Assembly: GCA_002704915.1 (NCBI GenBank)
Contig: PAIP01000047.1
Coordinates: forward strand, 1-63,959
Length of the DNA: 63,959 nt
Source: Parvularcula sp.
GTDB taxonomy: Bacteria; Pseudomonadota; Alphaproteobacteria; Caulobacterales; Parvularculaceae
Direction of reading: 5' to 3'
Under the pieces are notes generated by a model that saw nothing but the letters and a program-made list of their open reading frames with translations, did not search any database and had not been told where the DNA came from. The translations under genes and the position numbers were made by a program. This document shows positions 1 to 63,959 of this stretch, in pieces (position 1 is the first letter of the stretch; every line of letters begins with the position of its first letter).

Positions 1-858
1 ATACAGCTCGCCGACCTTTCAGGCTCGCACAAGGACGCCCGCGTCACGGGCAAGGCGGCGTTAAACTGGACCGTCGCCGAGGGACATTTGCTTTATGCCT
101 TTGCCGCAAGAGGCTATAAGCCGGGCGGGTTCAATACGACAACGTCGGAGTTCGATCCGGAGACTGTCTGGAACTATGAAGTGGGCTGGAAGGGCTCTCT
201 TGCGGACGGTCGGGTCAATCTTCAGCTTGCGGCGTTTTATAATGACTTCAACAGTCTTCAGTTTGACGTCATAGAACCGAGCACGGGCACTGCCGGCGTC
301 GAAAATGTCGGCGCTGCCACCATCAAGGGTTTTGAGGGCCAGGTGCAGGGTCAGTTCGGCGGGCTCGGGTTCGATGCGGGATTCAGTTATCTCGATACAG
401 AGCTTTCAAGTCTTACGTTTATCAACGCAAGGCTGTTGCCTCCGGGACAGCTTGGGCCGCAATGTCCGATGGGCGTTGCTTCAAATCCGCCTGTCTGTTT
501 CGATTATGATCCGTTTACAATAACGACCTCCGGCGGCGACAATCTCTATTCGCCTGAGTGGACTTACAACTTTGGCGCAGAGTATGACTTTCAGGTGACG
601 CCGCGGGTTACCGTGACGCCGCGCCTTAATTACGGGTATCTTGGCAGCCGCTTCAATTACCTCGCCTATGGACCCGGCGACTTGCTTGAATCGCGCGGAT
701 TATTGTCTGCGTTGCTGACTATCCGTTTCGATGAGTGGCGGATCGAAGGATATGCGACAAACCTGACGGATAAAGACTATGTCGTTGGCCGCGCCGACAA
801 TAATGAGTTTTACGGGGCGCCCCGGCAATATGGCGTCAGGCTCGGCGTCACCTTTTAG
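1..858 (+). CDS. TonB-dependent receptor, C-terminal part (truncated by window start)
   Basis: The reading frame is open from base 1, so the signal peptide, TonB box and plug lie outside the window. The visible 285 residues are the last beta strands of an outer-membrane barrel: a Y-x-PGGFN turn, E-V-G-W-K-G strands, alternating aromatic strands, and a C-terminal strand ending in V-R-L-G-V-T-F with terminal Phe, the usual BamA recognition end. The late motif F-A-x-R-G-Y-K-P-G-G-F is characteristic of the sphingomonad/caulobacter receptor family that imports unknown carbon compounds rather than only siderophores. The serine hydrolase gene follows after 26 bases, so the two are probably cotranscribed. 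The ligand cannot be deduced from this fragment. Confidence 0.93.
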   Translation: MQLADLSGSHKDARVTGKAALNWTVAEGHLLYAFAARGYKPGGFNTTTSEFDPETVWNYEVGWKGSLADGRVNLQLAAFYNDFNSLQFDVIEPSTGTAGVENVGAATIKGFEGQVQGQFGGLGFDAGFSYLDTELSSLTFINARLLPPGQLGPQCPMGVASNPPVCFDYDPFTITTSGGDNLYSPEWTYNFGAEYDFQVTPRVTVTPRLNYGYLGSRFNYLAYGPGDLLESRGLLSALLTIRFDEWRIEGYATNLTDKDYVVGRADNNEFYGAPRQYGVRLGVTF

Positions 859-884
859 TTAGAGACGGAAAGACTGGATTCGTT

Positions 885-2141
885 GTGAGATTAAGAAACT
901 GCACAAGCCGCACCTTCGCCGCTTCATTGGCCGCTGCGTTCATCGCCCAGGCGACAGCGCCCGCTTTCGCGCAGCCGGCGCAAGCTCCCATGTCACCCGA
1001 CCGGGAGGGGGGCGGCTTGGAGTCCGATGTTCCGGTGGCCATTCAACAACTCCGCCGCGCCATGCTGTCCGCGGATGTTAATACGCTGACTTTCCGTTCC
1101 ATGGACACGCTGTTTTATACGCGCGTCGTTGGCCGCTCCGGACCGGTATGGGAGCTTCCTCGAGAGGACCGCGCCCTGGATTTCACCTATCGGTACAAGG
1201 GCGAAAGGCTCGATACGGACGGGTTTTTCGACAGGACCTACACCAACGCGCTGTTGATCATGAAAGACGGAAAGATCGTCACGGAAATCTACCGCAATAA
1301 TAGCGATGCGCAAACGCGGTTCATGTCCTGGTCGATGGCGAAGTCTATAACCTCAATGCTTGTTGGCGTCGCGCTTGAGCAAGGCCGCATTCGTTCTCTT
1401 GACGATCAGATAACGGAGTACATTCCGGAGCTCGTGGGCAGCGGCTATGAGGGCGTCACCATCCGCCAGATTCTGCAGATGCGTTCGGGCGTCGACTATG
1501 AAGAGCGTTATGATTTCGAGAATCCTGGCGTGGCGGCGACGAACCATGAAAACTCGCTTGTGCGTAATGTGACGCGCTTTGCGGATGCAGCGCGCACGCT
1601 GAAGCGCATTCATGAGCCGGGTTCGCATTTTCAATATAAAACCATCGATACGGCGGTTCTTGGCTGGCTGGTCGAGCGCGCCGCCGGGACCACTACTGCC
1701 GGGTTCATGGCCGCGAACATATGGGAGCCTCTCGGCGCCGAGAAGAACGGCTTCTTCATCATGGATGGCCCGCCCGGAGTAGGCCGCGAGTTTACCGGCG
1801 CCGGGTACAATGCGACATTGCGGGACTATGCGCGCCTGGGACAAATGATGCTGAATGGGGGAAAGGCCAATGGGCGGCGCATCTTGCCGGCGGAATGGGT
1901 CGACGTGGCGACTGCGCCGACAAATGGCGAAGAGGGTGAGCGGGGCGGTTACGGATATCAGTGGTGGACAGTCCCGCAATCGGACGCTTATTACGCGGCC
2001 GGATTGCAAGGCCAGTATATCTACGTCGATCCCAAGACAAAAACGGTGATTGTGAAACTCAGCTACTTCCCGCCGGGCGACTTTGCCGCCGGCGAGGAGA
2101 CCATGGCATTTTTCGAGGCGGCGTCGGCCTGGAAACCTTAA
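885..2141 (+). CDS. Exported serine hydrolase, beta-lactamase/EstB fold
   Basis: This is a 418-residue protein of the class C beta-lactamase/6-aminohexanoate-dimer hydrolase family. The S-x-x-K motif is S150-M-A-K153 (SWSMAKS), and Y205 in SGVDYEE is the likely catalytic tyrosine. A signal peptide with an Ala-rich core ending near AFAQ (residue 30) directly follows the GTG start, which is why this start is chosen although no ATG is available. Family members hydrolyse esters, amides or D-Ala peptides by an acyl-serine mechanism; here the enzyme is expected in the periplasm. Position between two TonB receptors suggests it cleaves an imported ester or amide; that is inference. The true substrate is unknown. 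Confidence 0.88.
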   Translation: MRLRNCTSRTFAASLAAAFIAQATAPAFAQPAQAPMSPDREGGGLESDVPVAIQQLRRAMLSADVNTLTFRSMDTLFYTRVVGRSGPVWELPREDRALDFTYRYKGERLDTDGFFDRTYTNALLIMKDGKIVTEIYRNNSDAQTRFMSWSMAKSITSMLVGVALEQGRIRSLDDQITEYIPELVGSGYEGVTIRQILQMRSGVDYEERYDFENPGVAATNHENSLVRNVTRFADAARTLKRIHEPGSHFQYKTIDTAVLGWLVERAAGTTTAGFMAANIWEPLGAEKNGFFIMDGPPGVGREFTGAGYNATLRDYARLGQMMLNGGKANGRRILPAEWVDVATAPTNGEEGERGGYGYQWWTVPQSDAYYAAGLQGQYIYVDPKTKTVIVKLSYFPPGDFAAGEETMAFFEAASAWKP

Positions 2142-2183
2142 ACCACTGACGCATGACGAGAGATTGAAATAAGCAGGCGGCGA

Positions 2184-3152
2184 TCAGAACCTGTCGAGAT
2201 CGTCGGCGATGGTCACATCGCCGTTGAATATGGCGCCTATTTCTGCCGCATAAGGCGCGGTGTCGATAGCGCCGGCGGCGCCTGTTGCGAGATGCGTGAC
2301 GACAAGATTTTTGACATTGGCGCGCTGCGCTAAGCGTCCAACCTCCCGAGGCGTGAGGTGATGCTCGGATAGATGGCGCGACATGTCCATCAAAGCTTTG
2401 TCCGGCATGTTCGGATTGGCGCGTTTGACGGCGGCGATGGTTTGTTCAAGATCGATCATCTCCGAAACGAGGAGATCGGCGTCTTTCGCAAGATTTTCCA
2501 CATTGTCGCTTGGTCCGGTGTCGCCGGTATAAACGATCGACCGCTCGGGCAGATCGAACCGGAAGGAGAGGGAATCGAAGCGTCGGTCGAGTTCGCTTCC
2601 TTCCGGAAAACTGTAATGAGTGTTTTCCGCGGCTGTCACGGTCAAGCCTTCAAGCGCAATGTTAGCGCCGTCGCGTATCTCGACGACGGAGACCATCGCC
2701 GCAGGGTCGGGCTTTTGCTCGTCCGGAACTCCATAGCCGGCTTCGGCGCTCGGCTGCATGGAGGCGACAAGACCCGCAACCATTTCCTCCGTTCCAGGCG
2801 GGCCGTAAACGGTCAGCACGCCCGGCGCATTTAACTGGAAGCGCAGACCGAGAACGGCCGCGAGACCGCCCGTATGATCGAAATGCAGATGGCTGATGAA
2901 AACGCCCTTCAGCCTCTGCAGGGGAATGCCTGCTGCGGCAAGGCGGCCGGCCGCGCCGTCGCCAATGTCGACCAGATAGACGCCGTTCTCAAGGACAAGC
3001 GCATTTGCGGGCTGTGAGCGGACTGCGTTGGCGAGGGGGCCGCCCTGAGTGCCGAGCGTGACAAATTCGCCTTGGCGGTCCTCAGCAAGTGCCGACACAA
3101 CCATAGTGCCCATAGCGAGGCACGCTATGGAAATACTGCGCAGCATCGCCAT
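2184..3152 (-). CDS. Exported metallo-beta-lactamase-fold hydrolase
   Basis: This is a 322-residue MBL-superfamily protein with the zinc motif H-x-H-x-D-H (SHLHFDHTGG) and later D (YTGDTGPSDN) and H (VTHLATG) ligands, giving a full dinuclear metal set. The architecture resembles arylsulfatase/RNase Z-like exported hydrolases. The frame is open 15 codons upstream, but ATG at 3152 is preferred: it has AGGGAGG six bases before it and begins a clear signal peptide (MLRSISIACLAMG to SALA). It starts 10 bases after the stop of the small secreted gene upstream, so the two form an operon. It is convergent with the serine hydrolase gene. Substrate is unknown; an ester, sulfate or lactone is plausible. 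Confidence 0.88.
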   Translation of the reverse strand: MAMLRSISIACLAMGTMVVSALAEDRQGEFVTLGTQGGPLANAVRSQPANALVLENGVYLVDIGDGAAGRLAAAGIPLQRLKGVFISHLHFDHTGGLAAVLGLRFQLNAPGVLTVYGPPGTEEMVAGLVASMQPSAEAGYGVPDEQKPDPAAMVSVVEIRDGANIALEGLTVTAAENTHYSFPEGSELDRRFDSLSFRFDLPERSIVYTGDTGPSDNVENLAKDADLLVSEMIDLEQTIAAVKRANPNMPDKALMDMSRHLSEHHLTPREVGRLAQRANVKNLVVTHLATGAAGAIDTAPYAAEIGAIFNGDVTIADDLDRF

Positions 3153-3162
3153 GAAAGCCTCC

Positions 3163-3435
3163 CTACGGTTGGCAGGCCGCCGCCGCGTTTCCTGCATCGG
3201 CCGAAAGATCCGCCAGCCAGATTTCGATATCCGTCACAGGCCAGGACGCTTCAAGCTCGGCGCGAAGCTCCTCATTTCCGTCCGTTTCATCGGCCAGACA
3301 GGCGCAATATTCTGCGGCCCCGGCCTCGTCGACGCCATCGGGCGCGCCTTCCATGCAAGCGGCTTCGAAATCGCTTGCGAAGGCCGGTGAAACAAGGGCG
3401 GCGACACTGGCCAGCACAATTAAACCATTCCGCAT
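3163..3435 (-). CDS. Small secreted cysteine-containing protein
   Basis: This 90-residue protein starts with a strong signal peptide (about residues 1-20, ending SPAFAS). The mature part is acidic, with three cysteines (in EAACM and YCACL) before mid-protein and one near the C-terminus (AACQP), so two disulfides are possible. A GGAG ribosome site precedes the ATG. It is the first gene of an operon with the MBL-fold hydrolase. I do not recognise a family with confidence; acidic small periplasmic proteins of this shape are common in alphaproteobacteria. A chaperone or accessory role for the neighbouring hydrolase is only a guess. Confidence 0.7.
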   Translation of the reverse strand: MRNGLIVLASVAALVSPAFASDFEAACMEGAPDGVDEAGAAEYCACLADETDGNEELRAELEASWPVTDIEIWLADLSADAGNAAAACQP

Positions 3436-3503
3436 GTCTGCTCCAATTTTAGCGTTTGGTTAAATCAAGGAAGAGCGGCGCTTTGGGCGCCGCCGATCCG
3501 TTA

Positions 3504-6038
3504 TTAAAAATCGGCGCTGATGCGCAATCCGTAGGTGCGCGGGGGTTCTACCGACGCCGCGGCGATGTCGCCTGAGCCGACCTGCGCGATTGATCTGACA
3601 AACGCGTTTGTGACATTGCGCATATAGCCGGTGACGCTCCAGACGCCATCATTCGGTCTGAGAGTGAGGGAGGCGTCAGCGGTGATCACATCATCTTCAA
3701 TCTGTGTGGGAAGATATTGAAAGCCGATCACGCGCTCGCCGCGGTAGCGCGCATCGAAAGTTCCTGTGAGCGTGTACTGACCGAGGTTGAATGTTTGGTT
3801 GACGCCGAGGCTTAAAGTCCAGTCCGGGGAATAGAGCGCGTCTTTGCCAGAGCAATCGATATCGAAGCTGCGGGACGCCGTGCCGGGAGGCGGTGCGGGA
3901 TTGATCACCTGCGTGAAGTCGCAGCCCGTAACCGGGGTCAGGAAGTTCGGGGGATCGGTATCGTCGGAGAGATCGACCTGATTGAACTGGAAGTTATCGT
4001 AGGTCGCATCGAGATACTGAACACCGCCCCTGATCAGGGTCGTTTCCGTCGCCGCGAACTGGAAATCGACTTCCACGCCTTTGACGCTCGATTCGCCCAC
4101 ATTTCTCGTTGCAAATGAATTGTTGCCGCGGGCATCGACCGTTAAGGCTGCGAGTTGCTGATCTTCATACTCCCAGTAAAAACCTTCGATATTGATTTCG
4201 AGCGTATTGTCGAAAAAGCGGTTCTTCGCGCCTATTGTGTAGGCGTCGATGAATTCTGGCGCGTAGGATTCAAGACCGAAGGCTGTATTGAAACCGCCGG
4301 CGCGAAACCCGTTTTCAAAGCTTGCATAAACAAGATTGTCTTCCGTCAGATCGTATTCAAGTCCGACGCGATAGGTGACTTCCTCATCGCCGTCTTCGAG
4401 ACCGACAAGGTCGTTTGGCGTGACAATGAACAGTGCGCCTGGAACAGCGACAGGGCCGCCGGGTGTCGAAATAATGTCGAACGGGCCAAGCGGGCTGACG
4501 ACAGGCACGCCAATCGGGTTTGTGGCCGCTTGGGCGAGAATCGCTTGAGGCGGCACAGCGAGTGCGCCGGCCGGGAAGGCGGCGAGTTGCTCGGCAAGGG
4601 TGAGCTCTGCGGGCATGGACGGAATATCGGGACAGCTTGGCGGCCCGGCGGGAGGCTCGTCAAGGCAAACGATGGTGAAAGACTGTCCGATATTATCGAA
4701 CTCCCGGGATTCGTCAGTATACCGCACGCCGCCGACAACTCTGAACTTGTCAGTGATGTTAAATGTGCCGCGCGCAAAGAAGGCGAGCGATTCAGTTTTG
4801 CTGTCGAAGTCGTTATTGTTGCCGACTGCAAACTGATTGAACGTGTTTACGCCTTTGACGGTCTCATCGAAATAATAACCGCCAAGGATCCAGTCGAGCT
4901 TTCCAATATCGCCGGAAAGACGCGCTTCAAAGCTGAATTGTTCCGCTTCATCCTGGACGATGGCCGCTTTGAAGGGAGGGCCGTTCAATTGATTGTCCAG
5001 TTCCGAAACCCGGTAAGCGGGGATCACGACAAGATCTGCAAAGCCAAGGTCGAAATTGACTTCCGCATTGACGCCCCAATAGGTGTCGCTCCTGTTCGGA
5101 TAGATGAAACCTTCGACCGGCTGGAAACCGGGCGCTGTCGTTGCGTTGTCCGCAATGAACTGAAGCGTGGAAGGAACGTGAAGGCCCGAGAAATCCGGCG
5201 CGCCGAGCGGCACGAACACGCGATTGGGCACTTCAAAGCCTGGATTGAACGGGGCGAATGCGTAATAGCCTTCAATCTGGAGGCCAGGCCCCGTGCCTTG
5301 GGATTTTGCGTAATCGCCGGATACCCTCGCATTGATGGAATCGTTGATTTCAAAATAGAGTTGTCCGCGAAGCGCGATCTCTTCCGCGGAGGAGGTGCCG
5401 TCTTCGAAATAGCCGTCATGATTTGTATAGGTTCCGGCGAACCGTGCAGCGACATTGTCCGAGATGGGGATGTTGCCATAGCCGGTGGCTTCGACGGAAT
5501 CGTAGTTTCCGTAACCAACCGATAAGCCTCCGCTCGTCTGTCCCAAAACCGGTTTGTTGGGAATGATGTTGATCGCGCCGCCGGTGGAATTTCGGCCGTA
5601 AAGCGTCCCTTGAGGGCCTTTCAGCACTTCCACGCGATCGAGGTCGAGAAACGAGGCGATCGTGGACGAGGGGCGGCCGATATAAACGCCGTCGATATTG
5701 AAGGCGATCGCCGGGTTGGTGAAACCGTTATTCGAAAAATTTCCGACACCGCGAACGAAATAGCCCATATTGGCGCCGCCGGTGTTCGTCACGTAAAGAG
5801 CCGGCGCCACTTTGTTTAGGGATGCGGCGTCAAGCACCCCGAGCTGGCGCAGCTCTTCGCCTGTCGCCGCATTGATCGGTATGGCGGCGTCCTGTAGCGA
5901 TTCTTCGGTTTTCTGGGCCGTCACGACGATGGTGTCGAGGCCGCGCTGGCTCGTTCCGTCCTGCGCATGCGCAGGCGCCGAAAGAATGACAAGCGCCGCT
6001 GACGCAGCGGACAAGTTGAGCGCTGATGTGATCCGCAC
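3504..6038 (-). CDS. TonB-dependent receptor
   Basis: This is an 844-residue full-length receptor: signal peptide (to SAPAHAQ), TonB box-like D-T-I-V-V-T-A-Q, plug domain with G-V-G-N-F and the V-L-K-G-P-Q-G-T-L-Y-G-R-N-S-T-G-G-A-I-N signature, then a 22-strand barrel ending in I-S-A-D-F with terminal Phe. The longer frame reaches 6080, but GTG at 6038 has GGGAGGG five bases upstream and begins the signal peptide. It is transcribed away from a LysR gene, with 110 bases between. Long extracellular loops (for example around residues 440-520, rich in Pro and Ala) suggest a bulky or hydrophobic ligand. Linkage to aromatic catabolic genes makes aromatic-compound import plausible but unproven. Confidence 0.93.
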   Translation of the reverse strand: MRITSALNLSAASAALVILSAPAHAQDGTSQRGLDTIVVTAQKTEESLQDAAIPINAATGEELRQLGVLDAASLNKVAPALYVTNTGGANMGYFVRGVGNFSNNGFTNPAIAFNIDGVYIGRPSSTIASFLDLDRVEVLKGPQGTLYGRNSTGGAINIIPNKPVLGQTSGGLSVGYGNYDSVEATGYGNIPISDNVAARFAGTYTNHDGYFEDGTSSAEEIALRGQLYFEINDSINARVSGDYAKSQGTGPGLQIEGYYAFAPFNPGFEVPNRVFVPLGAPDFSGLHVPSTLQFIADNATTAPGFQPVEGFIYPNRSDTYWGVNAEVNFDLGFADLVVIPAYRVSELDNQLNGPPFKAAIVQDEAEQFSFEARLSGDIGKLDWILGGYYFDETVKGVNTFNQFAVGNNNDFDSKTESLAFFARGTFNITDKFRVVGGVRYTDESREFDNIGQSFTIVCLDEPPAGPPSCPDIPSMPAELTLAEQLAAFPAGALAVPPQAILAQAATNPIGVPVVSPLGPFDIISTPGGPVAVPGALFIVTPNDLVGLEDGDEEVTYRVGLEYDLTEDNLVYASFENGFRAGGFNTAFGLESYAPEFIDAYTIGAKNRFFDNTLEINIEGFYWEYEDQQLAALTVDARGNNSFATRNVGESSVKGVEVDFQFAATETTLIRGGVQYLDATYDNFQFNQVDLSDDTDPPNFLTPVTGCDFTQVINPAPPPGTASRSFDIDCSGKDALYSPDWTLSLGVNQTFNLGQYTLTGTFDARYRGERVIGFQYLPTQIEDDVITADASLTLRPNDGVWSVTGYMRNVTNAFVRSIAQVGSGDIAAASVEPPRTYGLRISADF

Positions 6039-6113
6039 GTTATCCCTCCCTAGTTTAATTTTTTTGTTGAGAGGGAGCATGCGTTAGTCTTATGGATAAG
6101 AGAAATTGTTTGT

Positions 6114-6133
6114 ATTGATAAAAAATCATCAAT
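6114..6133. promoter_or_regulatory. Candidate LysR operator in the receptor/lysR divergent promoter
   Basis: ATTGAT and ATCAAT are perfect inverted arms separated by 8 A/T-rich bases. The site contains the T-N11-A layout of LysR-type binding sites and lies 15 bases before the lysR start, inside the divergent intergenic region. Autoregulation and control of the adjacent TonB receptor gene are therefore plausible. No binding data; assignment rests on symmetry and position. Confidence 0.4.
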
Positions 6134-6148
6134 AGATATGATGGATTT

Positions 6149-7069
6149 ATGCGGTTTAAGGGGCTGGATCTCAACCTTCTTGTGGCGATGGATGTCTTGC
6201 TCGACGAGCAAAGCGTCTCCCGCGCAGCTGAGCGCATGAATGTCAGCCAGCCGGCGATGAGCGCCGCGCTGACGCGGATTCGCGAATATTTTGCTGACCC
6301 TATCCTGCAGCTGCACGGCAAGCGAATGATTCCGACCGCCCACGCCATTCGCCTTCAGCCGAGACTGAAGGAATTGCTCCGAGACCTCGACGTCCTTATT
6401 TCCGAATCGTCTCAATTCGATCCGACAAAATCAGAGCGCCGTTTTCGGATCGGGACATCTGATTATCTCCTCGCGGTGCTGTTTCCATCGGTGACGCAGG
6501 AAATAGAACGGACGGCGCCAGGCATCCGCATTGAGACGATCCAGCCGTCCGATTCCATGTCGTCGACACTCGATCAGGGCTTCCTGGATCTCATTATTTC
6601 TCCAGAGTATATGTTGTCATCGGACCATCCGACGGAGCTGTTGTTCGAAGAGGATTATGTTGTCGTCGGCTGGTCAAAGAACCCGGCCTTCCGGCGGCGA
6701 AAGCTGACGCAGGAAGATTTCTTTAAAGCGGGTCACGTGGCGGTCGAACTGGGGCGGGTCCGGCGCACGTCTTTTGCAGAGGCTCATCTGCAGGAGATGC
6801 CGCGAGAGCGGCGCATTGACATGAATGTCTCATCATTCCTTGTGGCGCCGGAAATGGTTGTCAACTCCATGCGTTTAACCGTGATGCAAAGACGGCTCGC
6901 GCTATTGTTCGCCGAGCGGCTGGACATTGCGATGTCGGAAATGCCGTTTCCTTTTCCGAAAATGCAGGAGATGATCCAGTATCACACGACCCGTGAGAAC
7001 GATCCGGGTCTGCGCTGGCTGACGGATCTCATTAAAAGGCACGCCACTCCAAGTAATAAGAAAAAATGA
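6149..7069 (+). CDS. LysR-family transcriptional regulator
   Basis: This 306-residue protein has an N-terminal winged helix (about residues 1-65; SVSRAAERMNVSQPAMSAAL is the helix-turn-helix) and a LysR substrate-binding domain of about 200 residues. The opening M-R-F-K-G-L-D-L-N-L-L and the sequence after the HTH resemble the NodD/sphingomonad aromatic-regulator branch. It sits between a divergent TonB receptor gene and the long catabolic operon that begins 100 bases downstream on the same strand, so it is the best candidate for inducer-dependent control of both. The inducer is unknown. Start is supported by the HTH beginning at the usual distance from Met1. Confidence 0.9.
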   Translation: MRFKGLDLNLLVAMDVLLDEQSVSRAAERMNVSQPAMSAALTRIREYFADPILQLHGKRMIPTAHAIRLQPRLKELLRDLDVLISESSQFDPTKSERRFRIGTSDYLLAVLFPSVTQEIERTAPGIRIETIQPSDSMSSTLDQGFLDLIISPEYMLSSDHPTELLFEEDYVVVGWSKNPAFRRRKLTQEDFFKAGHVAVELGRVRRTSFAEAHLQEMPRERRIDMNVSSFLVAPEMVVNSMRLTVMQRRLALLFAERLDIAMSEMPFPFPKMQEMIQYHTTRENDPGLRWLTDLIKRHATPSNKKK

Positions 7070-7094
7070 TAGAGATATATAAAGACAATAAGTT

Positions 7095-7128
7095 TTTCAA
7101 ATAGAATAGGCGCCTCTAATCTTTGAAA
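7095..7128. promoter_or_regulatory. Nested dyad upstream of the catabolic operon
   Basis: TTTCAAA (7095) and TTTGAAA (ending 7128) are outer arms. AGGCGCCT (7108-7115) is a perfect inner palindrome with exactly the same centre, between 7111 and 7112. Over the 17 half-site positions 13 match. The site lies about 40 bases before the operon's first gene, which fits an operator for the LysR protein or another dimeric regulator. Confidence 0.45.
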
Positions 7129-7169
7129 GCGAAGATGCCCGGCCAACGGGCGCGTCAGGGAGGTTGGTC

Positions 7170-8279
7170 TTGAAAATTCTCGTCATTGGCGGCGGCATTG
7201 GCGGCCTGACGGCGGCGATCGCGTTGCGGCGGAAGGGTTTCGCCGTGGACGTTATCGAAAAAGACCCGGACTGGTCGGTCTATGGCGTCGGTATCATTCA
7301 ACAAGCAAATGTCGTTCGCGCCGTGGCCGGGCTTGGCATTCTCGACGATTATCTTGACGCGGGCGTAGGCTTCGATGCGGTCGAAATCTACAAACCCGAT
7401 GGCGAGCGTGTCGCGCGCTTTCCAACGCCGAAACTCGCGGAAGGCTATCCGTCGAATTTAGGGATAGGCCGTCCGCAGCTTCACAAGGTTCTGGGCGACA
7501 ATGCAATGAAAGCCGGCGCCAAAATCCGGCTTGGCGTCATTGTCGAAACGATGAACCAGGATGACGATGGCGTCCATGTTGAGTTTTCCGACGGCTTTGA
7601 GGGCCGCTATGACGTCGTGGTCGGCGCCGACGGTTTGTATTCGCAGACCCGGCGAACGGAGTTTCCGGAGGCGAAGGAGCCCGAGTTCACCGGCCAGTCA
7701 GTGTGGCGCTACAACTTTCCGCGTGCGGAGGGTCTTGATTGCCTTCAGGCTTATGAAGGGCCCATGGGTGTGGGGCTTGTGCCGCTTTCCAAAGAACTAA
7801 TGTATATGTATGTGACGACGCCGGAGCCGGGCAATCCTCGCTATGAGCGCGAGGGACTGGCGGAGAAAATGCGCGGAAAGCTAGAGCAGGCGGCGCCGCA
7901 GATACGGATGCTCGCCGATCAGATCACCGACGACGAAGGCGTGGTTTACAAGCCTCTTGAATGGCATTTCGTCGAGGGCCCCTGGCACAAGGGGCGCATC
8001 GTGCTTATCGGCGATGCGGTTCACGGCACGACCCCGCATCTCGGACAGGGTGCCGGAATGGCCATCGAGGATGCCGTAGTCCTCGCAGAAGAGCTTGCCT
8101 CGCATCCGGAGGATATTGAAGCGGCTTTTGCAGCCTATCGCGCCAGACGTTACGAGCGTTGCAAGGCGATCGTCGACATGTCGGTGTCGATCTGCATGGG
8201 CCAGCTCGGCAAGGGGCCGCTCGTGAACAATGCGGCGGCGACACAGCAAATGTTCGAACTGACGGCGCAGCCGATTTAG
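7170..8279 (+). CDS. FAD-dependent aromatic monooxygenase (class A)
   Basis: This 369-residue enzyme belongs to the salicylate hydroxylase/6-hydroxynicotinate 3-monooxygenase group. It has the FAD-binding G-G-G-I-G-G fingerprint at the N-terminus, the D-G motif (VVGADGLYSQTR) and the second FAD motif G-D-A-V-H-G-T-T-P-H-L-G-Q-G-A-G. Such enzymes hydroxylate or oxidatively decarboxylate an activated ring using NAD(P)H and O2. Two TTG codons could start it; TTG at 7170 is chosen because AGGGAGG lies six bases upstream and the first residues are the Rossmann strand. First gene of the catabolic operon; it probably makes the catechol-type substrate for the next gene product. The exact substrate is not deducible. 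Confidence 0.9.
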   Translation: MKILVIGGGIGGLTAAIALRRKGFAVDVIEKDPDWSVYGVGIIQQANVVRAVAGLGILDDYLDAGVGFDAVEIYKPDGERVARFPTPKLAEGYPSNLGIGRPQLHKVLGDNAMKAGAKIRLGVIVETMNQDDDGVHVEFSDGFEGRYDVVVGADGLYSQTRRTEFPEAKEPEFTGQSVWRYNFPRAEGLDCLQAYEGPMGVGLVPLSKELMYMYVTTPEPGNPRYEREGLAEKMRGKLEQAAPQIRMLADQITDDEGVVYKPLEWHFVEGPWHKGRIVLIGDAVHGTTPHLGQGAGMAIEDAVVLAEELASHPEDIEAAFAAYRARRYERCKAIVDMSVSICMGQLGKGPLVNNAAATQQMFELTAQPI

Positions 8280-8313
8280 AACGGCTCTCGCTCTGAAGGC
8301 AAAGGATTAAACT

Positions 8314-9216
8314 ATGAACGGTGTCACTGACATTCGATATGTTGGATATGCAGTGCGGAACCTCGAGGACGAACGCCGATTTTATCGCGATGTCTGGAAA
8401 CTGAATGAAGTCGCGGAAGAAGATGGCCTCATCTATTTCGCGGCGGCCGGCGCGCCGGAGCATCATGTGGTGCGCCTGCGCGCTAATGACGATGACCGGA
8501 TCGATGTTATCGCCTTCGCTGCGGAAAGCCGCGAGGCAGTCGAAGCGCTCGCTGGAAAAGTTGCGGATGCAGGCTGCAAAGTCGTGTCATCGCCTGGGAA
8601 GCTGGACACTCCCGGCGGGGGCTATGGTTTCCGTTTTTTCTCGCCGGATGGACTGCCCTTTGAAATTTCCTCGGATGTAGAGCAGCGAGAAGTTCAGCCG
8701 CTCAATCGCTGGGACGCGGTGCCGGAAAAAATCAGCCATGTGGTGCTGCATTCGCCCAATCATCATGACCTTGTGAAGTTTTTCACCGATGTGCTGGGCT
8801 TCCGCGTTTCCGACTGGCTCGGCGATTTCATGTGTTTCCTGCGCTGCAATGAATGGCATCACCGCGTGGCGGTCCTGCCGGGTCCGCCCTGTCTCAATCA
8901 CGTCGCCTATGACATGCCGACCCTTGACGACATGATGCGCGGGATCAGCAGGGTGAAGGCCGGCGGCCACGATATTCGCTGGGGGCCCGGCCGCCACACA
9001 GCCGGGAACAACACATTCAGCTATTTCGTCACGCCGAACGGTTTCACCGTCGAATACACCTCCGAGCTTGAGAAGGTCGATGAGGAAACCTGGGAGGCGA
9101 CGGTTCATAAGCCGACCGAGACCATCATGGACCAATGGGGCGTTGGCGTCGGCGGGCCGAAGACCATGCCGGACCCGCGTCCCGATCCCGGCCTTTTTCA
9201 GCCGGCTGGGGTCTAG
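8314..9216 (+). CDS. Two-domain VOC extradiol ring-cleavage dioxygenase
   Basis: This is 300 residues with two vicinal-oxygen-chelate domains (about 4-125 and 138-260), the layout of type I extradiol dioxygenases such as catechol 2,3-dioxygenase. The C-terminal domain keeps a plausible Fe(II) triad H142, H196 and E247, with H183/H228 and Y237 near the places of second-sphere catalytic residues. It should cleave a catechol-like ring next to the two hydroxyls to give a coloured muconic semialdehyde or diketo acid. AAAGGA precedes the ATG. It is followed after 3 bases by the hydrolase gene, which fits a meta-cleavage sequence. Confidence 0.85.
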   Translation: MNGVTDIRYVGYAVRNLEDERRFYRDVWKLNEVAEEDGLIYFAAAGAPEHHVVRLRANDDDRIDVIAFAAESREAVEALAGKVADAGCKVVSSPGKLDTPGGGYGFRFFSPDGLPFEISSDVEQREVQPLNRWDAVPEKISHVVLHSPNHHDLVKFFTDVLGFRVSDWLGDFMCFLRCNEWHHRVAVLPGPPCLNHVAYDMPTLDDMMRGISRVKAGGHDIRWGPGRHTAGNNTFSYFVTPNGFTVEYTSELEKVDEETWEATVHKPTETIMDQWGVGVGGPKTMPDPRPDPGLFQPAGV

Positions 9217-9219
9217 ACG

Positions 9220-10377
9220 ATGGCGCTGTTCGAATATTTCCCGAACTATGTCTGGAACCTGTCGCTGGCGATTTCGCTCGAGAGCGGCGGCAAGATCGGC
9301 GAAATCGTCGACATGTGCGCGCCGATCAAGGAAGCCGCGAACAATGGAGAGGACGCCGGCACGCTCCAGTTCATGGAGCAGTGGGTGAAGATGGCGGACA
9401 AGCTGATCGGGCTCGCCGCCGAAGACGAAGAGAAGGGACGCCTGTTCTCGGCGGCGGCGAAACTGAAGCGCGCCGCGCTCTATCTCTTCACCGCCGAACG
9501 CATGCAGGGGCATGGTCATCCGGGCCGTGCGGAAACCTTCGCCAAGGCGCAGGAGGCTTTCAGCAAGCATATTCGTTTTTCGAATGCGAATTGCGAGCGC
9601 GTGGAGATTGCGTTGGAAGACGGCGTCATGCCGGCGCTGTTCGTGCGCGGCGAAGGCGAGGGGCCGCGACCTTGCGTCGTCTATTGCAACGGTCTCGACA
9701 GTTCGAAGGAGCTCCTGTTCTGGTCGAGCCTGCCGCAGGCGCTGGCGCTCCGCGGCGTCTCATGCCTTTGCGTCGACCAGCCGGGCACGGGAGAAACCTT
9801 GCGCCTGCAGGGCCTTCCCGCAACGCCATATTCCGAGCGCTGGGCCTCGAAGGCGGTCGATTGGCTTGAAAAACAGTCCGATGTGGATGCGAAACGCATT
9901 GGCATGACCGGCATTTCGCTGGGCGGTCATTTCGCGCCGCGCGCCGTCGCCTTCGAGCCGCGTTTCGCCGCGGGCGCCTGCTGGGGCGCCAATCACAACT
10001 GGGCGGAGGTGCAGCAAAAACGCTTAAAGCGCGAAGGCGAAAATCCGGTGCCCCATTACTGGAACCATGTCATGTGGGTGTTTGGCGCGAAAGACATGGA
10101 CGATTTTCACGAAAAGTCGGCCGACATGAATCTCAATGGCGTCATGGAGCGCATCAAGGTTCCGTTCCTCGTCACCCATGGGGAGAAGGACCGCCAGATT
10201 TCGCTGGATTACGCCTATCAGAGCTACGACCAGCTCGTGAATGCGCCGAAGCGGGAATTGAAGATTTTCACGCCGCGCGAAGGCGGCGTCGAACATGTGG
10301 GCGCCGACAATATGAGTTTCGGCTGCGATTATATCGCCGACTGGTTCGCTGAAACGCTTGGAGGAAAGACAGCGTGA
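9220..10377 (+). CDS. Alpha/beta hydrolase, FrsA/DHPON-hydrolase-like
   Basis: The 385-residue protein has a helical N-terminal domain (about 1-120) followed by an alpha/beta-hydrolase domain. The nucleophile elbow is G-I-S-L-G-G with S233, acid in GEKDRQ and the late His in EHVGAD. This domain order is that of the DUF1100 group, which includes 2,6-dihydroxypseudooxynicotine hydrolase, a C-C bond hydrolase acting on a beta-diketone. In this operon it is well placed to cleave the ring-fission product made by the extradiol enzyme. An esterase role is the alternative. Its stop overlaps the GTG start of the following gene. Confidence 0.82.
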   Translation: MALFEYFPNYVWNLSLAISLESGGKIGEIVDMCAPIKEAANNGEDAGTLQFMEQWVKMADKLIGLAAEDEEKGRLFSAAAKLKRAALYLFTAERMQGHGHPGRAETFAKAQEAFSKHIRFSNANCERVEIALEDGVMPALFVRGEGEGPRPCVVYCNGLDSSKELLFWSSLPQALALRGVSCLCVDQPGTGETLRLQGLPATPYSERWASKAVDWLEKQSDVDAKRIGMTGISLGGHFAPRAVAFEPRFAAGACWGANHNWAEVQQKRLKREGENPVPHYWNHVMWVFGAKDMDDFHEKSADMNLNGVMERIKVPFLVTHGEKDRQISLDYAYQSYDQLVNAPKRELKIFTPREGGVEHVGADNMSFGCDYIADWFAETLGGKTA

Positions 10378-10694
10378 CGGTTTCTGCATCCGCATTCGTG
10401 AAGACGGAAAATGCGAGCAAATATTTGCAGCAGCTTTGCAAGCACTGGTCCCACAACCTTGAGGTGATTTTCGACGCAACCCGCGGGAGGGTCGTATTTC
10501 CAAAGGATGCGCGGGGCGCATCCTGGCCGGGCGATGCAGTAACAACCTTCACGGCGAACGACGAAGGACTCGAATGCCGGATCGACGCGACGGAGGCGGA
10601 GCAACTGGAAGGGTTGAAGGGCGCCGTCGCGAGACATCTTGACCGTTTTGCTTTCCGCGAGGCGCCGCTGACCTTCGATTGGAGGGCGGCATGA
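10374..10694 (+). CDS. DUF2218 family protein
   Basis: This 106-residue protein matches the DUF2218 pattern: a central K-H-W-S-H (CKHWSH), F-P, and a C-terminal R-H-L-D-R-F-A-F-R-E segment. The function of the family is unknown; members are often found near iron-uptake genes. It begins with GTG at 10374, overlapping the hydrolase stop by four bases (GTGA), and its own stop overlaps the next start by four bases, so it is translationally coupled on both sides. Its presence inside an oxygenase operon is unusual and suggests a service role (metal or cofactor handling?), which is inference. Confidence 0.8.
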   Translation: MTVSASAFVKTENASKYLQQLCKHWSHNLEVIFDATRGRVVFPKDARGASWPGDAVTTFTANDEGLECRIDATEAEQLEGLKGAVARHLDRFAFREAPLTFDWRAA

Positions 10695-11155
10695 TCGCGA
10701 CGGAGGCTTATATCCGGCGCGAAACGATTGTCGGCGTCGTCATTAGCGTCGCGATCACATTCGTTTTCTTTCTGATCGTCTTTGGATTTTCAGGGCCCGT
10801 GGAAATCTGGGGAGCAGGCAAATTCGTTTTCGATTTTCTGCCGCAGGCCTTCATGATCGCCCTGATGGCGACGCTCGTTCCGGGCGCAATGACCGCAAGC
10901 AAGCTGCGGCAGGGAGAGCTGCAAAGCATCGAAGGACGCTCGAAGTTGCCGAAGGCGCTTCCCTTGCGGGCCCTGTTGATTGCGACTGCCGCGGCTGTCG
11001 CTTCCGTCGCGCTCTTCGCCGGCCTTTTCTTTGTTAGCGGTCTTGCGGCGCTTAACTGGTTCGTCGCGCTGGCCGCCAAGTTATCGTTCGGAGCCGCGCT
11101 TGCCGCCGTCGTCACGCCAATCGGGCTTCGCGCAGCGATGATGGCGTCCCGCTGA
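10691..11155 (+). CDS. Small integral membrane protein
   Basis: This 154-residue protein has about four hydrophobic segments: near residues 12-35, 50-70, 95-118 and 125-145. ATG at 10691 is taken as start because GGAGGGC lies just before it and it overlaps the preceding stop (ATGA). An in-frame TTG four codons earlier is less likely. I do not recognise the family. No charged residues typical of transporters are seen within the helices. Its position between DUF2218 and cyclase genes suggests it belongs to the operon's function, perhaps as a small permease or membrane anchor. Confidence 0.7.
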   Translation: MIATEAYIRRETIVGVVISVAITFVFFLIVFGFSGPVEIWGAGKFVFDFLPQAFMIALMATLVPGAMTASKLRQGELQSIEGRSKLPKALPLRALLIATAAAVASVALFAGLFFVSGLAALNWFVALAAKLSFGAALAAVVTPIGLRAAMMASR

Positions 11156-11174
11156 GGCTGCATAGGAGGCAACC

Positions 11175-11954
11175 TTGCCGAGAAGATTCGTAGACCTCTC
11201 CATCTATCTTGAGAACGACGTCATCACCGACCCGCCCTTCATGCGGCCGAAGATCACCTATCAGAAACATCAGGAAACGGTGGAGGAAGCCAACACGTTT
11301 TTCCCCGGCGTCGGCGCCGAGGAGTTCCCCGGCGGCGAAGGCTTCGCAGCAGCCGAGTTCGTAACGCTCTCCACCCATAACGGCACGCATCTCGACGCGC
11401 CCTGGCATTTTCATCCGACCATGGACGGCGGCAAACCCGCGATGACCATCGACGAAGTGCCGCTGGACTGGTGTTTCCGTCCCGGCGTGAAACTCGACTT
11501 CCGCAAATTCGAAGACGGGTACGTCGTCTCGGCGAAGGACGTCGAGGAGGAGCTCGACCGTATAGGATACGATCTTCAGCCCTTTGACATCGTGTTGGTG
11601 AACACGCGGGCGGGAAAGGCCGTGGGCGACCCGAATTTCGTCAATATAGGATGCGGCATGGGCTATGAAGCGACCATGTATCTGCTCGAACGCGGCGTGC
11701 GGCTCACCGGGACCGACGCCTGGTCATGGGATGCGCCGTTCAGCTACACCGCAAAAAAAGTCGCGGAGACCGGGGACAAGTCGCTGATCTGGGAAGGGCA
11801 CAAGGCCGGCCGCGACATCGGTTACTGCCATCTCGAAAAGCTGCACAATCTCGAGGCGCTGCCGCCCTTCGGCTACACGGTCTCGTGTTTCCCGCACAAA
11901 GTGAAAGGCGGCTCCGCGGGCTGGACGCGCGCCGTCGCCATCTTCGACGAGTAG
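11175..11954 (+). CDS. Cyclase family protein (kynurenine formamidase-like metal hydrolase)
   Basis: This 259-residue protein carries the family signature H-N-G-T-H-L-D-A-P-W-H-F, whose His/Asp residues bind the catalytic zinc or manganese. Relatives include KynB, isatin hydrolase and polyketide cyclases; they open or close rings by hydrolysing lactams, lactones or amides. TTG at 11175 is the start: AGGAGG is six bases upstream and no ATG fits the conserved N-terminal beta strand (FVDLSIYLEND). In this operon a lactone- or amide-opening step after ring hydroxylation is likely. The specific substrate is unknown. Confidence 0.85.
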   Translation: MPRRFVDLSIYLENDVITDPPFMRPKITYQKHQETVEEANTFFPGVGAEEFPGGEGFAAAEFVTLSTHNGTHLDAPWHFHPTMDGGKPAMTIDEVPLDWCFRPGVKLDFRKFEDGYVVSAKDVEEELDRIGYDLQPFDIVLVNTRAGKAVGDPNFVNIGCGMGYEATMYLLERGVRLTGTDAWSWDAPFSYTAKKVAETGDKSLIWEGHKAGRDIGYCHLEKLHNLEALPPFGYTVSCFPHKVKGGSAGWTRAVAIFDE

Positions 11955-11966
11955 GGAAGACAACGC

Positions 11967-12992
11967 ATGACTGACGCGAGCCCGTTTCCGCTGAATGTCT
12001 GGTACATGGCCGCCTGGAGCGAGGAGATTGGCGAGACGATGCTCGCCCGGCGCTTGTTCGACACGCCGGTCGTTCTTTACCGAACCGGCGATGGCGGAGT
12101 CGCCGCGCTGACGGACCGATGCCCGCACCGTTTTGCGCCTTTAAGCATGGGCGAGCGCGACGGCGATCAAATTCGTTGCCCCTATCACGGTTTGACTTTC
12201 AATAGAGCGGGCGAATGCGTGCGCAATCCGTTTTCGGATCGCATCCCGAGAGCCGCCGTCGTAAAATCATGGCGCGTCGCGGAACGCGACGGCATTGTCT
12301 GGTTATGGAATGGCGATGGCGACGACTGCGACGAGGCGGCGATTCCGGATTTTTCGATGCTTGACCGGGGCGTTCCGCCGCTGACCGGTTATATGCCCAT
12401 GGCTGCGAATTACGAATTCGGCACGGATAATCTCCTGGACTTAAGCCATATCGAGTTCGTTCATAAAGGCTCGTTCGCGGGCAATGGCGTGATCTTTGCG
12501 GGCGAGCATTCGGTCGTTGAGGAAGGCGACACGCTGCGCTCGAACTGGTGGATGCCAGATGTGGATGCGCCGGGGCACACGCGCGGCGTCTATCCGCCCG
12601 ACATGAAGACAGACCATTGGCTCGACATGCGATGGAACGCGCCGGCGACAATGCAGCTTGAGATTGGCGCGACGCCGGCGGGCGGGGCGCGCCAGGACGG
12701 GTGCATCGTTCAGCAGGCGCATATCCTGACCCCCGAGACGGCGACGACGACTCATTATTTCTGGGCGTCGTCCCGGCCGACGCCGGTAGCTGACGAAGAA
12801 ATCGACAAGATGGTGCGCGGTCTTCTGGAACAGGCTTTCATCGCCGAAGATAAGCCGATCATAGAGGCGGCCTATAAAAATCTCGACGGCGCTGATTTCT
12901 GGGACCAGCCGCCGCTGTCGCTGGGCGTCGATGCGGGCGGTCTTCGCGCGCGCCGGAAAATTGCGGCATTGTTGAGCGCACAGCAACAATGA
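11967..12992 (+). CDS. Rieske-type aromatic ring oxygenase (vanillate demethylase-like)
   Basis: This 341-residue single-subunit oxygenase has a Rieske 2Fe-2S motif with C52, H54, C71 and H74, and a mononuclear iron site N-L-L-D-L-S-H-I-E-F-V-H (H161, H166). The length and the H-x4-H spacing fit the VanA/phthalate 4,5-dioxygenase/dicamba O-demethylase group, which performs O-demethylation or ring hydroxylation. No dedicated ferredoxin-reductase gene is adjacent; the ferredoxin reductase near 38.3 kb or the flavin reductase near 46.6 kb could supply electrons, but that is speculative. GGGAAG precedes the ATG. It lies 12 bases after the cyclase gene. Confidence 0.88.
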   Translation: MTDASPFPLNVWYMAAWSEEIGETMLARRLFDTPVVLYRTGDGGVAALTDRCPHRFAPLSMGERDGDQIRCPYHGLTFNRAGECVRNPFSDRIPRAAVVKSWRVAERDGIVWLWNGDGDDCDEAAIPDFSMLDRGVPPLTGYMPMAANYEFGTDNLLDLSHIEFVHKGSFAGNGVIFAGEHSVVEEGDTLRSNWWMPDVDAPGHTRGVYPPDMKTDHWLDMRWNAPATMQLEIGATPAGGARQDGCIVQQAHILTPETATTTHYFWASSRPTPVADEEIDKMVRGLLEQAFIAEDKPIIEAAYKNLDGADFWDQPPLSLGVDAGGLRARRKIAALLSAQQQ

Positions 12993-13008
12993 ATGAATGT
13001 GTTGAACC

Positions 13009-13974
13009 GTGACAGGCGCGAGGCAAAAAAGAGTTCTGGTCACAGGCGCCGCCGGGTTCATCGGCGAAGCGGTCGTTGAGGCGCTGGCGGCGGGCGGCGG
13101 TTATGCTGTAACCGCGACCGATGCCAAGCCCGCGCCGCGCATCCTGCCGGAGGGCGTTCGTTATCTCGCCGGCGACATCGCCGATACGGGGCTGCAGACG
13201 GAGCTTTGTTCGGAAAAGGCTGATGCTGTTATCCATCTTGCGACCTTGCCGAGCGGGGCCGCTGAGAAAGACCCCGCGGCGGCAAAGCGGATCAATCTCG
13301 ATGCGACCATGGCGCTTGCGGAGCGTGTCTCGGACCAAGGGCGCCCGCCGCGTTTTGTGTTCGCCAGCAGCATCGCTGTTTACACAACCCATAATGTCGA
13401 GGCCGTTGATGACGAGACGCCGGTCGCGCCGGAATTGTTCTATGGCGCGCATAAGGCGATGGCCGAGATCTGGCTGGCGGCGCTGACGCGGCGCGGCGCG
13501 ATCGACGCGGTTTCGCTGCGCCTGCCGGGGATCGTTGCGCGTCCGCGCGCGCCCTCCGGCATGACATCGGCCTTCTGGAGCGATCTCTTCCACGCGCTCG
13601 GCAGCGGAGAGCGTTTCGTGTCGCCGGTTTCGGCAAAGGCGACCACATGGCTGCTGTCGCGCATGCGCACGGTGGAGAACATCCTGCATGCGCTTACGGC
13701 AGACAGCGCCGCCATGCCTGAAAGCCGCGCCTTGGCGCTGCCGGCCTTGCGCTGCGAGATGGCGGATTTAGTCAAGGCGATCTTGAATCATGCCGGGCAG
13801 AACGAAGACTTGATCTCTTATGCGCCGGATGACCCGGTTGAAAGAATCTTCGGAAGCTACCCGCCGCTGATCACAAACAAGGCGCGCGCACTCGGCTTTT
13901 GCGACGACGGCGATCTTGAAACCCTTGTCCGCAATGTCTTCGCCGATATTGAAATACAGAAGGCTGAACAATGA
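13009..13974 (+). CDS. NAD-dependent epimerase/dehydratase (DenD-like dehydrogenase)
   Basis: This is a 321-residue extended short-chain dehydrogenase with G-A-A-G-F-I-G nucleotide-binding motif near residue 13, active-site S-S with Y-G-A-H-K (Y-x-x-x-K) around residue 145, and the overall layout of D-erythronate dehydrogenase/UDP-sugar epimerases. It starts with GTG at 13009; the ribosome site is weak, so the exact start is less sure. Within the operon it may oxidise a dihydrodiol or hydroxy-acid product. Its stop overlaps the FAH start (ATGA). Confidence 0.8.
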   Translation: MTGARQKRVLVTGAAGFIGEAVVEALAAGGGYAVTATDAKPAPRILPEGVRYLAGDIADTGLQTELCSEKADAVIHLATLPSGAAEKDPAAAKRINLDATMALAERVSDQGRPPRFVFASSIAVYTTHNVEAVDDETPVAPELFYGAHKAMAEIWLAALTRRGAIDAVSLRLPGIVARPRAPSGMTSAFWSDLFHALGSGERFVSPVSAKATTWLLSRMRTVENILHALTADSAAMPESRALALPALRCEMADLVKAILNHAGQNEDLISYAPDDPVERIFGSYPPLITNKARALGFCDDGDLETLVRNVFADIEIQKAEQ

Positions 13975-14945
13975 AACTTGCAACCATCCGCGCAGAAGAT
14001 CGCGACGGCCGCCTTGTTGTTCTTTCGAGCGACAACGCCCGTTGGTCATCCGCACCCGAACAATGGCCCACTTTTCAGTCAGCCATGGACCAGTGGGCGG
14101 ATGCAGCCCCGGCATTGCATTCCATGGCTGAGGAACTGAACAAGGGAACGGGCGAACCGGTTTCCGGTCTCAATTTTTGCGCGCCGCTGCCGCGCGCCTG
14201 GCAATGGCTCGACGGTTCCGCGTTCAACAGCCATGGGGAACTGATGCAAAAAGCGATCGGCCATGAGCCGCTTACGCCGGAAAAACCGCTGATGTATCAG
14301 GGCATGTCGCATGTCTTTCTGGGGCCGGCGGACGATGCGCCTTTCCCAAGCGAAGATTTGGACATTGATTTTGAGGGCGAGTTCGGCGTCATCATCGATG
14401 AGACGCCTATGGGCGTCTCCTCCGACGATGCGCTCGGGCATATCAAGCTGGTCGTACTGATCAATGACTGGTCTTTGCGCCGGCTGGCCGGACCTGAAAT
14501 GCGCACCGGCTTCGGCTGGGTGCAGGCCAAGCCCGCCTGTTCGGTCGCGCCCTTTGCGGTGACGCCGGATGAGCTCGGCCCCGCGTGGCGCAATGGCCGC
14601 GTCTGTCTCGATCTTCTCGTGGACTGGAACGGCAAGCGCTTCGGCGCCGCCAATGGCGAGACCATGAGCGTCGGCTTTCACGAACTTGTGGCCCACGCCG
14701 CCGCGACCCGCGATCTGTGTGCAGGAACCATCATCGGCTCCGGCACGGTGTCGAATCCTAATTATCGGGAGGTTGGTTCGTCCTGCATCGCTGAGCGCCG
14801 CGGCATCGAGATTGTCGATACCGGCAAGCCGGAAACGGCGTTCATGAAATTCGGCGAGCGCGTCCGTATGGAGGTTCTTGACGGAGAAGGGCGCTCTGTT
14901 TTCGGCGCCATCGATCAGCGGGCCGTCGAAAGGAAAGTTTCGTGA
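13971..14945 (+). CDS. Fumarylacetoacetate hydrolase (FAH) family protein
   Basis: This 324-residue enzyme has the FAH fold. Metal ligands are seen in F-E-G-E-F-G-V-I-I (two Glu) and in I-N-D-W-S-L-R (Asp), and the G-S-G-T-V-S-N loop is present. Family members hydrolyse acylpyruvates or hydrate/isomerise 2-hydroxymuconate-type products. In a meta-cleavage operon it would act late, on the ring-opened acid. It overlaps both neighbours by four bases, so it is produced in fixed ratio with the dehydrogenase, cupin and GST. Confidence 0.87.
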   Translation: MKLATIRAEDRDGRLVVLSSDNARWSSAPEQWPTFQSAMDQWADAAPALHSMAEELNKGTGEPVSGLNFCAPLPRAWQWLDGSAFNSHGELMQKAIGHEPLTPEKPLMYQGMSHVFLGPADDAPFPSEDLDIDFEGEFGVIIDETPMGVSSDDALGHIKLVVLINDWSLRRLAGPEMRTGFGWVQAKPACSVAPFAVTPDELGPAWRNGRVCLDLLVDWNGKRFGAANGETMSVGFHELVAHAAATRDLCAGTIIGSGTVSNPNYREVGSSCIAERRGIEIVDTGKPETAFMKFGERVRMEVLDGEGRSVFGAIDQRAVERKVS

Positions 14946-15424
14946 CCGGTTCCGTCAGACGCGTCGTCACCGGCCATAACGGCGCAGGCAAAGCGGTCAT
15001 TCGCTCGGACGCCGTGTTTGAGCCCGCCGTCATCCCTTCAGGCGACGCCGCCTTCGCGCTTGTCTGGACGACGGCGTCGGTTCCGGCCGACAATAATGAC
15101 GAAACGGACGGGCGCGAACGGGACGCCGGGCTCACCATTCACAAGGGATCGGTGATTCGCATTGTCGACATGCTGCCCGGCGGCGCGTCGCCCATGCACC
15201 GCACCAACAGCATCGATTACGGCGTCGTCCTGACGGGGGCGGTCGAGCTCGAACTCGACAGCGGCGAAAAAACCGTGCTGCGCGCCGGCGACATCTGCGT
15301 TCAGTGCGGCACGATGCATTTGTGGCGGGCCGTCGGCGAAGAGCCTTGCCGCATCGCTTTCATTCTCACCGAGGCGCTTCCCTATAGGCATGAGGGAAGG
15401 CCGCTGCCGGAGGTCAATCCATGA
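14942..15424 (+). CDS. Single-domain cupin protein
   Basis: This 160-residue protein has one cupin barrel: the first motif region is P-M-H-R-T-N-S-I-D-Y-G-V-V-L-T-G and the second ends in C-G-T-M-H-L-W-R. Two His (in MHR and MHLW) and a nearby acidic residue could hold a metal. It is too short for a gentisate dioxygenase (about 350 residues, two cupins). It starts with GTG overlapping the FAH stop. Role could be a small dioxygenase, isomerase or a ligand-binding stabiliser; not decided. Confidence 0.78.
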   Translation: MTGSVRRVVTGHNGAGKAVIRSDAVFEPAVIPSGDAAFALVWTTASVPADNNDETDGRERDAGLTIHKGSVIRIVDMLPGGASPMHRTNSIDYGVVLTGAVELELDSGEKTVLRAGDICVQCGTMHLWRAVGEEPCRIAFILTEALPYRHEGRPLPEVNP

Positions 15425-16104
15425 CGGAGACAATTCTATATTCCGCGCCGGGCACATGCGGGCGCGTCAGCGCCATCGTGCTCGAAGAAGCAGGCGTTCC
15501 TTTTGAGACGCGCGTCATCCGGTTCCTGAAAGGCGAGCATAAATCGCCGGCGTTCAAGGAAAAGAACCCGAAGGGAAAGGTTCCGGCGCTGGAAATCGAC
15601 GGCGCCGTGCTCACAGAAAATGTGGCGATCATCCGCTATCTGGCGGCGCGATTTCCTGAAAAGGCGCTCCTGCCGAAGACGTCGACATTGGCGGAAGACG
15701 CGGAGATCACGGCGGATCTGTGCTTCTGCTCTGCGACCCTGCACCCGCTCGTGACAAGAATCAGGATGCCGCAGTTTTTCGCTGGCCCAGAGAACGCCTC
15801 CGTCGTCAAAAAGATGGGATGTGACGCCATGCGTGAATATTTCCAGCTCGTCGAAGACCGTCTCGCAGAGGGCCCGTGGTGGTATGGCGATGCGTGGAGC
15901 GCCATGGACGCTTATTTGTACTGGGTCTTCTGGCGGGTCGAAGGAGCGGATTTTCCGGTGAAGGATTATCCCCGGTTCTACGATCATGCCCGGCGTATGG
16001 AACAGCGTCCCTCGGTCCAGCGCGCTCTTGAGCGGGAAGATCGAATGACGGCGCAATTGGAAAGCGAAGGCCTTGCATTCACGCCTCCGCGTGTTTCCAC
16101 TTAG
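15421..16104 (+). CDS. Glutathione S-transferase family protein
   Basis: This 227-residue protein has a thioredoxin-like N-terminal domain (K-V-P-A-L-E-I-D and E-N-V-A-I-I-R-Y-L glutathione site) and an all-helical C-terminal domain. In ring-cleavage operons GSTs act as maleylpyruvate/maleylacetoacetate isomerases or remove reactive intermediates; an isomerase upstream of an FAH-fold hydrolase would be the classical pairing. S10 in YSAPGTCG is the possible catalytic Ser of the beta/theta class. It is the last gene of the operon; convergent marR follows after 34 bases. Confidence 0.85.
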   Translation: MTETILYSAPGTCGRVSAIVLEEAGVPFETRVIRFLKGEHKSPAFKEKNPKGKVPALEIDGAVLTENVAIIRYLAARFPEKALLPKTSTLAEDAEITADLCFCSATLHPLVTRIRMPQFFAGPENASVVKKMGCDAMREYFQLVEDRLAEGPWWYGDAWSAMDAYLYWVFWRVEGADFPVKDYPRFYDHARRMEQRPSVQRALEREDRMTAQLESEGLAFTPPRVST

Positions 16105-16138
16105 CCGCGCGCCGGCGTTCGATTTTGCTTTTCAGGTT

Positions 16139-16591
16139 TTAGCTCGCTGCAGTGACGCTCCGGCGCATCTTGATCAGAAGGTCAAGCAGTTGCTCCTGTT
16201 CGTTTTGGGTCAAGGCGCTATAAAGTTCAGCCTCATGATCGGCCATGGTCCGCCGGACGCTTTGCCCCAACGCTTCGCCTTTCGGCGTGCAAGCGAGGCC
16301 GAATGATCGCCCGTCGCTGACCTTGCGGGCGATGAGGCCGTCATGTTCAAGACGAGCGATCAGCGGCGCAATGTTTGCGCGTTGCATCGCGAGCGCCCGG
16401 CCGATCCGGGCCTGTGTCGCGCCGGGGTTCGCTTCGATCATCAAGAGCACTGTGCCTAGGGTGGGGGAGAGATTCTGCGCCGACAGGGCGTTGGCCAGAT
16501 GCGCCATGGACGCCGCTGAAACGCGCCGAAGCTGATAGCCGAGAAATTTTTCCAGTGGCTCGACGAGAGCCTCTTCGCGGATTTCGCTCAT
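16139..16591 (-). CDS. MarR-family transcriptional regulator
   Basis: This 150-residue protein has a central winged helix (A-T-Q-A-R-I-G-R-A-L-A-M-Q-R-A-N-I, about residues 58-80) and the D-G-R-S wing. It is divergent from an aldehyde dehydrogenase gene with 78 bases between, containing a good palindrome at 16630. MarR proteins next to aromatic aldehyde or hydroxycinnamate genes usually repress them until a CoA thioester or phenolic ligand binds. The same is likely here, controlling the dehydrogenase and acyl-CoA ligase genes. Confidence 0.88.
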   Translation of the reverse strand: MSEIREEALVEPLEKFLGYQLRRVSAASMAHLANALSAQNLSPTLGTVLLMIEANPGATQARIGRALAMQRANIAPLIARLEHDGLIARKVSDGRSFGLACTPKGEALGQSVRRTMADHEAELYSALTQNEQEQLLDLLIKMRRSVTAAS

Positions 16592-16629
16592 CCGGCCACG
16601 CTAAAATTATTGTTCATCGCAAGCAAGAA

Positions 16630-16646
16630 TGCTATGAATAATAGCA
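16630..16646. promoter_or_regulatory. Candidate MarR operator
   Basis: TGCTAT and ATAGCA are perfect inverted arms around a 5-base A/T centre, the size and shape of a MarR dimer site. It lies between the divergent marR and aldehyde dehydrogenase genes, just upstream of the dehydrogenase ribosome site (GGGAGG), where binding would block its transcription. Confidence 0.5.
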
Positions 16647-16669
16647 ATAAACCCCGAAGGGAGGAAGCC

Positions 16670-18067
16670 ATGGAATTTCAACGCAAAAATCCGCTTACCG
16701 GCGAGACGGCGAGCACGGCCATAGCCATGAAGGCCGGAGATATTCCCGCCGTGGCGGAGCGCGCGGCGGCGGCCTTTCCCGAATGGGCCGCCATGGGCCC
16801 GAATGCGCGCCGGGCCGTGTTGATGAAGGCGGCGGCGGCGCTGGAAGCAAAAGCCGATGATTTTATTGAGGCGATGATGGGCGAAATCGGCGCGACCGAA
16901 GGCTGGGCGCGCTTCAATCTGATGCTCGCCGCCTCGATGGTGCGCGAGGCCGCGGCGATCACCACGCAAATCAGCGGCGAAGTCATTCCTTCCGACAAGC
17001 CGGGTTGTCTCGCTATGGCGTTGAAAGAACCGGTCGGCGTCATTCTGGGCATCGCGCCCTGGAATGCGCCGATCATTCTCGGCGTGCGCGCCATCGCCGT
17101 GCCGCTCGCCTGCGGCAACAGCGTCATCCTGAAGGCCTCCGAAAGCTGTCCGCGCACCCATGAACTGATCATTGAAGCGTTTGCGGAAGCCGGTTTTCCG
17201 GAAGGGGTGGTCAACGCCGTCACCAACGCGCCGGAGGACGCGGCAGAGGTCGTTGGTGCCCTGATCGATCATCCGGCCGTCAAGCGCATCAACTTCACCG
17301 GTTCGACTGCGGTGGGCAAGATCATCGCCAAACGCGCCGCCGAACATTTAAAGCCGGTGCTGCTGGAGCTTGGCGGCAAGGCGCCGCTGATCGTGCTCGA
17401 AGACGCCGATCTCGATGAAGCCGTAAAAGCAGCCGCCTTCGGCGCTTTCATGAACCAGGGCCAGATCTGCATGTCCACGGAGCGGATCATCGTCGTCGAT
17501 GCGGTGGCGGATGAATTCGTCAAGAAATTTGCGGAGAAAGCGAAGTCGCTGGAAACGGGTGATCCCCGCGAGGGCAAGACGCCCCTTGGCGCCGTTGTGG
17601 ATCAGAAAACGGTCGATAATGTAAACGCCCTTATCGAGGACGCCAGTTCCAAAGGCGCGCGCATTCTGACGGGCGGCGCGGCGGAAAATGTCCTGATGCC
17701 AGCGACCGTTGTCGACGGCGTGACTGCCGAAATGAATATTTATCGCGATGAAAGCTTCGGACCGGTTGTCGGCGTCATCCGCGCGAAAGACGAAGCGGAC
17801 GCCATCCGCCTCGCCAATGATTCAGAATACGGACTTTCGGCGGCTGTTTTCACCCGCGATACGGCCCGTGGCCTGAAAGTCGCGCGCAAAATTCACTCCG
17901 GCATTTGCCATGTGAATGGGCCGACCGTTCATGACGAGGCGCAGATGCCCTTCGGCGGCGTCGGCGCGTCGGGTTACGGCCGCTTCGGCGGCAAGGCGGG
18001 GATCGACAGTTTCACGGAATTGCGCTGGGTTACGATCGAAACTGAAGCCGGGCATTTCCCGATCTAA
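16670..18067 (+). CDS. Aldehyde dehydrogenase, salicylaldehyde/vanillin dehydrogenase-like
   Basis: This 465-residue NAD(P)-dependent enzyme has the oxyanion Asn in A-P-W-N-A-P, the G-S-T-A-V-G nucleotide motif, general base Glu in L-E-L-G-G-K, and catalytic Cys in G-Q-I-C-M-S-T-E-R. The overall pattern (T-G-E in the N-terminus and H-S-G-I-C-H-V-N-G-P-T-V-H-D-E near the end) is that of the salicylaldehyde/benzaldehyde/vanillin group. The frame opens at 16610, but ATG 16670 has GGGAGG at the right distance and fits family length. It oxidises an aryl aldehyde to the acid, plausibly feeding pobA downstream. Confidence 0.9.
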   Translation: MEFQRKNPLTGETASTAIAMKAGDIPAVAERAAAAFPEWAAMGPNARRAVLMKAAAALEAKADDFIEAMMGEIGATEGWARFNLMLAASMVREAAAITTQISGEVIPSDKPGCLAMALKEPVGVILGIAPWNAPIILGVRAIAVPLACGNSVILKASESCPRTHELIIEAFAEAGFPEGVVNAVTNAPEDAAEVVGALIDHPAVKRINFTGSTAVGKIIAKRAAEHLKPVLLELGGKAPLIVLEDADLDEAVKAAAFGAFMNQGQICMSTERIIVVDAVADEFVKKFAEKAKSLETGDPREGKTPLGAVVDQKTVDNVNALIEDASSKGARILTGGAAENVLMPATVVDGVTAEMNIYRDESFGPVVGVIRAKDEADAIRLANDSEYGLSAAVFTRDTARGLKVARKIHSGICHVNGPTVHDEAQMPFGGVGASGYGRFGGKAGIDSFTELRWVTIETEAGHFPI

Positions 18068-18100
18068 CGCCATTTGAAACCAGATGATGGAGATGCGTTG

Positions 18101-18187
18101 GTGATTGAGCGCGCCGAAGCAGCGGTGGCCGACCGGGAGGACCAGGCACGGGTTCCTATGATCTCTACAAACGAAAAAAGTGAGTGA
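18101..18187 (+). CDS. Possible 28-residue leader or linker ORF
   Basis: A GTG-initiated ORF with GGAG eight bases upstream fills most of the gap between the aldehyde dehydrogenase and ligase genes. Its TGA overlaps the GTG start of the ligase (GTGA at 18184-18187), the same coupling used elsewhere in this region. The peptide is acidic and shows no recognisable domain. It may simply be a chance frame that couples translation; low confidence. Confidence 0.25.
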   Translation: MIERAEAAVADREDQARVPMISTNEKSE

Positions 18188-19680
18188 AGGCCATGCCTCG
18201 GCCTGTTGACGATATTGGCATGCAAGCGCGCCTGCGTCCCGGAGCGCTCGCCGTTTCGGATCTGACATCGGATCGCCGCTGGACCTACGCCGAGTTAGAT
18301 CAGGCCGTGGCGTGCTGCGCGGGCGCGCTTGCCGCTCGCGGCGTGACGGCGGGCGAACGCGTTGCGGCCCTGTCGAAGAACTGCGCCGAACTCGTCATGC
18401 TTCATCTTGCCTGCGCGCGCCTCGGGGCGATTTACGTTCCGCTCAACTGGCGCCTAGCCGTGCATGAACTCGAAGGCCTGATCGAGGATGCGGCGCCGGC
18501 GCTGCTTGTCGAGGGCGAGGGTCTTGAGAACGCAGTCTTCGACGGCCTTTCAGTCGGCGGCTTGCGCGACGAGATCGAGGCGGCGAAGCCCTATTGCGGC
18601 GGGGCCATCGATCGCGAAAAGCCATCGCTCATTCTTTACACCTCCGGCACATCGGGGAAACCGAAAGGAGCGCTTCTCAGCGAGCGCAATCTCGCTGAGA
18701 CCGCGATCAACTTTTCCATTCTCGGCGCCGTCAATGAAGACAGCGTGTTTCTTTGCGATTCGCCGATGTTCCATATTATCGGTCTCGTCACAAATGTGCG
18801 GCCGCCGATGATGCGCGGGGGGACGCTGCTGATCTCCGACGGGTTCGTTCCCGGCCGCACGCTCGAGCGCCTTGGCGATCCGGCGCTAAAGGTGACGCAT
18901 TATTTCGGCGTGCCGCAAATGGCGTCGGTGCTGCGGTCCGATCCCGCCTACGATCCCAAAAAGCTGAAGGGGCTGACAGCGCTCTTCACCGGCGGCGCGC
19001 CGCACCCGGCGGCGAATATTCGCGCATGGCTGGCCGACGGAATTCCCGTCGTCGACGGCTTCGGCATGAGCGAGGCCGGCACGGTTTTCGGCATGCCGCT
19101 CGACCTCGACGCCATCGACAAACACGCGGGCTCCGTCGGCGTCGCGACACCCCGCGTGAAGGCGCGCATTGTCGATGCAAATGGCGACGACATTCCCGTT
19201 GGAGAGTCTGGCGAGCTTCTTCTCAAGGGCGACAGCATCACGCAAGGCTATTGGCGCCGGGAAAAGGAGACCCAGGAGGCTTTCACCGATGACGGTTGGT
19301 TCCGGACCGGCGATATCGCGCGGATGAATGAAGAGGGATTTTTCTGGCTCGTCGACCGCCGCAAGGACATGTTCATTTCCGGCGGCGAGAATGTGTATCC
19401 CGCAGAGATCGAAGCCGTCGTCGCCGGCATCGCGGGCGTCAAGGAAGCGGCGGCGGTCGGGGTGGCGGACGACAGATGGGGCGAAGTCGGGCATCTGTTT
19501 TGGGTCGCCCATGACGGTGCGTCCGTTGAGCTTGCGGACATCGAGGAAGCTCTTCACGCCAATCTTGCGCGTTACAAGATTCCCAAACATTTCTCCCGCA
19601 TTGATGCGCTGCCGCGCAACGGCGCCGGCAAGGTATTGAAAACCGTCCTGCGCGAGATGACCGCCGGGCAGGCGGAATAA
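18184..19680 (+). CDS. AMP-forming acyl-CoA/aryl-CoA ligase
   Basis: This 498-residue ANL-superfamily enzyme has the ATP loop Y-T-S-G-T-S-G-K-P-K-G, the motif G-F-G-M-S-E-A-G, the hinge D-R-R-K-D and C-terminal catalytic Lys in N-G-A-G-K. The size and sequence resemble short/medium acyl- or feruloyl-/benzoate-CoA ligases. It follows the aldehyde dehydrogenase gene and is probably under the same MarR control. Together they suggest hydroxycinnamate or aryl-acid activation, though no enoyl-CoA hydratase/lyase gene is present here. Start may be GTG 18184 (coupled to the small ORF) or ATG 18193. Confidence 0.87.
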   Translation: MKAMPRPVDDIGMQARLRPGALAVSDLTSDRRWTYAELDQAVACCAGALAARGVTAGERVAALSKNCAELVMLHLACARLGAIYVPLNWRLAVHELEGLIEDAAPALLVEGEGLENAVFDGLSVGGLRDEIEAAKPYCGGAIDREKPSLILYTSGTSGKPKGALLSERNLAETAINFSILGAVNEDSVFLCDSPMFHIIGLVTNVRPPMMRGGTLLISDGFVPGRTLERLGDPALKVTHYFGVPQMASVLRSDPAYDPKKLKGLTALFTGGAPHPAANIRAWLADGIPVVDGFGMSEAGTVFGMPLDLDAIDKHAGSVGVATPRVKARIVDANGDDIPVGESGELLLKGDSITQGYWRREKETQEAFTDDGWFRTGDIARMNEEGFFWLVDRRKDMFISGGENVYPAEIEAVVAGIAGVKEAAAVGVADDRWGEVGHLFWVAHDGASVELADIEEALHANLARYKIPKHFSRIDALPRNGAGKVLKTVLREMTAGQAE

Positions 19681-19689
19681 GAAACTCTA

Positions 19690-20592
19690 TCAAGAGGCCC
19701 GGCGGCTTTTGAGCCTGTATCGCCGTGGGGTGACCCCGCTCAAGCGCTTGAAGAAGCGGGAGAAATAGGCAGGATCCTGAAATCCCAGATCAAGACCGAT
19801 CTGTGCGGCCGTCGCCTCGGTGTAATGAAGGTTGCGCTGCGCCTCGAGCAGCAGTCTCGCATTTACGATCGCCGCCGGCGATTGGCCGGTCACGCGCCTG
19901 ATCGTGCGCGAGAGTTGCGACGGACTGACCGACAGCTCTTCGGCGTAACGGTCGATGCGCCAATGGTCGCGGAAACGCTTGTTGACGAGATCGCGGAATG
20001 CGGCGGCGAGGCGGGCGCCGTCAGGCGCTGTCGCGCCGCCATGCAATCGTTCCGGCGCATCGCGCAGCAAGAGAATGAGGAGCGCGCTTGTCAGGCTGTC
20101 GAGCATCATGCCGCGCCCTTCTCTTGCTTGTAGAAATTCATCATGGAGACTGGAGAACAGGACATTGACGCTGCGGTCTTTCACGGGCGTCAGGGCGAGT
20201 TTCGTCACGCCGAAACCGCTTTGTGCGAGCAGCCGCTGCAAGGGGGCGAAGGCGGCGGTTTCGAACAGGCGGGTTTCGATGGACAGAACCCAGCCAAGGG
20301 TCTCCCGCTCGAAGGCGAAGCCGTGAACGACGCCGTCCGGAATGCACAGGACGCTGGCGGGGCCGAGATCGATGCGGTCGTCTTCAAGGGTCGCCTCGGC
20401 GCCGCCCGACGCCACATAAATGAGTTGCCACATCTCGCGGTGGGAGTGGGGCGTGATGGTCCAGTCATAGAGCCGGGCCCGGGAGCGAATGTCCTCGATA
20501 TGGACAAGCTCGAGTTCGGACTCGCCGGGAAGCTCGCCGTAAAGCGCGAAACGCGCCGGCTTGGCGAGAAGCGGTTGAGGGGACACGGTCAT
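19690..20592 (-). CDS. AraC-family regulator, probable PobR-type activator of pobA
   Basis: This 300-residue protein has an N-terminal cupin-like sensor (P-H-S-H-R-E-M-W-Q near residue 45) and two AraC helix-turn-helix units at the C-terminus (Y-A-E-E-L-S-V-S-P-S-Q-L-S-R and A-Q-I-G-L-D-L-G-F-Q-D-P-A-Y-F-S-R-F-F-K-R). It is divergent from pobA with about 100 bases between, the standard arrangement for a 4-hydroxybenzoate-responsive activator. The frame opens at 20628; ATG 20592 fits the conserved N-terminus better, though both ribosome sites are weak. Convergent with the ligase gene. Confidence 0.85.
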   Translation of the reverse strand: MTVSPQPLLAKPARFALYGELPGESELELVHIEDIRSRARLYDWTITPHSHREMWQLIYVASGGAEATLEDDRIDLGPASVLCIPDGVVHGFAFERETLGWVLSIETRLFETAAFAPLQRLLAQSGFGVTKLALTPVKDRSVNVLFSSLHDEFLQAREGRGMMLDSLTSALLILLLRDAPERLHGGATAPDGARLAAAFRDLVNKRFRDHWRIDRYAEELSVSPSQLSRTIRRVTGQSPAAIVNARLLLEAQRNLHYTEATAAQIGLDLGFQDPAYFSRFFKRLSGVTPRRYRLKSRRAS

Positions 20593-20696
20593 GCCCTGAA
20601 AGTACAAGAAAATAGCCGCTTCGTCCATTTATCGGGCGGTTCTGTGACCGTAATTTACAATTCGAAAATACGCCAAAACAGCGGAGGAAGCTCGCG

Positions 20697-21866
20697 ATGA
20701 AGACGCAAGTTGCAATTATTGGATCGGGCCCGTCCGGGCTGATGCTTGGTCATCTTTTGCGCCAGGCCGGTCTGGACGCCGTGATCCTTGAGCGCCAGAC
20801 GGAGGAGCATGTGCTCTCGCGCATACGCGCCGGCGTCCTCGAAACGGTCACCACCGACATTCTCGAAGATCTCGATATCGCCGACCGTATGAATACGGAA
20901 GGTCTGCCCCATGACGGTTTCAATCTTGCCGACGGAGAGCGCCTGATCCGTATCGATGTAAAAGGGCTTACTGGCAGTCATGTAATGGTTTACGGCCAGA
21001 CGGAAGTCACCAAGGATCTTATCGATGCGGCGCCGTCGCGCGGTCTTGAGATCATTTGGGAAGCGGCGGATGTGGCGCTGCATGATGTGGAAAGCGACGC
21101 GCCCTATGTCACCTATAAAAAGGACGGGGCGGAACACCGCATCGATGCGCGCTTTATCGCTGGGTGCGACGGTTTTCACGGCCCCTCGCGCAAGGCCGTT
21201 CCCGACGCGATCGGCCGGCCCTTTGAAAAGGTCTATCCCTTCGGCTGGCTCGGCATTCTCGCAGACGTGCCGCCCTGCAATCACGAACTGATCTACGCCA
21301 ATCACGAGCGCGGTTTCGCGTTGGCCTCCATGCGTTCCATGTCGCGCAGCCGCTACTACATTCAGGTCCCGCTGACTGAGAAAGTCGAGGACTGGCCTGA
21401 TGATAAATTATGGGACGAGCTTTGCCGGCGCCTGCCGCCGGAAGCGGCGAAGAATGTGACAAGGGGCCCGGCTCTTGAAAAATCCATCGCCCCGCTTCGC
21501 TCCTATGTGTTCGAGCCCATGCGCCACGGGTCGCTTTTCCTCGCCGGAGATTCCGCGCATATCGTGCCTCCCACCGGCGCAAAGGGGCTTAATCTTGCTG
21601 CCTCGGATGTCCGCTATCTCTCGCGCGCCTTGATTTCCTGGTTCGAGAAGAACGACAACGACGCGGTGGCCGCCTATTCGGAAAAGGCGCTGGCGCGGGT
21701 CTGGAAATCAGAGCGTTTTTCCTGGCAGCTCACCATGCTGATGCACCGTTTTCCCGATGACGGTCCGTTCGACCGCCGGGTCCAGGTGGCGGAACTCGAC
21801 TATATCGCAAGCTCGGAAGCCGCCCAGCGGACGATCGCTGAAAACTATATCGGATTGCCGTTATAG
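20697..21866 (+). CDS. pobA: 4-hydroxybenzoate 3-monooxygenase
   Basis: This 389-residue flavoprotein has the typical PobA sequence: G-S-G-P-S-G FAD motif, S-R-I-R-A-G-V-L-E substrate-side segment, G-C-D-G-F-H-G-P-S-R, and G-D-S-A-H-I-V-P-P-T-G-A-K-G-L-N second FAD motif. Tyr in the active-site region (Y-I-Q-V-P-L) and length match the family (about 390). It converts 4-hydroxybenzoate, NADPH and O2 to protocatechuate in the cytoplasm. GGAGG precedes the ATG. No protocatechuate dioxygenase gene is within the window, so the ring-cleavage genes for this branch lie elsewhere unless the VOC enzyme serves. Confidence 0.96.
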   Translation: MKTQVAIIGSGPSGLMLGHLLRQAGLDAVILERQTEEHVLSRIRAGVLETVTTDILEDLDIADRMNTEGLPHDGFNLADGERLIRIDVKGLTGSHVMVYGQTEVTKDLIDAAPSRGLEIIWEAADVALHDVESDAPYVTYKKDGAEHRIDARFIAGCDGFHGPSRKAVPDAIGRPFEKVYPFGWLGILADVPPCNHELIYANHERGFALASMRSMSRSRYYIQVPLTEKVEDWPDDKLWDELCRRLPPEAAKNVTRGPALEKSIAPLRSYVFEPMRHGSLFLAGDSAHIVPPTGAKGLNLAASDVRYLSRALISWFEKNDNDAVAAYSEKALARVWKSERFSWQLTMLMHRFPDDGPFDRRVQVAELDYIASSEAAQRTIAENYIGLPL

Positions 21867-21900
21867 GATTGTTTTTATTGCACTATTTTTGACTTTCTTG

Positions 21901-21920
21901 GCGCCGCAGCGCTGCGGCGC
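21901..21920. terminator. 20-base perfect palindrome after pobA, possible terminator
   Basis: GCGCCGCAGCGCTGCGGCGC reads the same on both strands and would fold into an 8-bp stem with a 4-base loop 34 bases after the pobA stop. No U-run follows on the plus strand (A-rich instead), so intrinsic termination is doubtful; it may be a processing hairpin or protein site. Confidence 0.35.
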
Positions 21921-22035
21921 AACAAAAATCGGCCAGCACTAGGCGGATTTTCACCGAAATCGGCTCTTACTCTATAAGGGGCGTGTATGCCGGCGGGAAT
22001 GCCGGGCCGCGCCGAGGGCCGAAGACCGAGAAGAC

Positions 22036-22647
22036 GTGCAAGATAAAGACGAAAATCCGCCGTCAGAACATGGGGTGCTCGCCAGCGCTTTTCTGCGCTA
22101 TCGCGAGAGCCTGCGCCGTTACATTGCGCGCCTGACGATCCGGCCTGAAGATGTCGAAGACATCCTTCAGGACACCTTTGTCAGCGTGCATCGTCTGGAG
22201 AGTGCGGAAGGCATCCGCTCGCCCAAGTTTTATCTTTATGCGGTGGCGCGCCGCACCGCATACCGGGAATTGAAAAGGCAGGCGGCGCGTGTCGCGGATT
22301 CGATTGACGAGGCGATTGAAAAGGGGGACGAGCCCGCCGCCCAAATTGCGCCGCTCGACGAGGCGTTGGAGTCCCGGCGCTATTTCGAAACGCTGAGCGA
22401 TGTGGTCGCGGAGTTGTCGCCGCAATGCCGGCAGGTCTTTGTTCTGCGCAAGGTCTTCGGTTTCTCGCATAAGGAGATATCCGCCGCCATGGGCATATCG
22501 ATAAGCACCACGGAAAAATATCTGGCCCGCGCCATGGCCCGCTGTCTTCAGGACCATCGCCTCAGTGAATTTCGCGACGGCAAGGAAAGCGATAGCTGTT
22601 CGCAAGACGCGCCGGCGCAAAAACCGCAAAAACCCATGAATGAGTAG
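22036..22647 (+). CDS. ECF RNA polymerase sigma factor (FecI-like)
   Basis: This 203-residue protein has sigma region 2 (about residues 18-85, D-V-E-D-I-L-Q-D-T-F) and region 4 (about 130-185, L-S-P-Q-C-R-Q-V-F-V-L-R and S-H-K-E-I-S-A-A-M-G-I-S). It overlaps the FecR-type anti-sigma gene by eight bases, and a receptor with an STN domain follows, so this is a cell-surface signalling sigma. It starts with GTG after GAGAAG. The C-terminal 25 residues are polar and unconserved in appearance. It presumably directs RNA polymerase to the receptor promoter when the receptor's ligand is bound. Confidence 0.92.
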   Translation: MQDKDENPPSEHGVLASAFLRYRESLRRYIARLTIRPEDVEDILQDTFVSVHRLESAEGIRSPKFYLYAVARRTAYRELKRQAARVADSIDEAIEKGDEPAAQIAPLDEALESRRYFETLSDVVAELSPQCRQVFVLRKVFGFSHKEISAAMGISISTTEKYLARAMARCLQDHRLSEFRDGKESDSCSQDAPAQKPQKPMNE

Positions 22648-23701
22648 GGACATGTCTTCAGTTATCAAAATCGTGGACAGACAGACGGTGGACGCGGTCG
22701 CCGCATCCTGGCTCGCGCAACTGGACGGCGGCGACTTGTCCCCGGCGGATATGGCGGCCTTTCGCGAATGGCTGAACCGCAGCCCGGAACATCGGGAGAC
22801 GCTGATCCGCATGGCGAGAGTGTGGTCCGGGCTGGATGCGGTCATTGAGGCGCGTCTTGAAAAAGCCTTCGCCGAAGCTGAGACGCAAACCTGCCGGCCG
22901 GGCGGCGTCACATCGGCCCTGGCGCGGCTTTATCCGGTGCGCACGTCGCTCACCGCCGCCGCGTCCCTGTTTCTTCTCGTGTTCAGCGCCTTCGTTGTCG
23001 CAACCGATCCGTTCGGTTTTTCCGCCTCATCGCAAAAAGTCGTCTATGCAGCGGCTATTGGCGAACAAAAAGAAATGCGGCTTGAAGACGGCAGCAATGT
23101 GCGTCTCAACACTGACAGCTCAATCGAAGTCGATTATTCAGACGAGGAAAGATCGGTCCGCCTGCTCGAGGGGGAGGCCTGGTTCGATGTCGCACACAAC
23201 GCCAAGCGGCCCTTTGTGGTTTACGCCGGCGACGGTGCCGTGCGCGCAGTGGGCACCTCATTCGCGGTTCGAAAAAGAGAGAATATCGTCGATGTGACGG
23301 TCACCTCGGGCCGGGTCGTGCTTTCAAATCTGAAGCGCAGCGTGGATGACGAGCCGTCGCCTTATCCGCTTGCGACCCTTGAGGCGGGGCATCAGGCTTC
23401 GTTTGACGAGCGCGTGGAGTCTGTTGAAAGTCTTGACAGCGAAGAAATCGACCGCAAGCTTTCCTGGCGCGACGGGTATTTGCGTTTCGACGGCGAGCCA
23501 TTATCGGAAGTCGTTAACGAGATCAGCCGATACACAAGGGTCTCCATCATTATAGACGACCCGGCGCTTCAGGACCTGAGGATTGGCGGGTATTTTCAGA
23601 CGGGCGATGTCAACACCATGCTGGATATTCTCCGGCAGTCATTTGGCGTCGAACATGAATGGAAAGGAGAAGAAGAGGTAATTTTGGCGGCGGCGGAATA
23701 A
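22640..23701 (+). CDS. FecR-family anti-sigma factor
   Basis: This 353-residue protein has a cytoplasmic DUF4880 sigma-binding segment (about residues 15-65, with A-A-F-R-E-W-L-N-R-S-P-E-H), one transmembrane helix (about 105-125), a periplasmic FecR domain (about 130-235) and a C-terminal DUF4974/STN-like domain that would contact the receptor. Start may be ATG 22640 or ATG 22652; the second has GAGTAGGGA before it. The gene is coupled to the sigma gene. It transmits the ligand-bound state of the receptor to the sigma factor. Confidence 0.9.
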   Translation: MSRDMSSVIKIVDRQTVDAVAASWLAQLDGGDLSPADMAAFREWLNRSPEHRETLIRMARVWSGLDAVIEARLEKAFAEAETQTCRPGGVTSALARLYPVRTSLTAAASLFLLVFSAFVVATDPFGFSASSQKVVYAAAIGEQKEMRLEDGSNVRLNTDSSIEVDYSDEERSVRLLEGEAWFDVAHNAKRPFVVYAGDGAVRAVGTSFAVRKRENIVDVTVTSGRVVLSNLKRSVDDEPSPYPLATLEAGHQASFDERVESVESLDSEEIDRKLSWRDGYLRFDGEPLSEVVNEISRYTRVSIIIDDPALQDLRIGGYFQTGDVNTMLDILRQSFGVEHEWKGEEEVILAAAE

Positions 23702-23825
23702 GCGCAAAAAAATACAAAAAAATCCGTCAGACCTGTGGGGGATATTTTTTTCCAGGCGCTCTAACATAACGGGCCCGGCAATCGTTGCAAAAGACAACGG
23801 GATCGGGTCAAGGCAGGAAACGCAT

Positions 23826-26540
23826 TTGAGGGGCATCAGGCAAAGCAGCGTTGCAGCACTGGTCGTTGTAATGGCTTCGGCAGGGCAACCGTCGACAGCG
23901 TCGGCGCGTGAAGATGCGCGCGCGGAAGAGGCTGTCTACCGCTTCGATATCGAAAAAACCAACGCTGCCGCCGCGCTGAATATGCTCGCCGAACAGGCGG
24001 GCGCTCCCATTTTGTTTCCTTACGACCGCGTCAAGTCGCTCGAGGCCAATGCCTTACATGCTGAATTGACGCTGGAAGAGGCGCTTCCCATGCTGCTTGC
24101 CGGCACGGGGCTGCGCGGATCGGTCAGCGAGCGAGGAGCGATCATCGTTTCGTTTGGGAAAGACAAAAATCAGGAGAGCGACACCGTGTCCAAAAAATCA
24201 TCATTTCTTTTCACAGTCTCGGCGCTCGCTGCGTCGGCGTTTCTGCCGCAGGGCGCCAGCGCCCAGGAGGGCGAGGGAACAGCGGCGTCGAATGTCGACA
24301 CGATTACCGTGACGGCCCGCCGGCGCGAAGAAAACCTGCAGGACACGCCTGTGTCGATCTCGGCGTTTTCCGAAGAATCGCTTGAGCGTCAGCAGATTGA
24401 GGGCACGGAAGATCTCGACATGATCACGCCGAACCTTCAGTTCACGAGCTACGGCCCGTTGACCGGCAACAACTCCGCGGCGCAGGTCTTCATCCGCGGC
24501 ATCGGCCAGACCGACGCGACGTCGGCGGTCGATCCCGGCGTCGGCATCTATATGGACGACGTCTATCTCGGGAGGGCCGTGGGCGGCGCCATGGAATTCC
24601 GCGACATCGCCAATGTTCAGGTGCTGCGCGGGCCGCAAGGCACGCTCTTCGGCCGCAACACGATCGGCGGCGCGGTCCTCTTGACGACCAAGGACCCAGG
24701 AGACGAATTTGGCGGCGAGTTGAAGGCGCGCACGGGCACGGACGATCTTATTCAGGTCTTCGGCGGTCTCGATTTGCCGCTTTCCGATACGCTGGCGGCG
24801 CGCGTTTCGGGCGGCCTTAAAAAACGCGACGGCTATGTCACGCGGGTTTTCGACGGTCTCGATCTCGGCGATGACAACACCTACAATCTGAACGCCAAGG
24901 TCCGCTGGGAGCCGACCGACGCTTTCTCATTCGTCCTGAAAGCTGACTATGCTCACGAAGACGAGAATGGCTCTCCCTTCGTCTTTACGGACATCAATGA
25001 AGCGCAGGTGTTCCCGATCGCGGTTAGCGTCGGCGCCGGATGTCCCGGGGCAGTCTTCCCGCCGCCTCTTCCTGTGCCGAATATCGACGATCCGCGCTGC
25101 GCCAATGATTTCTATAATCTCGGCGAATTCACCAATGGCGGCAATGCGCCGGTCACCAGCACGCTCGAAAGCTGGGGCGTTTCCGGCAATGCGACCTGGG
25201 AAGTCAGCGACATCCTGACGTTGAAGTCGATCTCTTCCTATCGCCGTCTTGAATGGAAAGGTCTGCGCGACGCGGACAACACGCCGTTCAATATCCTGAC
25301 CACCAATCTGGAAAGCGAAAGCAAGCAATTCAGCCAGGAAGTGCAGGCGCTCGTCGATCTCGATGCGGTGAGCGGCGTGATCGGCGGATATTATTTCGAC
25401 GAGAATACCGACGACTTCACCCGCGTCCTGTTCTCGCCGCCGGCCCCGCCGATTCTCGCCGGCGCTCCGGGGCTGCTCGACGTGCAGCTTGTGGATCTCG
25501 GCACCAAGAGTTTTGCGTTCTTCACCGAGTGGAACTGGGACATCACCGAGCAGCTCGGCGTCAGCGGCGGCATTCGCTACACCGATGAAGAAAAGTCGAT
25601 GCAGGCGACGATCTACAATGCCGGCATAGAGCCCATCGACTTCATGCCGACAACCTTGCCGACGACGGTGACGATGAATGGCGGCTCGCTGTTTATTTTC
25701 CCCGACGAATATACCGAAGATTTCTCCTCGGTTATCGGTTCGGCCTCGTTGCAATATCGCTGGAACGACAACTTCCTGACCTATTTTAGCTGGTCGCAAG
25801 GCTTCAAGAGCGGCGGCTTCAACGAGCGCTACAATGCGGCGACAGTCGATCTGTCGACGGGCATCGTGAACAACCAGCCGATCTCTTTCGATGAGGAGAC
25901 GGCGAACACCTACGAGATCGGCTTCAAGTCGGATTTCGGCGGCGTCTTCCGCCTCAACGCATCGGGCTTCCGTACGAAGTATGACGATATCCAGCTTATT
26001 TATCGTCTGGGCATTGTGCCGTTGTTGTTCAACGCCGGCACGGCCACGATTTCCGGCTTCGAGGCGGAATTCACCTATGCGCCAAACCGCGACTTCATTG
26101 TGGATGGCAGCGTTGGCCATCTGCGCGATGAGTTCAAAGACTTCATCGCCGTCCCGCTGACGACGGCGACGGTGGGACCGGACAACTCCCTGCCGTTCAC
26201 CCCGTCCTGGAGCGGTCATATCGGCGCGGCTTATACGCTGCGTCCGATGGACGGGATTGAGCTCACGCCGCGCGTCAATCTGGCGATCACGACCTCGCAG
26301 TTTTTCGATGCGGCGAATACGGTTGAAGTCGCGCAGAACGATACGGTGACGGTGCTCAATACCTCGGTCAAACTGGCCGCGCCGGAGCAGGGCTGGGCCC
26401 TGACCGTTGGTCTCCAGAACGCGACCGATGAGCTTTATCCGGTCGCCGGCAACGCTTCTCTCTCGACGTCGACCGGCTATGCGGAGAACATCTATGCGCG
26501 TCCTCGCAACTGGTTTGTGGAACTGAGCTACGACTTCTAG
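23826..26540 (+). CDS. STN-domain TonB-dependent receptor (FecA-type transducer)
   Basis: This 904-residue receptor has a first signal peptide (to about residue 28), an STN domain (about 38-118), then a second signal-peptide-like segment (about 122-147, ending A-S-A-Q), TonB box (D-T-I-T-V-T-A-R), plug with V-L-R-G-P-Q-G-T-L-F-G-R-N-T and a barrel ending in L-S-Y-D-F. The STN domain and the upstream sigma/anti-sigma pair make it a signalling receptor. TTG 23826 is the start of the long form. GTG 24186, with AGGAG nine bases upstream, would start a normal receptor lacking STN. Ligand is unknown; proximity to pobA permits, but does not prove, an aromatic one. Confidence 0.92.
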   Translation: MRGIRQSSVAALVVVMASAGQPSTASAREDARAEEAVYRFDIEKTNAAAALNMLAEQAGAPILFPYDRVKSLEANALHAELTLEEALPMLLAGTGLRGSVSERGAIIVSFGKDKNQESDTVSKKSSFLFTVSALAASAFLPQGASAQEGEGTAASNVDTITVTARRREENLQDTPVSISAFSEESLERQQIEGTEDLDMITPNLQFTSYGPLTGNNSAAQVFIRGIGQTDATSAVDPGVGIYMDDVYLGRAVGGAMEFRDIANVQVLRGPQGTLFGRNTIGGAVLLTTKDPGDEFGGELKARTGTDDLIQVFGGLDLPLSDTLAARVSGGLKKRDGYVTRVFDGLDLGDDNTYNLNAKVRWEPTDAFSFVLKADYAHEDENGSPFVFTDINEAQVFPIAVSVGAGCPGAVFPPPLPVPNIDDPRCANDFYNLGEFTNGGNAPVTSTLESWGVSGNATWEVSDILTLKSISSYRRLEWKGLRDADNTPFNILTTNLESESKQFSQEVQALVDLDAVSGVIGGYYFDENTDDFTRVLFSPPAPPILAGAPGLLDVQLVDLGTKSFAFFTEWNWDITEQLGVSGGIRYTDEEKSMQATIYNAGIEPIDFMPTTLPTTVTMNGGSLFIFPDEYTEDFSSVIGSASLQYRWNDNFLTYFSWSQGFKSGGFNERYNAATVDLSTGIVNNQPISFDEETANTYEIGFKSDFGGVFRLNASGFRTKYDDIQLIYRLGIVPLLFNAGTATISGFEAEFTYAPNRDFIVDGSVGHLRDEFKDFIAVPLTTATVGPDNSLPFTPSWSGHIGAAYTLRPMDGIELTPRVNLAITTSQFFDAANTVEVAQNDTVTVLNTSVKLAAPEQGWALTVGLQNATDELYPVAGNASLSTSTGYAENIYARPRNWFVELSYDF

Positions 26541-26564
26541 GAGCTTTCCTCAGTCTAAAAATGA

Positions 26565-26598
26565 GCGTCCGCCCTTTAAAAGGGGCGGCCGCTTTTTT
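26565..26598 (+). terminator. Rho-independent terminator after the STN receptor gene
   Basis: A G/C-rich stem (CCGCCC with GGGCGG, extended by TTT/AAA) is followed by six T residues at 26593-26598. It ends the sigma/anti-sigma/receptor transcription unit and separates it from the convergent gene. Confidence 0.8.
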
Positions 26599-26652
26599 AG
26601 GTTCATTAGCAGTAGTGCCGTCAGTATTCAGCACAAGGATGATTTGGCATCT

Positions 26653-27825
26653 TCACGCTTTAAGCGCGAGCGCTTTCCCGCCCTTTGTCATGACCGCGCC
26701 CAGTCCCGTGACAAAGGCGATGATCCAGACCAGCCCGCCCAATATGGGAATGATTGAGAGCAGCGCGAGGAGAATGACGGCGAGCGCCGACCAAAGGATG
26801 CGGGCGAAAGCGCCTGGCGGTGTGGCGTCTTTGGACATCGCCCGGCGCGCCTGCATGCCCGCGAAATAAGCGAAAGCAGCGATGGCGAGGGGCCCTGCGG
26901 CGGCAAAGATCACAGCAATGAGAAGGGCGAGCGGAATGCCGAAAATAGTGGCGAAAAGAAAGACGATCACAACCGGTCCGGCGATGGAAATAAGGAAGCC
27001 GATACCGAGCATGGAGAACGGTTTCTCCCGGATCGTATCGCTCGCGCTGTTCATCAAGGCCGGCAAAGCAAGCGCAATGACAATCACGAGCAAGGCGATG
27101 CCGATCAAAAAAGCGAGCGCGAACACTGCGGCGGCGGCTGCTGCTTTCACGCCCCATGCTTCAAGGTCGGGTCTTGCCGGACGCTCAAGCTTGATGATTT
27201 CGCCGGACACGACGGCAGCGGGATCAATTTCGATTTTGCCGGACCGGTGGCGCAAATCGCCTCCGATCCGGGCGTTTGGTCCGATAAAGATCTCCTCGCC
27301 CACGATATGAGCGTCTTTTCCAATTTCACTGTTAAGGCGCACGCTGGCGCCGGCGGCGCGAAGCTCGCCCCCGATGGGCGCGTCAATGGTGAGATCCCCG
27401 CCTGAAAGAACCGCTGAACCGTCGACCCGAAAATCCGCTCTTACATTAAGATCGCCCGCTGCGGCGACGAGATCGTCCGTGACCACGGCGTCGATGAGAT
27501 CGACATCGCCCCCCGCCAGGATGAAATCGTGAAAGCCGGATTTGGTGACGGTTATGTCGCCGCCCGCGGCGATCATGTGATCGGCTTGTGCGCCGTTTAT
27601 TGAAATCTCTCCGCCGGCTGCGAATATGTCGTCCGATGATTTCGCCGATACGGAAAGCTCGCCAGCCGCGAGAAACACCATGTCGTCGGTTACGTCGCTG
27701 GCGTCGAGCTGTTCGCCGGAGCGGGTCGCCATCTGCGCGAACAAAGCGCCCGTTGCGAAAAGCAGGGCGGCCAGAAGCAGGAAGAAGATGATGAGTCTTG
27801 TGCGTTTTCTTTCGGCGGCGGTCAT
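26653..27825 (-). CDS. Membrane protein with bactofilin-like polymer repeats
   Basis: This 390-residue protein starts with a membrane segment (about 10-30), then about 190 residues of short beta-helix repeats rich in A-G-G-D/E-I (roughly every 18-20 residues, as in polymer-forming/bactofilin-type proteins), and ends with four to five transmembrane helices (about 225-385). AGGGGAG precedes the ATG. Domain order suggests repeats displayed outside the inner membrane, anchored by the helical bundle. Function is unknown; an envelope-organising or mechanosensing role is a guess. It converges on the receptor's terminator. Confidence 0.75.
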   Translation of the reverse strand: MTAAERKRTRLIIFFLLLAALLFATGALFAQMATRSGEQLDASDVTDDMVFLAAGELSVSAKSSDDIFAAGGEISINGAQADHMIAAGGDITVTKSGFHDFILAGGDVDLIDAVVTDDLVAAAGDLNVRADFRVDGSAVLSGGDLTIDAPIGGELRAAGASVRLNSEIGKDAHIVGEEIFIGPNARIGGDLRHRSGKIEIDPAAVVSGEIIKLERPARPDLEAWGVKAAAAAAVFALAFLIGIALLVIVIALALPALMNSASDTIREKPFSMLGIGFLISIAGPVVIVFLFATIFGIPLALLIAVIFAAAGPLAIAAFAYFAGMQARRAMSKDATPPGAFARILWSALAVILLALLSIIPILGGLVWIIAFVTGLGAVMTKGGKALALKA

Positions 27826-28041
27826 AGACGCTCCCCTTTCTTGTCCGTGAGGATCACAGTCGTTGTAGGAAACGCTACTTGCCTAGTCTGCCCCAGTAAA
27901 AGGCCCATGTTGTTGACATGGATCAAAAGCCGCTCTGTCCTGCGAAGTGGCCAAAGCAGCTGATCGCTTGAATGCCGCATGTTTCGTTATGAGAAGATTC
28001 AAATCATCATAGGATTGGGTTTCCATCACCAGGGGAGAGCG

Positions 28042-30045
28042 ATGCGAAAACCGTTTAATCCGCTGCAGGCCCTGATCCTGAAAGCCTTTACCGAAGGCCT
28101 GTTCCATGACGCCGAGATGGCGATCTCCTCCGATCAGGTGGTCGCGAACATCCAGCGCCAGTTCGCCATGATCGAAGGCAGGAAACCGGGCGAGATCGGG
28201 CTCATTCTCTATGTTCTTTGTATAGTGCTGGGTGGGCCGTTCTTCCTGATGGCCGGGCCTGAGGGTCGCGCCCGGCGGATCGAAAACCGCCTGCAGCGCA
28301 CGCAAAACGACATGCTGCAGGATCTCGCGCGCATCCGTTCTATCATCTATGCGGGCTATTACGGCCATTGGGAGGGCGTCAGCGAAGACGACAACCGCAA
28401 GAACCCTGTCTTGCAACAGATCGGTTATACGCTGCCCGCTCACCGCACGCGCGGGCCCGGCGAAACGCCGGTGACCTATTTCCCGGGCCGCGATCTGAAG
28501 CACAGCGATATTCTGGCGCCGGACCAGATTCCGGAAGCGGCCGATGTCATTGTCATCGGCTCTGGCGCGGGCGGCGCCGTCGCCGCGGCGACGCTCGCCG
28601 GACATGGCCATGAGGTGTTGATCGTTGAGGCGGGGCCGCATTATCCGTCCGGACGCATCACCCATGAAGAGCGCCGCATGACCGCGCGCCTCTTTATCGA
28701 TGGCGGCATCCAGACAAGCCGCGATAACGATATCGTCGTGTTCCAGGGACGCTGCGTCGGCGGGTCGACGGTGATCAATAACGGCATCTGCCTGCGCGTG
28801 AAGCAGGACAAACTCACCCATCCGCATGCCGAGGATGTTTTCGCGAGCTGGGCGGCGCTTGGCGCGCCGGTGGACGAGGCGCGGTTCATTCAATCCTATG
28901 AAAAAGTGGAAGAGCGTCTCGGCATCGAACCGGCGATCGAGCAGAGCGGACGCCATAACGGGTCGCATTTGCTGCGCGGCTGGGCCGATCACGCGGCGTC
29001 TTCCGGCGACCAGAAGGATCACCAGTCGCCAGCGACCTGGTTCAGCAAGAATTACGGACCCCGCGCCGACGGGGCGGCCTGCGCCTATTGCGGCTATTGC
29101 AATACCGGCTGCCCCTATGGCCGCAAACACGGCATGGCGCAGTCCTATCTCCTCGACGCGCGCGAGCATGGCGCCAATATTCTGGCGGAGGCGCAGGTGC
29201 GCCGGATCGTCTGGAAGGACGGCAATGCGCCGCGCAGCGCCAGCGGCGTCGAGGTCTGTCTTGCGGATGGTAGCCGCCGCGTCATCACGGCGCGCAAGGG
29301 CGTGGTGGTCGCCGCCGGCGCGCTCGCCTCCAGCCGCATTCTGGACAAAAGCGGGATCAGGAACACCGGAACCGGCATCTCTCTTAACATCGCCTGTCCC
29401 GTTGTCGCGTGGATGCCTGACGGGGCGCCGCTGCACGCCTGGAATGAAGACCAGATGACCACCTATGTGGACCGGGGCGACTTCCTTCTGGAATCCCATT
29501 TCCAGCCGCCCATGAGCATGTCAACGCTGATGCCCGGCTGGTTCGGCGAACATGCGCGACGCATGAAGAATTATAATCATCTTGCTTCCGCCGGGGTTCT
29601 CATTCCCGCCGACCGTCAGGGGCGGCTGAAGGGCGGTCGTCTGAGGTTCAAGCTGCGCGACGATGTGGAGCTGCCGCTTTTGCGCCGGGCGCTCGCCGCG
29701 CTGTCGCGCGTTCATTTCGCCGCCGGCGCCAGGGAGGTCTATCCGGCGGTGGCGCGCGGCCATGCGCTGCGCCCCGGCGACGATATTGACGGCTATTTCG
29801 AGCAGGCGATCCGCGAGGCCGATGACGTCACGCTCTCCAGTTCGCACCCCCATGGCGGCAATGGCCGCAATGCCGATCCGGCCAAGGGCGTCGTCGATCT
29901 CGATTGCCGCGTGCATGAAACCGACAATGTGCTCGTCACCGACGCCAGCGTCTTCCCGAGTTGCATCCGTGTCAATGCGCAGCTCACCACCATGGCCATG
30001 GCGCATTATGCGACGGCCGGCGATCCGTTTGCGCTAAGCGCATAG
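28042..30045 (+). CDS. GMC-family alcohol oxidoreductase, Cys-cluster type
   Basis: This 667-residue flavoprotein has an N-terminal extension of about 170 residues with one hydrophobic segment (near residues 50-68), then the FAD fingerprint G-S-G-A-G-G-A-V, G-R-C-V-G-G-S-T-V-I-N-N-G, a cysteine-rich stretch C-A-Y-C-G-Y-C-N-T-G-C-P, and catalytic His in S-S-H-P-H-G-G. The Cys-rich GMC branch includes long-chain fatty-alcohol and sterol oxidases. AGGGGAGAG before ATG 28042 favours it over the earlier in-frame ATG at 27979. A membrane-associated oxidase of a hydrophobic alcohol is likely; substrate not known. Confidence 0.85.
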   Translation: MRKPFNPLQALILKAFTEGLFHDAEMAISSDQVVANIQRQFAMIEGRKPGEIGLILYVLCIVLGGPFFLMAGPEGRARRIENRLQRTQNDMLQDLARIRSIIYAGYYGHWEGVSEDDNRKNPVLQQIGYTLPAHRTRGPGETPVTYFPGRDLKHSDILAPDQIPEAADVIVIGSGAGGAVAAATLAGHGHEVLIVEAGPHYPSGRITHEERRMTARLFIDGGIQTSRDNDIVVFQGRCVGGSTVINNGICLRVKQDKLTHPHAEDVFASWAALGAPVDEARFIQSYEKVEERLGIEPAIEQSGRHNGSHLLRGWADHAASSGDQKDHQSPATWFSKNYGPRADGAACAYCGYCNTGCPYGRKHGMAQSYLLDAREHGANILAEAQVRRIVWKDGNAPRSASGVEVCLADGSRRVITARKGVVVAAGALASSRILDKSGIRNTGTGISLNIACPVVAWMPDGAPLHAWNEDQMTTYVDRGDFLLESHFQPPMSMSTLMPGWFGEHARRMKNYNHLASAGVLIPADRQGRLKGGRLRFKLRDDVELPLLRRALAALSRVHFAAGAREVYPAVARGHALRPGDDIDGYFEQAIREADDVTLSSSHPHGGNGRNADPAKGVVDLDCRVHETDNVLVTDASVFPSCIRVNAQLTTMAMAHYATAGDPFALSA

Positions 30046-30112
30046 TCGCGCTGGGGGTTGCGAATTGTGGACGTCAAAGCATTATGAGAACTAGGTGAGG
30101 AATTGACCTCTA

Positions 30113-30439
30113 ATGGAAAGACCTAGTTATCAATCCTTGATTCCGCGTGAGAGTGAATCAAAGGAAATATACGCCAAACGTCTGGAAGATGACGGACACG
30201 AAGAAATGTTCATCCGAAAGGCGCTCGGTCATCATTTCCGAATGCAGCTTGATGCATTTGGAGAATTTTTTGAACCTTTTGAAAAGGCACGCTTGCGGCA
30301 CATCGATTCGCTTTTGGAAATCGATCCAAACCGGACCGACTACTCGCTTGCTCGCAAGGTAAGTAAGGATCTTGGGATATCGATGGAACGCGGCGAACAT
30401 TGGGTAAAGTTGTATAGGGCGAAGAACTTGGCCCGATGA
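30113..30439 (+). CDS. Hypothetical protein, AT-rich orphan
   Basis: This 108-residue charged, mostly helical protein has no signal peptide or membrane segment. Base composition is visibly lower in G+C than both neighbours, and codon use lacks the strong third-position G/C bias, which suggests recent acquisition. The C-terminal part (S-L-A-R-K-V-S-K-D-L-G-I-S) could be a small helix-turn-helix. I do not recognise a family. It lies between the GMC oxidase and a SnoaL-like gene, not obviously in operon with either. Confidence 0.55.
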   Translation: MERPSYQSLIPRESESKEIYAKRLEDDGHEEMFIRKALGHHFRMQLDAFGEFFEPFEKARLRHIDSLLEIDPNRTDYSLARKVSKDLGISMERGEHWVKLYRAKNLAR

Positions 30440-30467
30440 ATTTTTATGACTGTTGGAGACTTAACTC

Positions 30468-30899
30468 ATGACCCCAGAAACGCGCCGCGCGATTGAAGCC
30501 GACTGCACGCGCCTTATCAATCACTACGCCAATCTGACCGACGCCCATGACTGGGAGGCGATTGTCGCGCTCTACACCGAAGACGGGCTGATGACGCGTC
30601 CGACGGCGCCGGACGCGCCCATTGTCGGGCGCAAGGCGCTGATGGAGGCCTTCACCGCGCGCCCGCCGCGCATTTCGCGCCATGTCTGCGCCAATATCGT
30701 GGTTGAGGTGACAAGCGAGACGGAAGCCTCGGCCTTCAGCGTCATTCTGCTGTTTACGGGAAAAGAAGCCGACGACGGCGGCCTGCCCATCAAGGGCGAG
30801 GGCGGGCCGCTGGTCGGGACCTATCACGACAAGTTCAAAAAGACGGATGAAGGCTGGCGCTTCGCGGAGCGCCGCGGCGGTTTGTGCTTCCGGCCGTAA
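30468..30899 (+). CDS. NTF2/SnoaL-like protein
   Basis: This 143-residue protein has the cone-like alpha+beta pattern of the NTF2 superfamily: an N-terminal helix pair (C-T-R-L-I-N-H-Y-A-N-L-T-D-A-H-D-W), Y-T-E-D-G, G-R-K-A-L-M-E-A-F, then antiparallel strands ending in W-R-F-A-E-R. Members are small isomerases, dehydratases or binding proteins and often lack a firm function. High G+C, unlike the gene before it. GAGACTT lies upstream of the ATG. Confidence 0.8.
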   Translation: MTPETRRAIEADCTRLINHYANLTDAHDWEAIVALYTEDGLMTRPTAPDAPIVGRKALMEAFTARPPRISRHVCANIVVEVTSETEASAFSVILLFTGKEADDGGLPIKGEGGPLVGTYHDKFKKTDEGWRFAERRGGLCFRP

Positions 30900-30905
30900 C
30901 GCATC

Positions 30906-31072
30906 CCGTCATCCCGGAAGCCAATTTGATCCAAATCTCTGATTTGGCTTCAAATTGCGCTATCCGGGGCCTCATTCCAAAGCAGTGAAAGTGTTCGTGC
31001 GGAGATCCCGGCTCTAACACTCGCTTGCCAAAAGCTGACGGTTTTGGGCTCGTGTAACGGCCGGGATGACGC
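30906..31072. repeat. Dispersed intergenic palindromic repeat, copy 1
   Basis: It begins with GTCATCCCGG (30908) and ends with the reverse complement CCGGGATGAC (31061), with an internal GGAGATCCCGGCTCT block. A second copy with the same end and internal blocks is at 39576-39674. It fills most of the gap between the SnoaL-like gene and the convergent GST gene. This is a chromosomal REP-like element; no ORF is supported in it. Confidence 0.65.
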
Positions 31073-31081
31073 TGACCGGGT

Positions 31082-31813
31082 TTACTTGCGATCGAACTCC
31101 GAGGGCTGGTTGGCGAACATTTTCTTCGCCGCGGGGCGCTCATTGATACGGCCCAGCCAGTCGATAATGGCGGGCGTGTCTTTTTCGTTCACGAATTCCG
31201 GGAACCCCTGATCCATGCGGTTCGCAATGGCGAAGTTGCAGATATCGGCGAGCGTGTACTGATCGCAGGCGAGCCATTGGCTCTCTTTGAGGCGCGCTTC
31301 GAGTTTTTTCACCGAATGGCCGATCTTGCGCATTTCCTCGTCGAGCATGTCCTGCGGGAAGCCTTCGCGCGCGCGGCGCCATTTCACTTTCTGTTCGTGG
31401 ATTGGCACCTTGTCGACCATCGCTTCGAATTCTTCGTCGGAGAGATGTTTCACCATATTGCCGACCATGCGGTGCCAGCCGATGGTGGAAACGCACCAGC
31501 AGAAATATTCATCGACCCATTTCGTCCAGATGCGCATCTGCGCGCGCTCGAAATTGTCGGCGGGGCGCAAGGGATTCTGGTCCGGAAACTCGTCTTCGAG
31601 ATATTCGCAGATCACTGTCGATTCGGTGATGATTTTGCCGTTGTGTTCCAGCGCCGGCACCTGGCCGTTGGGATTGAGCTTTTTGTACCAGTCCGAATGA
31701 TGCTCGAATTTCGCCGGGTTCAAAAAGACGCTCTCGAACTCAAGCTCTTTTTCATAAAGCGCGAGCAAGGGTTTCAGCGAATTGGCGCCGGGGCCGAAGC
31801 TGTAGAGTTTCAA
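31082..31813 (-). CDS. Glutathione S-transferase family protein
   Basis: This 243-residue protein has an N-terminal thioredoxin fold (L-N-P-N-G-Q-V-P-A-L and E-S-T-V-I-C-E-Y-L glutathione-binding motifs) and a helical C-terminal domain rich in Trp. The S12 of A-N-S-L is the possible catalytic Ser. It is monocistronic and distinct in sequence from the GST at 15.4 kb. The likely role is conjugation or detoxification; resemblance to GSTs of lignin-dimer ether cleavage (LigE/F type) is conceivable but not shown. Confidence 0.85.
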   Translation of the reverse strand: MKLYSFGPGANSLKPLLALYEKELEFESVFLNPAKFEHHSDWYKKLNPNGQVPALEHNGKIITESTVICEYLEDEFPDQNPLRPADNFERAQMRIWTKWVDEYFCWCVSTIGWHRMVGNMVKHLSDEEFEAMVDKVPIHEQKVKWRRAREGFPQDMLDEEMRKIGHSVKKLEARLKESQWLACDQYTLADICNFAIANRMDQGFPEFVNEKDTPAIIDWLGRINERPAAKKMFANQPSEFDRK

Positions 31814-31979
31814 GGCCGTTTCTCCTGATGGGCTGTTTTTGTTGTCTGGAGCCTATCCGAAGCTTCGCGGCGGGAACCGCCGTCAGAAGAAGTAAATTCC
31901 CCGAATTTTACGAATACCGGCGATAGCAAGGCGCTGAGTAGCGCAATGCTAATTGAGATAACGCTTTGGTTTGAGGTTT

Positions 31980-32141
31980 CACCCTCTCCCGCTGGCGGGA
32001 GAGGGTGGCAAGCAAGGCCGAAAAGGCTGCGCTTGCCGGGTGAGGGTGGATAGCGTCACGGCTGGCGAAAGCTGTTTCAAATGCTTGGGAGGGCCACCCT
32101 CACCCCCGGCCCCTCTCCCGCCCAGCGGGAGAGGGGAGAGT
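31980..32141. repeat. Multi-hairpin intergenic repeat
   Basis: The 31814-32231 gap (418 bases) has no gene. It contains a strong hairpin CCCTCTCCCGC/GGGAGAGGG (31982-32005), a second with arms GCAAGC/GCTTGC, and a GGTGAGGGTGG block (32039) that pairs with CCACCCTCACC (32093), then another CCCCTCTCCCGC/GCGGGAGAGGGG hairpin ending near 32138. The nested mirrored layout is that of a REP/BIME-type mobile repeat. Confidence 0.65.
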
Positions 32142-32154
32142 TTAAAAATACGAT

Positions 32155-32193
32155 CAAAAGAAACGCCGCCGGGAATGGAGAAACCCGGCGGCG
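32155..32193 (-). terminator. Rho-independent terminator of aceA
   Basis: On the minus strand a perfect 10-bp stem CGCCGCCGGG/CCCGGCGGCG with a 10-base loop is followed by TTTCTTTT. It lies 39 bases downstream of the isocitrate lyase stop. Confidence 0.85.
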
Positions 32194-32231
32194 CTTCAGA
32201 TCGCGGGAGCGTTCCCTCCCTGTAAAAGAAC

Positions 32232-33830
32232 TTAGCTGGCTGCTGCGAACTGGTTCATTGTATTGTCTTTACCGCCCGCTTTCAGCGCCGCTTCGCCCGC
32301 GAAATACTCCTTGTGATCGTCGCCAATGTCCGAGCCCGCCATGTTCTGGTGTTTGACGCAGGCGACGCCTTGGCGAATTTCTTCACGCTGGACGTTTTTG
32401 ACATAGCCCAGCATGGCTTCCTCGCCGAAATAGCGCTTGGCGAGATTGTCGGTGGACAGCGCCGCCGTGTGATAGGTCGGCAGCGTGATGAGGTGATGGA
32501 AGATGCCGGCGCGTTTCGAGCCGTCGCGCTGGAAGGACTGGATGCGCTTGTCCGCTTCGAGCGCAAGTTCCGTGTCGTCATAATCGACGCTCATCAGCTT
32601 GTCGCGGTTATAGGCGGAAACGTCCTTGCCTTCCTTCGCCCAAGCGTCGAACACCTGCTGGCGGAAGTTCAGCGTCCAGTTGAAGCTCGGCGAATTGTTG
32701 TAGACGAGCTTGGCGTTCGGGATGACCTCGCGGATGCGGTCGACCATGCCTGCGATCTGTTCCACATGCGGCTTTTCGGTTTCGATCCAGAGAAGATCGG
32801 CGCCGTGTTGCAGAGACGTGATGCAGTCGAGGACGCAGCGGTCTTCGCCCGTGCCCTTGCGGAACTGGAAGAGGTTCGAACGCAGGCGCTTCGGACGCAT
32901 CAGCTTGCCGTCGCGGGTGATGACCACGTCGCCATTGTTGATCTCATTCGCCGCGACCTCTTCGCAATCGAGGAAGGAATTGTATTGGTCGCCAAGGTCG
33001 CCGGGTTCGGCGCTATAGGCGATCTGTTTCGTCAGGCCCGCGCCGAGGCTATCCGTGCGCGCAACGATCACGCCGTCATCGACGCCGAGTTCGAGGAAGG
33101 CGTAGCGGCAGGCGCGGATCTTCGCGAGGAAGTCTTCATGCGGGACCGTCACTTTGCCGTCCTGGTGGCCGCACTGTTTTTCGTCCGAGACCTGGTTTTC
33201 GATCTGCAGCGCGCAGGCGCCGGCCTCGATCATTTTCTTCGCGAGGAGATAGGTCGCCTCGGCGTTGCCGAAACCGGCGTCGATGTCGGCGATGATCGGA
33301 ACCACATGGGTCTGGAAATTATCGATTTTGTTGAGGATCTGTTTTTCCGCAACCTGATCGCCGGTCTCGCGCGCCTTGTCGAGATCGCGGAAGAGACCGC
33401 CGAGCTCGCGTGCATCGGCCTGTTTCAGGAAGGTGTAGAGCTCCTCGATCAGCGCCGGCACGGAGGTTTTCTCGTGCATGGACTGGTCGGGCAGGGGGCC
33501 GAATTCGGAGCGCAGCGCCGCGACCATCCAGCCGGAAAGGTAGAGATAGCGGCCCTTGGTTTCGCCGAAATGCTTCTTGATGGCGATCATCTTCTGCTGG
33601 CCGATAAAGCCGTGCCAGCAGCCCAGCGACTGGGTGTAGTTGGCGGGGTCGGCGTCATAGGCCGCCATGTCCTCGCGCATGATTTTCGCCGTGTAGCGGG
33701 CGATATCTAGGCCGGTGCGGAAGCGGTTCTGGAGGCGCATCCGGGCGACGGATTCGGCGTCGATGCCGTTCCAGCCATCCTGGGCCTCGATGATGCTGGC
33801 GGCGGTGTTTAAATTCTCCAGATAGGACAT
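32232..33830 (-). CDS. aceA: Isocitrate lyase
   Basis: This 532-residue enzyme splits isocitrate into succinate and glyoxylate, the first step of the glyoxylate bypass. The catalytic signature is K-Q-C-G-H (with active-site Cys), and the flanking D-I-D-A-G-F-G and N-Y-N-N-S-P-S-F-N-W motifs are present. The length is that of the long (about 530-residue) isocitrate lyase type. ATG 33830 has AAGGGTA upstream and is preferred to the ATG at 33851. It is divergent from a ScfR-type regulator and lies near glcB, so growth on acetate, fatty acids or aromatic-derived acetyl-CoA is supported. Confidence 0.97.
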   Translation of the reverse strand: MSYLENLNTAASIIEAQDGWNGIDAESVARMRLQNRFRTGLDIARYTAKIMREDMAAYDADPANYTQSLGCWHGFIGQQKMIAIKKHFGETKGRYLYLSGWMVAALRSEFGPLPDQSMHEKTSVPALIEELYTFLKQADARELGGLFRDLDKARETGDQVAEKQILNKIDNFQTHVVPIIADIDAGFGNAEATYLLAKKMIEAGACALQIENQVSDEKQCGHQDGKVTVPHEDFLAKIRACRYAFLELGVDDGVIVARTDSLGAGLTKQIAYSAEPGDLGDQYNSFLDCEEVAANEINNGDVVITRDGKLMRPKRLRSNLFQFRKGTGEDRCVLDCITSLQHGADLLWIETEKPHVEQIAGMVDRIREVIPNAKLVYNNSPSFNWTLNFRQQVFDAWAKEGKDVSAYNRDKLMSVDYDDTELALEADKRIQSFQRDGSKRAGIFHHLITLPTYHTAALSTDNLAKRYFGEEAMLGYVKNVQREEIRQGVACVKHQNMAGSDIGDDHKEYFAGEAALKAGGKDNTMNQFAAAS

Positions 33831-33954
33831 GAGAGTACCCTTTTGATTCACTTGACTGTTTCAGCTCAGCGTCAGGCCTGGCCCGCACCGTTGGTTGTGA
33901 AGGTAGAGAGGCTCAAAGGGTTTGTGCAGACGCGAAAAAGTCTTATTGTCAAAC

Positions 33955-33985
33955 TTTACAGATTTTTGCTGTAATGATGTAAAGT
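33955..33985. promoter_or_regulatory. Candidate ScfR/RamB-type operator
   Basis: CTTTACA (33955-33961) and TGTAAAG (33979-33985) are perfect inverted arms in the aceA/scfR divergent promoter, 22 bases before the regulator start. A third TGTAA half-site lies between them. RamB-type regulators bind AACTTTGCAAA-like half sites, close to this sequence. Confidence 0.5.
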
Positions 33986-34006
33986 ATGAACTTGTAAGGA
34001 ATTCCA

Positions 34007-35401
34007 ATGGCGAAAGATCGCGCTGCTTTCATGGGCCCGCGCCTGCGCCGCCTGAGGCGCGAGATGGGGCTGACCCAGGCGGTGATGGCCGAGGACCTCG
34101 GCGTCTCGCCGTCCTATATCGCGCTCATGGAGCGCAATCAGCGGCCCATGACGGCCGAGATGCTGCTGAAGCTCGCCCAGACCTATCAGCTCGATGTGGC
34201 GTCCTTGGCGGGCGAGCGGGGAGAGGAGTTTGCGGCGCGCCTCGATGGCGTCATGCGCGACCCGCTTTTCACCGATCTCGAACTGGCGGCCATGGATGTG
34301 GAGGATGTGTCGCGCTCCTATCCGGCGGTCGCCGAAGCGGTTATTCGTCTGTATACAGCTTATCGCGACGGACAGCTTGCGCTCGCCGACCGCAGCGGAG
34401 AGGGGCATGACGCGCCGGACCCCGTCGCCGAAGCGCGGCGGTTTCTGTCGGCGCGGCGGAACTCCTTTCCGGCGATTGACGATCATGCGGAACGGATCGC
34501 CGCAGAGATTGGCGGCGCCGATAATTTCGCGGTCTATTTCAAGGAAAAGCACAAGCTCGGCGTTCGTCGTCTGCCGCCAGACATCATGATAGGGGCCGTG
34601 CGCAGGCTCGATCGGCACCGCGGCGAGATTGCGCTCGATGAAACCCTCGACCGCGCCAGCCAGACTTTTCAGCTTGCGTTGCAGATCGCCTATCTAGACA
34701 TGCGCGAAACCCTAGACGCCGCGCTGGCCGAAGGCGGGTTTACCTCGGAAAACAGCGAGCGCCTCGCGCGCCGGGCGCTGGCGAGTTATGCCGCCGGGGC
34801 GCTGATGATGCCTTACCGCGCCTTTGTCAAAGCCGCGGAGCGCCGCAAATACGATATCGAAGCCCTGTCGCGCCAATTCGGCGCCAGCTTCGAACAGATC
34901 GCCCATCGCCTCACGACGCTGCAACAGCCGGGACAGGAGGGCGTCCCGTTTTTCTTCATCCGCGTCGATGCGGCGGGCAATGTCTCGAAGCGGCTCGACG
35001 GCGCGGGGTTTCCCTTCGCGCGTCATGGCGGGTCATGTCCCTTGTGGTCCTTGCATCAGGCGTTCACGCGGCCGCGTGAGATCATCACCGAATGGGTGGA
35101 GCTTCCCGACGGCGAAAAATATTTCACCATCGTCCGCACGGTGACGGCGGGCGGCGGCGCCTGGGGCGCGCCGCGCATTGAACGCGCGGTCGCGCTCGGC
35201 TGCGCCGCGAAACACGCGCATCGTTTGATCTATACGCAAGGCCAGGATCTGAAATCCGTAAAGCCGACGCCCATCGGCGTTGCGTGCCGCCTATGTCACC
35301 GCATCGAATGCGCCGCCCGCGCCGAGCCGCCCATCGGACGGCAGGTTCTGCCCGATGATTATCGCCGGACGATTGCGCCGTTCGGGTTTTCGGATCGGTG
35401 A
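34007..35401 (+). CDS. XRE/ScfR-family short-chain fatty acid regulator
   Basis: This 464-residue protein has an N-terminal XRE helix-turn-helix (about residues 8-63, G-L-T-Q-A-V-M-A-E-D-L-G-V-S-P-S-Y-I-A-L-M-E-R), a middle IrrE-like domain without an obvious H-E-x-x-H, and a C-terminal ScfRs domain with conserved cysteines (G-G-S-C-P-L-W; C-R-L-C-H). This is the RamB/PrpR/MccR type that senses acyl-CoA state and controls acetate, propionate and glyoxylate genes. Divergent from aceA. It probably activates or represses aceA and glcB. Confidence 0.92.
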   Translation: MAKDRAAFMGPRLRRLRREMGLTQAVMAEDLGVSPSYIALMERNQRPMTAEMLLKLAQTYQLDVASLAGERGEEFAARLDGVMRDPLFTDLELAAMDVEDVSRSYPAVAEAVIRLYTAYRDGQLALADRSGEGHDAPDPVAEARRFLSARRNSFPAIDDHAERIAAEIGGADNFAVYFKEKHKLGVRRLPPDIMIGAVRRLDRHRGEIALDETLDRASQTFQLALQIAYLDMRETLDAALAEGGFTSENSERLARRALASYAAGALMMPYRAFVKAAERRKYDIEALSRQFGASFEQIAHRLTTLQQPGQEGVPFFFIRVDAAGNVSKRLDGAGFPFARHGGSCPLWSLHQAFTRPREIITEWVELPDGEKYFTIVRTVTAGGGAWGAPRIERAVALGCAAKHAHRLIYTQGQDLKSVKPTPIGVACRLCHRIECAARAEPPIGRQVLPDDYRRTIAPFGFSDR

Positions 35402-35440
35402 GGCTTTCCTAAGCGACAGCGCCGTGCGTGAAGGCTTTAC

Positions 35441-36049
35441 TTGAAAATTTTATCTTCTAGCTTGCTGGAGATGCAAGAATTCGAGATCATTTGGCAAAAA
35501 AAATTCAAAGACACTCCGCCTGTTGGTTATCGCCTGCGGGAGCAATTTTATGACAGATGGCTCAGATTCCATTCTCTACCAAAATCAAAACGGTATCCTA
35601 GCACCGATGAAGAACGTTCAGTTCTTTTAAGCCGCGCGAACACACTTGTCGGTAAGATGTTTAGGCGCGAGGAAGCCTTTTGGCTGATCTCCAGTCGGCC
35701 AGATTATGACGAAAGTAAAATACCGCTCGATCCACACCCGTTTACGGTAGAGAGTCGAGACTTGCCCAAAGCTTTTAGCTGGGAGGATCTTCGGGAAGAT
35801 CCAGAAGATAGGTTACAATGGTCATCTTATGCGAAACTGCTTACATGGCGACCAGGCTTGTTTGATGATGTTTTCCTCAAAATTGCAGATGGTGAGGAAT
35901 TTGCAATCGTATTCGCATCATCGGATATGACGTCACTTCTAGCGCCCTATGATGGCGGCTTTGATCTTATATTACCGAATGTCGAAAGTGTCTCAGAGCT
36001 GACGAATGAGTTCAGAACCTGGCTTTCTGATAGAGGTGATGGGCTTTGA
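35441..36049 (+). CDS. Hypothetical protein, AT-rich orphan (DUF3885-like?)
   Basis: This 202-residue soluble protein has a segment (R-F-H-S-L-P-x-S-K-R-Y-P and E-A-F-W-L-I-S) reminiscent of DUF3885-type proteins, though I cannot confirm membership. G+C is clearly lower than that of the flanking scfR and glcB genes. TTG at 35441 has AAGG six bases upstream; ATG 35471 is an alternative. Its stop is one base from the convergent glcB stop. It looks like a foreign insertion in the glyoxylate cluster; function is unknown. Confidence 0.6.
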   Translation: MKILSSSLLEMQEFEIIWQKKFKDTPPVGYRLREQFYDRWLRFHSLPKSKRYPSTDEERSVLLSRANTLVGKMFRREEAFWLISSRPDYDESKIPLDPHPFTVESRDLPKAFSWEDLREDPEDRLQWSSYAKLLTWRPGLFDDVFLKIADGEEFAIVFASSDMTSLLAPYDGGFDLILPNVESVSELTNEFRTWLSDRGDGL

Positions 36050-36050
36050 A

Positions 36051-38198
36051 TTACTGAACCGCCTTCGCTTTTTTCCGCCACTGCGTCAGCAGGAACTCGG
36101 TGTAACCATTCGCCTGTTCTGCGCCTTTGAAGACGAGATCGCAGGCGGCCTTGAACGCCGGCCCGTCGAAATTTGGGGCCATGGGCGTGTAATTCGGATC
36201 GGCCTCGTTCTGTTTGTCGACGACAGCGGCCATGCGCTTCATCGCCTCCATCACCTGATTTTCGGTGAGAAGCCCATGCATCAGCCAGTTGGCGATATGT
36301 TGGGAGGAAATGCGCAAGGTGGCGCGGTCTTCCATCAGGCCCACATCATGAATATCCGGCACTTTCGAACAACCGACGCCCTGATCGACCCAGCGCACCA
36401 CATAGCCGAGAATGCCTTGCGCATTGTTGTCGAGCTCCTCGCGGATTTCATCTTCCGAGAAATTGACGCCGTCCGCCAAGGGCGGCGTCAGCAGCTTGTC
36501 GAGATCGCCGGTCGCCTTGCCTTTCAGCTCTTCCTGACGCGCGAAAACATCGACCTCGTGATAATGCATGGCGTGAAGCGCCGCGGCAGTGGGCGAGGGC
36601 GTCCAGGCGGTCGTCGCGCCGGCTTTCGGATGGCCGATTTTCTGTTCGATCATCGCCGCCATCATGTCGGGCGCCGCCCACATGCCCTTGCCGATCTGCG
36701 CGCGGCCGGCGAGCCCGCATGCAAGACCGATGCCCACATTGCGCGCTTCATAGGCCTTGATCCATACGGAATCTTTCACCGCGTTTTTGCGGATGACAGG
36801 CCCACCCTGCATGATCGTGTGGATTTCATCGCCGGTGCGGTCGAGGAAACCGGTGTTGATGAAGACAAGGCGCTCGCGCGCGGCGTGAATGCAGGCGGCG
36901 AGATTGGCGGAGGTGCGCTTTTCCTCGTCCATGACGCCGATTTTCAGGGTGTTCTTCGCCATGCCGAGCATTTCTTCGACGCGGGTAAAAAGTTCGCAGG
37001 CGAAAGCGACTTCCTCTGGCCCGTGCAGCTTCGGCTTGACGATATAGACCGAGCCTGCGCGCGAATTCATGCGCTTACCCTTGAGATCGTGAAGCGCGAT
37101 CAGCGACGTCACCGCCGCATCCATGATGGTTTCCGGAATCTCATCGCCATTCGCGTCGCGGATGATATCTGTATACATGTGGTGGCCAACATTACGCACC
37201 AGCATCATCGAGCGGCCATGGAGAGTGAACGACTTTCCTTCCGGTGAAACATAGTCACGGTCCGGATTGAGCTTGCGCGTCATCATCTCGCCGTTCTTTT
37301 CGAACGTGTCCTCAAGGTCGTCCTTCATCAGGCCGAGCCAGTTGCGGTAGACATTGACCTTGTCTTCCGCATCGACCGCCGCAACGGAGTCCTCGCAATC
37401 CATGATGGTGGAGACGGCCGCTTCGGTGATGACGTCGGCCACCCCCGCCTTGTCGGTCTTGCCGATGGGGCTTTCGGGATCGATGACGATTTCGAGATGC
37501 AGGCCGTTGTTTTTGATAAGGATCGCTTCAGGCTTTTCGGGCGTGCCGCGAAAGCCGGCGAATTTCTCCGGCTGTTTCAGCGCGGCGGCGCCGGCTTCCG
37601 TTTCCACGACAAGCGCGCCGTTGTTGACGCGATAGCCTGTTGTGTCGGCATGGGAGCCTTTCTCCAGGGGCGCCGCGAGATCGAGCAGCGCGCGGGCCCG
37701 CGCGATGACTTTTTCGCCGCGCTTCGGGTTGTAGCCTTTGCCTTTTTCCGCGCCGTCCGTTTCGGGAATTGCGTCCGTGCCGTAAAGCGCGTCATAGAGC
37801 GAGCCCCAGCGGGCATTGGCGGCGTTCAGCGCATAGCGGGCGTTCGAGACAGGCACCACAAGCTGCGGGCCCGCAACGGCGCGCAGTTCCTCGTCCACAT
37901 TGGCGGTGGAGATTTCAAAAGGCGCTGGTTCAGGAACCAGATAGCCGATTTCTTTCAGGAAAGCGGTATGTTCGGCGACGTTGTATTTTCCCTTGTTCGC
38001 GCGAAACCAGTCGTCGATTTTCGCCTGCAGCGCGTTGCGGTTTTCGAGCAACTCCCGGTTTCGCGGCCCGAGATCAGCGACGATCTTGGCGAAACCGTTC
38101 CAGAAATCATCGGCGATCACGCCGGTTCCCGGCAGCGCTTCATTCTCGATGAAAGCGGCGAGTTCAGGGGCGATGGTCAATTGCAAGCGGTTCGTCAT
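36051..38198 (-). CDS. glcB: Malate synthase G
   Basis: This 715-residue enzyme condenses glyoxylate with acetyl-CoA to malate. Signature regions: [12 protein letters not shown] (metal-binding Glu/Asp), [16 protein letters not shown] (active-site Arg), and the C-terminal [14 protein letters not shown]. The frame is open 49 codons further up, but ATG 38198 has CAGGAAA before it and matches the family N-terminus (about 720 residues). Completes the bypass with aceA. Confidence 0.97.
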
Positions 38199-38328
38199 GA
38201 TAATTTCCTGTCGGCTACGGGAGGCTACCAATAGGCATTCAGCCGCGAAATGGAATAGGCGGAGGCGCCATCCCTTGTCATTTCTGCTAACAGTCTCATA
38301 AGACGTGAACGGGACAGGACGATTTTTC

Positions 38329-39546
38329 ATGGGCATGGAACGCATTGTGATTATCGGCGCGGGGCAGGCGGGGGCGCAGGCCGCCGTCTCCCTGCGTCAG
38401 GGCGGCTATAAAGGCGCGATCACAATGATCGGCGCCGAGGAAGCGCCGCCTTATCAGCGCCCGCCCTTGTCGAAAGCCTATTTGAAAAGCGAGCTGGAGG
38501 AACCGCGGCTCTATCTGCGGCCGGCGGAATTTTATGAAGCCCAGAAAATTGAGCTGCATCTCGGCGTCAGGGCGACCGGCATCGACCGCAGGGCGAAGAT
38601 CGTCTCCACCGATGACGGCGGAGCGCATTCCTATGATGTTCTGCTGATTGCTACCGGCGCGCCGCCGCGACAGATCACGGCGCCGGGCGCCGATCTTCGC
38701 GGCGTTCACTATCTACGGACGCTGGCCGATTCCGATTCGCTAAAGCCCATGCTTTCCGCGCCGGGTCGCGTCGTCATTGTCGGCGCCGGTTATATCGGGC
38801 TTGAGGTCGCCGCCGTCGCGCGTCAGGCGGGCCGTGAGGTGACGGTGCTGGAAATGGCGCCCCGGGTTCTGGCGCGCGTCGCCAGCGAGCCGGTGTCGGA
38901 ATTCTATCAGACGCTTCACCGAAATAACAGCGTGGACTTGCGTCTGGGCGCTGCCTTCGCTGCGTTTGAGGGCGAGGGCCGCCTTCATGCTGCGCGGCTG
39001 AAGGACGGCGACGTGATCGACTGCGAAACCGCGCTGGTGGGGATCGGCGCCGCGCCGGAGGTCACGCTCGCGAAAGAGTCGGGGCTTGAGATCGATAACG
39101 GCGTTGTCGTCGATGAATATGCGCGCACGTCCGACCCGGCGATTTTCGCGGCGGGCGACTGCACCAATTTTCCGTCGCCGCGTTACGGACGGCGCATGCG
39201 GCTTGAGTCGGTGCCGAACGCTATCGAACAGGCAAAAGTCTCGGCGGCGAACATGCTCGGCGGCGAAGTGGTTTACGATGCGTTGCCCTGGTTCTGGTCG
39301 GATCAGTATGACGTGAAACTGCAGACTGTTGGCCTCAGTGAAGGCTATGATGATTTGATCGTGCGCGGCGATCCGGCGGAGAAGAAATTCGCCGTCTGGT
39401 ATCTGAAAGACGGTAAGGCGCTCGCCGTCGATGCGATCAACGATCCGGCGTCCTTCGCCATGGGCAAGAAGCTGATTATGTCGGGCGCCGCGCTCGATCC
39501 GGTGACGCTTGCAGATGCGTCAATAGATTTGAAGACGTTAGTCTAG
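38329..39546 (+). CDS. FAD/NAD(P)-dependent ferredoxin reductase
   Basis: This 405-residue flavoprotein has two dinucleotide folds: G-A-G-Q-A-G at the N-terminus for FAD and G-A-G-Y-I-G at about residue 150 for NAD(P)H, plus A-A-G-D-C-T (FAD ribityl site) and the C-terminal W-F-W-S-D-Q-Y-D motif typical of rubredoxin/ferredoxin reductases (BphA4, ThcD, CamA group). These pass electrons from NADH to a 2Fe-2S ferredoxin that serves oxygenases or P450s. No oxygenase is adjacent; the Rieske enzyme at 12 kb is a possible but unproven client. ATG 38329 or 38335 may start it. Confidence 0.9.
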
Positions 39547-39575
39547 AGCCTCTTGTCTTCACTCCTTTTCATTCC

Positions 39576-39674
39576 TGTCATCCCGGAAAACGCCGAAGGC
39601 GTTTGTCCGGGATCTCTGTGTGTTCTTTTCTAACGGAGATCCCGGCTCTCCGCTTCCCTTCGGCCAGGATGACG
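39576..39674. repeat. Dispersed intergenic palindromic repeat, copy 2
   Basis: It shares GTCATCCCGGAA at the left, the GGAGATCCCGGCTCT block and GGATGACG at the right with the element at 30906-31072, but has a different, shorter middle with its own AACGCCGAAGGCGTT stem. It lies between convergent genes (ferredoxin reductase and TRAP permease), the usual site of such elements. Confidence 0.65.
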
Positions 39675-39680
39675 ATCCAC

Positions 39681-41303
39681 TTAATCGTAAAGAACGCCGG
39701 GCAGCCATGTGGCGATCTGAGGCCACAGCGCAATGACGCCCAGCGCCAGCATCTGGATGGCGATATAGGGAATGGCGCCGTTATAGATGTGCGCGGTTTT
39801 GACCTCGGGCGGGGCGACTCCGCGTAGATAGAAGAGGGCGAAACCGAATGGCGGCGTCAGAAACGACGTCTGCAGATTGATCGCCATCATCACGCCGAGC
39901 CAGACGGGATCGAGCCCCATGGCGAGGAGCGGCGGCCCGACCAGCGGCACGACCACCAGCGTGATCTCGATGAAATCGAGAAAGAAGCCCAGAATGAACA
40001 TCACAATCATGACGGTGAGAACCGCGCCGACCACGCCGCCCGGCGTCGCCGCCAGTGCGCGATGCACCGTGTCGTCGCCGCCGAGGCCGCGGAAGACAAG
40101 GGAGAATAAAGCGGCGCCGATGAGGATCGTAAACACCATGGTCGTCACTCGCGCTGTCTGATCGAAGATCGGCGCCATCGCCTTTTCCCTGTGCAACTGG
40201 AAAAGACTGGCGATGACGCCCCATGGGGTGAGCGCGAAGAACAGAAAGGCGGCGACAATCGCAATGCTCTCCGTCGCCGAGATGCTGTCGCGGCCGAGAC
40301 GGAGATCGACCATGGCCGTGAGAACCAGCAGAGAGATGATCGCGCCGGCGGAAACGATGACAGCGATCTTTCCGGCGAAAAGCGAGTCTTTCGGCGCCAA
40401 TCGCATGCCGGCGATGAGGAGCGCGCCGATGGCGCCGACGCTGGCCGCTTCCGTGGGGGTGGCGACGCCGGCGAGGATCGATCCCAGCACGGCAATGATG
40501 AGAATGAGCGGCGGGGGCAGGGTCTTCATGGCGGCGAGCCATACTTCGCGCGTGCTCCCGAGTTCCGCCGCCGGGATCGCCGGCGCCTTTCGCGGCGTCG
40601 TCAGCGCGACAAAGAGTTGCCAGCAGATGTAAAAGCCCACCAGCATCAGGCCCGGAAACAGCGCGCCAGCGAAGAGGTGGCCAACGGAGACCGTCTCCGG
40701 TGACATGATGCCCTGCTGCAATTGGGCGCGCTGATAGGCGTTGGAGATAACGTCGCCGAGCAGGATCAAGACGATCGAGGGCGGGATGATCTGGCCGAGC
40801 GTGCCCGCCGCAGCGATCGACCCTGATGCAAAAGCCGGATCGTAGCCGCGCCGGAGCATGGTGGGCAGGCTTAGCAATCCCATGGTCACGACCGTGGCGC
40901 CGACAATGCCGGTCGAGGCGGCGAGCAACATGCCGACAATGGTTACGGAAAGACCAAGCCCGCCAGGCAGGGAGCCGAAAAGCTTCGCCATTTCATCGAG
41001 CAGCTCTTCGGCGATTTTCGACTTCTCCAGAATGACGCCCATAAGAATGAACATGGGCACCGCGATGAGCGTTGTGTTGGACACCGCGCCAAAGACTCGC
41101 TGCGGGAAAGGTATGAGATAGGAGATGTCGAAGACGCCGAACATCAGGCCAATAACGGCGAAGACCAGCGCCGTGCCGGCCAGGCTGAACGCCACCGGAT
41201 AGCCCATCATCAGCACAGCACACAGGGCGATCACCATGAAAATGTCGAGCCAGCCCGCGAATGTGCATGCGCAGAAGGCGACATTGCCGATCTCAAATTC
41301 CAT
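39681..41303 (-). CDS. TRAP transporter large permease (DctM/FcbT3-like)
   Basis: This 540-residue, multi-helix membrane protein is the large subunit of a tripartite ATP-independent transporter. It is longer than the usual 430 residues because of an extra central block of helices and polar linker, as in the mannitol/chloroaromatic (FcbT) branch. ATG 41303 with AAGGAG upstream overlaps the stop of the small subunit by one base; the frame upstream of it is a shadow. It catalyses sodium-driven uptake of the substrate delivered by the DctP protein. Confidence 0.92.
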   Translation of the reverse strand: MEFEIGNVAFCACTFAGWLDIFMVIALCAVLMMGYPVAFSLAGTALVFAVIGLMFGVFDISYLIPFPQRVFGAVSNTTLIAVPMFILMGVILEKSKIAEELLDEMAKLFGSLPGGLGLSVTIVGMLLAASTGIVGATVVTMGLLSLPTMLRRGYDPAFASGSIAAAGTLGQIIPPSIVLILLGDVISNAYQRAQLQQGIMSPETVSVGHLFAGALFPGLMLVGFYICWQLFVALTTPRKAPAIPAAELGSTREVWLAAMKTLPPPLILIIAVLGSILAGVATPTEAASVGAIGALLIAGMRLAPKDSLFAGKIAVIVSAGAIISLLVLTAMVDLRLGRDSISATESIAIVAAFLFFALTPWGVIASLFQLHREKAMAPIFDQTARVTTMVFTILIGAALFSLVFRGLGGDDTVHRALAATPGGVVGAVLTVMIVMFILGFFLDFIEITLVVVPLVGPPLLAMGLDPVWLGVMMAINLQTSFLTPPFGFALFYLRGVAPPEVKTAHIYNGAIPYIAIQMLALGVIALWPQIATWLPGVLYD

Positions 41304-42073
41304 CAGCCGCGCTCCTTCAGGGTCGCGACGGCGCGTGCGGCGATGACGAAACCCGCCATCAGCAAGAGCACGGCGAATGCCGGGATGAAGGACTTCAGAA
41401 TGAACAGCGCCTGAATGCCCGACGATTCGTTTGAGCCTTCCCCGACCGCCCATGACCGCGCCACGTAAGGCGACGCTGTCCAGATCAGGAGCAGGCAGAC
41501 CGGAATTAGAAGAAGATAGGTCCCTAGGAGATCGACAATGGCTTTGCGCCGTGGTGACGCCTCTCGATAAAAAATATCGACGCGCACATGATCGTCAGTG
41601 AGCAGCGCATAACCGCCGGCGAGCAGGAACACCGCGCCATGCATATAGGTGATCGATTCCTGCATGAAGATGTAATTGAGGCCGAAAGCATAACGCAGGA
41701 TCACGACTCCAAACTGGATCAGCGCCATGGCGAGCAGGAGCCAGATGACGGCGCGGCCCGCCACGCGCGCGATAACTTCAAAAAAGCCGGACAGATACCA
41801 TGTTGCTTTCTTGGAACCGATCATGGCGATTATCGAGGCCGTCAGCGCGAACAATGCACCGAACCACGCAATTTTTGTCGTCGCAGGCATGAGCGCCAGT
41901 ATTGGCGTCAGCCGCACAAACAGAACGCCGGCGAGAACTGTTGCGGCGACAATTGCAACCCAACTCAGGAACGGGCGCTTTTCCGTGAAAAGCAAGGCGA
42001 GGGGCAAAAACAGGAGCGGGAACATGACGCCCGCCGCCGCCCAGTTGAGAATATCGCCTGCTATTTCGAGCAT
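41303..42073 (-). CDS. TRAP transporter small permease (DctQ-type) with N-terminal extension
   Basis: This 256-residue protein has about seven hydrophobic segments. The last four (from about residue 110) with Q-E-S-I-T-Y-M-H and D-D-H-V-R-V-D-I-F-Y-R are the standard DctQ core. The first about 100 residues add three extra helices, which is unusual for the small subunit. It sits between DctP (3 bases upstream) and DctM (1-base overlap), so the order is dctP-dctQ-dctM. It bridges the binding protein and the large permease. Confidence 0.88.
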   Translation of the reverse strand: MLEIAGDILNWAAAGVMFPLLFLPLALLFTEKRPFLSWVAIVAATVLAGVLFVRLTPILALMPATTKIAWFGALFALTASIIAMIGSKKATWYLSGFFEVIARVAGRAVIWLLLAMALIQFGVVILRYAFGLNYIFMQESITYMHGAVFLLAGGYALLTDDHVRVDIFYREASPRRKAIVDLLGTYLLLIPVCLLLIWTASPYVARSWAVGEGSNESSGIQALFILKSFIPAFAVLLLMAGFVIAARAVATLKERG

Positions 42074-42076
42074 GGC

Positions 42077-43192
42077 TTAAAGATTGAACGCTTTCCGGCG
42101 CGCCGCCATATAGGCTTCGTCGGAGATGCGGCTCCATTCCATGGAGCGGGCGAGGGAGTCGCGGAAGCTGTTATAAATGCGGTTGGTGAGGTCGTCCGTA
42201 GCCGCGGTTTCTTCAAGAACGGTTTTGCTCGCATCGGCGAGGGCGGCCATGACGTCGTCGGGCATCTTGCGCAATTCAACGCCGTGTTCGGTGAGCAATT
42301 GTTCCAGCGCAATGGCGTTGTGATGGGTGAATTCCGCAATGGAGATATTGTTGGCCCGCTGACAGGCGCCGGTGATGATGGATTTTTCGGTCGCTGTGAA
42401 CGTGTTCCAGAGATCGAGATTGATCCCGCAGGCGAGCTGCGAGCCCGGCTCATGAAAACCCGGCCAATAATAATATTTCGCTTCCTGATAAAAACCGAAA
42501 GCAAGATCGTTCCAGGGCCCCACCCATTCCGTTGCATCGATGGCGCCCGATTGCAGCGCCGGATAAATCTCGCCGCCCGAGATCGCCACAGCCGATGCGC
42601 CGATGCGGCGCAGCACTTCGCCGCCAAGGCCCGGCATGCGCATTTTGAGCCCGCGCAGATCTTCGAGCGACTTGATTTCCTTTTTGAACCAGCCGCCCAA
42701 TTGATGGCCGGAATTGCCCGCCGCAATGGGCTTGATGTTGAACTTTGCGGAGAGCTCGTCCCAAAGCGGCTGGCCGCCGCCAAACTCCGTCCAGGCCATG
42801 ATTTCTGAGATTGTCATGCCGAAGGGAACGGCTGTGAAAAAATTGAAACCGGGCGATTTTCCGACCCAGTAATATTCGGCGCCGTGATACATGTCTGCAG
42901 CGCCATTGGAGACAGCGTCGAAACTTTCAAAGGCGCTCACCAGCTCGCCTGCTGCAAAGACGCGCACAGTCATGGCGCCGCCGGACATTTCGGTGATGAA
43001 CTGCGCCACGCGCTCCGGCATGGCGCCAAGGCCGGGAAAGTCCTTCGGCCATGTAGTGACCATTTTCAGTTCGCGGGAATTTATGGCGCCGGGAATTGCG
43101 GCTCCTCCGGCGGGAACGCCGCATTCGCACCCGGCGACGAGACCGGCCGCGCCTAATGCGCCGCCAGTCAAAAGTTGTCTTCGCTTCATCAT
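42077..43192 (-). CDS. TRAP transporter substrate-binding lipoprotein (TakP/FcbT1-like)
   Basis: This 371-residue binding protein starts with a twin-arginine-like M-K-R-R-Q-L-L and a lipobox (G-L-V-A-G-C, Cys about residue 22), so it may be a Tat-exported lipoprotein. The mature part has the 2-oxoacid/chloroaromatic DctP motifs T-W-P-K-D-F-P-G-L-G, P-F-G-M-T, G-N-S-G-H-Q-L-G-G-W-F, K-M-R-M-P-G-L-G-G, and D-A-T-E-W-V-G-P-W-N-D. Relatives bind 2-oxo monocarboxylates or 4-chlorobenzoate. A small organic acid or aromatic acid is the likely cargo. Confidence 0.92.
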   Translation of the reverse strand: MMKRRQLLTGGALGAAGLVAGCECGVPAGGAAIPGAINSRELKMVTTWPKDFPGLGAMPERVAQFITEMSGGAMTVRVFAAGELVSAFESFDAVSNGAADMYHGAEYYWVGKSPGFNFFTAVPFGMTISEIMAWTEFGGGQPLWDELSAKFNIKPIAAGNSGHQLGGWFKKEIKSLEDLRGLKMRMPGLGGEVLRRIGASAVAISGGEIYPALQSGAIDATEWVGPWNDLAFGFYQEAKYYYWPGFHEPGSQLACGINLDLWNTFTATEKSIITGACQRANNISIAEFTHHNAIALEQLLTEHGVELRKMPDDVMAALADASKTVLEETAATDDLTNRIYNSFRDSLARSMEWSRISDEAYMAARRKAFNL

Positions 43193-43228
43193 GAGACGTG
43201 AGGCCCCTCCCTCCCTCGGTCGTCTTAT

Positions 43229-43600
43229 TTATTCGTTGTCGATCACTTCGATATCGACATCGTCTTCGCCGGACTCCAGCCGTTCGCGCTGGCGCTTGGC
43301 GCGCCATTCTTCATAGTCGGCTTCTTTTTCTTTTCGCGACTTCGCGGCGCCGACGCCCTGATCGACGGCGAGCGACGATCCGGTTCCGTCATAGCCGCTC
43401 GTTGTGCAGCGGTCTTCCACGGCATAGCAGCGCTGAATGCAGGCGGAGCGGGCCTGTCCGTCATCAAGGCTCGCGCAATCTGTCTGACAGGCATTGTGCT
43501 GCCCGGTGCAGCGGTTTTCGGCGTAGCCGAAAGGCGCCGAGGAACAGCCCGCGGCGAAAAATGCGGCGAGAACGGCCCCGGAAAGTACTCTGATGGTCAT
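43229..43600 (-). CDS. Small Cys-rich lipoprotein
   Basis: This 123-residue protein has a lipoprotein signal (A-A-F-F-A-A-G-C, Cys near residue 19), then three C-x3-C-like pairs between residues 28 and 70, a linker, and a charged, coiled C-terminal tail (K-S-R-K-E-K-E-A-D-Y-E-E-W-R) ending in an acidic stretch. ATG 43600 with AGGAG upstream is chosen over the longer frame from 43777. No family recognised. It lies between the TRAP genes and bpt. Confidence 0.75.
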   Translation of the reverse strand: MTIRVLSGAVLAAFFAAGCSSAPFGYAENRCTGQHNACQTDCASLDDGQARSACIQRCYAVEDRCTTSGYDGTGSSLAVDQGVGAAKSRKEKEADYEEWRAKRQRERLESGEDDVDIEVIDNE

Positions 43601-43694
43601 GACGACTCCTGGAAAACGACAACGGCCCGCCCATTTCGCGAGGGCGACGGTACAATGACCCGTGGTCCGGGCAAAGAGTCCGAGGAGAAAAAGC

Positions 43695-44486
43695 CTAGAA
43701 AGAAACGGCGTCGCGCAGGCTGTCTGGCGCGGTCTGGCGGTCCATGCGGGTCCAGCCATTGGGCCCCAGCATTTCAAGCGGCTGGAAAGACTTCTTGTAG
43801 TCCATCTTGTCGGAGCCGTTCACCCAATAGCCGAGATAGACATAAGGCAGGCCAAGCTCGCGCGCGAAGGAGACGTGATCGAGGATCATGAAGCGGCCGA
43901 GACTGCGCGCATCTTCTTCGGGCTCGAAGAACGAATAGACCATGGAAAGCCCGTCCGTGAGGCGGTCGGTGAGTGCGGCGCCGATGAGGCGCTCTTCGCC
44001 GGTGTCTTCGTCTTTCACGCGATATTCGATGATGATCGTGTCGACCGCGGTCTCCTCCACCATGGAGGCGTAGTCGAGCACGGTCATGTCCGCCATGCCG
44101 CCGTCGCAATGGCGCTGATCGAGATAGGCGCGCAGCATGGAGAACTGTTCGCCGGTTGCGCGCGGTCCCTTGATGCGGCGGATGATGTCAGCGTTGCGCG
44201 ATAGCGTACGGCGGCGCGAGCGCGACAGATCGAAATCGTCGACCACGATGCGTACGGGCACGCAGGCGTTGCACGCCTCGCAGGCCGGAAGATAGATGAG
44301 GTTCTGAGAGCGGCGAAACCCGCGGCGTGTGAGCAGCGCGTTTGTCGAAGACGCGCCGTCGCCGGAAAGATAGGAAAAAATCTTTCTTTCGCGTTTGCCT
44401 TTCAGATAGGGGCAAGGCGCGGGCGCCGTGATGAAAAACTCACCCCCGTCAAGGCCGAACCGTCGCGCGAAATCTTCGTTACTCAT
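43695..44486 (-). CDS. bpt: Aspartate/glutamate leucyltransferase (N-end rule)
   Basis: This is about 263 residues of the bacterial arginyl/leucyl-tRNA-protein transferase family (Bpt/Ate1). Motifs: C-P-Y-L-K-G-K-R-E-R-K, R-R-S-Q-N-L-I-Y-L-P-A-C-E-A-C-N-A-C-V-P-V-R-I and G-Y-W-V-N-G-S-D-K-M-D-Y-K. It transfers Leu from tRNA to N-terminal Asp/Glu so that ClpS/ClpAP degrade the protein. ATG 44486 or TTG 44495 may start it. It is single and convergent with nothing nearby. Confidence 0.93.
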   Translation of the reverse strand: MSNEDFARRFGLDGGEFFITAPAPCPYLKGKRERKIFSYLSGDGASSTNALLTRRGFRRSQNLIYLPACEACNACVPVRIVVDDFDLSRSRRRTLSRNADIIRRIKGPRATGEQFSMLRAYLDQRHCDGGMADMTVLDYASMVEETAVDTIIIEYRVKDEDTGEERLIGAALTDRLTDGLSMVYSFFEPEEDARSLGRFMILDHVSFARELGLPYVYLGYWVNGSDKMDYKKSFQPLEMLGPNGWTRMDRQTAPDSLRDAVSF

Positions 44487-44569
44487 CTGATCCAACGTAA
44501 TGGCAAAACCTTAGCGGGCCATTATCGCAACCGCAATGAATCCGTTCTATTCTCGTGTCAAATTGCCTG

Positions 44570-46429
44570 TTAAGTCAGCCCAAAATAGGAGCCTGCGGCG
44601 ATTGTATACACAACCCAGAGGAGAATGATCAGCGGCCCGCCGACCACCATGAAATCTCTAAATTTGTAATGACCCGGCGTCATCACAAGCAGATTGGTCT
44701 GATAGGCGATCGGGGTCGCGAAGGAGCAGTTCGATCCGAAAATGACCGTGAGGACAAGAATATGCTCGTCGATGCCGGCCTGTTTTGCGGCGGCGACGGC
44801 GACCGGCGTGAACAGCACCGCCGTCGCATTGTTGGAGAGCACATTGGTCATCGCCGCGCACATGATGAAAAAGGCGGAGACAAGCACGATGGGGCTGAAC
44901 CCATTTGCGAGCGTCGCTAGACCCTCGCCGAGAAAAGCCGCGCCGCCGGTCCGTTCGAGAGCAACGCCCATGGCGAGGGATGCGCCGATCAATAGGTAGA
45001 TGCGCCGGTCGATGGCGCGCGCCGCTTGCCGCACATTGAGGCAACCGAATGCGACCATGGCGGTAGCGCCTGCGATGGCCGAAACGGCGATGGGCGCAAT
45101 GCCGCTCGCCGTCAGCGCAATGACGCCGGCGAAAATCAGCGCCGCCACATTGGCGTTGCGCGGATCGGGAAGCCCCTGCATGGACCATTCGAGCAAAAGA
45201 ATGTCGCGGTCGGAACGTAACGCGCGAATGTCTTTCAGATCGCCGAGGATCAAGAGCACATCCCCGGCCTCGAGCCGGATCGTATTCATTTGCGTCCGGA
45301 TCATGCGGCTGCGGCGCTCAATCCCGAGAATGACGCAATTGGTCTGGGCGTGGAAACTGATCTGCGCCACGGAGCGGCCAATGAGGCGCGAACCCGGCGC
45401 GACAATCGCCTCCACCATGGTGAGCTGGGTCGAGCGCTGCACCGACCCGTCTTCTTCGTCGGCGATGGTGGTTTCCGCCATCAGGCCTTCGAGCATGTCC
45501 GGGCTTGATTTGAGGAGCGAGGTGAGGGCGCCGCGCGTCGCCGCCACAATGACGACATCGCCCGTGCGGAAGGCGAAATTCTCGAATGGCGGCAGGATCG
45601 CCCGCTCGCGCCGCTGGACCATGCGCACGGTGATGTCGGGAAGATCGACAAACAGCCCCGCAACAGGACCCTTGCCCACCAGCGGGTGGCCGCGGGTGAT
45701 CTCGATCTGGGCGATGAAATGTTTGCCCTCGCGTTCATTGACGCCGGGCTGGTTCGGATTGTCCCGCTTGGGGAGAAGCCAGCGGCCGGCGGTCAGCATG
45801 TAAATGATGCCGGCCGCGGCGAGAATGAGCCCCATGGGGGTCAGTTCGAAAAAGCCGATCTCGCCGCCGCTGGTCGCGCGATAAGATTGGGCGGCGAGCA
45901 GGTTGGTCGATGAGCCGATCAGCGTCGTCATGCCGCCGAGAATGGAGAGATAGGACAGCGGCATCATGAACCGGGACACACGGATTTTGCTCTGTTGCGC
46001 AATCGCCGCCATGATCGGAATGAACATCACCACTACCGGCGTGTTGTTCAGAAATGCGCTGACCACCATGATGAACAGAAAAACGGAGGCGGTTACGATC
46101 AAGGGCCGCTTGTCGAAGGCGCGCAGGAGATAATCTGTCGGATGTTCCAGCGCGCCTGCCTGGAACATGCCCTGGCCGATAATCAGAAGTCCGAGAATGG
46201 CGAACAGCGCAGGGCTCGCAAAACCGGCGAGCAGGGTTTCCGTCGTCAACAGGTTTTCGCCGTTCCTTTCCACTGGGGCGAGAAGGAAGAGGGCGAGCAG
46301 CGCGACCAGCGCTCCGGCGGAAACGAGCTCCAGCGGAAAACGATCAAGCGTATAAAAGACTATGGTCACGGCGATGATCGCCATCGTGGCCCACATCTGC
46401 CACGGCGCTGCCAAGAAGGTTTCCATCAT
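44570..46429 (-). CDS. SLC13/DASS-family anion carrier with two RCK-C domains
   Basis: This 619-residue membrane protein has about eleven helices with the SLC13 signatures N-N-T-P-V-V-V-M-F-I-P and S-N-N-A-T-A-V-L-F-T-P, and two TrkA-C/RCK-C domains (about residues 215-390) inserted in the middle. Such carriers move dicarboxylates, sulfate or related anions with sodium. The inserted domains bind a nucleotide or small ligand and probably gate transport. The substrate is not decided; sulfate and citrate-cycle acids are both reasonable. Confidence 0.9.
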   Translation of the reverse strand: MMETFLAAPWQMWATMAIIAVTIVFYTLDRFPLELVSAGALVALLALFLLAPVERNGENLLTTETLLAGFASPALFAILGLLIIGQGMFQAGALEHPTDYLLRAFDKRPLIVTASVFLFIMVVSAFLNNTPVVVMFIPIMAAIAQQSKIRVSRFMMPLSYLSILGGMTTLIGSSTNLLAAQSYRATSGGEIGFFELTPMGLILAAAGIIYMLTAGRWLLPKRDNPNQPGVNEREGKHFIAQIEITRGHPLVGKGPVAGLFVDLPDITVRMVQRRERAILPPFENFAFRTGDVVIVAATRGALTSLLKSSPDMLEGLMAETTIADEEDGSVQRSTQLTMVEAIVAPGSRLIGRSVAQISFHAQTNCVILGIERRSRMIRTQMNTIRLEAGDVLLILGDLKDIRALRSDRDILLLEWSMQGLPDPRNANVAALIFAGVIALTASGIAPIAVSAIAGATAMVAFGCLNVRQAARAIDRRIYLLIGASLAMGVALERTGGAAFLGEGLATLANGFSPIVLVSAFFIMCAAMTNVLSNNATAVLFTPVAVAAAKQAGIDEHILVLTVIFGSNCSFATPIAYQTNLLVMTPGHYKFRDFMVVGGPLIILLWVVYTIAAGSYFGLT

Positions 46430-46594
46430 GTCAGATTGTCGTGACCCGGCCTGTCTGTGAACCTATGACCCCAGCCAGTCCGGGGCCGCGGCGCTTTCGT
46501 GCGCTTTGTATTTTCGCTTTTTGATGCTAACGCCACAAGTCCTAAATGTTTCAATAAGTTGTGGGAAGACCCCCGACACGGCGAAAGCGCAGCG

Positions 46595-47077
46595 ATGACA
46601 GACAAATACAGGCCGCTCAAAGACGCCTTCGGCCGTTTCGCCACCGGAATTGGCGTCGCCGCCTGCCGGGACGGCGCGGGGGCGATTTCTGCGATCACAA
46701 TCAATTCCTTCACCTCGGTTTCTCTTGAGCCGCCGCTGGTGCTCTGGTGCCTTGAAAACCGGGCTTCGACCTACAGCGCGTTTATAGCGACGGAAAGCTA
46801 TGGCGTTTCAATTTTGCGGGCCGACCAGCAGGCGGCGTCAGATCGCTTCGCTCATTTCCTTCCAGACGGCCCTCGCGAGGATGAATTCGAGAAATGGGAG
46901 ACCGGCGCGCCGATATTGAAGGAGCGTCTTGCCGGCTTCGACTGCAAGGTTGTCGCCCGCCATGACGCCGGCGATCATGTTATTCTCGTGGGCGAAGTCA
47001 TGCGCTTTGACAGCGTCGCCGGCGCGCCGCTGATTTATTTCGCAAGCAACTATATGCAGGGAACGCCCTCACGATGA
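46595..47077 (+). CDS. Flavin reductase family protein
   Basis: This 160-residue protein matches the DIM6/NTAB flavin reductase fold: F-A-T-G-I-G-V, T-I-N-S-F-T-S-V-S-L-E-P-P-L-V, and a late D-H-V-I-L-V-G-E-V. ATG 46595 is used because it gives the family length; the frame is open further up. It supplies reduced FMN/FAD to two-component monooxygenases. Its stop overlaps the start of the next gene (ATGA), so the two are coupled. No partner monooxygenase is adjacent. Confidence 0.88.
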   Translation: MTDKYRPLKDAFGRFATGIGVAACRDGAGAISAITINSFTSVSLEPPLVLWCLENRASTYSAFIATESYGVSILRADQQAASDRFAHFLPDGPREDEFEKWETGAPILKERLAGFDCKVVARHDAGDHVILVGEVMRFDSVAGAPLIYFASNYMQGTPSR

Positions 47078-47937
47078 CGAAAACCGCATTTCTTGGACTG
47101 GGAGTCATGGGTTTCCCCATGGCAGGACATCTTGCGGCGAAAGGTTATGACGTCACTGTTTATAACCGTACAAAAGCCAAGGCCAATGAATGGACAAGCA
47201 AACATAAAGGCGCCGCCGCCGAAACGCCCGCGGAGGCGGTTAAGGACGCCGATCTTGTGTTCGCGTGTCTTGGCGACGATCCCGATGTGTCCGCCGTCGT
47301 AGGCGCAGCGCTCGACAGCCTGAAAGACGGCGCTGTCTTTACAGATCATACGACCGCTTCACCCTCGCTTGCGCGCCAGCTTCACGCGGCGTTGTGCGAG
47401 AAGGGCGTCGGTTTTGTGGACGCGCCGGTCTCCGGCGGGCAGGCGGGCGCCGAAAACGGCAAACTGTCCGTTATGTGCGGCGGCGATATAAATCATGTCG
47501 AAGCGGCGCGCCCGGCTATGGAGGCTTATTCGGCCCGCATCGTCCATATCGGGCCGGTGGGACACGGGCAGCTCTGCAAAGCGGTGAACCAGATCTGCAT
47601 CGCAGGGCTGCTGCAGGGCCTGTCCGAAGGCGTCCATTTCGCCTCCAGGGCCGGCATCGACATCGACCGCGTGCTCGAAGCGATTTCCGGCGGCGCCGCT
47701 CAGAGCTGGCAGATGGAGAACCGGGCGAAAACCATGGCTGCGGACGAGTTCGAATTCGGTTTCGCCGTGGACTGGATGCGCAAGGATCTTAGGATCGCCC
47801 TGGCGGAAGCCCGCGAAAACGGCTCCCGGCTTCCGGTTACGGCGCTGGTGGATCAGTTCTACGCCGATGTTCAGGCCATGGGGGGCGGGCGCTGGGACAC
47901 GTCCAGTCTGATCCGCCGCCTCACGGATGCTGATTGA
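47074..47937 (+). CDS. Beta-hydroxyacid dehydrogenase (3-hydroxyisobutyrate/GLYR type)
   Basis: This 287-residue NAD(P)-dependent enzyme has G-L-G-V-M-G-F-P-M at the N-terminus, F-V-D-A-P-V-S-G-G-Q-A-G-A substrate loop and catalytic Lys in C-K-A-V-N-Q. It oxidises 3-hydroxyisobutyrate-like acids or reduces glyoxylate/tartronate semialdehyde. It is coupled to the flavin reductase gene. The exact member of the family cannot be told from sequence alone. Confidence 0.9.
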   Translation: MTKTAFLGLGVMGFPMAGHLAAKGYDVTVYNRTKAKANEWTSKHKGAAAETPAEAVKDADLVFACLGDDPDVSAVVGAALDSLKDGAVFTDHTTASPSLARQLHAALCEKGVGFVDAPVSGGQAGAENGKLSVMCGGDINHVEAARPAMEAYSARIVHIGPVGHGQLCKAVNQICIAGLLQGLSEGVHFASRAGIDIDRVLEAISGGAAQSWQMENRAKTMAADEFEFGFAVDWMRKDLRIALAEARENGSRLPVTALVDQFYADVQAMGGGRWDTSSLIRRLTDAD

Positions 47938-48107
47938 TTAAGTAGACGCGGGCCCCGAACCTGCTCAAAAGCCATATTTGGCGGCGCTTGCGCCAATCCG
48001 GTTAACCAATTGGAAAGGCGATTCGCCGACTTTCGCCGCGCCTCGCAACGGGGGGCGTGCGCCTGCGGGGAGCGGGCGAAAATTTGAAAATTTAGGGGCG
48101 TTTCGAG

Positions 48108-49466
48108 ATGGGATCACACAAGCCGTCAGCTAGGAGCCGGGGCGCGGTCGCGCCGCTTTCGCTTATTGCATTGGCAGGAACCGCCGGGCCGGCCATGGCT
48201 TCGGGCTTTTCTCTTAACCTGCAAAGCGCCGAGGCGCTGGGCGCCGCAACCGCCGGGGCGCAGGCGACGCCGGCCACGCCCGCCAACGCTTATTTTAATC
48301 CGGCCTCGATTGTCGGCATCGATGGCGCGGAGAGCTCTCTTTCTTTCATCGGGGTTCTGAACGACACATCCTATGAAAATGCGAACGCCGCACTCTTTGG
48401 CGTCGTGCCGGTTGCAGGCGAAACCGAAGGCGAGGGCGTGATCGGCGACGCTATCATCCCGACGGGCGCCGCTGCGGTCAAATTGAGCGATCATCTTTTC
48501 GCGGGCGTTGCGCTTTACGCCCCCTTCGGTTTCAACACCGAATATGACGATGCTTCTGTGCTGCGATATCACGGCACTTATTCGAAAGTGCTTTCCGGCG
48601 TGATCCAGCCCATGGTCGGCGTTTCGTTTGGCCACTGGTCCATCGCCGCCGGTCCGAAATTTCAGTATGTGGATATCGATCTGGAGGGCGCGATCGACGC
48701 CGCCGGCATTGAATCGGCCCTGTTGATGACCATGGCTGTTCCGGGCACGGACGATGCGTTCGTCGATGCCTCCGCCAATGATTGGGGAACCGGGTTCGTG
48801 GTCGGGGTGCAAGGCGCCATCGGCGAGCGGTTGACGGTCGGCGCCAGTTTTTCCTCGAAGGTCGAGCATAATCTCGACGGAACCGCGACGTTTGATGTGT
48901 CCACATCGACCTCGGGCCAGACTCTCGCTGGGCTGGCGGGCCTCTTCCAAGACACGGGCATTACCAGCGAGTTTACGACGCCCGCCAATCTCCAGTTCGG
49001 CCTGCGCTTTGAAGCGAATGACAAGACCCGCGTTCTCGCCTCGGCGACACAAACGCGCTGGAAAAGTTTCGACGAACTCGTTCTCAATTTCGAAAATCCG
49101 GCGCAGCCAGCAGAAGTGACGACTCAGAACTGGCAAAACGCCTGGGCTGGCGCGGTGGGGGTCGAGCGCGATTTCGGCCCGGCCCAGACCGTGCGTTTCG
49201 GCGTCATGTATGAGGAAGACCCGGCGAACCCGGCCTTCTCAAGTCCGCGCGTGCCGGGCGCCAGCCGGGTCTGGTTCGCGGCGGGATATTCGCGCGATTT
49301 GTCGGATCGCGCAGAGCTGCATCTTGCGGCCTCGTACACTTTTACAGACACGACGCCGCTTAACGAATCCGCCGCCTATCCGGAAAACCTGTTCCGCGGC
49401 TCCGTGACGGGCGATACGAACATCGCCGGATTTGTCGCAGGCGTCGGGATCGACTGGCGGTTCTAG
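48108..49466 (+). CDS. FadL/OmpP1-family outer-membrane transport protein
   Basis: This 452-residue protein has a signal peptide (to M-A-S), then the FadL N-terminal hatch (G-F-S-L-N-L-Q-S-A-E-A-L-G-A-A-T-A-G) and N-P-A-S-I-V-G, followed by barrel strands ending in W-R-F with terminal Phe. The family takes up long-chain fatty acids or hydrophobic aromatics such as toluene (TodX). An LCAD-like acyl-CoA dehydrogenase gene lies 87 bases downstream, favouring fatty acids. The start is ATG with CGAG only weakly upstream. Confidence 0.9.
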   Translation: MGSHKPSARSRGAVAPLSLIALAGTAGPAMASGFSLNLQSAEALGAATAGAQATPATPANAYFNPASIVGIDGAESSLSFIGVLNDTSYENANAALFGVVPVAGETEGEGVIGDAIIPTGAAAVKLSDHLFAGVALYAPFGFNTEYDDASVLRYHGTYSKVLSGVIQPMVGVSFGHWSIAAGPKFQYVDIDLEGAIDAAGIESALLMTMAVPGTDDAFVDASANDWGTGFVVGVQGAIGERLTVGASFSSKVEHNLDGTATFDVSTSTSGQTLAGLAGLFQDTGITSEFTTPANLQFGLRFEANDKTRVLASATQTRWKSFDELVLNFENPAQPAEVTTQNWQNAWAGAVGVERDFGPAQTVRFGVMYEEDPANPAFSSPRVPGASRVWFAAGYSRDLSDRAELHLAASYTFTDTTPLNESAAYPENLFRGSVTGDTNIAGFVAGVGIDWRF

Positions 49467-49553
49467 CTTCCCTCCCGGCTGTGCGCCGCCATTGCCGCAC
49501 CAGCATCCATGTGTAATTTACTCCGGAAATAATTGTGATTCCGGAGCTGAGCC

Positions 49554-50711
49554 ATGTCTGTCCTGCAAACCCCTACGCCGTCATGGAAAACTGACGATCT
49601 TGAACTCTTTGAGGACGAGGTCGGCAAGTTCTTTACGCGCGAACTGGCGCCGCATGTCGAAAAATGGCGCGAGCAGGGAAAGGTGGATCGCTGGGCGTGG
49701 GAGAAAGCCGGTGAGGCGGGGCTTCTGTGCATGTCCATGCCGGAGGGGTATGGCGGCGCCGGCGGCAATTTCGCGCATGAACAGATTTTTATCGAACAGC
49801 AGATTGCGGCGGGCGTCGAAGGCTTCGGCGCGGGACTGCATAATTGCATCGTCGCGCCTTACATCCTGCATTACGGGACCGAAGAACAGAAAAAGCGCTG
49901 GCTGCCGAAAATGGCGTCGGGCGAGTTAGTCGGCGCGATCGCCATGACCGAACCCGGCACCGGTTCCGACCTTCAGGCGGTGAGGACGACCGCAGTCAAG
50001 AGCGGCAATCAATATGTGATGAACGGCTCCAAGACCTTCATCACCAACGGCCAGACCGCGAACCTGATCATCGTCGTCTCGAAGACCGACCCGTCGGAAG
50101 GCGCGAAGGGCGTGTCGCTCATGGTGGTTGAAACCGACGAAGTCGAGGGCTTCGAGCGTGGCCGCAATCTCAAGAAACTCGGCAATAAGGCGCAGGACAC
50201 CTCGGAACTTTTCTTCAACGATGTCAAAATTCCGACCGAGAATCTTCTTGGCACGGAAGAGGGGCAGGGCTTCTTCCAGTTGATGGAGCAATTGCCGCAG
50301 GAACGTCATCAGATTGCTGTCGGCGCTATCGCGCAAATCGAGCGGGCCCTGAAGCTCACCATCGATTATGTCAAGGAACGCGAAGCCTTCGGCCGGCCAA
50401 TCCTCAAATTCCAGAACACGCAGTTCGTTCTCGCCGAATGCAAGGCCAAAGCGACTATGGCGCGCGTTTTCGTCGATAGCTGCACGCAGCAACTGATTGA
50501 GGGCAAGCTCGATGCGGCGACCGCATCCATGTCGAAAATGCTGCTTACGGATCTTTGCGGCGAAATCGTCGACAAATGCCTCCAGCTCTTTGGCGGGTAT
50601 GGCTATATGGATGAATATCCAATCAGCCGCCTCTACGCCGACTGTCGCGTGGAGCGCATCTATGGCGGAACGAATGAAATCATGAAACTGTTGATCGCTC
50701 GCACGCTATAG
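49554..50711 (+). CDS. Acyl-CoA dehydrogenase, long-chain (LCAD-like)
   Basis: This 385-residue flavoenzyme has A-M-T-E-P-G-T-G-S-D-L-Q (FAD/substrate), F-I-T-N-G, and the C-terminal Q-L-F-G-G-Y-G-Y-M-D-E-Y-P. The usual catalytic Glu in I-Y-E-G-T is Gly here (I-Y-G-G-T-N-E), but Glu in L-P-Q-E-R matches the alternate base of long-chain and isovaleryl dehydrogenases. It catalyses the first step of beta-oxidation. GGAG precedes the ATG. It pairs logically with the upstream FadL porin. Confidence 0.92.
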   Translation: MSVLQTPTPSWKTDDLELFEDEVGKFFTRELAPHVEKWREQGKVDRWAWEKAGEAGLLCMSMPEGYGGAGGNFAHEQIFIEQQIAAGVEGFGAGLHNCIVAPYILHYGTEEQKKRWLPKMASGELVGAIAMTEPGTGSDLQAVRTTAVKSGNQYVMNGSKTFITNGQTANLIIVVSKTDPSEGAKGVSLMVVETDEVEGFERGRNLKKLGNKAQDTSELFFNDVKIPTENLLGTEEGQGFFQLMEQLPQERHQIAVGAIAQIERALKLTIDYVKEREAFGRPILKFQNTQFVLAECKAKATMARVFVDSCTQQLIEGKLDAATASMSKMLLTDLCGEIVDKCLQLFGGYGYMDEYPISRLYADCRVERIYGGTNEIMKLLIARTL

Positions 50712-50795
50712 GCCCCGAACGGCGACGGAGACACGATCATCAGTTCCGACAGGAATTCGCTCAGAACCCGCTGGTTAAGGCGTTTTCGCCCTCCG

Positions 50796-51779
50796 GTGCT
50801 GTTTGCGCTGGCCGCGGTGGTCGCTTTAGCGGTTCCGAAATTCCTCGGCGAAAGGCTGGGGGCGCCGGACGCGCTAGACTCTGCGCTGACGGTCATTGGC
50901 CGTATTCTTATCGCCATCGCCATCGGCTGGACGGTCACCACCATTATCGACGCCTTGATCAAACGCCGGATGGCGCGGCTCGACCTGGAGGCGGAGGACA
51001 ATCTCGCGGCGCGCAAGATGGCGACCCGTCTCGACGTCATCCGCCGGATTGTCGTGGTCATCGGCGCCTTCATCACGCTGGCGGCGGCGCTGACGATCAT
51101 CCCGGGCGTGCGCCAGATCGGGGTCAGTCTTTTCGCGTCGGCGGGGATTGCAGGTATCGCGCTCGGGCTTGCCGCGCGGCCCGTCCTGAGCAATCTGATC
51201 GCCGGATTGCAGATCGCCTTCACGCAACCGATCCGTCTCGACGATGCGGTTGTTGTCGAAAATGAATGGGGCTGGATCGAAGAGATCGGTCTCTTTTACG
51301 TCGTCATCAAAATTTGGGACTGGCGCCGGCTTGTGGTGCCGCTGTCCTATTTCATCGAAAAGCCTTTCCAGAACTGGACGCGCAAATCTGCGTCCATCAT
51401 CGGGGTTGTCACCTGGACCGTCGATTACAGAGCACCCGTCAAGGCGATGCGCGCAAAGCTTGAAGAAATCTGCGCATCCACGCCGTTATGGGACAAGGAT
51501 GTGGTGAACTTCCAGGTTGTGGAGGCGGCCGGCAATTCGATCACCGTGCGCGCGCTGGCGAGCGCGCGAACATCGCCCCGGGCCTGGGATCTTCGGTGTT
51601 ATATCCGTGAAGAGATGATCTGCTGGCTGCAGGCGGAATTCCCCGAAGCCTTGCCGCATGTTCGCGCGGAAACGACCATCCGCCGTTCCCAGGACGGAGA
51701 AACCGCCGCGCCCATGGGGGTCGAGGAACACGACTTCACGCGCGATGACAGTCTAAACAAAAATCCGGGCGCCAAATGA
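50796..51779 (+). CDS. MscS-family mechanosensitive ion channel
   Basis: This 327-residue protein has three transmembrane helices (about 1-20, 28-48, 75-100), a pore helix (A-S-A-G-I-A-G-I-A-L-G-L-A-A-R-P-V-L), the conserved beta domain with D-D-A-V-V-V-E-N-E-W-G-W-I-E-E-I, and a soluble C-terminus. GTG 50796 is the only standard start but lacks a ribosome site. The frame is open back to the stop of the acyl-CoA dehydrogenase in the same frame, with a basic segment before the first helix, so the true start may be upstream and unusual. Confidence 0.85.
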   Translation: MLFALAAVVALAVPKFLGERLGAPDALDSALTVIGRILIAIAIGWTVTTIIDALIKRRMARLDLEAEDNLAARKMATRLDVIRRIVVVIGAFITLAAALTIIPGVRQIGVSLFASAGIAGIALGLAARPVLSNLIAGLQIAFTQPIRLDDAVVVENEWGWIEEIGLFYVVIKIWDWRRLVVPLSYFIEKPFQNWTRKSASIIGVVTWTVDYRAPVKAMRAKLEEICASTPLWDKDVVNFQVVEAAGNSITVRALASARTSPRAWDLRCYIREEMICWLQAEFPEALPHVRAETTIRRSQDGETAAPMGVEEHDFTRDDSLNKNPGAK

Positions 51780-51780
51780 T

Positions 51781-52305
51781 ATGGTGCATTTGCGGCCCGC
51801 GATCAAAGCTGACATCCCGCTGCTGAAGCGCTGGGATGAAAAGCCCCATGTGATCGCCGCTGGCGGCGACGACGGCTGGTATGACTGGGACAGGGAAATT
51901 CCCCGCAAGGCCGATTGGGGCGAACTCCTGATTGCGGAAGAAGGCGGCCGCCCTGTTGGTGTGATGGAGATCATCGATCCGGCGGCGGAGCCATCCCACT
52001 ATTGGGGCGAGATCGAAGAAAACCTGCGCGCGATCGATATCTGGATCGGCGAAGAGGAAGATCTTGGCCGGGGGCTCGGAACGCAAATGATGCGCGCTGC
52101 GCTTGACCGCTGTTTCGCCGATGAAAAGGTGCGGGCGGTGGTGATCGACCCGCTGGAATCGAATGCGCGGGCGAGACGGTTTTACGAACGGCTTGGCTTC
52201 AGGTTTGTCGAGCGCCGGGTTTTCGACGCGGATGAGTGCATCGTCTACTGCTTGACGCGCGCCGATTTCGAGGCAGTGCGGACTGGCGCTAAAGCGAAAG
52301 ACTGA
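51781..52305 (+). CDS. GNAT acetyltransferase (AAC(6')-like)
   Basis: This 174-residue protein has the GNAT fold with acetyl-CoA loop G-R-G-L-G-T-Q-M-M-R and the C-terminal A-R-R-F-Y-E-R-L-G-F. The sequence around V-V-I-D-P-L-E-S-N-A-R-A resembles aminoglycoside 6'-N-acetyltransferases and lysine/spermidine-type acetyltransferases. It starts one base after the MscS stop. Whether it acetylates drugs, polyamines or proteins is not known. Confidence 0.82.
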   Translation: MVHLRPAIKADIPLLKRWDEKPHVIAAGGDDGWYDWDREIPRKADWGELLIAEEGGRPVGVMEIIDPAAEPSHYWGEIEENLRAIDIWIGEEEDLGRGLGTQMMRAALDRCFADEKVRAVVIDPLESNARARRFYERLGFRFVERRVFDADECIVYCLTRADFEAVRTGAKAKD

Positions 52306-52966
52306 GCGTAATCGACAACACGTGGTTTGTCGCGTCGGGGCTGTTGGCCCTGTTGATGTGATTCAGCATATATCCGCCTTCGAGCGAAAGCGTTTCTGTT
52401 GCTTTGTAATTCACGCCGGCGAAGCTGCGGCTTTGATCGTATCCGCCCGAAGCGCCCCAGTCGGTGTCGTTGAAAGCGATGAAAGTTTCATTCCAGAGCA
52501 CGCCGGAAAAAGGCGTTTCCGCAAAGGGGCGCTTGAAACGAACCAATTGGCGCGCCCGCCAGCCGGTGTCGCCGCTGCCTTTAAAAAATCGTTGTTCAAG
52601 GCGCGTGCGGCCTGAGATCGAACCGCCGAACGCCTCGCCGATGGCATAGGTCGCCTGTTGCCAGAGACGGTTTTCCTCAGCATCCGCCGTATCCTGGCGG
52701 GAGACCACGCGGGCGTAGCCGGCCCATAGGGCGACATCGTCGTTCATGCGCCAGCCGATCCCCGGGCGGATGATGGAGACTCCGAGTTCGCCGGCGTCGT
52801 CGCGAAAGCGCGCATGACCGTCGAACCAGAGGAGGAAGCGGCCGTCCTCCTCGACCGGTCCGTTGGCGGCAAGCGCCGTCCAGACCTGGAAGTCGTCCGC
52901 CGCCGCCATGTTGAGGGGCGCAAAGGCGAGGGCCGCCGCGAGGATAAGCTGCGAGTGGATCTTCAC
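52289..52966 (-). CDS. DUF2490-type outer-membrane beta-barrel protein
   Basis: This 225-residue protein has a signal peptide (to M-A-A-A) and alternating strands with the DUF2490 pattern: W-T-A-L near the mature N-terminus, F-D-G-H-A-R-F, R-P-G-I-G-W-R, W-A-G-Y-A-R, R-L-E-Q-R-F. The C-terminus is S-L-S-L. It converges on the GNAT gene and overlaps it by 17 bases. The function of the family is unknown. Confidence 0.8.
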   Translation of the reverse strand: MKIHSQLILAAALAFAPLNMAAADDFQVWTALAANGPVEEDGRFLLWFDGHARFRDDAGELGVSIIRPGIGWRMNDDVALWAGYARVVSRQDTADAEENRLWQQATYAIGEAFGGSISGRTRLEQRFFKGSGDTGWRARQLVRFKRPFAETPFSGVLWNETFIAFNDTDWGASGGYDQSRSFAGVNYKATETLSLEGGYMLNHINRANSPDATNHVLSITLSLSL

Positions 52967-53083
52967 CTTGTTGTCTCTCCGTTTTTCTCGGGGTTCCCCT
53001 TACAGGTGAAAACACGACATAGAGGGCTGTCCGCCAATTTCAAGCGCAAGCGGTGGTGGGACGCTCAAAATGTGGAAGGCGTT

Positions 53084-53719
53084 ATGGAAACGGCTCAGAT
53101 ATTTGCGGCGCTCAATGTCATTGGGCTGTTCGTTTTCGCCATATCCGGGGCCCTGACGGCGCTTCGGAACGACATGGATGTGTTCGGCGTCGCCATGATC
53201 GCTTTCGTCACCGGCGTCGGCGGGGGGACCATCCGCGATGTCCTGCTGGGCTCATTTCCGGTCTGGTGGATCGCCGCGCCTTCGGCGGTGCTGATCTGTC
53301 TCGCAGGGGCTGCGGTGGCTATCGTCGCCCAGCCTCTTATCGACTCGCGCCTCAAGGCGCTGATCTGGGCCGACGCCATGGGGCTTTCGGTGTTTGCGGT
53401 GCTGGGGGCGCAGGCGGCGCTCGCGGCGGAGGCGCCGCTGGTGATCGCGATCTTCATGGGCGCGGTGACGGCGACCTTTGGCGGCGTCGTGCGCGATGTC
53501 TTGCTGAACGAGCCGCCACTGATCCTGAAGCAGGATATTTATGCGACGGCGGCCCTGATCGGCGCTGCGGTCTATACGGGTTTGCTCGCCATAGGTCTCG
53601 GCGAAAGTCCGGCGGCGGTGATCGCCGCGCTTTCGACTTTCGCCATTCGCGCTGCGGCGATCATTTTTAATATTCCGTCGCCGAAATTCGCGCGTCCGCG
53701 TAAGAGCGAGCTTCAGTGA
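53084..53719 (+). CDS. TRIC-family (UPF0126) membrane channel protein
   Basis: This 211-residue protein has seven helices and the internal duplication of trimeric intracellular cation channels: G-V-G-G-G-T-I-R-D-V-L-L-G and G-V-V-R-D-V-L-L-N are the repeated K/R-D motifs. ATG 53084 with GGAAGG upstream is used; the frame further up overlaps the DUF2490 gene and is a shadow. It probably forms a small cation channel in the inner membrane. Confidence 0.9.
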   Translation: METAQIFAALNVIGLFVFAISGALTALRNDMDVFGVAMIAFVTGVGGGTIRDVLLGSFPVWWIAAPSAVLICLAGAAVAIVAQPLIDSRLKALIWADAMGLSVFAVLGAQAALAAEAPLVIAIFMGAVTATFGGVVRDVLLNEPPLILKQDIYATAALIGAAVYTGLLAIGLGESPAAVIAALSTFAIRAAAIIFNIPSPKFARPRKSELQ

Positions 53720-53730
53720 CAGGTTAATCC

Positions 53731-53976
53731 TTACGCTTTCGCCTTGGACAGCATCGCGGCGATTTCGTCTTTGAGACGCATTCGTTGTTTGCGCAGCTCT
53801 TCTTCGCGGTCTTCGCTCGCCGCCTCGACTCGCGTTTCCAGCCGGTGAATCTCCCGGTTCACCTCATGATAGGCGTCGGCGAGCTTGGCGAAATGGGCGT
53901 CCTTGGTCTTCATCTCATGGATCAGCTCGGCCTGTTCGGGAAACTCTTCGGCAAGCTCATGCGGCGTGTGGGTCAT
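53731..53976 (-). CDS. YdcH/DUF465 family small protein
   Basis: This 81-residue all-helical protein has the DUF465 pattern: H-x-L-x-x-x-F-P near the N-terminus, D-A-H-F-A-K-L-A-D-A-Y-H-E-V-N-R-E-I, and a charged coiled-coil half ending K-D-E-I-A-A-M-L. The family is widespread in alphaproteobacteria with unknown function. AGGAGC precedes the ATG. It converges with the TRIC gene 11 bases away. Confidence 0.9.
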   Translation of the reverse strand: MTHTPHELAEEFPEQAELIHEMKTKDAHFAKLADAYHEVNREIHRLETRVEAASEDREEELRKQRMRLKDEIAAMLSKAKA

Positions 53977-54064
53977 CGGGTGAAGCTCCTTTCGTTAGAG
54001 CCTATTCTTGACGAGTAGCGGCGCCATTTCAATTGACGCCGCTCAAGTTCAAAGCATTTAGGCG

Positions 54065-54658
54065 CTAGGCGGCCCTGAGCTCCGCGGCTTCTTTGAGGGC
54101 GCCTGTCAGCGCGGCGTCATACTGCTCCGGCCCGAGCTTCAACCCTTCGGCAATGATGAATTCCGGATTGTCGATGCCGATAAAAGCCATCGCGCTGCGC
54201 AGATAGCTTTCCACATGTTCCGCCGATTCTGATGGCGAGCCGGGGCCGTAAAGGCCGCCGCGGGAAACGGCGATGATCACCCGCTTGCCGCCCGCCAGAC
54301 CTTCCGAGCCTTTGTCGGTGTAGCGAAACGTCTTGCCGGCAATCAGCACGCGGTCGATCCACGCCTTGAGCTGGCTTGGAATGGTGAAATTATACATTGG
54401 CGCCCCGATGACCACGATTTCGGCGGCGAGGAACTCTTCGAGGGTTTTCAGGCTTTCGGCCTGATCCGGGGAGGGCGTGTCTTCGCCGCCCGGCATATGG
54501 GCGAGGGTGAGATGCGGCAAAGGCTCGGCGGCGAGATCGCGATAGGCGACGTCGAGGCCGGGTATCCCGCTTTTGAGGCGTTTGACGATAGCGGCGGTGA
54601 GGGGCCGGCTGGCTGCGTTCTCGCCGAGAATGCTGGAATCGATATGGAGGAGTTTCAT
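54065..54658 (-). CDS. FMN-dependent NADH azoreductase
   Basis: This 197-residue flavodoxin-fold protein is of the AzoR/AcpD family: K-L-L-H-I-D-S-S-I at the N-terminus, P-M-Y-N-F-T-I-P-S-Q-L-K-A-W-I-D, and S-R-G-G-L-Y-G. ATG 54658 with AAAGGACC upstream is chosen; the open frame beyond it is antisense to hxlR. It reduces quinones or azo compounds with NADH and protects against electrophiles. Divergent from an HxlR regulator, which very likely controls it. Confidence 0.92.
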   Translation of the reverse strand: MKLLHIDSSILGENAASRPLTAAIVKRLKSGIPGLDVAYRDLAAEPLPHLTLAHMPGGEDTPSPDQAESLKTLEEFLAAEIVVIGAPMYNFTIPSQLKAWIDRVLIAGKTFRYTDKGSEGLAGGKRVIIAVSRGGLYGPGSPSESAEHVESYLRSAMAFIGIDNPEFIIAEGLKLGPEQYDAALTGALKEAAELRAA

Positions 54659-54751
54659 GGGGAGGTCCTTTAGGTCTTGAAAACTGATAGGTCTGGAAAA
54701 CTGACCTGGACTACTTATGTGAGTATCTGCTAGGCGCAAGAGCGCACAAGG

Positions 54752-55147
54752 ATGGGACCAGGTCACACTTATATGACCGCCGAGGCCGATGACCTTTTTC
54801 ACGAAGACTGCCCGAAGGTGAGCCGGGTGCTCGCCCGGCTTGGCGACAAATGGACCGTTCTGATTGTCGTCCTGCTGCGCGAGCGGGCGTTCCGCTTTAA
54901 TGAAATCAAGCGCGCGGTGAGCGGCATCTCCCAGCAGATGCTGACACGAACCCTGCGTAATCTTGAGCGGGACGGTCTGGTCAGCCGGACGATTTATCCC
55001 ACCAGTCCGCCTCAGGTTGAATATGCGCTGACCGAGCTCGGCCGGTCGCTGAGCAGGCCTGTGCTTGCGCTGGGAGAGTGGGCGAAGGCCAATCTTCACG
55101 CCATTGATGAGGCGCAGGCCCGCTTCGATCGCGAAAACGGGAAGTGA
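54752..55147 (+). CDS. HxlR-family transcriptional regulator
   Basis: This is a 131-residue winged-helix protein with the HxlR pattern: a conserved C-P (H-E-D-C-P-K-V) then G-D-K-W-T-V-L-I-V, F-N-E-I-K-R, I-S-Q-Q-M-L-T-R-T-L-R-N-L-E-R-D-G-L-V-S-R. The N-terminal Cys is used in related proteins to sense quinones, diamide or aldehydes. The 93-base gap to the azoreductase gene holds the divergent promoters. Start may be ATG 54752 or ATG 54773. Confidence 0.92.
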   Translation: MGPGHTYMTAEADDLFHEDCPKVSRVLARLGDKWTVLIVVLLRERAFRFNEIKRAVSGISQQMLTRTLRNLERDGLVSRTIYPTSPPQVEYALTELGRSLSRPVLALGEWAKANLHAIDEAQARFDRENGK

Positions 55148-55250
55148 TTATCGATGCTCCGGGGTGAACAGGCTGTATCGGAAAGCCGGAGAAAAAGTTG
55201 AAAACAATACATTGTATTCCCGGAGTGATGGAGTATTTTCTCGACTCGGC

Positions 55251-55324
55251 GCGGGTATAGCTCAGTGGTAGAGCCGCAGCCTTCCAAGCTGAAGATGCGG
55301 GTTCGATTCCCGCTACCCGCTCCA
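55251..55324 (+). tRNA. tRNA-Gly (anticodon TCC)
   Basis: Acceptor arms GCGGGTA and TACCCGC pair fully; D arm GCTC/GAGC, anticodon loop CTTCCAA (anticodon TCC at 55283-55285) and T arm GCGGG-TTCGATT-CCCGC are intact, and CCA is encoded at 55322-55324. An integrase gene lies 150 bases downstream, so the 3' end of this tRNA is the likely attachment site. Confidence 0.97.
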
Positions 55325-55474
55325 AAACACCCTTCCAAGAAGACCTAAGACGACCGGGGAGGGCCGCTTAACCCACGGAAATTAAAAGGCTTTTCTTTCG
55401 ATTCAAAACGAGAGAGGATTCAGGCGACCGATAGCAACCGAACCGTGAAAGGCGCGTTTAGGCGCACGGAGCCA

Positions 55475-56662
55475 ATGCCAAGAGTCGTCCACAATCAACT
55501 TAGCGTCGCCAAAATTCGAGCACTGAAAAATCCGGGCAGGCACGTCGATGGAAACGGGCTTTATCTGCGCGTTGATATGACGGGTAACAAGGCTTGGTTC
55601 TTACGCGCGACAATCGCCCATCGTCGGAGGGAATTGCGCCTTGGGTATTGGCCAGAAGTTTCTCTTGGTGATGCCCGTCGGGAGCGAGATTCTATCCTTC
55701 ATCGGGTGAAGATGGGCGAAAACCCATTTGCCGAAGCTGAGGCGAAGAAAGAAGCCGTCAAGCAAACCGCAACAACCTTGGAAGAATACACGCGTACACA
55801 TTTCGAGCGGATCAAAAATCGTATCTCTACAGAGAAGGATCGCAAGGCATGGCTTTCCTCAATGGAGAGGTACGTTTTTGCGAAGATCGGTAAACGGCCA
55901 CTGGTTGAGATTAACACTGATGACATTGTGAAAGTCCTTGAGCCGATTTGGACAAAGAAGGCCTACACGGCCAATGATTTGAAACAACGCTTGTCGGGCG
56001 TCTTCAGGTCGGCAATGGCTGTCGGGAAGCATCCCGGACCCAACCCAACTGAAACAGTGTTGGATGCACTTGGCTCAAACGCACATAGGAAGAAGCACCG
56101 GCCCGCGCTTCCTTGGAAAGACGTACCCTCATTCTACAAAGGGCTGGGCGACCTTCCGATGGATGACATTTCTCGTTCTGGGTTCCGGTTTATGATTTTG
56201 ACGGCTGCTCGGCCGGGAGAAGTGCGGAACGCCGAATGGTCAGAAATAAACTGGAAGGAACGTCTCTGGGAAATTCCGGCTGAGAAAATGAAAATGCGCC
56301 GTCCGCATCGTGTCCCATTGTCTCAACAGGCGCTCGCGCTTTTGCGTGAGGTGAAGAAGACGTCTGGTCGCGGAAACCTCATCTTCCCGAGTCCACGTGG
56401 TGACAAACCATACAGCGACATGGTTTTTACGAAGGCCATTGAGCGCTTAGATTTGAAAGGGCAGGTGACGGCGCACGGCTTCCGAAGCAGCTTCCGCGAC
56501 TGGGCCGCCGAGACGCGCAAGTTTGAACGCGACGCAATGGAGCGCGCGCTCGCGCATGAACCTAAGTCGGCGGTCGAAGCTGCATACTTCCGTACCGACT
56601 TACTCGACGCCCGACGTCCCATGATGGTTGATTGGGCAGCTTTCGTGACCAAGCGTCAGTGA
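55475..56662 (+). CDS. P4-type tyrosine integrase
   Basis: This 395-residue site-specific recombinase has an N-terminal DUF4102 arm-binding domain (about 1-95), a core-binding domain (about 105-190) and a catalytic domain. Catalytic Arg is in A-A-R-P-G-E-V-R, the H-x-x-R box is H-G-F-R-S-S-F-R-D-W and the nucleophile Tyr is in V-E-A-A-Y-F-R-T-D. ATG 55475 with CGGAG upstream is used; a GTG 10 codons earlier has no site. It inserts the element at the adjacent tRNA-Gly. Confidence 0.95.
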   Translation: MPRVVHNQLSVAKIRALKNPGRHVDGNGLYLRVDMTGNKAWFLRATIAHRRRELRLGYWPEVSLGDARRERDSILHRVKMGENPFAEAEAKKEAVKQTATTLEEYTRTHFERIKNRISTEKDRKAWLSSMERYVFAKIGKRPLVEINTDDIVKVLEPIWTKKAYTANDLKQRLSGVFRSAMAVGKHPGPNPTETVLDALGSNAHRKKHRPALPWKDVPSFYKGLGDLPMDDISRSGFRFMILTAARPGEVRNAEWSEINWKERLWEIPAEKMKMRRPHRVPLSQQALALLREVKKTSGRGNLIFPSPRGDKPYSDMVFTKAIERLDLKGQVTAHGFRSSFRDWAAETRKFERDAMERALAHEPKSAVEAAYFRTDLLDARRPMMVDWAAFVTKRQ

Positions 56663-56905
56663 ACTGATGTACAATTATGAAGTTTCTTGGGCCGGAGGGT
56701 TTCCAAGGCAACCGAAAGAAGCTTTAATGACTCCAGAAAGAGTGCTTTAACGCTGTTCGGGGCCTCTGCTAATACAGCAAGCGACCGGCGACGCGGAAAT
56801 AAAACACAGGTCTTGGGCAGTCAGACCTACCAAAAAAGGCCCAGCACGATCTTCAAAAAACTTAACCCAGTTGGCCCTGAAAAATGGGAACAGGAGATCT
56901 GTGCC

Positions 56906-57196
56906 ATGACTACTCAACAAATGCTTATCGACGGTCGCCCAATTCACGGCGATGACCTATTGACCAAACAGGAAGTGCTACGGTTTCTAAGCATTTCTAG
57001 CACGACCCTATATTCCGGAATCGCGAATGGGATTTATCCTAAACCGGTCAAGGTGGGTCTACGCCGGTCCGCTTGGCGCGGCTGCGATATCATCAAACTC
57101 AAGCAGATTATTTTCAGCGGTAAGGCGCTTGAAAAGAACTGCTGGGTTGATGCGCAAACAAGCGACTTGAAACCCGCCGAACCTTCGGCTGCCTGA
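56906..57196 (+). CDS. AlpA-family excisionase/regulator
   Basis: This 96-residue protein has the AlpA helix-turn-helix: L-L-T-K-Q-E-V-L-R-F-L-S-I-S-S-T-T-L-Y, then Y-P-K-P-V-K-V-G-L-R-R-S-A-W-R. AlpA proteins bind near the attachment site and switch on excision or integrase expression. ATG 56906 with AGGAG upstream is chosen; the frame 73 codons longer is open but lacks a ribosome site. The 56663-56905 gap otherwise holds no gene. Confidence 0.9.
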   Translation: MTTQQMLIDGRPIHGDDLLTKQEVLRFLSISSTTLYSGIANGIYPKPVKVGLRRSAWRGCDIIKLKQIIFSGKALEKNCWVDAQTSDLKPAEPSAA

Positions 57197-57197
57197 A

Positions 57198-57232
57198 CAA
57201 AAAACCCACCCCGGCGAGGCGCTGGGATGGGT
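57198..57232 (-). terminator. Hairpin after alpA with T-run on the minus strand
   Basis: AACCCACCC and GGGATGGGTT are near-perfect arms around a G/C-rich loop; on the minus strand the stem is followed by a T-run, as in a rho-independent terminator. No minus-strand gene is seen to need it, so it may be bidirectional or a relic. The rest of 57197-57387 carries no gene. Confidence 0.4.
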
Positions 57233-57387
57233 TGAAGGGGCAGCAACTGACGGGTTGCGCTGGAACAGCCAAAATGAGGTCGTGTGCCGACTGTTCTGGT
57301 CCTCCTTTAAGCCGTTTTTGCCCCTCTTCGCTACAAAAAATCCCCATACGGATCGGTGCTGTTACGCGCCGCATAAAGGATTCCGAA

Positions 57388-59811
57388 ATGACAAAAGCCG
57401 CAACTGACACAAATGTAAACGCCAATCCGGGCGAAGAGTCGAAGGTCCATTCTGGACGCTCAATAGACGACAAAAAGAAAATAAAAGGCATCGACGAATT
57501 ATCATCTGTCAAAAAATATTTATCTCGCATTGGTGCGGAGGCTCGTGGCCTAAAAAGCGCAGTCGTAACAGAAACGGTTGGTAACAAATACTGGCGCGAA
57601 GTTGCCACAATCAAGTTTGATGAGAACGGTGAGATCGGATGTGACAAAAACGGAAAGAGGAAGAAGAATTCAGTCGTAAAAATCTATTCGGGTGAGGGTG
57701 GTGAATCAGACTTTGAGCCGACACAAGATGAAGAAGCTGCTATTCACGAGGAACTGAAGCAGGTTGATTGGCCAACACTCCTGCCAGTCAAGAACATAAG
57801 CAATCCTCCGCCAGCAGTGAAAAAAGCAGGCGAAGGGAATGTTTTCGAGTTCCGCGATGAAAACGGCATGATAACCATGCTCCAAGTGCGCATGGAACAA
57901 GATGCGCCGGACGGCGGCAGGGAAAAGGTCTACATCCCATACACCTACTGGTCGGACAATGAATGGCGCTGCGCGGAGCCTGATGGTCCTCTGCCGCTGT
58001 TCAATGCGCACAAGCTCAAGAATGCTGCCCTGATTTACGTTCATGAAGGCGCGCGCACGGCGGACGTCATGCAGAAGATGGTTGAAGCCATGACGCGTCA
58101 GGACCGAGAGGCGTTGGGCGCGCACCCTTGGAATAAACAGATGGCTGCGGGTGTTCATGTCGGATGGATCGGCGGCGCAATGAATGCGCACCGCACCGAC
58201 TGGTCGCCCATCAATCGCTCATCGGCGCAGAAAGTGATCATTGTAGCAGACAATGATGACCCGGGTCGGCAGGCACCCGGAACAATCGCGGAATTGATAC
58301 GTAAACCTGCGTTAATGTTGCAGCCGACTGCTTCATTCCCTCAGGGTTGGGATATGGCTGATCCTTGGCCAGAAACGATGTTTGCGCCAGCGCTATCTGG
58401 AAATGAAGGAGAGTACGTTTATGTCGGGCCAGCACTGGAGCAAATGCTTGTTCCCATCACCTGGGCTACCGACCGCGTGCAAGGTGCTTCAGGGAGGCCA
58501 GCCTATCGTCTTCGCCAGCATTATAAAAACTCTGTCGTACATATAACAGCTTCCGATCATTTCATAAGCGAAGAACAACCGGACAAGATCATGTCGCGCG
58601 GTGAATTCGACAGAGAGATGGCTGCGCGATCACACACGTCGAATTTGTCCAAGATTGTCGAGAGAGAGTTCAACGGGCGCACCTGCTCGATTGCTTATGA
58701 GCCGGGGCGGCCAACCGGCATTATTGAGCAGGACGGGGGCATGGCGATGAATACCTTTCGCGGCACCTCAATCAAGCCACAACAGGGCGATGTCCAGCCA
58801 TTCCTCGAATACATGGCCTACATGTTCCCGAACGAGGCTGAATATGAAGAAGTGCTTCGCTGGTGTGCAACGCTGATAGGCCGCCCGCATATTCGAATGG
58901 CGTATGCGCTGCTTCTAATTTCGAAAACGCAAGGCATAGGCAAGACGACGCTCGCTGAACAAATTTTGCGCCCGTTGGTCGGACCGCATAACTGCTCAGT
59001 CGTGACCGATACGCAACTAGTGGACAGTCAGTTCAATGCATGGCTTGGGAGCAAGCGACTTATAATCGTGAATGAGATTTACTCCGGGCAGGGTTGGAAA
59101 GCCTATCACAAAAGCAAGACCATCATCACGGATGAATTCATTGAGGTGAACCAAAAGCACGAAAAGCCATACACGGTTAGAAACTACGCCCACGTATTTG
59201 CTTGTTCGAATTCAGATCGCGCCATTCGTATGGCGGAAGAAGACCGGCGTTGGTTTATTCCAACTGTTGCGGAAAGCAAATGGCCTCGCGAGAAATTTTC
59301 AAAGCTACGAAAATTTCTAGAGCGAGGCGGTTTAGGCCACATATTGCATTGGGCGCAGAATTTTGAATCGTTGTCTGACTTGCAATACGTTGCGCCCGGT
59401 GCGTCTGCGCCTATGACCGAAAGAAAGCAGCGGATGATCGAGGAAAGTCGCTCGCCGATGGTTAACTTGGCGGTTGAGTTGGCTGAAGCTGTTTCCGACC
59501 CTGAGGGAGAATTTGCACATCAGCCGGTCGCCTTAGTCGGTGCGCACATTATGGATTGGCTAAAGAACCACCCTGAGAACGACGCTAAAGGACGCGGCAC
59601 CGTTCGGAATGACGAAGTATCAATTGCGATGGCGAGTGTAGGGATGGGGCGTTTCGGCGATAGGCCCAAATGGGAAAAGCGGCGAACTTTCATTCTGATG
59701 AATCCGGCGCTCGCTGAAAAGGTATCCTGTGCGCAGACCACTACAGAGCAACGGAAAATCATGGAGGAATTTGTCCGGGCACCTCATGAAATTCTGCCTA
59801 ACCCGCTTTGA
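57388..59811 (+). CDS. Primase-helicase with TOPRIM-like and DUF5906 domains
   Basis: This 807-residue replication protein has an N-terminal region, a TOPRIM-like domain (Glu in Y-V-H-E-G-A near residue 217; D-x-D in V-A-D-N-D-D-P-G-R near 287), and a C-terminal superfamily 3-like helicase of the DUF5906 group: Walker A T-Q-G-I-G-K-T-T near residue 515, Walker B L-I-I-V-N-E near 558. This is the P4 alpha/phage-plasmid primase layout; it allows autonomous replication of the element. ATG 57388 with AAGGATT upstream is used; the earlier open frame lacks conservation. Confidence 0.9.
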   Translation: MTKAATDTNVNANPGEESKVHSGRSIDDKKKIKGIDELSSVKKYLSRIGAEARGLKSAVVTETVGNKYWREVATIKFDENGEIGCDKNGKRKKNSVVKIYSGEGGESDFEPTQDEEAAIHEELKQVDWPTLLPVKNISNPPPAVKKAGEGNVFEFRDENGMITMLQVRMEQDAPDGGREKVYIPYTYWSDNEWRCAEPDGPLPLFNAHKLKNAALIYVHEGARTADVMQKMVEAMTRQDREALGAHPWNKQMAAGVHVGWIGGAMNAHRTDWSPINRSSAQKVIIVADNDDPGRQAPGTIAELIRKPALMLQPTASFPQGWDMADPWPETMFAPALSGNEGEYVYVGPALEQMLVPITWATDRVQGASGRPAYRLRQHYKNSVVHITASDHFISEEQPDKIMSRGEFDREMAARSHTSNLSKIVEREFNGRTCSIAYEPGRPTGIIEQDGGMAMNTFRGTSIKPQQGDVQPFLEYMAYMFPNEAEYEEVLRWCATLIGRPHIRMAYALLLISKTQGIGKTTLAEQILRPLVGPHNCSVVTDTQLVDSQFNAWLGSKRLIIVNEIYSGQGWKAYHKSKTIITDEFIEVNQKHEKPYTVRNYAHVFACSNSDRAIRMAEEDRRWFIPTVAESKWPREKFSKLRKFLERGGLGHILHWAQNFESLSDLQYVAPGASAPMTERKQRMIEESRSPMVNLAVELAEAVSDPEGEFAHQPVALVGAHIMDWLKNHPENDAKGRGTVRNDEVSIAMASVGMGRFGDRPKWEKRRTFILMNPALAEKVSCAQTTTEQRKIMEEFVRAPHEILPNPL

Positions 59812-59814
59812 AGC

Positions 59815-59942
59815 GTGGGGACCGGGACCGACTGAAATCGCCTTTTTCCGATTGGAGATTAAAAAAAGAAAGAGACGAAGAAAGAGGGAATAAAAAGAAG
59901 AGAAGGTCGGATTTAGGTATTCCGGCCGGTCCCGGTCCCCAC
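59815..59942. repeat. Perfect 16-bp inverted repeat flanking a purine-rich tract (possible origin)
   Basis: GTGGGGACCGGGACCG (59815-59830) is matched exactly by its reverse complement at 59927-59942, with 96 bases between. The middle is strongly purine-rich on the plus strand (AAAAAAAGAAAGAGACG and similar). Each arm holds a tandem GGGACC. It fills the gap between the primase-helicase gene and the next gene. A replication origin recognised by the upstream protein, or a large regulatory hairpin, is possible. Confidence 0.6.
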
Positions 59943-59966
59943 AGGTAATATCGAGAAGGACCAACT

Positions 59967-60293
59967 ATGACGAAAATCACCTGTCCCTGCTGCAAAGGCT
60001 CCGGCCTAGTAAGCGAGCCAGCGGCAAGAAGGCGCCAAACCGAGGCGCTCGTGACCAAAGCCGAGGCGCTGGGCATTTCGCCCACGCCCAGCATTATGCT
60101 CGCTCTGGACGATCCTGACGGCCTATACGTCTGCCGTGCAGATGCGGCGGGCCTTTTGGGCGTTGCACCTGACACCATGCGCACCAAAGCCAAAAATTTC
60201 GACCCGCCATTTTTCCCGCGTGGACGTGACACTTGGTACAGCCTCGCTGATCTCGCCGACCACCTGATACGGCAATCGTCGAATGTCGCGTGA
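59967..60293 (+). CDS. Small Cys-knuckle, helix-turn-helix-like protein
   Basis: This 108-residue protein opens with C-P-C-C-K-G-S-G, a single C-x-x-C-x-G-x-G zinc knuckle as in DnaJ, followed by a helical region and a C-terminal part (A-D-A-A-G-L-L-G-V-A-P-D-T-M-R and W-Y-S-L-A-D-L-A-D-H-L) that looks like a MerR/AlpA-like helix-turn-helix with strand. It is probably a regulator of the capsid gene that follows 78 bases downstream. AGAAGGA precedes the ATG. Confidence 0.7.
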   Translation: MTKITCPCCKGSGLVSEPAARRRQTEALVTKAEALGISPTPSIMLALDDPDGLYVCRADAAGLLGVAPDTMRTKAKNFDPPFFPRGRDTWYSLADLADHLIRQSSNVA

Positions 60294-60329
60294 CTTGGCG
60301 TTTCCAACTGACGGCCAACGAGAGAACCT

Positions 60330-60377
60330 CAGTGCAATGACCAGTTCACTCTAAGCAAAGGACACATTGCAGTGAAC
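60330..60377 (+). promoter_or_regulatory. Competing hairpins over the capsid gene start
   Basis: TGCAATG (60333-60339) can pair with CATTGCA (60365-60371), and GTTCACT (60344-60350) with AGTGAAC (60371-60377), which includes the GTG start codon. The two pairings cross, so they are alternatives or a pseudoknot; the AAAGGA ribosome site lies in the loop of both. This could control capsid translation. Confidence 0.35.
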
Positions 60378-61361
60378 CCAGCATTCACCAATATCGGCAA
60401 GAGCGTTCAAGCTATCGCTCGCGCCAAGATGTCCGACGGCGACCATTCCCCGTTCGACATTATCTCTCAGGACTTCAACTACAATGCCGAGGTCAGCGCC
60501 ATTACGCGCGCCATCACCAAGGCACCTGTCACGCCGGTGAACAATGACAATTATGGCGATGTCACGAGCATGGGGCGTGACCGCTTCGTCAGTGCTATCG
60601 TTGAACCGAGCATCATTGGCCGCATGAATGGCGTCGCCCGCGTACCGATGAACACGCGCGTCAACGCCATGACCACAGCCCCAGCGGCAGACTTTGTGGG
60701 TCAAGGCGCACCCATGCCAGCTTCGGCTCCCAGTGGTGATGGCTTCACGCTCGTCCCTCTCAAAATTGCTGGCTTGATCGCGTTCACTGAGGAGTTAGTC
60801 AATTCCTCGGACGAAGCCGCTGCGAATTTCATTGGCACGCAACTCGCTGGCGCTGCGCGCAGAGCGCTCGACATTGCTGTGTTTGATCCAGCCAACGCGG
60901 GCACGGCGGACGTAAAGCCCGCATCGATCACAAACGGCCTGACGGCGGTGACTGGCACAGCGAACGCGAAAAACGATATTCGCTCTCTGATAGCTGGTTA
61001 CGAAGGCGACATTGAAACAGCCTCCTTCATCGCGCGTCCAGAAACGCTGGCCTATCTCGCTTCAGAAGGTTTCGACGCATCAGCAAACGACATTGCAGGC
61101 ATCCCGGCTTTTGCCTCCCGCGCAATCCCAACGACTGGCGGTCGGCATGTGGCGCTTGTTGATGGTGCTGGTTTGGCCTTTGCCGCGAACGACGCACGCG
61201 TCCGCGTCTCGCTCGATACTGCGATCGCGCCGAGCGATGACCCGGAAAACGAAACTGACATGGTGAGCATGTTCCAAGACGGTTCGGTAGCCGTGGCCGT
61301 CAGTTGCGTTCAAACTCCGTCGCCATTCTTTCAGGAGCCACTTGGTAATGAACACCAGTAG
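60372..61361 (+). CDS. Major capsid protein, HK97 fold
   Basis: This 329-residue protein has the phage capsid pattern: N-terminal helix, a long S-x-x-x-R-x-x-x strand region (V-E-P-S-I-I-G-R-M-N-G-V-A-R-V-P), G-Q-G-A-P-M-P with spine residues, L-K-I-A-G-L-I-A-F-T-E-E-L-V-N-S-S, A-A-R-R-A-L-D-I-A-V-F, and a C-terminal A-domain strand set. No N-terminal delta scaffold domain is apparent. GTG 60372 with AAAGGA upstream. It is the only virion structural gene seen in the element. Confidence 0.85.
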   Translation: MNPAFTNIGKSVQAIARAKMSDGDHSPFDIISQDFNYNAEVSAITRAITKAPVTPVNNDNYGDVTSMGRDRFVSAIVEPSIIGRMNGVARVPMNTRVNAMTTAPAADFVGQGAPMPASAPSGDGFTLVPLKIAGLIAFTEELVNSSDEAAANFIGTQLAGAARRALDIAVFDPANAGTADVKPASITNGLTAVTGTANAKNDIRSLIAGYEGDIETASFIARPETLAYLASEGFDASANDIAGIPAFASRAIPTTGGRHVALVDGAGLAFAANDARVRVSLDTAIAPSDDPENETDMVSMFQDGSVAVAVSCVQTPSPFFQEPLGNEHQ

Positions 61362-61650
61362 CGACACCCCCACGCGCAAGGAATTGCAGCAAGACATTGC
61401 CCGCGCCGTAGACAAGGCCATTGAAGCGGCAATGAAAGGCACCGGAGAAGTGATGGCTCCGCGCCTCAAGAAGATCAAAGAGCGCTTCGATGAAGTTGAA
61501 CGCTCTGGCAACGCGATCTCTGAATTGTTGGGGCTGCAATCTGAGGCGATCCACATTCTTCGCGATGAAGTGGAGCGGCTGCGTATTCGGATGCAGGAGT
61601 TCGACCAAGATTTGAACGCGATGAAAACTGTAATGGGAGAAAGAACATGA
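61348..61650 (+). CDS. Small coiled-coil protein downstream of the capsid gene
   Basis: This is a roughly 100-residue, highly charged helical protein; residues 20-95 form heptad-like patterns (L-x-x-x-V-E-R-L-R-I-R-M-Q-E-F). It overlaps the capsid gene end. TTG 61342 has a better-spaced AGGAG, ATG 61348 is the alternative. A scaffold or size-determination role (as with P4 Sid-like proteins) is conceivable from position only. Confidence 0.6.
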   Translation: MNTSSDTPTRKELQQDIARAVDKAIEAAMKGTGEVMAPRLKKIKERFDEVERSGNAISELLGLQSEAIHILRDEVERLRIRMQEFDQDLNAMKTVMGERT

Positions 61651-61889
61651 CGGAGATCGCTCAAGCCTTTGACCTCACCGATGATGAAGCGGACGCCGGC
61701 CAACTGATCGAAGCGGTTCAGCGCGCCAATTCGCCCGATGGCCTCGCCCGGTTGCTGGCGCAGTGCATTGCCACGGCAATCATGTATTCGGAGACGCGAC
61801 GCGTCGCATTGGAAGAACGGGTAGCGGAATTGGAGGAAACTGTTGCGACGCTCACCGCGCAGCAGGAAGCGCCCGACCGCATTCACTGA
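61647..61889 (+). CDS. Small acidic helical protein
   Basis: This 80-residue protein is acidic and helical, with a C-terminal coiled coil (A-L-E-E-R-V-A-E-L-E-E-T-V-A-T-L). Its ATG overlaps the preceding stop by four bases, so the capsid gene and both small genes form one translation-coupled unit. No family recognised; a partner of the coiled-coil protein above is likely. Confidence 0.6.
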   Translation: MTEIAQAFDLTDDEADAGQLIEAVQRANSPDGLARLLAQCIATAIMYSETRRVALEERVAELEETVATLTAQQEAPDRIH

Positions 61890-61955
61890 GATTGCTGGCG
61901 ATTTTCCTCCTGTGTTCGCCAGCATGTCCGGCGCAGCTTGCGCACTTGTCCAGTC

Positions 61956-61994
61956 CCCCTCACTCGGTTTTTCGCTCTTTCCCCGAGTGGGGGG
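61956..61994. other. Strong hairpin in a 467-base gap before the defence operon
   Basis: CCCCTCACTCGG and CCGAGTGGGGGG form a 12-bp stem (one G-T pair) around a 15-base pyrimidine-rich loop. No T-run follows, so a classical terminator is not proven. The rest of 61890-62356 contains no convincing gene; short open frames lack start signals. The region separates the structural genes from the low-G+C cargo. Confidence 0.45.
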
Positions 61995-62305
61995 TGTCGG
62001 CAAAACGAACGCAGGGGAGCGCCTGCCGCCGTGTGGGTCAGGTTTTCAGCTAACCCAGTGCGATTTTCAGTATTGGCCAGAATTTTCGATCTAAGAATTA
62101 GCGATATGTCTCAGATTTTTCCATGCGTTGCCATTGCAACAAACGGCCAAGATTCGATGAGAAAAATCACTATGGCGCTGGAGCGACTGGGGTGGGGATG
62201 AAGAAAGTGAGTCGGATGGATGCCAACATCCAATTTGCGATTCTGTAACATATGCCTTGCCTGTTGCTGTTGTTTTGCATTTAAGATTATCTTCGCGCCC
62301 TTGAA

Positions 62306-62333
62306 TTGAAACTGAGGAATATTTTGCTAAATT
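62306..62333 (+). promoter_or_regulatory. Possible sigma-70 promoter of the defence operon
   Basis: TTGAAA, 16 bases, TAAATT, in an A/T-rich stretch 24 bases before the TM-macro gene. AGGAAAC at 62346 is its ribosome site. Confidence 0.35.
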
Positions 62334-62356
62334 TCGTTTCTGGCTAGGAAACAGAA

Positions 62357-63196
62357 ATGAATGTAGTAAAAACATATTGGTTTCACTTTGTTCGGTCCAT
62401 TTTCTTTGCCATGGGCCTAATTTGGCTTCCGCTAGAATCTTTTGAGGGATTGTCAAATCAGGAAGCGTTGCTCCCTTATTGGGTCTTCCTAATATTATCA
62501 GTTGGTGTGGGGATTGTCGCGTTCCTCATAGATGGTTTTTTTTGGACTGGTTATCTCAAGTCCGAAATAACAATCAAAAGTAATAGCTTTGACACCGGTG
62601 TTTGTGTCCGGTTTGGCGATTTGTTTGAGCAAGATGGCTGGAAGGCCATCGCGGCTAACGATTTCTTCGATTACATTGTCGATGACGATTTGGTTTCTTC
62701 GCGAAGTTTACACGGTCAAGCAATCTCAAGATTTTGGGATAAAAATCCCGAAGGCTGGCATGATCAAATTGCGCGCTCGTTGGAAAATGACGACTTCAAA
62801 AAAGAGCAAAGGGATAAAGGAAATAAAAAACGGTACGACCTTGGTACTACTGCTGTTGCAAGGAATCTCAACCAACAATTTCTATTTGTCGCATTGGGGA
62901 AGACAAATATTGACAACAACGAAGCTGGCGCCACGTCTGAAAGCGTAATTTGTGCTGTTCGTTGCATGTTAGCGAAGGCGCGATCCGTTTGCGCCAACGA
63001 GCCGCTAAATATTCCTTTGATGGGATCAGGGTTGGCGCGAGTTGGGATAAAGAATGCACTTCTTGTCGATCTGATCCTGATAGCCATATTTGAAGAAACT
63101 AAAAAGGCCAAAATAACTGACAAGATTTCGATAATTCTGCCTAGAGACAAGCGGCTAGAAATCAATCTGGGCTCGGTAAAAAGAGATTGGAGCTAA
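62357..63196 (+). CDS. thsA: Type II Thoeris effector ThsA (TM plus macro domain)
   Basis: This 279-residue protein has two transmembrane helices (about 8-25 and 40-62) followed by a macro-like domain (about 70-275) with V-R-F-G-D-L-F, A-N-D-F-F-D, S-L-H-G and the glycine loop I-P-L-M-G-S-G-L-A-R-V-G. This is the layout of the Thoeris ThsA variant with DUF6430 macro domain, which binds the nucleotide signal made by the TIR protein and then acts in the membrane, causing abortive infection. G+C is much lower than in the chromosome. The next gene starts one base after its stop. Confidence 0.88.
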   Translation: MNVVKTYWFHFVRSIFFAMGLIWLPLESFEGLSNQEALLPYWVFLILSVGVGIVAFLIDGFFWTGYLKSEITIKSNSFDTGVCVRFGDLFEQDGWKAIAANDFFDYIVDDDLVSSRSLHGQAISRFWDKNPEGWHDQIARSLENDDFKKEQRDKGNKKRYDLGTTAVARNLNQQFLFVALGKTNIDNNEAGATSESVICAVRCMLAKARSVCANEPLNIPLMGSGLARVGIKNALLVDLILIAIFEETKKAKITDKISIILPRDKRLEINLGSVKRDWS

Positions 63197-63197
63197 C

Positions 63198-63758
63198 ATG
63201 GCTTACAGAAGCGGGACTTACATTGCGTTCGATGGGCTTGGGGAAGTCGAACCTACTAAGTCCGATTTTAAGTATTACGCTACAATCCGGGCTTGGACAG
63301 AGCACAAGGACATTGATTTCAAGTTTGTGAACAGCCACGAAAAGACCGCTGCGGTTCGCGATACAAGTCTGAAGGCTACATTGCAGGCTAGAATTCGGGA
63401 ACGTCTGGCGAATTCCAAAAATGTTGTTGTCATCTTGAGTGATCAGACGCGTAAGTCTGGTAGTATGTTGTCTTATGAAATTGAACAGGCTGTCGACAAA
63501 AATGATTTGCCACTAATTTGCGCATACACGGGTTATTCGTCAATTTTAAATCCAAGCGACGCGCTGTTACGGATGCGTTGGCCTTTGGCCCTTGAGGCAC
63601 GAATTGACAACAACACTGCAAAAGCGATCCACATTCCATTTCGCAAGGACCCGATTCTGGATGCAATTAGTCAGTTTACAGTACATACTGGAGCGCTAAA
63701 TATTCCACTTCAGTTCTATAACGAGGCGACGCATCGTATGTGGGGGCTCATCAGCTGA
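63198..63758 (+). CDS. thsB: Thoeris TIR-like protein ThsB
   Basis: This 186-residue protein has the DUF1863/MTH538 TIR-like fold: T-Y-I-A-F-D-G at the first strand, K-D-I-D-F-K-F-V-N-S-H-E-K, V-V-V-I-L-S-D-Q-T-R-K-S, and S-Y-E-I-E-Q-A with E94/E96 as candidate catalytic Glu. ThsB proteins recognise phage and turn NAD into a cyclic or histidine-linked ADP-ribose signal. Together with the TM-macro gene it makes a complete two-gene type II Thoeris system. The downstream exonuclease gene starts 3 bases later. Confidence 0.88.
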   Translation: MAYRSGTYIAFDGLGEVEPTKSDFKYYATIRAWTEHKDIDFKFVNSHEKTAAVRDTSLKATLQARIRERLANSKNVVVILSDQTRKSGSMLSYEIEQAVDKNDLPLICAYTGYSSILNPSDALLRMRWPLALEARIDNNTAKAIHIPFRKDPILDAISQFTVHTGALNIPLQFYNEATHRMWGLIS

Positions 63759-63761
63759 ATT

Positions 63762-63959
63762 ATGGAATTTGCTGCAATTGATGTTGAAACGGCAAACGCA
63801 AATATGGCGTCAATTTGCCAAATTGGCGTTGCTCGGTTTTCAAATGGTCAAATTGTCGATGAGTGGGAAACGCTCGTTGATCCGCAATCCTATTTCGACA
63901 TGATGAACGTCAGCATCCACGGTATCGAGGAACAAGACGTTGCAGGAGCTCCGACATTC
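63762..63959 (+). CDS. DEDDh 3'-5' exonuclease (RNase T/DnaQ-like), truncated by window end
   Basis: Sixty-six residues are visible. They carry exonuclease motif I, A-A-I-D-V-E-T-A-N (D7 and E9 are the metal-binding acids), then I-C-Q-I-G-V-A-R-F, and N-V-S-I-H-G-I followed by A-P-T-F, as in stand-alone DEDDh exonucleases. The ATG is 3 bases after the thsB stop and composition matches the two genes before it, so it belongs to the same operon. It is not a known Thoeris part. The C-terminus and later motifs are outside the window. Confidence 0.85.
   Translation, partial: MEFAAIDVETANANMASICQIGVARFSNGQIVDEWETLVDPQSYFDMMNVSIHGIEEQDVAGAPTF

Follow-up and report, generated by a model that had tools for sequence, protein, structure and literature searches.

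The last three open reading frames of the window very probably hold a standard two-gene type II Thoeris system, a passenger that occupies the right end of a tRNA-Gly island of 9.4 kb, probably a phage satellite, and is followed by an independent exonuclease of DEDDh-BRCT architecture. The window is the whole stretch of DNA that was analysed, 63,959 bases, and corresponds to the entire contig C49, one of the 85 contigs that make up a 4.5-Mb assembly. All three frames lie on the plus strand, separated by 1 base and then by 3 bases, and the coordinates and domains that an earlier, sequence-only reading had given for them were reproduced. That reading also described a shared low G+C content. This holds for thsA (42.9%), thsB (46.2%) and the 198 bases of the exonuclease gene visible in the window (46.0%), compared with 59.5% for window positions 1-55250, but not for the remainder of the exonuclease gene, which was located on another contig of this assembly, C81 (56.8% over 660 bases); the other genes of the island range from 50.9 to 60.9%. 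We observed the gene content, the domains, the active-site residues, the repeat of the tRNA end and, in the loci examined, no linkage. The right end is more likely to hold two passengers that share a slot, and we infer that the exonuclease would be independent of its neighbours.

Table 1. Features of the tRNA-Gly island and its right-end passengers (window coordinates unless C81 is named)
Feature	Position	Strand	Size, basis or remark
tRNA-Gly (TCC)	55251-55324	+	ARAGORN
Proposed left attachment site (last 14 bases of tRNA-Gly)	55311-55324	+	Repeat on C81
Tyrosine integrase	55445-56662	+	PF00589, PF22022, PF13356
AlpA-like regulator/excisionase	56867-57196	+	PF05930 4.2e-5; PHROGs excisionase and transcriptional regulator 6.3e-5
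Primase-like protein (DUF5906)	57232-59811	+	PF19263 2.9e-23; PHROG DNA primase 1.6e-28
Major capsid protein	60372-61361	+	PF05065 2.2e-8; PHROG major head protein 2.7e-16
thsA (TM-macro effector, type II Thoeris)	62357-63196	+	279 aa; PF20016, PADLOC ThsA, PDB 8v6q
thsB (predicted TIR-like signal-making enzyme/sensor)	63198-63758	+	186 aa; PF08937, PADLOC ThsB, PDB 9uv0/8v6t
DEDDh-BRCT exonuclease, first 66 codons, open at contig end	63762-63959	+	PF00929; remainder on contig C81
Proposed right attachment repeat	C81, bases 772-785 counted from the contig end		109 bases past exonuclease stop

ThsA matched the Pfam family ThsA_Macro over residues 82-261 (6.7e-40), the PADLOC ThsA model (1.5e-47) and, among solved structures, the ThsA macro domain of PDB 8v6q (1.4e-18). 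Its N-terminus is hydrophobic: the mean over 19 residues peaks at 2.44 for residues 43-61, and residues 8-26 form a weaker segment (1.43); the protein thus combines the hydrophobic (membrane) segment or segments with the macro domain, as type II effectors do. ThsB matched ThsB_TIR in the Pfam scan (4.4e-17), PADLOC ThsB (1.4e-65) and the structures 9uv0 (1.4e-15), 8v6t (1.3e-12) and 3hyn. Residues Y8 and E94 of ThsB are invariant across 25 aligned rows and align with Y8 and E89 of 8v6t, which we take to be EcThsB2. According to the available text of PMC11204291, Y8 and E89 form the EcThsB2 active site, in a ThsB class specific for TM-macro effectors. The gene next to thsA therefore codes for a TIR-like protein with both the active-site glutamate and the TM-macro-type tyrosine.

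The same text has D83, N114, S217, G218, T220, H259 and K262 among the EcThsA residues that touch ADPR. Of these seven, four are retained here (D83, S217, G218 and K262, as D88, S224, G225 and K265) and three are replaced (N114 by H119, T220 by A227, H259 by P262). Of 28 further ThsA rows, 13 have histidine at the N114 position, including all 11 that score best against ours; these 11 carry A, G or S at the T220 position and 10 of them lack the H259 histidine. Because changes of this kind recur in the 11 best-scoring rows, the replacements are probably, as far as the alignment can tell, the mark of a subgroup and not a defect of one gene, and this subgroup may read a different ADPR-type signal. 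The gene order in all 11 is thsA then thsB. The earlier reading had assigned the first two genes to type II Thoeris; the Pfam, PADLOC and PDB matches, together with the active-site residues, bear this out, and judged by its sequence the pair is a real, ordinary type II Thoeris system.

The third frame runs off the end of the contig. Its window piece matched RNase_T (5.1e-5), and a full-length relative located the continuation, with residues 73-285 falling at C81 29262-29900 on the minus strand. C81 is 29,905 bases long; read from its end, it opens with 219 in-frame codons and then a stop, which extends the gene to its end, and it codes for a C-terminal BRCT domain (2.7e-6). The DEDDh motif consists of DxE, D and H....D. 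With the two pieces analysed separately and never joined, D7 and E9 were found in the window piece, and D89 and H144/D149 on C81; all five residues are invariant in 12 aligned relatives. The assignment of the third gene to the DEDDh exonucleases, made earlier from the first residues, stands on the PF00929 match and on motif residues in both pieces. A 289-residue relative (genome G254, locus L090) shares 83% identity with the window piece over residues 1-66, where start and frame fit, and 76% with the C81 piece over residues 72-289. Only residues 67-71 are left unmatched, and about 10 bases lie between C49 and C81. The whole protein would therefore be about 289 residues long, carry the DEDDh residues and end in a BRCT domain.

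The 14 bases that end tRNA-Gly have one copy in the window, one on C81 and no further copy on either contig. By itself this repeat is not significant (E 4.9 in a genome-wide BLAST); it carries weight because of its place, at the exact tRNA end and again just past the last gene. The span between the two copies is 9,434 bases plus the approximately 10 missing ones and also holds small genes. Since the tRNA-Gly end recurs past the exonuclease stop, thsA, thsB and the exonuclease gene close the 9.4-kb island. It has the integrase, the attachment repeats at a tRNA, a replication gene of its own and the small size of phage satellites, and is probably one, which would presumably need a helper phage. 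Among the seven island proteins scanned against Pfam and PHROGs, none matched a terminase, portal or tail family. The capsid protein is presumably of HK97 type, as PF05065 implies, and of 61 other genomes of the family, 4 have a relative of it with 30-35% identity (E up to 1e-3). A search for an empty attachment site, by way of the flanking gene at E <=1e-40, found that gene in 1 of 28 genomes of the genus, our own, and hence no empty site.

We considered whether the C81 piece might be something other than the continuation, the exonuclease being truncated or different past the contig end, and judge this to be extremely improbable. The two contig ends share no exact overlap above 5 bases, with some 10 bases missing, the G+C content changes from 46.0 to 56.8% across the junction and an empty attachment site could not be shown in relatives. 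Against this, both pieces fit one and the same 289-residue relative, C81 ends exactly where the short unmatched stretch falls, and the repeat of the tRNA end follows the exonuclease stop on C81 by 109 bases. The recurrence of this repeat just past the exonuclease also supports the C49-C81 junction.

The sequence-only reading had gone further and proposed the exonuclease as a possible third Thoeris component, which might degrade phage nucleic acid, trim RNA or limit the signal. The 1- and 3-base spacing on one strand within one island slot speaks for such a three-gene variant, in which the exonuclease would work with ThsA and ThsB by degrading phage DNA or RNA or by limiting the signal. The gap between thsB and the exonuclease gene is only 3 bases, so that co-transcription and translational coupling of the two are likely; this, and the lack of a clear ribosome site directly upstream of the exonuclease ATG, count against the reading as two passengers. 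Promoter and terminator scans were given no weight in the conclusions: promoters numbered 4 in the window part (2.4, sd 1.3, in shuffles) and 0 on C81 (0.6, sd 0.8), and terminators 5 (2.6, sd 1.7) and 4 (1.2, sd 1.3), respectively. One promoter-like match, at 63675-63704, lies within thsB shortly upstream of the exonuclease gene.

The proposal named absence of the exonuclease beside most related thsAB pairs as the observation that would speak against it, and this is what was found. Among the 28 other loci that hold both thsA and thsB, none had the exonuclease within the stretches fetched. A ThsA or ThsB match was present in 38 loci besides the nine on our own contig, which were left out; setting aside the 10 in which just one of the proteins was detected (L017, L041, L043 and L049-L055) gives the 28. 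They comprise all 8 loci on genome contigs, 14 of the 16 on viral contigs, the 3 plasmid records that were opened of 58 matching ones and 3 further genome loci. The flank beyond the pair was 0-6 kb (129 bases in L035, 0 bases in L046). The count is without the neighbourhoods of the 18 contigs represented by the ThsB cluster at 90% identity, and the triplet could thus be kept in this lineage. The order thsA then thsB was seen in 15 of the 28 pairs. In 6 of 24 other loci (L004, L005, L006, L034, L039 and L042) an unrelated same-strand frame of at least 80 codons starts no more than 35 bases from the pair: a DNA methylase gene in L005 (at -1 base) and L006 (9 bases), and a gene for an AlbA_2-domain protein in L004 (32 bases). 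The next frame is more distant or on the opposite strand in the other 18. Tight spacing next to thsAB is therefore not rare and says little about a shared function.

The converse search started from the exonuclease. No ThsA or ThsB of this class was detected near it in the 33 loci other than our own, which correspond to 31 distinct places (L096 and L097 duplicate L056 and L058), nor in 79 viral-contig loci, one of which (L110) is the same contig as L018; our own C81 piece, taken as a 34th locus, also gave no match to either profile. The 33 loci consist of 14 found with the full-length relative, 6 from plasmids (records H31, H32, H33 and H39 opened of 63, and H62 and H65 of 9), 4 from phages (of 30 records), 1 from a viral contig and 8 longer stretches, with flanks of approximately 1.5-10 kb, less at contig ends. 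The weaker rows (L064-L070, and those of the 79 below about 35% identity) may be other DEDDh proteins. The closest full-length relative, L090, had no ThsA or ThsB match in its 18-kb stretch. The ThsB profile represents our own class and misses distant family members such as the one in L019, where the exonuclease gene is followed, after two other genes and 2.9 kb downstream, by one for a ThsB-family TIR protein (PF08937, 1.7e-24), and where ThsA gave no match. A wider query set, run on all 113 exonuclease loci, returned only this protein and a weak 97-residue frame in L159 (E 0.0038). Accordingly, there is no thsAB-exonuclease linkage in the loci examined.

On these grounds we consider the three-gene variant very unlikely. 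The distant ThsB-family protein of L019 speaks in its favour; the counts of 0/28, 0/33 and 0/79 speak against it, as do the different G+C content of the larger part of the exonuclease gene and the occurrence of an exonuclease 76-83% identical to ours in L090, with neither Thoeris protein. In the literature search for Thoeris and exonuclease, neither term occurred in any title or abstract found, and such a variant would therefore probably be new. Likewise given a very low probability is a lineage-restricted form, in which ThsA, ThsB and the DEDDh-BRCT exonuclease would be one co-expressed unit in this satellite lineage, the exonuclease clearing phage DNA after the membrane defence triggers or trimming the nucleotide signal.

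ThsB was matched in only our own genome among 28 of the genus; the ThsA family was found in 3 of 385 genomes of the class and the ThsB profile in 9 of 398 of the phylum, our own included in both. Phage records yielded no ThsB and plasmid records 58 matches. Viral contigs gave no relatives when searched with single thsA and thsB sequences, and 16 loci when searched with alignment A1. Two thsB genes flank one thsA in L036 and L037, and the viral contig L038 carries two ThsA-like genes, ThsB and a further TIR protein (PF13676). The pairs of L004, L005, L006 and L034 adjoin or lie near DNA methylase genes (PF01555), which places Thoeris in or beside restriction-modification loci there.

The DEDDh-BRCT exonuclease family recurs in phages, satellites and plasmids (for example L018, L093, L098-L103 and L104-L182), sometimes near an integrase. 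In Streptococcus satellite phage Javan542 and in phage IPP44, relatives adjoin or lie near an integrase; another adjoins a resolvase near an integrase in L093, and one lies inside a 15-kb record of Pasteurella phage Pmp8. The 79 viral contigs carry relatives at 27-62% identity, and with four integrases as queries, an integrase-like frame was detected in at least 17 of these 79 loci. Some relatives stand beside restriction-modification genes and others among ordinary genes on plasmids and chromosomes. On a Desulforapulum plasmid (L019:4221-8480), a span of 4.3 kb holds the genes for an exonuclease relative and for the distant ThsB-family TIR protein, together with one predicted to confer lincosamide resistance. 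A limited literature search found no demonstrated function for the family.

What the exonuclease does for the island was weighed in two ways. It might be a housekeeping or replication gene, serving repair or satellite replication and not defence, a reading we hold tentatively, at somewhat below an even chance. Among solved structures, the nearest to it in sequence are PolC, DinG, ExoX and epsilon-type exonucleases; its BRCT part is similar to the BRCT domains of RFC1 and DNA ligase, and the relatives among ordinary plasmid and chromosome genes point the same way; its place with the passenger genes at the island end, away from the primase, does not. Alternatively, it could be a defence module in its own right, made up of this one gene and placed next to Thoeris in a slot that the satellite uses for defence; we rate this as only slightly less likely. 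The window fragment matches the PADLOC candidate PDC-S48 (4.4e-17), yet only over the DEDDh part of a 512-position model, and at E up to 1 the same search matches in 12 of 14 control genomes. In our own genome the profile detected, besides the window piece, a protein of DEDDh type on C64 and, weakly, a place on C71 (E 0.54), and missed C81. The neighbouring restriction-modification genes and the phage and satellite integrases of some relatives agree with a defence role, and so do the slots of 1-5 kb with anti-phage systems that the available part of PMC9122126 describes in satellites and prophages.

Returning to the preferred arrangement, a standard Thoeris pair and an independent exonuclease, the two passengers would act as follows. 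By analogy with the relatives characterised in PMC11204291, as far as its available text goes, and in work cited there, ThsB would sense infection and make an ADP-ribose-type signal from NAD+; the Bacillus amyloliquefaciens relative is reported there to make histidine-ADPR. The signal would cause the macro domains of ThsA to oligomerise and its membrane segments to cluster, which would probably damage the membrane, and the cell would die before the phage multiplies, as in abortive infection. For the exonuclease, the predicted activity is 3'-5' degradation of nucleic acid, independent of Thoeris, and DNA ends may be what its BRCT domain binds; it would serve the island in replication, repair or the island's own defence.

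Compared with the type II Thoeris systems of E. coli (PMC11204291, in the portion available; PDB 8v6q and 8v6t) and B. amyloliquefaciens Y2, the pair described here has the same two proteins, the same adjacency and the same Tyr/Glu active site in ThsB. Four ADPR-cleft residues are those of EcThsA (D83, S217, G218 and K262), whereas H119, A227 and P262 stand in place of its N114, T220 and H259, and the order thsA then thsB is different, although shared with the 15 other pairs noted above. The exonuclease has the RNase_T-then-BRCT architecture and the approximately 290 residues of other DnaQ-like proteins, such as those of Desulforapulum plasmid pHRM2a and Javan542, which are annotated as 'exonuclease domain-containing protein'; unlike them, ours alone lies directly beside thsAB among the loci examined. 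For the island as a whole, the comparison is with P4-like satellites, for which the available part of PMC9122126 describes anti-phage slots. These satellites share its small size, integrase at a tRNA, AlpA, primase and passenger defence genes; our island differs in carrying a capsid gene and has no terminase, portal or tail family among its seven scanned proteins. The analysis shows that genes set 1 to 3 bases apart in the passenger slot of a mobile element are only a weak indication of a functional operon. It also places type II Thoeris in a capsid-bearing island for which both borders are proposed, and draws attention to a recurring DEDDh-BRCT exonuclease family of phages, satellites and plasmids.
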